From the IMG/VR virus record IMGVR_UViG_3300005294_000078, positions 1 through 20,447 of that record: a DNA stretch of 20,447 nt; one strand, written 5' to 3'. This DNA is from a virus. The translations under genes and the position numbers were made by a program. Within the stretch, counting starts at the first letter, position 1; each line of letters starts with the position of its first letter. The notes under the pieces were generated by a model. The model had not been told where the DNA came from and made no database searches. It worked only from the letters and a program-made list of their open reading frames with translations. This document shows positions 1 through 20,447 of the stretch, piece by piece.

Positions 1-1949
1 TAGAAACCCGCCCCCGCCTGTATACTCTGCGCGGCCTGGGCGTCGCCCGTCGGACCAATCCTGAACGTGGCGACGCTGGCTTCGACGAACTCCCATGTCC
101 TATTGGCCGGATCGCGCGCCAGATAATAACCGTTGTTGTCATTGACGATGAACTTGCCCGTCGAGTTGTTCATGGCCTGACAGGTCAGGTTACGGCCCAC
201 GACCACGTCGGTGTCCGCGAAAATCGTCGGTGCGTGGACACCCGCGCCGAACGTGACTTTCTCCAGCAGCACCTCGGACCCAGGATAGCGCGTCACCGTG
301 ATCCACGGCCTGACCAGGACTCCGTTGTCGCTGATCGCCCGCCCGATCAGTTCATGGTTCACGATGGAAAAATCATAGGCCCGGCTGTCCACCGCGCCAG
401 CCGTGTTGTTCAGGAAGAACCGGGGCGTGGCGTAACTGATATTCAAACCCCCGGATAACGTCCCACCCGTCAAAGGCAGATAGCTGCCGGTTATGGCCAT
501 GGCCTGTTTGACGAAAGCCGTGGTCGCGAGTTGTGTCGTGTCCGTATTAGCCGGTGCCGTGGGCGCGGCGGGGGTGCCCGTGAACGTGGGGCTGGCCACG
601 AGCGCGCCGCCCACGTCGGTGACGTCCTGGGTCGTCAGCGTGACCGCGCCAGAGCGGCCATTGAAGGTGCTTACTCCGGTAGTGGACGCGACGACGGCCG
701 ACGTAACGAACTCCGTGGTGGCGAGTTGTGTCGTCTGCGTGCCGGGCGCCGCCGTGGGGCCCGCCGGAACTCCCGTGAACGTCGGATTGGCCAGCGGCGC
801 GCCACCCACGTCGATGACGTCCTGAGTCGTCAGCGTGACCGCGCCCACGCGGGTGTTGAACGACACCACGCCCTTGGTGGAGACCGTGTTCACGGCGTCG
901 GTGACGAACGCCGTGGTGGCGATGGATGTGTCGTTGTCTCCCGGCGCGGGCGTGGGAGCGGTTGGGTTGCCCGAGAACGTAGGCGAGGAGAGGAGGGCGC
1001 CGCCCACGGATGAGATATCAGCGGAGAGAAACGTGACCGCGCCAGAGCGGCCATTGAAGGTGCTTACCCCCGTGGTGGACGCGACGATGGCGGACGTGAC
1101 GAACGCCGTGGTGGCGAGTTGCGTCGTCTGCGTGCCGGGTGCCGCCGTGGGCGCGGCGGGGGTACCCGTGAACGTGGGGCTGGCCACGGGCGCACCGCCC
1201 GCGTCGGTGACGTCCTTGGTGACCAGCGTGATCGCGCCCACGCGGGTATTGAACATCGTTACGCCAGCGTTGGCGGCTTTGCTGTCCACGTACCATTTGG
1301 CGACGGCTTCGAACTGACCCACTGGCGTGGCCTGGGACAGGGTGAGCAAGCTGCTGCCCATGTGCACCGGGCCGGTGAACGTGCCGCCCGAGATTGGCAT
1401 GAACGATCCGCCGGGCGCCGCCCCGGCCACCACGCCATCCACGTAAGCCTTGGTCGCCGCCTCGGTCGGGTAAAGCGGGTCATGGAAGAGATAGAGTTCC
1501 CCCTCCATCATGCCGCCCAGGATGTTCAGATACCGGTCACCCGGCTGCTGCCCCGCGCCAGGAGGAAGTGGCGGCAACGGCATGGGTTGTTCCGGCGGCA
1601 CGCCCGTGACCTGGACACCGACCTCGAACGTGATGCGGCGGTTCGTCGAACCGTCCAATATGAATTGCAGCGTATAGGCCACGCCGGACGTGCCGAACTC
1701 GACGAAGATGATCAGCTGCCTGTGCGTCGCGTCCAGCAACACCTCGCGCAGTATCAGCGGCGTGGGGTCGTACGGCGGCGGACTGTCGGGCGGCGGATAG
1801 GGGGCTTCCGACCAGCCCGACATGCCCTGGATGACCTCGGACGAAACGATCTGGGTAATGATCTCGTTCACGTCCAGCCACCACGCCATGTCCACGACGA
1901 TGCGCGTGATGTCCGGCGGTTCTTTATATACCCGCGCTTGCAGTGTCAT
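1..1949 (-). CDS. Tail fibre protein with tandem repeats, 3' end beyond window
   Basis: The reading frame is open for 649 codons from an ATG at 1949 to the left edge, so the C-terminus is missing. The start overlaps the stop of the upstream gene (ATGA) and follows an AGGAGA ribosome site at 1955-1960. Residues 1-115 look like a virion-attachment domain. A Pro-rich linker at about 117-131 follows, then a DP..PTEAATKAYVD module (157-171) and a GGTFTGPVHM module typical of phage fibres. Residues about 231-487 hold four repeats of 65-66 residues built around FNGRSGAVTL / FNTRVGAVTL, followed by GSYLPLTGGTLSGGLNI. The last visible part carries a W-E-F-V type module also found in the large fibre of this cluster. 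It probably sits on the virion surface and binds the host. The repeated modules make a fibre role likely; receptor and C-terminal function cannot be seen. Confidence 0.85.
   Translation of the reverse strand, partial: MTLQARVYKEPPDITRIVVDMAWWLDVNEIITQIVSSEVIQGMSGWSEAPYPPPDSPPPYDPTPLILREVLLDATHRQLIIFVEFGTSGVAYTLQFILDGSTNRRITFEVGVQVTGVPPEQPMPLPPLPPGAGQQPGDRYLNILGGMMEGELYLFHDPLYPTEAATKAYVDGVVAGAAPGGSFMPISGGTFTGPVHMGSSLLTLSQATPVGQFEAVAKWYVDSKAANAGVTMFNTRVGAITLVTKDVTDAGGAPVASPTFTGTPAAPTAAPGTQTTQLATTAFVTSAIVASTTGVSTFNGRSGAVTFLSADISSVGGALLSSPTFSGNPTAPTPAPGDNDTSIATTAFVTDAVNTVSTKGVVSFNTRVGAVTLTTQDVIDVGGAPLANPTFTGVPAGPTAAPGTQTTQLATTEFVTSAVVASTTGVSTFNGRSGAVTLTTQDVTDVGGALVASPTFTGTPAAPTAPANTDTTQLATTAFVKQAMAITGSYLPLTGGTLSGGLNISYATPRFFLNNTAGAVDSRAYDFSIVNHELIGRAISDNGVLVRPWITVTRYPGSEVLLEKVTFGAGVHAPTIFADTDVVVGRNLTCQAMNNSTGKFIVNDNNGYYLARDPANRTWEFVEASVATFRIGPTGDAQAAQSIQAGAGF
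489..1262 (-). repeat. Four coding repeats in ABAB order (131-codon period)
   Basis: The conserved Phe of the FN motif falls at residues 233, 298, 364 and 429, giving spacings of 65, 66 and 65. Copies 1 and 3 read FNTRVGA and copies 2 and 4 read FNGRSGA. The DNA around 641-700 and 1034-1096 is nearly identical at an offset of 393 bp. This is best explained by duplication of a two-repeat block. Each unit ends in an AP(G/A)..T/D TTQLATT(A/E)FV motif. Confidence 0.85.
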
Positions 1950-2620
1950 TGTTTTCTCCTGCCGTGCGCGAAATAAGGATACGTCCTGCGGGGCGATTGC
2001 TGATGAGAGTGTAACCGCTCGGCGATGTCTCGCGCGCGCCCCATGCCCTGGCGGTACCGCTGACCGTGATATTGCGCCAGTTGCGGCGCGGACCAGGGCT
2101 TGGCGGGCATGGCGTAGAGCCGCGCCAGGGTCCCGTCCAGCATGGTTTCGAACCAGGTGGTGAACAATTCCGGGATCGCGCCCAGCTTGACCACGTCGAA
2201 CCGGAGAGGACGCAACGCCACCAGGGCCCAGCCCGAACGGCCCGCCAAGGGCGGCAGGAAATCCACCAGTTGCGCTGGCGGGTTGATCTCCCAATGGGTC
2301 AATCCGTGCGTGTACAAAACCCACACCACGCTCATGTCGGCGTTGAACGGATTGAAATCCACCGTGCTGACGCCCGGCCCCATCTCCCAATGAATTTTAC
2401 TACGGAAGTAAGTGCTCCGAATGCAGAACTCCTGGACCGTGTTCCACAACTCCATCTCGATGACCGGAAGGGTGATCGCCGGAAGCATGGTCTGGATGTT
2501 GTCGTAGAGCCGCTCCACGTCGCCGCCGGTCGGCGCGGGCATGCCGAACACGCCCTCTATCGGGCTGAACCCGATGACGAATTGTCCAATGGCGGAACTG
2601 TAGGTGAGCGACCCCGACAT
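1946..2620 (-). CDS. Probable virion structural or neck/adaptor protein, 224 aa
   Basis: The protein has an N-terminal helical part with LPVIEMELWNTVQEFC around residues 50-66, a hydrophobic, Trp-rich middle, and a C-terminal part with MPAKPWSAPQLAQYH and a basic tail rich in Arg and His. The pairing of an aromatic helix near an FC.RST motif with a later KPWS..LA..Y segment is seen in uncharacterised phage structural proteins. From memory I place it there, with a neck or tail adaptor role as an inference. The start at 2620 has only a weak ribosome site; the stop overlaps the ATG of the following fibre gene. No signal peptide or membrane segment is evident. Its position beside fibre genes fits a tail or neck component. 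Confidence 0.7.
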   Translation of the reverse strand: MSGSLTYSSAIGQFVIGFSPIEGVFGMPAPTGGDVERLYDNIQTMLPAITLPVIEMELWNTVQEFCIRSTYFRSKIHWEMGPGVSTVDFNPFNADMSVVWVLYTHGLTHWEINPPAQLVDFLPPLAGRSGWALVALRPLRFDVVKLGAIPELFTTWFETMLDGTLARLYAMPAKPWSAPQLAQYHGQRYRQGMGRARDIAERLHSHQQSPRRTYPYFAHGRRKQ

Positions 2621-2632
2621 AAGCGTGCCCCG

Positions 2633-3007
2633 TCAGGTTGCGGGAGTATACGGGAAAGGAGGCACCGGATCGGGCACGAACGGTATTTCGTTCGGACCCG
2701 GAGGCCCCCCGGCTATGTCCCACGCGAGCCCGCACACGGAGCAGGCCCCGCGCGGCAACGACTGCACGTACAGAACCGGTCGCGCCACGCCGTCACCGGA
2801 ATTCACGGCCGAGGGGATCGGAGTCTGCACGGCCTGCCTCGTCACGGTGATACGGCAATCCTGCGCCGTGTTCGGGCAGGCGGGCGCGCGCAGCCACTCG
2901 GAAGATCCCGCCACCGCCGTCATCGGAGTCGGCCCCAGCAAGGGGACCGCGTCGGGATCGTTTACTACCGGATTAAAATGGAACTCCGGGATGGGCATAT
3001 CCGTCAT
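2633..3007 (-). CDS. Unknown phage protein with two Cys pairs, 124 aa
   Basis: I do not recognise this protein. It is Pro-rich at both ends (ending PVPPFPYTPAT), and the middle holds two cysteine pairs: ACPNTAQDC (C-x6-C) and CSVC (C-x2-C), with about 44 residues between them. The four cysteines could bind a metal ion, but the spacing matches no zinc finger that I know. The start overlaps the stop of the upstream 75-aa gene (ATGA), and the 224-aa gene starts 12 bases after its stop. It lies among fibre and neck genes, so a virion accessory role is possible. The tight coupling makes it a real gene. Confidence 0.75.
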   Translation of the reverse strand: MTDMPIPEFHFNPVVNDPDAVPLLGPTPMTAVAGSSEWLRAPACPNTAQDCRITVTRQAVQTPIPSAVNSGDGVARPVLYVQSLPRGACSVCGLAWDIAGGPPGPNEIPFVPDPVPPFPYTPAT

Positions 3008-3231
3008 GACTGCGTTTCTTTCATCTGTCGCAGCGTGGACATGCCGTTGCCCTGGCCGGTCTGCGCGTTCACCGCGTCCTGTAACTGACGATGAATGTCG
3101 ATGATGGCCGGGTTGATCTCGCGCCAGGGCTGCTGGCCCAGCACTTCCAGGACCTGGTTCCAGCGCGAGATGGGCATCGTCACCATGGCCATCAGGGTCG
3201 TGATGTCTTGTTGCGGCTGTGTTCCACTCAT
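3004..3231 (-). CDS. Small helical phage protein, 75 aa, unknown function
   Basis: This is a short, mostly helical and amphipathic protein (for example ISRWNQVLEVLGQQPW) with a polar, Gln-rich C-terminus. It has no Cys, signal peptide or membrane segment. A GGGAG ribosome site stands upstream of the ATG at 3231, and the stop overlaps the next start (ATGA). I do not recognise the family. It sits directly after the giant fibre and the 117-aa gene. Small helical proteins in this place in other phages can be fibre-assembly helpers or minor virion parts, but nothing in the sequence decides that. Confidence 0.75.
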   Translation of the reverse strand: MSGTQPQQDITTLMAMVTMPISRWNQVLEVLGQQPWREINPAIIDIHRQLQDAVNAQTGQGNGMSTLRQMKETQS

Positions 3232-3247
3232 GATTTTACTCCCGTAA

Positions 3248-3601
3248 TTACATTGACGACGAGCCGTTATCCAACTGATTGATAGCGGCCTCGGCGGCGG
3301 TCCAGAACGTGGTCCAATGACCGGCCAGGGTGTTCATCGCGAACTCGTAGTCGGTACCGTTTTTGCCCGGCGTGACGCCGTCGGGAACGATGCCGAAATT
3401 GTTCTGCACGAACATGTTACCCGGCGTCGTCATGTTACCCGCCTCGTACTGGGTGCCGGGAGTACCGACGTAACCAGCCGAAGCCGTGGCCAGGGCATCC
3501 TGCAGCCGCGCCATGGTGGTGTTCAGGCCGAGCAGCCTGCCCACGGTCTGGTTGGTCATGCTCCCGAAAGTCGTATTGGTCGGAATGATAAGAGCGGCCA
3601 T
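3248..3601 (-). CDS. Small phage protein following the giant fibre, 117 aa
   Basis: The start overlaps the stop of the giant fibre (TGATG), with GAGGA upstream inside the fibre's last codons, so translation is coupled. The N-terminal half is Thr/Asn-rich with a helical segment (RLQDALATASAGYVG). The middle is rich in Gly, Asn and Pro, and a Trp-containing helix (HWTTFWTAAEAAINQL) lies near the C-terminus. I recognise no family. Its position just after a fibre would suit a tip or assembly protein, but it does not resemble the known fibre-assembly families that I can recall. The product is probably cytoplasmic or virion-associated; no export signal is visible. Confidence 0.75.
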   Translation of the reverse strand: MAALIIPTNTTFGSMTNQTVGRLLGLNTTMARLQDALATASAGYVGTPGTQYEAGNMTTPGNMFVQNNFGIVPDGVTPGKNGTDYEFAMNTLAGHWTTFWTAAEAAINQLDNGSSSM

Positions 3602-6600
3602 CAGTGTATCCTCTGTTCAAGTGTTTCGAGACGCGCCGTCAGTTGTCGCACGGAACCGATCAGGGCCGCGATGAGCGCCTGATCGTTGAGTTGCCAGTAG
3701 CCCTCGCCTCGTGGGCCATTCAACCCGGGATACGCGCCGATGGAGAACGCCTCGCCCACTTCCTGGGCGATCAGCCCGACGGGGATGACGGCGTTCTCGT
3801 CCACCTGTCGCGTCCCGTCGGACGCGTCCCTGGGCTCCGGCTTCACGCGCAGGCGATACTGTTTCAGCGGTATCGCGTTGATCGCCGCCAGACAGTCGAA
3901 CGTCGAGGGGGCGATATCCTGTTTAAGCCGCCGGTCGCTCCAGGACCCCACCGCGTAGTCGGTCAGGTAGTTGCCATCGACCCAGCCGCGCACGGTGACG
4001 GCGCCGTCATGGTAAAACGAGAAGCAGTTCACCCCGCCCAGGTTCTTATAATATATGCCCCCCGTCGCGACGGACGCCGTTCCGGGTATGGACAATTGTC
4101 CGCCGGGGGTCAGCGTCAGGATGCCGACGGTGTTGTCGATGATCATCCAAACGCCGTCGGATGACTGACGGCCCATCCAGTAGTTGGGGTTGTTGGCGAC
4201 ATACACGCGACCGCTGATGGTCATGATATCGGCGCAGGTGAAGTAGCCGTTCACGGTAAGCGCGCCCGTGCAGGTATCCCCCGCTTTGTAAAGATAGCGC
4301 CCGTCAGCGGCGGGAGCGGTATAATAATTACCCTGGACCCAGGCCCGCGAGGCTATTGTTCCTTGGAACGAACTATCAATGAAGTAGTTCAGAGCCCCGT
4401 TCACTCCGTCCCAGCCAAAGCCGATGACGTTGGCGGACAGGCTACGGTAGATGATGCCGCTGGTAACGCTCGCGACACCACTCATGTAGACGGTCGGCGC
4501 GACCAGGGCCAGTTGAGTCATCCCCGCGTCGACCGCGAACTCCACGGTCGACGCGGTGGCGTTGCCGATATAGCCGTGTCGCGTACCGTCGGGCGTGTGA
4601 AACCCGAGGTGGCCGCTGTTGGTGGCGCTACCCAGGTCCAGCCTGGAATAACCCACGCCCGTCCCGACCTGGAGCGCGCCGGTCATGGTGTCGCCGGTCT
4701 TCTTGACGTAATCGCCACCGGTTATCGCGACGAACTTCGCGTCCACGTATTGCTTTGTCGTCGCTTCCATGGCGGCTGACGGATCGCGGCCCAGCACGGC
4801 GGTCTTGCCACCACCGAAGTTCAGACCGTTGTCGTTCATGCTGGCGACGAGGGTGCCATTTGGATAGAAGTTCGTTCCGCCGCCGCTGACGACGTTGAGC
4901 GTGCCCCCCGTGATACTGAACCCGTAGGAACCGCCATACATGTCGATGCCCTGCGACAGATCGGTCGCGGACGACTGCACGTGGTTGTTCATGTAGATAC
5001 CGTTGAACGTCGCTCTACCGCCATGCGTGGACGTGCCGAGGATCGTCGCGTTGCCGCCGCCATCAACCCCAAAGATTTGGGTATTGTTATCGACGAACCG
5101 CCAGACGCCGGTCGTGCCGTTGCGTTCGAAATAATAAGCCGGGTTGTGGGCGATGATTAACTGGCTGTCAGTGGACAATGACTGACCGCGCACCCGACCG
5201 GTAGACGTGACAGGCGTGTCGAACGTCGTCTGACCCAACTGGAAACGCACAGCGCGGGCCTGTCCGCTATCGAGGTTCGCATCGTTTCCGGTGTTGGTCA
5301 GCCAGATGTCAACGTGTTCGTATCCCCACGCGTTGGACGCGAACCCGGATCGGATCGAGGCCACGTAGCGCGGACCACCGTCGCCCACCGCCGCCGCGAA
5401 AGTTCCGTTGAACCGTATGATGCTCTTGACCAGATCGCCGCCACCAAGGGGACTAAGCCAAAGCTGCGCGCTCGTATCGGTTGGGTTATAGTTGATCTTT
5501 ACTGGGGTGCTGAACGAAGCCAGTGCCGCCGCCAGCCTTAGACGCTCGACCGGTGGCGTCGTGCTGTCGGTGAGCGCTGGCATCCCGTTGAACAGCAGCA
5601 CGCCACCGGAGTTGGTGATGGCGATGCCGTTGGTGTTTGAACTGTCAAAGATGCCGATGGAGTTGTTCTGGGGGCCAGTAACGACCAACTGCGCGCCATA
5701 GTTATGCGCCCCCCACGGATTGGTGTAGGCGTTGATCGTGAGCCGCCCGGTCATCGTGTCGCCGCCGACGTTTACCCACCGCGTGTCGCCCACCGTCGCC
5801 GTGACGAAGTTGCTGTTGACCCAGCGCGTATTCGCCACCGCGTCGTCGTTGCTGTCCGACGCCGCTGTCGGCGTCGTCACGTTCAGCGCGTAAACGCCGC
5901 CGCCATCGGTCCAGACCGCCTGATTACCATGCGCCTGGATGGTGATCGTGCCACCGCTCGCCCCCGCGAGGGTTATCGGCTGGTTGGTGATGTTCATCGC
6001 CGCCCATATCTTCGTGGGGACCGTGGCGACGGGCATGGTCAGGGTCACCGGACCAGTCGGTGAGCCATACATATACAACCCATGAGCGGTTATTTCGCCG
6101 ACGCCCACCGCGCGGCTGGTGTTGGCGTCCAAAAGAGCGGTCTGAAACTGGGTCGGATGGACGTGGTCGCCCTGGGCGTAATACCAAACGTTACTACCCG
6201 CGCTGCCCGCGCCGTCCATCGGCGGCGGGCTGGGGTAGACGACGGGGAGCGCGCTCGCCAGGGCCAGGGCGCCCTGGTCGCTACCATCCACGAACGCGTG
6301 GATCGTGTTACTGGCCCAGGAGAACCCTATCTTGCTTCCCCCGCCCGCCACGCCATAACCGATACCAACCCCGGCGATCCCCACGTCCCCCCAGGGAGCC
6401 ACATACAGGACCTGTTTCCAGGTCCCGGCCCCGGTCATTTGCAGCCACTGGAACCCACCATACCCGGAGTATCCGTTGATGAACGCGACCTCGCCCTGGC
6501 CCTGGTTCACGTTCCACGCGAGGTATCCGCCGCTGATCTGCGGCGGCACGGCGCTCAGGTTGTCATGGAAAGAGAAACGATTAACGGCGGTGGCCCCGTT

Positions 6601-9600
6601 GACGTTCAGTCGCGCGAAGAGGCTGACATCGTTACGAAAGTTGATGCCGTTCACGGCGTATGTCTCGACGGTGTGCGCCGCGCCGTCGATACGAATACCC
6701 AACGTGGAGTTGCTCCACGGCGCGAGGGTCAGAGCACCCGAGTCCGGCACTCCCTGGTAAGCCAGAAAATGCACGTCGCCCGTCTGAAGAAGACTGTTGT
6801 AGGCGCCCTGACCCTGGTTGGGGATGATCGCGAGCGACGTTGGCCCGGCGTTGACCCATATCATGGGCGTGAAGTAGGTCGTTCCGGTGACAGAACCGCC
6901 CGCCAACGGCAAATATGGCCCGCCCAGAGGCGCGCGGTTGTCCACATACTGCTTGGTGGCGGCTTCCATCGGCGCCCCGGGGTCCCGGCCAAGCGTGACG
7001 GACTGACTGTTCATGACCACGACCGGCGCGGTCAGCCCGATCTGCGAGCCACCCAACCAAAGCGGCTGGTAGCTTGTTACTCCGGTGTTATCGACCCCCT
7101 CGATCATGAAATAGTCAGGGCCGGAGTTCATCCGAACGCCTTTGGTGGAGCCCCGGAGCATCAACTGAGACACGCCGTCCGGCATCGAGATATTCAGCTG
7201 GCCGGTCATGTTGTCGCCAGTCACGTTGACCCAGCGCGTGTCACCTCCGCTGATGCTGATCGTGTTGTTATCGACGTATTGCTTCGTGGCGACCTCAAGC
7301 GCCACCTGAGGATCACGCGCCACCTGCATCGTTTCGCCCAGAGAAACGTGCCACGTATCCCGCGCGACCGTCAGCGCCGTTCCGCGAAACGAACCGTCAT
7401 TATTGTAGCTGTAGAGCGCGAGGCCGACGCCCCCCGCGTCCGTTCCGGCACCCGCCACCGGCCAGCCGTCCATGCCGAACAGCCAACGGTTCGTGCTGTT
7501 GGACAGGAAGCTTATCGCGCCACCTGCACCGGACAGGCCGTTTATGGTCAGATAGATGATGCTGCCGCCCGTTCCGACCGTGAGACCCTGGTTGACACCC
7601 AGCGAGCCAGTAATCGTGTCGCCAGTGATGTTCACCCAGCGAGCATCGCCCTGTGTGTTGGTTGAGTAGTTGTTATCGAGGTATTGCTTGTTGACCGCGT
7701 GCATCGGCTGCGATGGATCGCGCGCCAGGATGATATCCTTGCCGGTGCCCATGCTCAGTCCAGGCGGGCCAATCGATGCCGCGATGGCGGTCCCAACCAC
7801 GAACGCATGGTATGAATGCGTCGCCTCGGTCACGACGTAACTCAACAGCGCGTTGACGCCGTCGAACCACACGTTGAAGCCGAACGTGTTGTTCGCGCCC
7901 CCGTCATAGAGCGTCAGATGCCGCGTGGTGCTCAACGCCGATGGCGCGAGCGAGGCTCCAAGACCGAGACCTCCGGTCATGACATCGCCGGTCACGTTGA
8001 CCCAGCGTGCGTCGCCCTGCGCGTTGGTCGAGTAGTTGTTCGTCAGGTATTGTAACGGAACAGCCTGCAATCCGGTGGTCGGATCGCCCATCAGATACAA
8101 GGGCGTGTAAGTTTCGATGTTGCCCGTGCCGCGCCGGATCACGAACGGCGTCGGAGAAAGCCAGTTACCGTTATCGTCGAAACGGTTCATGATGTAATCG
8201 GTGCCGACGTTGCCGCCGGGCTCCCCACCGCCCGTGCCGAACTCAATCGCCCAGCGCGGCAGGCCGTATCGCTGGCTCTCGAAATAACCAGCGGCACTCG
8301 TCGCGGTGGTGGTATTCCACTTGACCGCTGGCCAATCACCACCTGTTCCTATGACCCTGATCGTCGCGTCGGTCGCGCTTGAAATGTAGAGGGCACCGGT
8401 CATCGTATCACCGGTTTTCTTTACCCACCGCGTGTCGCCTTGCGTGTTACTACTGTAATTATTTTGCAGGTATCGGAGCGGAACGGCATGGGCCCCGTTG
8501 GTCGGATCGCGGTCGAGCCAGAGGTCAACCCCCGTGCCCATCACCGCGCCGGTTCCATTGAACGACATGGTCTTCATGCCGCCAGAGACGAGGTTCAACC
8601 ATCCCGACGTGATGCTGAAACCACCCCATCCGTCAAAGAGAGAGAGGTGCCTCGTCAAATCGGTCGGGTTGTTTATTCCGGTATCGCCGTCAACCGTGCG
8701 CGACCCGAAGCTCAAGCCTCCCGTCATCTGGTCGCCAGCGGTGGCCACGCTGCGCTGCCACACGCCTGTTTGCAGCCGCCCGAACGTTCCGGCTCCGACT
8801 GGTTCGGCTATGAAACCATCAGTGCCGTCCTCGCCCGGCACGCCTTGTGGACCCTGTATGCCCTGCGGCCCCTGCGCGCCGGTCGCGCCGACAGGACCCT
8901 GCGCCCCCGTGGCCCCGGTTGGCCCCACGGGCCCCGGCACCGTGCTATCGGCACCCGTGGCGCCCGTCGCGCCTATCGGCCCCTGGACGCCCTGTGGACC
9001 CTGCGCGCCGGTCGCGCCGTCCACACCCGCCGGTCCGGTGGCACCCGTGGAACCCGTCGCGCCCACGGGTCCCTGAGTGCCCGTGTCGCCTTTGACGCCC
9101 TGCGGTCCGGTCGGGCCTGGGATACCTTGTTCACCCTGCGGCCCTTGTATGGGCCCGGCGTTTATCCAGACACCCGTCTCGGTGTCCCAGATCCACATAT
9201 CGCCGGTATCCTGGACGATATACGCGTCGCCGTCCGAATTGCCCGTGGGCGGAAGCGAGCCGACATCGGGCACCTGGCCCTTGACGTTGATGCCCGTACC
9301 GGCGGCGCCGGTCTCGCCCTGAATACCTTGTGGTCCCTGCGGCCCAACGGGACCCTCCGCGCCGGGCGTGCCTGGCACGCCCTGAGGCCCGGTCGCGCCG
9401 TCCACACCAGCCGTGCCGGGAACGCCCTGGATACCCTGGGGGCCGGTGGCGCCCGTGTTGCCCGTGTCGCCCTTGGCGCCCGCCGGACCGGCCGGACCTT
9501 GAACACCCTGCGAACCCGTGGCGCCATCCGCGCCATCGTCACCCGGAACACCTTGCGGCCCTTGCGGCCCGGCGGGGCCGGGAACTGTACTGGCGGGCCC

Positions 9601-9873
9601 CTGAGGCCCCGTCGGACCGGTAGGACCCACCGGCCCCTGAGGCCCCGTACCGCCCGACGGTCCCATGTCGCCCGTGCTGACGTCGATCTGGACCGGTTCG
9701 GGAGTGAAAATGTCGATATCCACCGACCAGACCGGCGGCGTCATGACAACGTCCACCAGGATCGGATCGGCGTCATCGGTCTGGATATCCACCGACATAT
9801 TCACAATCGGATAGACGTCCACCTGGGTGGGCGTCGGCTCCGTGGATACGTCGATGGACACGATGTCGTTCAC
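3601..9873 (-). CDS. Giant collagen-like tail fibre with S74 chaperone, 2090 aa
   Basis: The fibre likely binds the host surface as a trimer. Residues 1-70 form a beta-type N-terminal region with repeated V-D-I-x-V motifs. Residues 71-193 and 241-353 are two collagen-like G-x-y blocks, separated by a 47-residue module ([20 protein letters not shown]). From about 370 onward come nine GDTMTG-type modules, several preceded by DP...AxxKQYVDNNY and GDxRWV, plus a GDHVHPT motif near residue 1236. The last 112 residues are an intramolecular chaperone of the endosialidase type (peptidase S74): SDRRLKQDI supplies Ser1979 and Lys1984, the self-cleavage dyad, and a short helix ends the protein. I chose GTG at 9873 because it forms a GTGA overlap with the preceding gene. 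The longer frame upstream reads as Arg-rich antisense-like sequence inside that gene. Fibre function is firm; the ligand is unknown. Confidence 0.92.
3604..3939 (-). other. S74 intramolecular chaperone domain of the giant fibre
   Basis: This segment encodes the 112 C-terminal residues starting at the predicted self-cleavage serine. SDRRLKQDI carries the Ser and the Lys five residues later, as in phage endosialidase C-terminal chaperones. Downstream [15 protein letters not shown] and [21 protein letters not shown] match the usual core and terminal helix. It is known for the family that the domain guides trimer folding and is then released by cleavage before the serine. Confidence 0.85.
8815..9153 (-). 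repeat. Second collagen-like G-x-y block (residues 241-353)
   Basis: The coded sequence is a nearly unbroken run of Gly-x-y triplets with many GPQG, GATG and GPTG units. Pro is common in the second position, and Gln, Thr and Ala in the third. Such runs form triple helices in phage fibres. The DNA is consequently a degenerate 9-bp-periodic, very GC-rich repeat and gives long spurious open frames on the other strand. Confidence 0.9.
9295..9663 (-). repeat. First collagen-like G-x-y block (residues 71-193)
   Basis: This is a Gly-x-y block beginning [16 protein letters not shown] and ending [10 protein letters not shown] short break (ASTV) lies near residue 95; the equivalent DSTV break recurs in the second block near 310, so the two blocks probably share an ancestor. 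Confidence 0.9.
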
Positions 9874-10211
9874 GTTAATACCGTAGTGACGTCGGAGGTC
9901 GTGTTCACCTGTCCGGCGAGCACCGTGGCGACGTCGCCCCAGGCGTACGTCACCTGCAAATCCCACACCGACGAACTGGGCAGTTTCGCCGAGTCGTGCG
10001 CCGCCAGCACCATCACCACGGTGTTGGGCACGTTGATCGTGCAGGCCATGCCCGCGATGAACGATCCACCACCCCTGTCACGTATTTGCGCCACCACTTT
10101 CGCGCCGTTCAGGTCGGCGGGCACGGTACGCTCCGTGTCCAGCCACAGCTTGAACCGCCAGCGATACGTGTCGCCGCGATAGATCAGCAGGGGCATCTTC
10201 CCCGGTGTCAT
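9870..10211 (-). CDS. Small beta-rich fibre-associated protein, 113 aa (BppU N-terminal-like)
   Basis: The protein has the pattern [15 protein letters not shown], then [15 protein letters not shown], then [21 protein letters not shown], and ends SDVTTVLT. This order (GDT at the start, DLxG...QIR, WDLQ, and a V...GxVxxxxDVT end) is typical of small immunoglobulin-like modules found alone or at the N-terminus of baseplate and fibre proteins such as BppU. I infer a connector or fibre-anchoring role. The start overlaps the stop of the 438-aa fibre (ATGA) and its own stop overlaps the GTG of the giant fibre (GTGA). It is thus made in step with both fibres, which suits a docking protein. No signal peptide is visible. 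Confidence 0.8.
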
Positions 10212-11524
10212 TTCCCCGCCTTCAGCGCGGCGACTTCCGCCGCCAGTTCCTTCATCCCGTTCACCAGGGCGACGATGATCGGCGTCATCGTGATGCCCAA
10301 TATCGGATCGTCGGTGTCCAGTTTGTCGAAAGGACGCACCGCCAGCGGAATGACCTCGCGCAGGGCCTGCGCGGCGAAACCGATCTCGCGCGACCCGTCA
10401 TGGTCGATACGGGTGAATTCGATGGGTTCCAGTTTCAGTATGTCCGCCAGACCGCAGGACGCCGGAACCATGTCGGTTTTAAGCCGTGTGTCGGAACCGA
10501 CGAAGTAATCGACGATCCCGCCAAACCCGCCAATCAAATTGATGCAGTTCTTATCCGACGTGCGCATCTGGAAAAACGTGGTGAACGGCGCGGGCAACGG
10601 ACCGATCCACGTCATGTCCCCGGTGGTGGTCGACCAGTGCCAGGCCCAGCTCGGGTCCATCTGCAGAACACGCCCGCTCACGTTCGCCGCCAGCGCCATG
10701 CTGCCGCCAGCGGCGGTCACCGCCTCGCCAGCGATCACGTTGTGGGAGGTGGCCAGCTGCCCGCAATTGATCCCAGCCGTGACGTTGAGGACACCGCCTC
10801 CGGTCAGGGACATGGTGGGAACGCCGCCATTGACCCATGTCCGTTCCCCGCTCGAAATCGCCCATTTGTTGGACCAGCCCGGCGTGAACTCCTGAACGAA
10901 ACTCACGCCGTCGTTGTAAAATACCCACCCATTCAGGCCCAACGCCTTGCCGAAAACGCCGTTGGCGGAAACGAGTTGACCGTTGGCGAATATGTTACCG
11001 GCGCTGGAGACGGTGCCCGCGTACAACGTGCCCGTGACGCTAAGATTGCCGCCGCCGTCCAAAGTCATCAGGTCGACATTGTTGCCGATCCAGTGCCGCT
11101 GGCCGCCCGCGCTCGCCCACACGTCGGCCCAACCCGCGCGATAAGTCTGGAAATGGTCGCCATTGGCCGCGACCGTCATATACCACTCGTACTCATTAAA
11201 TTTGTTGATGAGCAGAAAATTCTCGGCGTACAGATTCTTCGCGGTCAGCGACCCGTCGATGCCCATGTCGCCGCTGATATTTCCGCCGGTCCCGCTCATC
11301 TTGGTGTCGGCGTAAGCTTTGTTGACGGCCTGGGACGGCGTGGTGGGATTGTCCACCAGATGCAACGGTCCGGTCATGAAACCGCCGGACAGGGACAGGA
11401 ACGGCGCGCCCGTGAACAGCACGTTGCTCATGTCCACCTTGCGGCCCCACCACGAATTCCACTCGTTCGCCGAGGGTACGTACCCCGCCGTCCAGTTCGG
11501 TGTTTCCCCCGTGCTGCCGCTCAT
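10208..11524 (-). CDS. Tail fibre protein with S74 chaperone, 438 aa
   Basis: Residues 8-31 (TPNWTAGYVPSANEWNSWWG, then RKVD) match the common phage-fibre start with vPsaxEWN and K-x-D. A GGFMTGPLHL module and a DNPTTPSQAVNKAYADTK module follow at 47-75, the same kind as in the two larger fibres. The middle (about 100-330) contains beta-rich repeats with NEYEWYM, a W...W...G motif and GGGNLSVTG-like endings. The C-terminal 95 residues form an S74-type chaperone: SDTRLKTDM gives Ser344 and Lys349, followed by EIGFAAQALREVIP and a final amphipathic helix. An AGGGA ribosome site precedes the ATG. It is presumably a trimeric short fibre; the receptor is unknown. Confidence 0.88.
   Translation of the reverse strand: MSGSTGETPNWTAGYVPSANEWNSWWGRKVDMSNVLFTGAPFLSLSGGFMTGPLHLVDNPTTPSQAVNKAYADTKMSGTGGNISGDMGIDGSLTAKNLYAENFLLINKFNEYEWYMTVAANGDHFQTYRAGWADVWASAGGQRHWIGNNVDLMTLDGGGNLSVTGTLYAGTVSSAGNIFANGQLVSANGVFGKALGLNGWVFYNDGVSFVQEFTPGWSNKWAISSGERTWVNGGVPTMSLTGGGVLNVTAGINCGQLATSHNVIAGEAVTAAGGSMALAANVSGRVLQMDPSWAWHWSTTTGDMTWIGPLPAPFTTFFQMRTSDKNCINLIGGFGGIVDYFVGSDTRLKTDMVPASCGLADILKLEPIEFTRIDHDGSREIGFAAQALREVIPLAVRPFDKLDTDDPILGITMTPIIVALVNGMKELAAEVAALKAGK
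10211..10495 (-). other. S74 intramolecular chaperone domain of the 438-aa fibre
   Basis: The last 95 residues begin at Ser344 of SDTRLK, with Lys349 completing the expected Ser-Lys dyad. The domain is shorter than that of the giant fibre, but its core (EIGFAAQALREV) and terminal helix ([14 protein letters not shown]) are present. It should cleave itself before Ser344 after the fibre has trimerised, as known for the family. Confidence 0.8.
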
Positions 11525-11533
11525 GGTCTGTCC

Positions 11534-11902
11534 CTAGCTCTGGATGGAGAGAAGTTGGCTGACCGCCTTGTTCATCATGCTGACGGCGCGCGAATCCTCA
11601 CTGAACGTATCCTCGCGCAGTTCCGCCCGCCCAACGAGATAATACACGAACGCGGAATAACAGCTGGTATCCAACGGAAACGAAGTGCTCATGTCGGTGG
11701 CGGCGGTATAGAACGCCAACGGTTTGCGCAGCCCCAGGGGCAGGAACAAATCAGGACGCTTGGTGCGCACCTCGGCCAACATGGAGTTGATCGCCTCGAA
11801 CATCTCGTCGTCGGTGTATCTCAGCGCGCCGCCGGACGTGCCGATCTTGTCCTGCAACATCGTGCGGGCCTCACCGATGAGCGTGCCGAACGTCCGAGCC
11901 AT
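11534..11902 (-). CDS. Phage adaptor / head-tail connector-like protein (DUF6682-like), 122 aa
   Basis: The protein starts MARTFGTLIGEARTMLQDK, continues with RYTDDEMFEAINSMLAEVRTKRPDLFL, and has a hydrophobic helix (CYSAFVYYLVGRAELR) before a C-terminal SRAVSMMNKAVSQLL helix. This order, with an N-terminal helix ending in L-x-D, a YTDxExxxxIN helix, an RPDLF turn and later helices, is typical of short phage adaptor proteins, including those named DUF6682, that sit under the portal. The assignment is from memory of the family pattern. The length of about 120 residues agrees. A GAGGA ribosome site lies about 11 bases before the ATG. It is placed between the Lys-rich block and the fibres, as a neck protein often is. 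Confidence 0.72.
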   Translation of the reverse strand: MARTFGTLIGEARTMLQDKIGTSGGALRYTDDEMFEAINSMLAEVRTKRPDLFLPLGLRKPLAFYTAATDMSTSFPLDTSCYSAFVYYLVGRAELREDTFSEDSRAVSMMNKAVSQLLSIQS

Positions 11903-11905
11903 GGA

Positions 11906-12295
11906 TCAGCGTTTCCTCTTGATGGGCATGGTTTTCTTCACCTTGCCGCCGCGCGCCAGACTAATTTTGTAAGGGTCTGGTATATGGTCGATCTCGCCTC
12001 TGTCTCTTAGGAACGGCCTCGGCACGTTCACCCCTCTGTTCATGTCACGGTCCACGGTCTCGTCAGCTTGTGGGATACGCTCCAACAGAGTTTTCTTCGC
12101 CGGGGGCTCGTGCTGGACCCAGAATTTCTGCCCTTGCCGGTACGCGTCCGCCTTCTGATCCACGTCGGTGCCCAACTGGCGGCGCGACGACAGTGTCTGG
12201 CCGTAGGCTCGCAACGCCTTGTCGCGAGCCGCCTCGGTCTGGCCAACCCGGCCACCCTCGGCGAAACCCTTGCGTTTGCGAACCGGCTTTTTCAC
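11906..12295 (-). CDS. Lys-rich GGxV-motif protein, 129 aa
   Basis: This is a strongly basic protein of unknown function. It begins VKKPVRKRKGFAEGGRVG, has a helical middle (AARDKALRAYGQTLSSRR) and ends LARGGKVKKTMPIKRKR, so the GGxV motif appears at both ends. I chose GTG at 12295 because it forms a GTGA overlap with the preceding gene and has AGGAAG five bases upstream at 12301-12306. A longer frame would extend into the body of that gene. It is the last of five adjacent proteins with the same motif between the capsid and adaptor genes. A DNA-contacting internal or capsid-associated role is possible because of the charge, but this is inference only. Confidence 0.75.
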   Translation of the reverse strand: MKKPVRKRKGFAEGGRVGQTEAARDKALRAYGQTLSSRRQLGTDVDQKADAYRQGQKFWVQHEPPAKKTLLERIPQADETVDRDMNRGVNVPRPFLRDRGEIDHIPDPYKISLARGGKVKKTMPIKRKR

Positions 12296-12561
12296 CGGCC
12301 CTTCCTCTTGGCTTTGAGAACCTTCTTGACGGGAACAACCTTTTTCACCTTGCCACCCTTGGCCATCTCCTTGCCGTCGACGAGATCGCTCATCGACCAT
12401 GAGTATCCGTCTCTGTTGTCCAGGTCTCGGAGAGGTTTGCCGGTGTACTGAGCGGTATCGCGCGTCAAAGCGGATGGATCTCTCACCATCTTGTCGTCAC
12501 CACTAAGCCGCATCCTCGGAGGAGGCGGACCTCGTGAACTGATTATACCTCTCGGTGCCAT
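12292..12561 (-). CDS. Lys-rich GGKVKK protein, 89 aa
   Basis: The N-terminal half is Arg/Pro-rich (SSRGPPPPRMRLSG). The middle is polar, with DRDxSA/DNRDGYSW-like turns. The end is EMAKGGKVKK followed by a lysine-rich tail (VVPVKKVLKAKRKGR). The ATG at 12561 overlaps the preceding stop (TGATG), and an AGAGGGGG ribosome site lies just upstream; a TTG three bases earlier is possible but less likely. I recognise no family. The GGKVKK-plus-basic-tail layout is the same as in the 86- and 129-aa neighbours, pointing to a related or co-functioning set. The charge suggests nucleic-acid or capsid-surface contact, without proof. Confidence 0.75.
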   Translation of the reverse strand: MAPRGIISSRGPPPPRMRLSGDDKMVRDPSALTRDTAQYTGKPLRDLDNRDGYSWSMSDLVDGKEMAKGGKVKKVVPVKKVLKAKRKGR

Positions 12562-13019
12562 CAACGCCCCCTCTTCTGAGGTAGCTTGCCCTTGTTGATC
12601 TGGTTCAGCGCCGCCGTGCCGAGCTTCTTCACCGCCGATTTACGCACCACGTACTCGCCCTTTTGCGCGGGTATCAGCCCGTCGTCCTTGCCGATGGGTT
12701 TGCCCGCCACGCGTTTGATCTTGCCGCCGCGCGCGTTGCCGCCCGCCAGATCGCCCGGCACGCCGGGCAGACCGCCCGGCACCCCACGCACGTAATCGTT
12801 GCTGGCCGAGGGCAATTTCGGACTGGACGTGTTCTGCGCTTTGTCGCCCGGCTTATCTTCCGGCTTTTTCTCCGGTTTGCTCGCGTCTTTGTAAGCCGTG
12901 GCGAGGTCCATGCCGGTTTTGAAACCACCGGAGATGCTACGCCCCAGGCTGTCCGTGCTCAGCACCTGCCCGCCGTAATCATACCCGCGCACGCGCTTGA
13001 GGATCGGTTTCCTGGGCAT
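12561..13019 (-). CDS. Basic phage protein with GEYVVRKSAV motif, 152 aa
   Basis: Residues 1-45 contain RGYDYGGQVLS and a small hydrophobic stretch. Residues about 48-75 are a Lys/Pro/Asp-rich linker (KPEKKPEDKPGDK). A Gly-rich part follows (VPGGLPGVPGDLAGG), then ARGGKIKR. The C-terminal 40 residues are KDDGLIPAQKGEYVVRKSAV plus a KLGTAALNQINKG tail. The motif (D)G.IPA..xGEYVVRxxAVxxxG...L..IN is a recurring module in phage proteins, often at the ends of tape-measure and other virion proteins; its function is unknown to me. The start overlaps the preceding stop (TGATG). It is a virion or assembly protein by context. Confidence 0.78.
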   Translation of the reverse strand: MPRKPILKRVRGYDYGGQVLSTDSLGRSISGGFKTGMDLATAYKDASKPEKKPEDKPGDKAQNTSSPKLPSASNDYVRGVPGGLPGVPGDLAGGNARGGKIKRVAGKPIGKDDGLIPAQKGEYVVRKSAVKKLGTAALNQINKGKLPQKRGR

Positions 13020-13279
13020 CAGCGTTTCTTCTGAAACGGAAACGGTTTCTTGACTTTACCCCCCTTCTTAAACCCCATGGGCGGCACGGGACCGCCTGGG
13101 TTGGTCGAGGCGCTGGGCGCGCCGGGACCGCCCGAGGCCAGGGTGGGAGGCCCAGCGGCGGCGGCTGGTGGCGGCGCCGGGGTCACGTTGGTGGGGAGCT
13201 TGGCGGCTTTCTTGCTACCCAGCCCGAGCGAGGGCGGCACGGACTTGCCCTTGGCTTTACCGATGGATGGAGGTCTCAT
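13019..13279 (-). CDS. Pro/Ala/Gly-rich GGKVKK protein, 86 aa
   Basis: This is a low-complexity, probably unfolded protein. Its basic start (RPPSIGKAKGK) leads to a Pro/Ala/Gly-rich middle (TPAPPPAAAAGPP) and the end is GFKKGGKVKKPFPFQKKR. It carries the same GGKVKK-plus-basic-tail as the 89- and 129-aa proteins. The ATG overlaps the stop of the 180-aa gene (ATGA), and its own stop overlaps the next ATG (TGATG), so translation is coupled on both sides. I do not recognise a family. The lack of hydrophobic core residues suggests a flexible peptide that binds a partner through its C-terminus. Confidence 0.72.
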   Translation of the reverse strand: MRPPSIGKAKGKSVPPSLGLGSKKAAKLPTNVTPAPPPAAAAGPPTLASGGPGAPSASTNPGGPVPPMGFKKGGKVKKPFPFQKKR

Positions 13280-13818
13280 TTGCGTTTCCCAAACATCTGA
13301 CGTTGACCCGCTTTGTCCTGGGCTTTGTCCTTGGGCGTGCGCTCGTACGCCTTCATGGAGACGCCCATCTTTTTCGCGCCCGCCTTGTCCTGCGCGATAT
13401 CCTTCCTGGTGCCTTCGAAAACCTTCTTCACGGCGCCGCCCTTGGCGAAACCATGATACCGGGCGGCATCGTCGGGGTGCGAAAACCGCTTTTGCTTGTA
13501 AGGATCTTCGCCCGTCATTTCCGACAGTTCGTTTTCAGCCCGACTTTGTACGGCGGACAAAGACTCCATCTTCCTCAAATGCCGCTCTTTATCAGGGTCG
13601 GTCGATGTCTTATTGAAGCGCTCGTCCGGGGTCCCCCCAACACGCATCCGAGCCTCGAACGTGTCTCCTCGGTCCAGAAAATCGTTCGACATTCGGTCCG
13701 ATTCGACGTTCGATATAGTCTTCCCACCCGGATCGACCGGCCCGCCGCTGGCATAACCCTTGGGTTTGACCTTCGGTCTGGCCCTGGGGACGTGGGACCC
13801 CCATTGTTGTGTCGCCAT
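13276..13818 (-). CDS. Basic GGxV protein with internal DKAG repeat, 180 aa
   Basis: This polar, charged protein is of unknown function. It has GYASGGPVDPGG near residue 25 and a highly charged helical middle (DPDKERHLRKMESLSAVQ). GFAKGGAVKKVFEGT follows, and the C-terminus holds two imperfect copies of (R/P)KDxAQDKAG (TRKDIAQDKAGAKKM and TPKDKAQDKAGQRQM) with an YERT spacer. Two adjacent ATG codons are present. I chose 13818 because GGAGGT at 13823-13828 then has a normal spacing; the ATG at 13821 is too close. This is the first gene after the UUCG hairpin behind the capsid gene. Similar KD..DK.gakK.G repeats occur in other phage proteins from memory, with no known role. Confidence 0.78.
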   Translation of the reverse strand: MATQQWGSHVPRARPKVKPKGYASGGPVDPGGKTISNVESDRMSNDFLDRGDTFEARMRVGGTPDERFNKTSTDPDKERHLRKMESLSAVQSRAENELSEMTGEDPYKQKRFSHPDDAARYHGFAKGGAVKKVFEGTRKDIAQDKAGAKKMGVSMKAYERTPKDKAQDKAGQRQMFGKRK

Positions 13819-13822
13819 CATG

Positions 13823-13828
13823 ACCTCC
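13823..13828 (-). promoter_or_regulatory. Ribosome binding site GGAGGT for the 180-aa gene
   Basis: On the minus strand the bases GGAGGT stand four bases before the ATG at 13818 and only one base before the ATG at 13821. The spacing favours the downstream ATG. The strong site fits independent translation of the gene after the preceding hairpin. Confidence 0.75.
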
Positions 13829-13831
13829 GTG

Positions 13832-13851
13832 CCGCTGGCCGAAGCCAGCGG
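13832..13851 (-). terminator. UUCG-loop hairpin after the capsid gene
   Basis: The minus-strand RNA reads CCGCUGGC-UUCG-GCCAGCGG, a perfect 8-bp GC-rich stem closed by the unusually stable C(UUCG)G tetraloop. It lies about 17 bases after the capsid stop. No T-run follows (the next bases are CACGGAGG), so it is not a classic intrinsic terminator. It could be a partial terminator, an mRNA 3'-end stabiliser that raises capsid mRNA, or a processing site. The hairpin itself is certain from the sequence; the role is inferred. Confidence 0.75.
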
Positions 13852-13867
13852 TTACTACGGGAGTGAA

Positions 13868-14809
13868 CTAACCCCGAACGGCGTAGAGTTCGGTGATGGC
13901 GATACCGTCCAGGACCTTGGACGAGTACACCTGCAGACCCCGCAAGAGCGTGCTGAACGACCGCTCGGAGCGCATCTGCTCCAGCTTGGTGATCTGGCTC
14001 GCGAAGGTGAGCCCGTGCGGGTGACCGGCGAAGATGCGGAACGCGGTGGCCGCGCCCTCGGCGGCGGTCGGCAGCAGGTTGGAAGAATACAACGTGAACC
14101 GGTCGATCATGCCCAGGCGACCGTTCCTGGTCATGGACACCCCATCGCCCGAGATCGACGCGTTGCGCAGGTCCGACTTCTTGATCAGCGCCGCGATCCA
14201 GGGCGGGATGACCAGCCAACGTCCCGTTTCCGGGATGTTCTGCTCGTCCAGCACGGTGCCCAGGTCGACGATGCTGTCGATGATGTTCAGCGGCGTGACC
14301 GCGATGGGCGCGCCCGTCGTGCCCAGGTTGATGTTCAGCGAGATGCGTCCCGCCGTGGCGCCCTTGTTCGCCGCGACGATACCGGCGTCGATGGTGGTGA
14401 GCACGTCGGTGTCGATGACGATCTTCATCTGTTCGGCGGCGTCGTCCGACCACAGGGAGAGCAGGTTGATGTCGGACTGCACCTCCATGATGTCGTCCAG
14501 GGCTTCGTTGAAGTACTTCGCCTTGTCGATGGTGAAGTCCACGATGTTGGACGACGGACGATCAATGAGCAGGTCCTGGTTGACCTGATAGTCCCTGATC
14601 GTGATGGTCGGTTTGGTGCGGATGTGAACCACGTCGCCCTGGTTCTTGATCTCGCCCTCGTAGTCCGTGTTGGCGATGGCGCTCAGCACGGTGGCCGAGT
14701 AGAACTTCTCGATCAGTTTACCCGACCAGATCTCCGGAATGAACGTGCCGTGGTACGCGGGGGTCTGATTTGATCCGGCCCATGGGGTGGCCGCGATTGT
14801 GATGGCCAT
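13868..14809 (-). CDS. Major capsid protein (HK97-fold-like), 313 aa
   Basis: This is the shell subunit. The N-terminus has FIPEIWSGKLIEKFYSATVL and then IANTDYEGEIKNQGDVVHI, the usual N-arm and E-loop pattern of phage coat proteins with GDVV/I. A helical spine follows (YFNEALDDIMEVQSDINLL), then a DxxxEQMKIVIDTDVL helix, an IPETGRWLVIPPWI central domain strand and a C-terminal domain ending in MRSERSFSTLLRGLQVYSSK. The length of about 310 residues fits small coat proteins. The family call rests on this order and on the gene lying directly after the scaffold. AAAGGAG precedes the ATG by nine bases. The strong hairpin behind the gene fits high expression. Confidence 0.92.
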   Translation of the reverse strand: MAITIAATPWAGSNQTPAYHGTFIPEIWSGKLIEKFYSATVLSAIANTDYEGEIKNQGDVVHIRTKPTITIRDYQVNQDLLIDRPSSNIVDFTIDKAKYFNEALDDIMEVQSDINLLSLWSDDAAEQMKIVIDTDVLTTIDAGIVAANKGATAGRISLNINLGTTGAPIAVTPLNIIDSIVDLGTVLDEQNIPETGRWLVIPPWIAALIKKSDLRNASISGDGVSMTRNGRLGMIDRFTLYSSNLLPTAAEGAATAFRIFAGHPHGLTFASQITKLEQMRSERSFSTLLRGLQVYSSKVLDGIAITELYAVRG

Positions 14810-14834
14810 GGGAGGCCGCTCCTTTCATGATTTG

Positions 14835-15851
14835 TCATGACTGACGGAAGCGCCCTTCGAGCGGAGCCAGGATGATATCGCGCTCCAGACGTTCAGCTTC
14901 CGCTTCACGTCCGGCCCAATACCCACGCTGCTTTTGTCGATAGAACGCGTTGACGTCCGCCGTCGTCCAAATGCGTGCCTCGGGAGCGCCGGGCGCCGGG
15001 GATGAGACACTGCGGCCTCGTCCAGGCACCGCCAGATCGGCGAGGGGTAGCCGTTCCGCCGAATCGGTCTGGAACGTCTGTGTCCCTGGCTGCTGGCCAA
15101 CCACGGTCTGCTCGTTCTTGTACGCACGGAAGAACGCGATGGTCCGCGCGGCATCGCCCGAATTGTAAGCGTTGTCAATAAGAGTTTTACGCGTTTGGCC
15201 GCTGAACATGTCCGGCTGGTTCAGCCACGCGATGAAATTCGGGTCCACGTTGATCTGTTCCCAGTCCGGCACGGCCTGGGTCAGGGCGCCGTCCACGCCG
15301 CGCTGGGTCGTATATGTCGCCAGTTGCTGATTACCCGACTCGACCGCCAACAGGCGTCGTTCGTAGTCCTGTAAAATGGGTGCGTAACGCGCGTCGGCCC
15401 ATCGCTGCGACGCCTCGATCAGGTCCTGGCCATAGGCTTCGACGTCTTCCGGGGGCACCTCCCGCGTGGGCGGCGGCATGGGACGTACACGGGGCACGTT
15501 CTCGAACGTCTCCTCCGCGCGCCGGGGCTGGTTCATTTGCGCCACCATGTTCCTCAGGGAGTTCAACTCCCCGCGTAGCTCGGGGACCTCGGTGTTATAT
15601 TTGCCCTGCAGCGTGTTGTACCGTTGCTCCCAGTCGTTGACGGGTTGTTGCGGAGTCGGTTGCTGGGGCCGGTCACCCAGGTCCAGCTGTTGCTGGACCG
15701 GTTCCTGGTCGCCTTCGCCGTTCGCCACGGGCGTGTCACCCTCGGGCGCGTCGGGAACATTGGCCACGCCCGCCTCGCGCGCCAGTTCATCGGCGCGCGC
15801 CGACGCGCGGCGAACGGCTTCGGGCAGGTATGGTTGATGCGTGTCAGACAT
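14835..15851 (-). CDS. Head scaffolding protein, 338 aa
   Basis: This is a very acidic and Gln/Pro-rich protein with a helical, coiled-coil-like stretch near residues 73-106 (DWEQRYNTLQGKYNTEVPEL and following heptads). Before it lies an unfolded Gln/Pro linker (residues 50-71). The C-terminus has TTADVNAFYRQKQRGYWAGR, then EAEAERLERDIILAPLEGR. The combination of a disordered acidic N-terminus, a coiled coil and a small C-terminal helical module is typical of scaffolds, which assemble the procapsid through their C-termini and leave afterwards. The gene stands just before the major capsid gene, as in P22-type head clusters, and its start overlaps the previous gene by eight bases. No protease domain is present. 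Confidence 0.85.
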   Translation of the reverse strand: MSDTHQPYLPEAVRRASARADELAREAGVANVPDAPEGDTPVANGEGDQEPVQQQLDLGDRPQQPTPQQPVNDWEQRYNTLQGKYNTEVPELRGELNSLRNMVAQMNQPRRAEETFENVPRVRPMPPPTREVPPEDVEAYGQDLIEASQRWADARYAPILQDYERRLLAVESGNQQLATYTTQRGVDGALTQAVPDWEQINVDPNFIAWLNQPDMFSGQTRKTLIDNAYNSGDAARTIAFFRAYKNEQTVVGQQPGTQTFQTDSAERLPLADLAVPGRGRSVSSPAPGAPEARIWTTADVNAFYRQKQRGYWAGREAEAERLERDIILAPLEGRFRQS

Positions 15852-16116
15852 TGGTGGCTACCTTCTTGCCTGGAGCCGGAAGTTTGGCCTGGCTCATGTG
15901 CACGTCGGCGTAAGCGGCGTGCATGGCCTGCCAGACGTGATACATGCCCCTGGCGTACGCTGATTTGTCCACGCGCGTGGTCACGTCGGAATCCATCGCG
16001 GAGATGTACATATTCTGCGAGAACACGCCCAACGCGGCGATCAGGGTCTCGAAATGATTATTCCCACGCAGTTCCTTGATCGCCGCTATCGCGTCGTTGC
16101 CCAGATTCACGCTCAC
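15844..16116 (-). CDS. Conserved-looking small head-operon protein, 90 aa
   Basis: The protein is short and mostly helical: IAAIKELRGNNHFETLIAAL, then a second helical part with YARGMYHVWQAMHAAYADVH, and a basic end. I do not recognise a named family. The (E)LRGNxxFExL pattern and position before the scaffold resemble uncharacterised small proteins of podovirus head clusters. The start is GTG at 16116, in a GTGA overlap with the stop of the 53-aa gene, with GGAGTGA upstream. Its stop overlaps the scaffold start by eight bases. Its role in head assembly is inferred from position alone. Confidence 0.78.
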   Translation of the reverse strand: MSVNLGNDAIAAIKELRGNNHFETLIAALGVFSQNMYISAMDSDVTTRVDKSAYARGMYHVWQAMHAAYADVHMSQAKLPAPGKKVATNV

Positions 16117-16274
16117 GTTTCACTCCATTTCCTCAATGCGTCCGCGATCAGGTCACGCTCTTCCACGGTGAGCCAGTGCCATGGTGTCACGATGCGGTCG
16201 ATACCCTGCTCCCACACGCGCGCGTAAAGCAGGTCCTTGATCAGCTTGTCCCGCAGCGCGTCTTTAGAACTCAT
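16113..16274 (-). CDS. Very small phage protein, 53 aa
   Basis: This short frame begins ATG at 16274, inside the last codons of the Gly-rich gene, and ends TGA at 16113-16115, overlapping the GTG of the 90-aa gene. The product reads MSSKDALRDKLIKDLLYARV and continues with WEQGID and a WHWLTVEERDLIADALRKW segment, so it is helical with three Trp. The double overlap and sensible amphipathic composition make it a likely real gene; the ribosome site is weak. No named family is recognised. A pattern of a helix, a short loop with W..L, and a final R..LI..A helix is common among small phage proteins of unknown role. Confidence 0.75.
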   Translation of the reverse strand: MSSKDALRDKLIKDLLYARVWEQGIDRIVTPWHWLTVEERDLIADALRKWSET

Positions 16275-16599
16275 TTTTCATACTGTAATCGCCGCTCGGA
16301 CCAGCCACGCCCTTCTTGCCCGGCCCAAGCCCGCCACGCGCGCGCCTGATCCCGCCGCCACCGCCACGGATCTGCGACAGCGGGTTGCCGGGGCCACGCT
16401 TGCCGTAATGGCCCATCGCGCGGTGCAACGGGTCACCCGGCGTCATGGTGTTCTTCAGCCCCGTGTGCGGCGTGCTCAGCTGCTGGTGTTTGGCGTTTTT
16501 ACCGCCACCGACATACGTGGTTTCGGCGCCGCCGCCTCCACCGCCACCCATGCCGAACAACATGCCGCCCACGCCAGAGCCAAATGACGGGAGTGCCAT
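16264..16599 (-). CDS. Gly-rich small protein, 111 aa
   Basis: This low-complexity protein contains three Gly runs (GMGGGGGGGAETTYVGGG, and later QIRGGGGGIRRARGG) with a more ordered middle (TPHTGLKNTMTPGDPLHRAM). It is basic in the second half. A strong GGAGGG site stands five bases before the ATG. The gene starts one base after the previous stop (TGATATG). It overlaps the 53-aa gene by eleven bases at its 3' end. I recognise no family. The early SGVGGMLFGMGGG stretch could insert in or line a membrane only if it were longer and more hydrophobic, so I do not claim this. It may be a minor virion or assembly protein. Confidence 0.72.
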   Translation of the reverse strand: MALPSFGSGVGGMLFGMGGGGGGGAETTYVGGGKNAKHQQLSTPHTGLKNTMTPGDPLHRAMGHYGKRGPGNPLSQIRGGGGGIRRARGGLGPGKKGVAGPSGDYSMKNEF

Positions 16600-16600
16600 A

Positions 16601-16810
16601 TCAACCCTCCTCTTTGAATAACTTCGCGCGCACGGCGGCGTCCTTGGATTCCAGCAGCTTGCGTAGCGCCACGGTGCGCTCCGGGTTGCGCGGCAGGTCC
16701 CTGACCATCTCGTCGGCCAACGCGGAAAACCGCTGACTGATCGCCGCGAGATGCGACGGCAGATGCGCGTAGGTGAAAAACTGCAGAATCCGCTCCGTGA
16801 CCTCGGGCAT
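16601..16810 (-). CDS. Acb2/Tad1-hairpin-like small protein (tentative), 69 aa
   Basis: The protein is MPEVTERILQFFTYAHLP, then HLAAISQRFSALADEMVRDL, then PRNPERTVALRKLLESKDAA and a short charged end. A loop with F.Y..LP precedes two helices joined by a P.NPERT turn. This F-x-Y...F..LA..(V/I)...LP...ER(T/S).AL.KL...AAVRA order resembles small phage proteins grouped with the Acb2/Tad1 hairpin domain, some of which bind cyclic nucleotides and block CBASS or Thoeris defence. The resemblance is from memory and no cyclic-nucleotide residues are proven. The ATG at 16810 lies one base after the preceding stop. A longer upstream frame is Arg-rich shadow. It could instead be a head-assembly protein, given its place in the late operon. 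Confidence 0.7.
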   Translation of the reverse strand: MPEVTERILQFFTYAHLPSHLAAISQRFSALADEMVRDLPRNPERTVALRKLLESKDAAVRAKLFKEEG

Positions 16811-16811
16811 G

Positions 16812-17006
16812 TCAGGTCCCGCAGATGCCGTAGGTGCTGGCTGGCTTCTTCTCCGGGTTCCAGTCCGTGCGGCGGATCGACTTACCCTTGGGGTAGTGGC
16901 GTGACGATCCGGTGGGGCCCGAGTTCTCGCCACCCGACCCGCCGCCGGATGCTTTCATGCTGGTACCGGAGCCCGACGACTCCGTCTTATCGCCTGAATT
17001 AACCAT
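16812..17006 (-). CDS. Ser/Gly-rich small protein after the portal, 64 aa
   Basis: The ATG at 17006 lies eight bases inside the end of the portal gene and is served by a clear AGGAG at 17013-17017 with six bases of spacing. This is why I prefer it over a longer frame within the portal gene. Residues 1-36 are Ser/Gly-rich (SGSGTSMKASGGGSGG) and probably unfolded. The basic end (HYPKGKSIRRTDWNPEKKP) finishes in YGICGT. No family is recognised. A flexible linker plus a short basic anchor would suit a small head or portal-associated protein, but this is a guess from composition and position. Confidence 0.72.
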   Translation of the reverse strand: MVNSGDKTESSGSGTSMKASGGGSGGENSGPTGSSRHYPKGKSIRRTDWNPEKKPASTYGICGT

Positions 17007-19233
17007 GTGGTGCTCCTGATCCTTGTGAGAACGCGTTGAACGACGGTGGCCGGGCGGGTCCCGGCTGGCGTGACTGGCCTCCCTGGGCCTGGCTCCCGGT
17101 TGACGGTCTCGCTGGCCCTTGCGGCCCAGGTGGGCCTTGTGGCGCCTTCTCCTCGCCGGGTTTTTGAGCTTGTTCCTGCCCCGGCGGACCCGGTGCCGGG
17201 GCGCCGACGGACTGGGCATGCGCCTGAACGGCCATTCCCGCCGCCTGGAGGCGCTTCTGGGCGTCCATCTGGGCTTGCAGGGTCTGGTCGTCGGGTACGA
17301 TGTCGTCGGGCAGCCCCATGCCCTCGGAGATGGCGCGCAGCAGGCGCGCCCTGCCGATCTCGCCGATGATGGGACCGTCGATGGGGTTGGCGGTGATCTG
17401 CAGGAACTGTAGCTGACGCTGGCGCTCGGTTTCTTTTTGAGCGGAAACCTTACTCCCCAGGACCTGGACCTGCTCCTGACCCGTCAACAGGTCCGAGGTG
17501 TCGGTCAGCATGATCATCTCATGCAGCGCCTCGATCAGCGGCTCCAGGACGTTGGTGTCCACGTTCGCCGCGACGGTCTGCAACACCTTCGCCGCGTTGT
17601 TCATGAGCATGGACAGGCCCGAGGCTGTTCGTCCCGCGCCGCCCGACAGGCTTTCGCCCGTCAGATACCTGGGAATGGCCGATTGTTCGTCGGCCATCAC
17701 GTTCATCGCGTTGATGACACCCAGTAACTCCTGGGTGTTCGACGTGGGTTGGAAGAACGTGACGGGTTCACGTTGATTACCCAGCGGATCGCCCTGCACG
17801 TGCCATCGTTTCCAGGGATACAACTCGTCGCCGTTCTCGGTGGGCGAGACCATCTCGTCGTTGACGATGACCTGGGGTCCCGAACTTATCGAGAGGTTGT
17901 TCACCAGCGCCCGGTAAGCCGCGTTGGCGACCTCCTGGATATCCTCCAGGATATCCGGCAGGGCGTGCCCGGCGATGGTGCCGGGGACTTTCTCGAAACT
18001 GGTGAGATAAAACGGATGGCGTTGTCTTGGAGACGGGTTGATCTGCGTCTTGATGGTCCACCGGCCCACCACCCAACTCTGGATCATGTATTCACGGTCC
18101 GAATCGGGGATGAGTTTGGGACTCACGCCCTCGTCGAGCAGGGTCTGACCCTGCACGTTGCCGTGGAACTCGATGCCCTCGATGTACTGGGACCGGTTCA
18201 AACTTGGGTCCTCACGACCTTCGTTGATGGCCTGCTCCGGGTCCGGCGCGTCCAACCACTCGCGTAACCCATGGGCGTAATCGGTCAGCGCGTTGCGCAC
18301 CGCCGTCTCGTCATAGCCCGGCACGCCCAGCACATCGTTCAGATCGGCGCGCGTGTATCTCACACGCTGGATGATGGCCGCGTCGGACAGCGCCGAGGCG
18401 CCGGGGGACCAGTAAATATCGAACGGATTGACCCGTTCCCAGAACATCACCGGCTTGTTCTGCAGGCTGGGCCGTCTGTCCAGCCAGGTCAGCCGGGGCA
18501 CCATGCGCACCACGGGACCTTTCATCACCGCGTAGGGGAACAAAGGCAGATCTTGCAGGAATTCCCCCATGGCCTCGTAAAAACCGCCCGCCTGGAGGAT
18601 ATCGTCCATCTTGTCGGTCGCCGCCTGGGCCTGGGTCATGGCGTTGCGGCGCGATGCCTGTTGCGCGGCGTGCAACAGGTTCACGTAGCGCATGTGAACC
18701 TGGTTCTCCTCGACCGGCTGGCCCGACATCTGGAGCGTCTGGACCTCGGTGGATATCAACTGGAGTATGCTGGTGCGTATCTCAGGCGGGATCGGCGGGT
18801 CGGCGATGGCCCTGAGTTGCCAGGGGCGCTCGGTGCCCAGGTAGACGTCCCTGAGCAAGGCGGTGGCGCCGCGACATTTATTCGCTACCTGCCTGGAATA
18901 GACCTCCGAGCCACCAAAAGCCTGGATCTGGGACAGTTTCTCGGCGTCGTACTTGCCCTCGAACATGCGTTGGGCGCGCAGGAGCCGCTGATTGAGCGGA
19001 TTATTACCCTGATTGCGATGGTTTCTGAATATGAACCATTGCTGGCGTATCCAGGACCCCAGATCGGGCGTCTCCAGGCGTTTGGAGCCGCTTATTCTTC
19101 GAGTATTCGCCTCCTGGTCGCGCCGGTCCAGTTGCGAGGGGGAGATGACACGCAGAAAGCCGCCGTTGTCGCCCGCCGAGCGCGCCTGGGCGGGGTAAGA
19201 CGACGACGACAAACCTGCTTGGGCCAATGGCAA
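16999..19233 (-). CDS. Portal protein, 744 aa
   Basis: This is the dodecameric DNA gate of the head. Residues about 50-100 read LGSWIRQQWFIFRNHRNQGN and RLLRAQRMFEGKYD, with SEVYSRQVANKCRGATALLR next, as in large podovirus portals. The middle carries RVNPFDIYWSPGA and the long wing region. Residues about 470-600 show the conserved IPRYLTGESL..GAGRTASG, then SMLMNNAAKVLQTVAANVD and a PLIEALHEMIM helix. A helical barrel-like part and a Gly/Pro/Gln-rich tail with collagen-like triplets (GPPGPQGPARP) finish it. The length matches P22 and N4 portals (over 700). The start is TTG at 19233 with GAGGGGG at 19242-19248; no in-frame ATG upstream is available. It is the first gene of the late operon. Confidence 0.9.
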   Translation of the reverse strand: MPLAQAGLSSSSYPAQARSAGDNGGFLRVISPSQLDRRDQEANTRRISGSKRLETPDLGSWIRQQWFIFRNHRNQGNNPLNQRLLRAQRMFEGKYDAEKLSQIQAFGGSEVYSRQVANKCRGATALLRDVYLGTERPWQLRAIADPPIPPEIRTSILQLISTEVQTLQMSGQPVEENQVHMRYVNLLHAAQQASRRNAMTQAQAATDKMDDILQAGGFYEAMGEFLQDLPLFPYAVMKGPVVRMVPRLTWLDRRPSLQNKPVMFWERVNPFDIYWSPGASALSDAAIIQRVRYTRADLNDVLGVPGYDETAVRNALTDYAHGLREWLDAPDPEQAINEGREDPSLNRSQYIEGIEFHGNVQGQTLLDEGVSPKLIPDSDREYMIQSWVVGRWTIKTQINPSPRQRHPFYLTSFEKVPGTIAGHALPDILEDIQEVANAAYRALVNNLSISSGPQVIVNDEMVSPTENGDELYPWKRWHVQGDPLGNQREPVTFFQPTSNTQELLGVINAMNVMADEQSAIPRYLTGESLSGGAGRTASGLSMLMNNAAKVLQTVAANVDTNVLEPLIEALHEMIMLTDTSDLLTGQEQVQVLGSKVSAQKETERQRQLQFLQITANPIDGPIIGEIGRARLLRAISEGMGLPDDIVPDDQTLQAQMDAQKRLQAAGMAVQAHAQSVGAPAPGPPGQEQAQKPGEEKAPQGPPGPQGPARPSTGSQAQGGQSRQPGPARPPSFNAFSQGSGAPHG

Positions 19234-19321
19234 CGGATTTGCCCCCTCTATGAACTACCATTAGCGTATAAATCGCTTATGTGGCAACCATATAGCGGGT
19301 CAACCCCCCGCGAGGACCACC
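19234..19321. promoter_or_regulatory. Divergent intergenic region with candidate late promoter
   Basis: This 88-bp spacer separates the minus-strand portal operon from the plus-strand terminase module and is AT-richer than its surroundings (around 19261-19295). On the minus strand TTGACC (19298-19303) and CATAAG (19276-19281) are 16 bases apart, a fair -35/-10 pair for the portal operon. On the plus strand GTATAAAT at about 19266 could serve as a -10 box, but I see no good -35 at the right distance. The ribosome site GAGGA for the terminase lies at its right end. Promoter activity is inferred. Confidence 0.5.
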
Positions 19322-20017
19322 ATGGGTAGCGAAACCAACCCTTTCGGTGCCTGGATCAGGCATGAAAAACCCATGCTGGTGTCCGAGACGCCAGTGGAAA
19401 TGACGGTGGATATCTCTGGGGACGGTACATCTCCGCTGAACGAGGTGGACTCGGAAGAACGGGCGGACCAGGAGGTGATCAATGGGGTCGTCGACGCCAC
19501 TTCCGTCCTCGCCGAGGTTCCGGCTTTCACGCCCCAGGTATTATATGCGTTTTGTACCGACGTGGCCCAGAATGTGCACACCTACGCGCAGATCGCCCTC
19601 AGGTATGGGTTCGTCGACGTGGCGCAGATGGCGGAATTTCTACGCGATCAGCACGTCATCCGCAGGCGTATCAAGGAGTACAAGGCGGTCTGGGAAAGCG
19701 ACACCAACGTACGCGAGCGGATACGCGAGCTATCTGGTCACGCGGTGCTGGCGGCGCTGCCGACGACGGCTCAGATCATGCTGGACGCCAAACAACCGGC
19801 GAACACCCGCATCGACGCGGTGAAGCAGCACGCGATCATGGCCGGGGCCCAGGCGAGCGGGATCGGCGCGGCGGCGGCGGGCGCGGGCGGCGGTCCGAGC
19901 GCCGCCAGGTTCTCCATCCAGATCATGTTCGCCAATTCGGGCAAGACCGAGACGTTCACCACCATCCAGGCCGAGCCCGTGAAACAGGACGACCGCGATA
20001 TCGTGGTCCCGCCCTAA
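19322..20017 (+). CDS. Probable terminase small subunit, 231 aa
   Basis: The small terminase recognises phage DNA and starts packaging. Residues 84-110 contain a helix-turn-helix-like part (HTYAQIALRYGFVDVAQMAEF). A charged helical segment (RRRIKEYKAVWE, RERIRELSG) follows, then ALPTTAQIMLDAKQPANTRI and DAVKQHAIMAGAQ, a pattern common in phage small terminase proteins. An Ala/Gly linker (176-196) leads to a short beta C-terminus (RFSIQIMFANSGKTETFTT) that could bind the large subunit or portal. The ATG has GAGGA upstream. It is encoded divergently from the portal. The family is assigned by pattern and context; a different DNA-binding protein cannot be excluded. The large subunit would be expected further to the right. 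Confidence 0.75.
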   Translation: MGSETNPFGAWIRHEKPMLVSETPVEMTVDISGDGTSPLNEVDSEERADQEVINGVVDATSVLAEVPAFTPQVLYAFCTDVAQNVHTYAQIALRYGFVDVAQMAEFLRDQHVIRRRIKEYKAVWESDTNVRERIRELSGHAVLAALPTTAQIMLDAKQPANTRIDAVKQHAIMAGAQASGIGAAAAGAGGGPSAARFSIQIMFANSGKTETFTTIQAEPVKQDDRDIVVPP

Positions 20018-20018
20018 G

Positions 20019-20321
20019 ATGACCCGCCTGCCGGGAGGGCCGATCACCAGGGACCGGGCGCGGGGGACGCAAAAGGATCGTTACCCGCTCGATCCGGCGA
20101 TGATGGCGCGATCATGCCGGAAACTGGCGCGGGACATGCGGGCGGAAGCGGCGCTGGGGCGCCCGCCCATTTCATTACGCTCGTTCCACGGCGAGGTCAG
20201 GCGCTATATCAGCCGGGCCGACGCGGCGGCGAGCATGGACAAACAGGCGGAACGGTGGGAGCGGGAAGCCTCGGGCGGCGAGCGCAACACCGAGGACCGC
20301 GACAAACTGGGAATGTATTGA
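20019..20321 (+). CDS. Basic phage protein of unknown function, 100 aa
   Basis: The protein starts two bases after the terminase stop and is thus probably co-transcribed. The start is basic (RLPGGPITRDRARGTQKDRY), the middle is helical (ARSCRKLARDMRAEAALG), and the end is charged and helical (ASMDKQAERWEREASGG). I see no known domain, signal peptide or membrane segment. The Arg-rich N-terminus might contact DNA, as a packaging helper would. The weak ribosome site suggests coupled translation. The codon pattern resembles that of the neighbours, which supports coding. Confidence 0.68.
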   Translation: MTRLPGGPITRDRARGTQKDRYPLDPAMMARSCRKLARDMRAEAALGRPPISLRSFHGEVRRYISRADAAASMDKQAERWEREASGGERNTEDRDKLGMY

Positions 20322-20390
20322 AGCGCGGGTCGAGCCGGGCCGGTACCACCGAAGGTGGGAACGGCGGCGAGGTAACATGGGCGAGGAGAT

Positions 20391-20447
20391 ATGAGCATGG
20401 TGCGGGTCGAGCGGGTCGAGCGGGTCGAGCGGGTCGAGCGGGTCGAG
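20391..20447 (+). CDS. Start of a third plus-strand gene, cut by the right edge
   Basis: An ATG at 20391 follows GAGGAG closely, and a second in-frame ATG is at 20397. The frame continues as MSMVRVERVERVERVE to the edge, with the 9-bp DNA repeat giving RVE triplets. The next gene after a small terminase is often the large terminase, but nothing visible identifies it. The sequence could also be the repeat itself with no gene. Only the start and the repeat can be described. Confidence 0.4.
   Translation, partial: MSMVRVERVERVERVERVE
20403..20447 (+). repeat. Five perfect tandem copies of a 9-bp unit
   Basis: The unit CGGGTCGAG is repeated exactly five times from 20403 to the last base of the window, so the array may continue beyond it. 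A single separate copy lies at 20326-20334, in the spacer between the two plus-strand genes. The unit is a multiple of three bases, so the repeat keeps an open frame. Confidence 0.9.

Follow-up and report, generated by a model that had tools for sequence, protein, structure and literature searches.

Genes of the capsid-adaptor interval

The window, by which we mean the whole stretch of 20,447 nucleotides that was analysed, corresponds to a 20.4 kb virus fragment in IMG/VR, from a soil phage. Genes for a portal, an acidic scaffold-like protein, the capsid, a block of small proteins, an adaptor and tail fibres follow one another in this order, all on the minus strand. The portal gene lies at 16999-19233 and the scaffold gene at 14835-15851. 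A preliminary description of this DNA had proposed five consecutive small basic ORFs between the capsid and adaptor genes, and these were recovered at 11906-13821 on the minus strand. They share the strand of both flanking genes and adjoin one another with overlaps of a few bases; D is better read from an ATG at 12561 and E from a GTG at 12295. Every motif quoted in that description was located in the ORF to which it had been assigned, and the three proteins ending in GGKVKK plus a basic tail are B, D and E. The features are as follows.

13868-14809, minus strand: major capsid protein (phrog_267, major head protein, E 1.7e-61)
13276-13821, minus strand: ORF A, 181 aa; N-module, variable body, GFAKGGAVKK, then the 'FEGSxKD' domain
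13735-13758 and 13423-13452, minus strand: motifs of ORF A, GYASGGPV and GFAKGGAVKK, respectively
13279-13422, minus strand: 'FEGSxKD..DKxGAKKxGV' domain, C-terminal part of ORF A (alignment A3)
13019-13279, minus strand: ORF B, 86 aa; Pro/Gly/Ala-rich and basic, ending in GFKKGGKVKK (13046-13075) plus PFPFQKKR
12561-13019, minus strand: ORF C, 152 aa; N-terminal GYDYGGQV (12963-12986), helix-forming middle, C-terminal tape-measure-type module
12570-12737, minus strand: tape-measure-type module of ORF C, ARGGKIKR...GKDDGLIPAQKGEYVVRKSAVKKLG..LNQINKGKLP
12292-12561, minus strand: ORF D, 89 aa; ends in MAKGGKVKK (12340-12366) plus a basic tail
11906-12295, minus strand: ORF E, 129 aa, GTG start; GFAEGGRV (12245-12268), variable body, LARGGKVKK (11933-11959) plus TMPIKRKR
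11534-11902, minus strand: head-tail adaptor-like protein (phrog_23601, function unknown, E 1.2e-14; phrog_399, structural protein, E 7e-4; weak SU10_adaptor match)

The block proteins carry net charges of +12 to +18 and contain 13.0% Lys, as against 2.2% in the other proteins of the window. The same bias was found in two relatives of 64-67 kb, where all ORFs of at least 300 aa have 6.3% Lys or less and the block proteins 12-15%. Searches of Pfam, PHROGs, NCBIfam and PADLOC returned no family naming A, B, D or E, and among known structural families only C was matched. A PADLOC match of ORF E to an anti-phage defence protein (E 0.04) was taken as chance. The plasmids searched gave no match, and the bacterial genome contigs searched gave no relative of C. 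In the literature searched, the string GGKVKK occurred in no paper and related strings led to no phage paper about the motif; neither a family of the libraries nor a paper among those searched describes the block.

Elsewhere in the window, a tail-fibre-like gene of about 2090 aa (3601-9873, minus strand) combines repeated fibre units with an extended collagen-like G-x-x region; this gene and 10208-11524 both terminate in intramolecular chaperone/fibre-end-like regions. Upstream of the scaffold gene, 16264-16599 (minus strand) encodes a small, basic, G-rich protein that contains GG-rich stretches and matched no family. Long open frames at 10205-12010 and 8440-10182 (both plus strand), and similar ones, run antisense to real genes and were rejected as an effect of high GC content.

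Frequency and placement of the motif

Each of the five ORFs contains one or two hydrophobic-xx-GG-x-V/I motifs. The pattern GG.[V/I] occurs 9 times over all five proteins, whereas 0.75 occurrences are expected from residue-shuffled copies, and none of 20,000 residue shuffles gave 9; for the longer G[YF]..GG.[V/I] the counts are 5 observed and 0.003 expected. In the comparison with composition-matched sequences that the preliminary description had suggested, the motif therefore lies far above chance, and the shuffles rule out chance or low complexity as its origin.

The motif was followed through 21 non-redundant blocks, the window included, with 76 called genes. The C gene is found, and is motif-bearing, in 21 of 21 blocks. 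Among the other basic block genes the motif is present in 35 of 48, the remaining 13 all being a stand-alone 50-aa 'FEGSxKD' protein. The motif is placed near the start of the basic proteins, near their end, or at both positions. The N-terminal version reads [KR]xx G[YF]xxGGx[VI] and mostly falls within the first 25 residues; the C-terminal version reads [FLMK]x[KR]GGKV[KRG][KR], mostly 6-17 residues from the end, and is followed by the basic tail. The 31 copies of GGKV in the non-redundant blocks use 16 different DNA encodings; selection on the motif thus acts on the protein, and conservation of DNA or RNA or recent duplication alone was rejected as the main cause. In addition, the shared ends may guide recombination.

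A tape-measure-type module in ORF C

The C-terminal end of ORF C matches the tape-measure family phrog_3547 (E 3.3e-7) and, used as a profile, PDB entry 8zdo, the Douge gp16 tape measure protein (E 6.7e-9). It also matches the tape-measure proteins of Mycobacterium phage Cosmo and Stenotrophomonas phage DLP5, and the Cosmo segment in turn matches 8rk3 of JBD30. C holds the whole C-terminal GGx(I/V/L)...GTSDS...GEF(I/V)VRK..V.KYG..L..IN.G module of these proteins. In the tape-measure proteins a GG-x-I/V/L sequence (GYATGGLI, KDGGSI, GYANGGFL, GFASGGHI) directly precedes the module. GG and GE are separated by 23 residues in C, and 26 of the 27 motif-bearing module sequences counted have this value; in Cosmo it is 21, i.e. 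nearly equal. The spacing of the motif from the GE[FY]V stretch is thus fixed, as for a structural element. Because the GG motif sits directly before the module at a near-constant distance, the motif of the block is probably, on sequence grounds, the same element as that of the tape-measure proteins, used both with and without the module.

There are also clear differences. Tape-measure proteins are long and mostly helical, and their length sets the length of the tail, whereas C has 152 aa and lacks a long coiled coil, and the genome carrying it is short-tailed-phage-like; the other block proteins have the motif only, without the module. Two AlphaFold runs on C gave pLDDT values of 52 and 57 and one short N-terminal helix, and owing to this low confidence no fold supports a binding role for C. 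Tape-measure proteins fill the tail channel and leave it at infection (Douge and JBD30 papers); for Douge and JBD30 the residues reported as resolved are confined to the last 33-42, and the module lies outside these. In contractile injection systems, tape-measure-related proteins occur as ejected cargo (PMC13277306).

The composition of the block raises the alternative that its proteins aid DNA condensation or packaging, with Lys-rich disordered chains neutralising the DNA in the head and GG-x-V-K-K forming part of a DNA-binding chain that has no protein partner. The high net charge, the Lys excess over the phage's other proteins and the low predicted order are all consistent with such a role. 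However, a fixed aromatic/hydrophobic-xx-GG-x-V/I sequence at set places exceeds what charge would require, several bodies between motifs are non-basic (e.g. in L232 and L212), and the motif also opens the tape-measure module, where in Cosmo the surroundings of the motif are not Lys-rich. We consider this explanation unlikely.

Replacement of bodies between conserved ends

The bodies of the two-motif proteins (n = 21) form at least 10 clusters, between which similarity is undetectable. The exchange is most directly seen in a comparison of the window with a close relative (L203), in which identity is 96.8% over the end of the capsid gene and 94.7% over a stretch that runs from the last part of A through the whole of B, C and D into the first part of E. 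A and E nevertheless have unrelated bodies, which have been replaced between conserved ends. Similarity resumes at +410 and +1893, that is 6 and 16 bases before the GFAKGG and LARGGKV codons, and the breakpoints of similarity thus fall within a few codons of the motifs.

Modules are likewise found in new positions. The start of E in the window matches the start of A in L203, over 27 aa the N-module of ORF A shares 74% identity with the last gene of the L008 block, and in L186 the N-modules of A and C duplicate one another (70% identity over 47 aa). Orthologues of B in relatives have swapped tails. In L163, whose sequence from the capsid gene through C is about 97% identical to that of the window, D is cleanly absent. 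The FEGSxKD domain is a separate, motif-less gene in L005, L007, L008 and others, and is fused behind a motif cassette in ORF A of the window and in L006 and L015; it is homologous to a domain in a motif-bearing protein of the phage L131 (hhalign probability 96%, E 4e-9). This domain also gave a weak glycosyl hydrolase 108 match (E 7e-4, below the curated cut-off), possibly chance and possibly a remnant.

Judged from their sequences, the block proteins are chimeras with shared ends and unrelated middles, in agreement with the earlier view that they are not five unrelated hypotheticals. With such ends and middles, 'tagged proteins' is a fair description, and this part of the preliminary account stands; the motif may in turn bind one shared partner, for which that account suggested the capsid or the DNA as examples. 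The tape-measure module in C, the composition of A as a cassette plus a 50-aa domain, and the swapping of bodies between genes and between phages go beyond that account.

The position of the motifs at module junctions, e.g. between cassette and FEGSxKD domain in A and in L006, would also fit a processing site, where cleavage at GG by a protease of phage or host would free bodies and tails. Adenovirus-type proteases cut at GG sites. However, the Pfam matches of the 40 ORFs of the 67 kb relative (G001) include neither a prohead protease nor a GG-type protease, the sole metallopeptidase match there being DUF2201_N, and the fixed spacing between the motif and GE[FY]V in the tape-measure module is that of a structural element. 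A processing site is accordingly very improbable.

Distribution of the block among relatives

Among IMG/VR capsid relatives, the block is present wherever capsid identity is at least about 86% and the interval is covered. In the next closest relatives (L016-L021, 73-76% capsid identity) the capsid gene leads directly to the adaptor gene without a block, and nothing comparable to the block of basic motif proteins is found in Rhizobium phage RHph_TM3_14A, which among cultured records has the closest capsid (64%). The capsid-adaptor position is fixed in 21 blocks; the genes are thus kept together across relatives, and the unlinked arrangement weighed in the preliminary description was not what the comparison returned. 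In two longer relatives (G001, 67 kb, and G002, 64 kb), this interval is the only place that encodes small, basic proteins with the motif, the few remaining regular-expression matches being large non-basic ORFs or ORFs unlike genes. One contig (L022) carries this type of cassette gene at 14.9-16.8 kb (= L225/L227), away from its capsid gene by about 7 kb in the downstream direction, and the block can therefore move.

This distribution bears on a role in head or neck assembly or decoration (cement proteins, portal-adaptor fillers), in which the motif would bind capsid or portal and no ejection would take place. In the Kuravirus SU10, which has a similar head-gene order, the same interval holds gp10, an Ig-like predicted minor capsid protein (PMC9509320). 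The likeness is one of position, as gp10 is a single folded protein and the block a set of basic motif proteins. Furthermore, the block is missing from relatives at 73-76% capsid identity, and bodies are swapped and genes gained or lost beside capsid genes that are 97% identical, whereas cement proteins are normally folded and conserved. Such a role is distinctly improbable.

The rapid turnover of bodies and the presence or absence of genes between near-identical phages would suit late proteins that have no place in the virion and act in the infected cell, where they would serve host take-over or counter-defence and the motif would bind a factor of host or phage. That only C matches a known structural family agrees with this. 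Against it stand the fixed capsid-adaptor position in the 21 blocks and the tape-measure module in C; PADLOC gave no convincing match for the block proteins, albeit its scope is defence systems and it hardly tests counter-defence. We regard a purely intracellular role as quite unlikely.

Proposed role as particle-loaded cargo

The closest functional parallel is with the internal proteins of T4. IPI, IPII, IPIII and Alt are small and basic, their bodies diverge strongly while a capsid-targeting sequence is common to them, they provide a route for loading varied proteins into the head and injecting them, and their Lys residues contact the packaged DNA (PMC3012670, PMC9026906). The block proteins are likewise small, basic and Lys-rich, with diverse bodies and a short common sequence. 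The differences are that the T4 tag is an N-terminal propeptide removed by the gp21 protease, whereas the block motif lies near either end and is often C-terminal, with no prohead protease among the Pfam matches of G001 (see above), and that the T4 proteins are known from the mature head, whereas the block is known from sequence and its location in the virion is something that we infer. No sequence homology of the block proteins to the T4 internal proteins was found, and we favour, by analogy, a block that would work like them without being homologous to them.

In the reading that we tentatively put first, and which we hold to be possible but somewhat short of probable, the block would provide a changeable set of small, Lys-rich and mostly disordered late proteins; via the shared GG-x-V/I motif these would be loaded into the particle (head or tail channel), to be ejected with the DNA at infection. 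The idea of loading into the lumen comes from the tape-measure proteins with the same motif and module, which are themselves loaded in the lumen and ejected. Because bodies are exchanged among phages while the ends stay fixed, the bodies may be accessory cargo, serving in host take-over, counter-defence or DNA condensation.

Several observations speak against this reading. Relatives in the clade have large candidate ejection genes of their own elsewhere (2505-2578 and 1127-1152 aa), and motif carriers in other contigs are not all beside head genes. No family match to known podophage ejection proteins (T7 gp14-16, SU10 gp20-24 type) was obtained in Pfam, PHROGs or NCBIfam. In cultured SU10 the ejection proteins gp20-24 are encoded elsewhere than in the capsid-adaptor interval (PMC9509320), and the parts of its genome that were compared hold no basic motif protein.

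Motif carriers in other phages

At least 120 IMG/VR stretches contain the string G[FY/LI]xKGGKVKK. Those carriers that were sampled are small basic proteins whose bodies vary and which have other recurrent tails; they matched no family model except for single PHROGs (unknown function or 'virion structural protein') in the case of two that were tested. The carriers in L085-L162, from other environmental phages, have the same G[YF]xKGGKVKK string as the block but differ from it in bodies, in phage type and in tails such as SSASKRADGCAxRGKTKGR. The FEGSxKD domain recurs alongside the string in L116, L131 and L289. Neighbouring genes belong to virion structural, tail, baseplate and head families; since metabolic and chaperone genes are found among them too, the context is only loosely structural.

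It is conceivable, if doubtful, that the motif is a general tape-measure-derived tag for exchangeable cargo in many environmental tailed phages, the block beside the capsid gene being a hypervariable instance. Were the motif a loading tag, it would offer a simple sequence test for injected accessory proteins, possibly including counter-defence proteins, in uncultured phages, explain an unnamed motif of at least 120 viral contig stretches, and assign a role to the GG module that recurs in tape-measure proteins. Even as a DNA-condensing or assembly motif only, it would mark a large undescribed class of phage proteins.

Two further sequences were seen among the carriers. The tail SSASKRADGCAxRGKTKGRxV recurs on several adjacent motif proteins (L138, L116, L152, L104 and others) and is a candidate second shared tag. 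In addition, a small 'GLYDNIxARK' protein (phrog_25774) of the marine phages MZ892988 (CRP-212), KC465901 (HTVC019P) and AF338467 (P60) has the same GGKVKK end in the uncultured relatives L096, L099 and L144.
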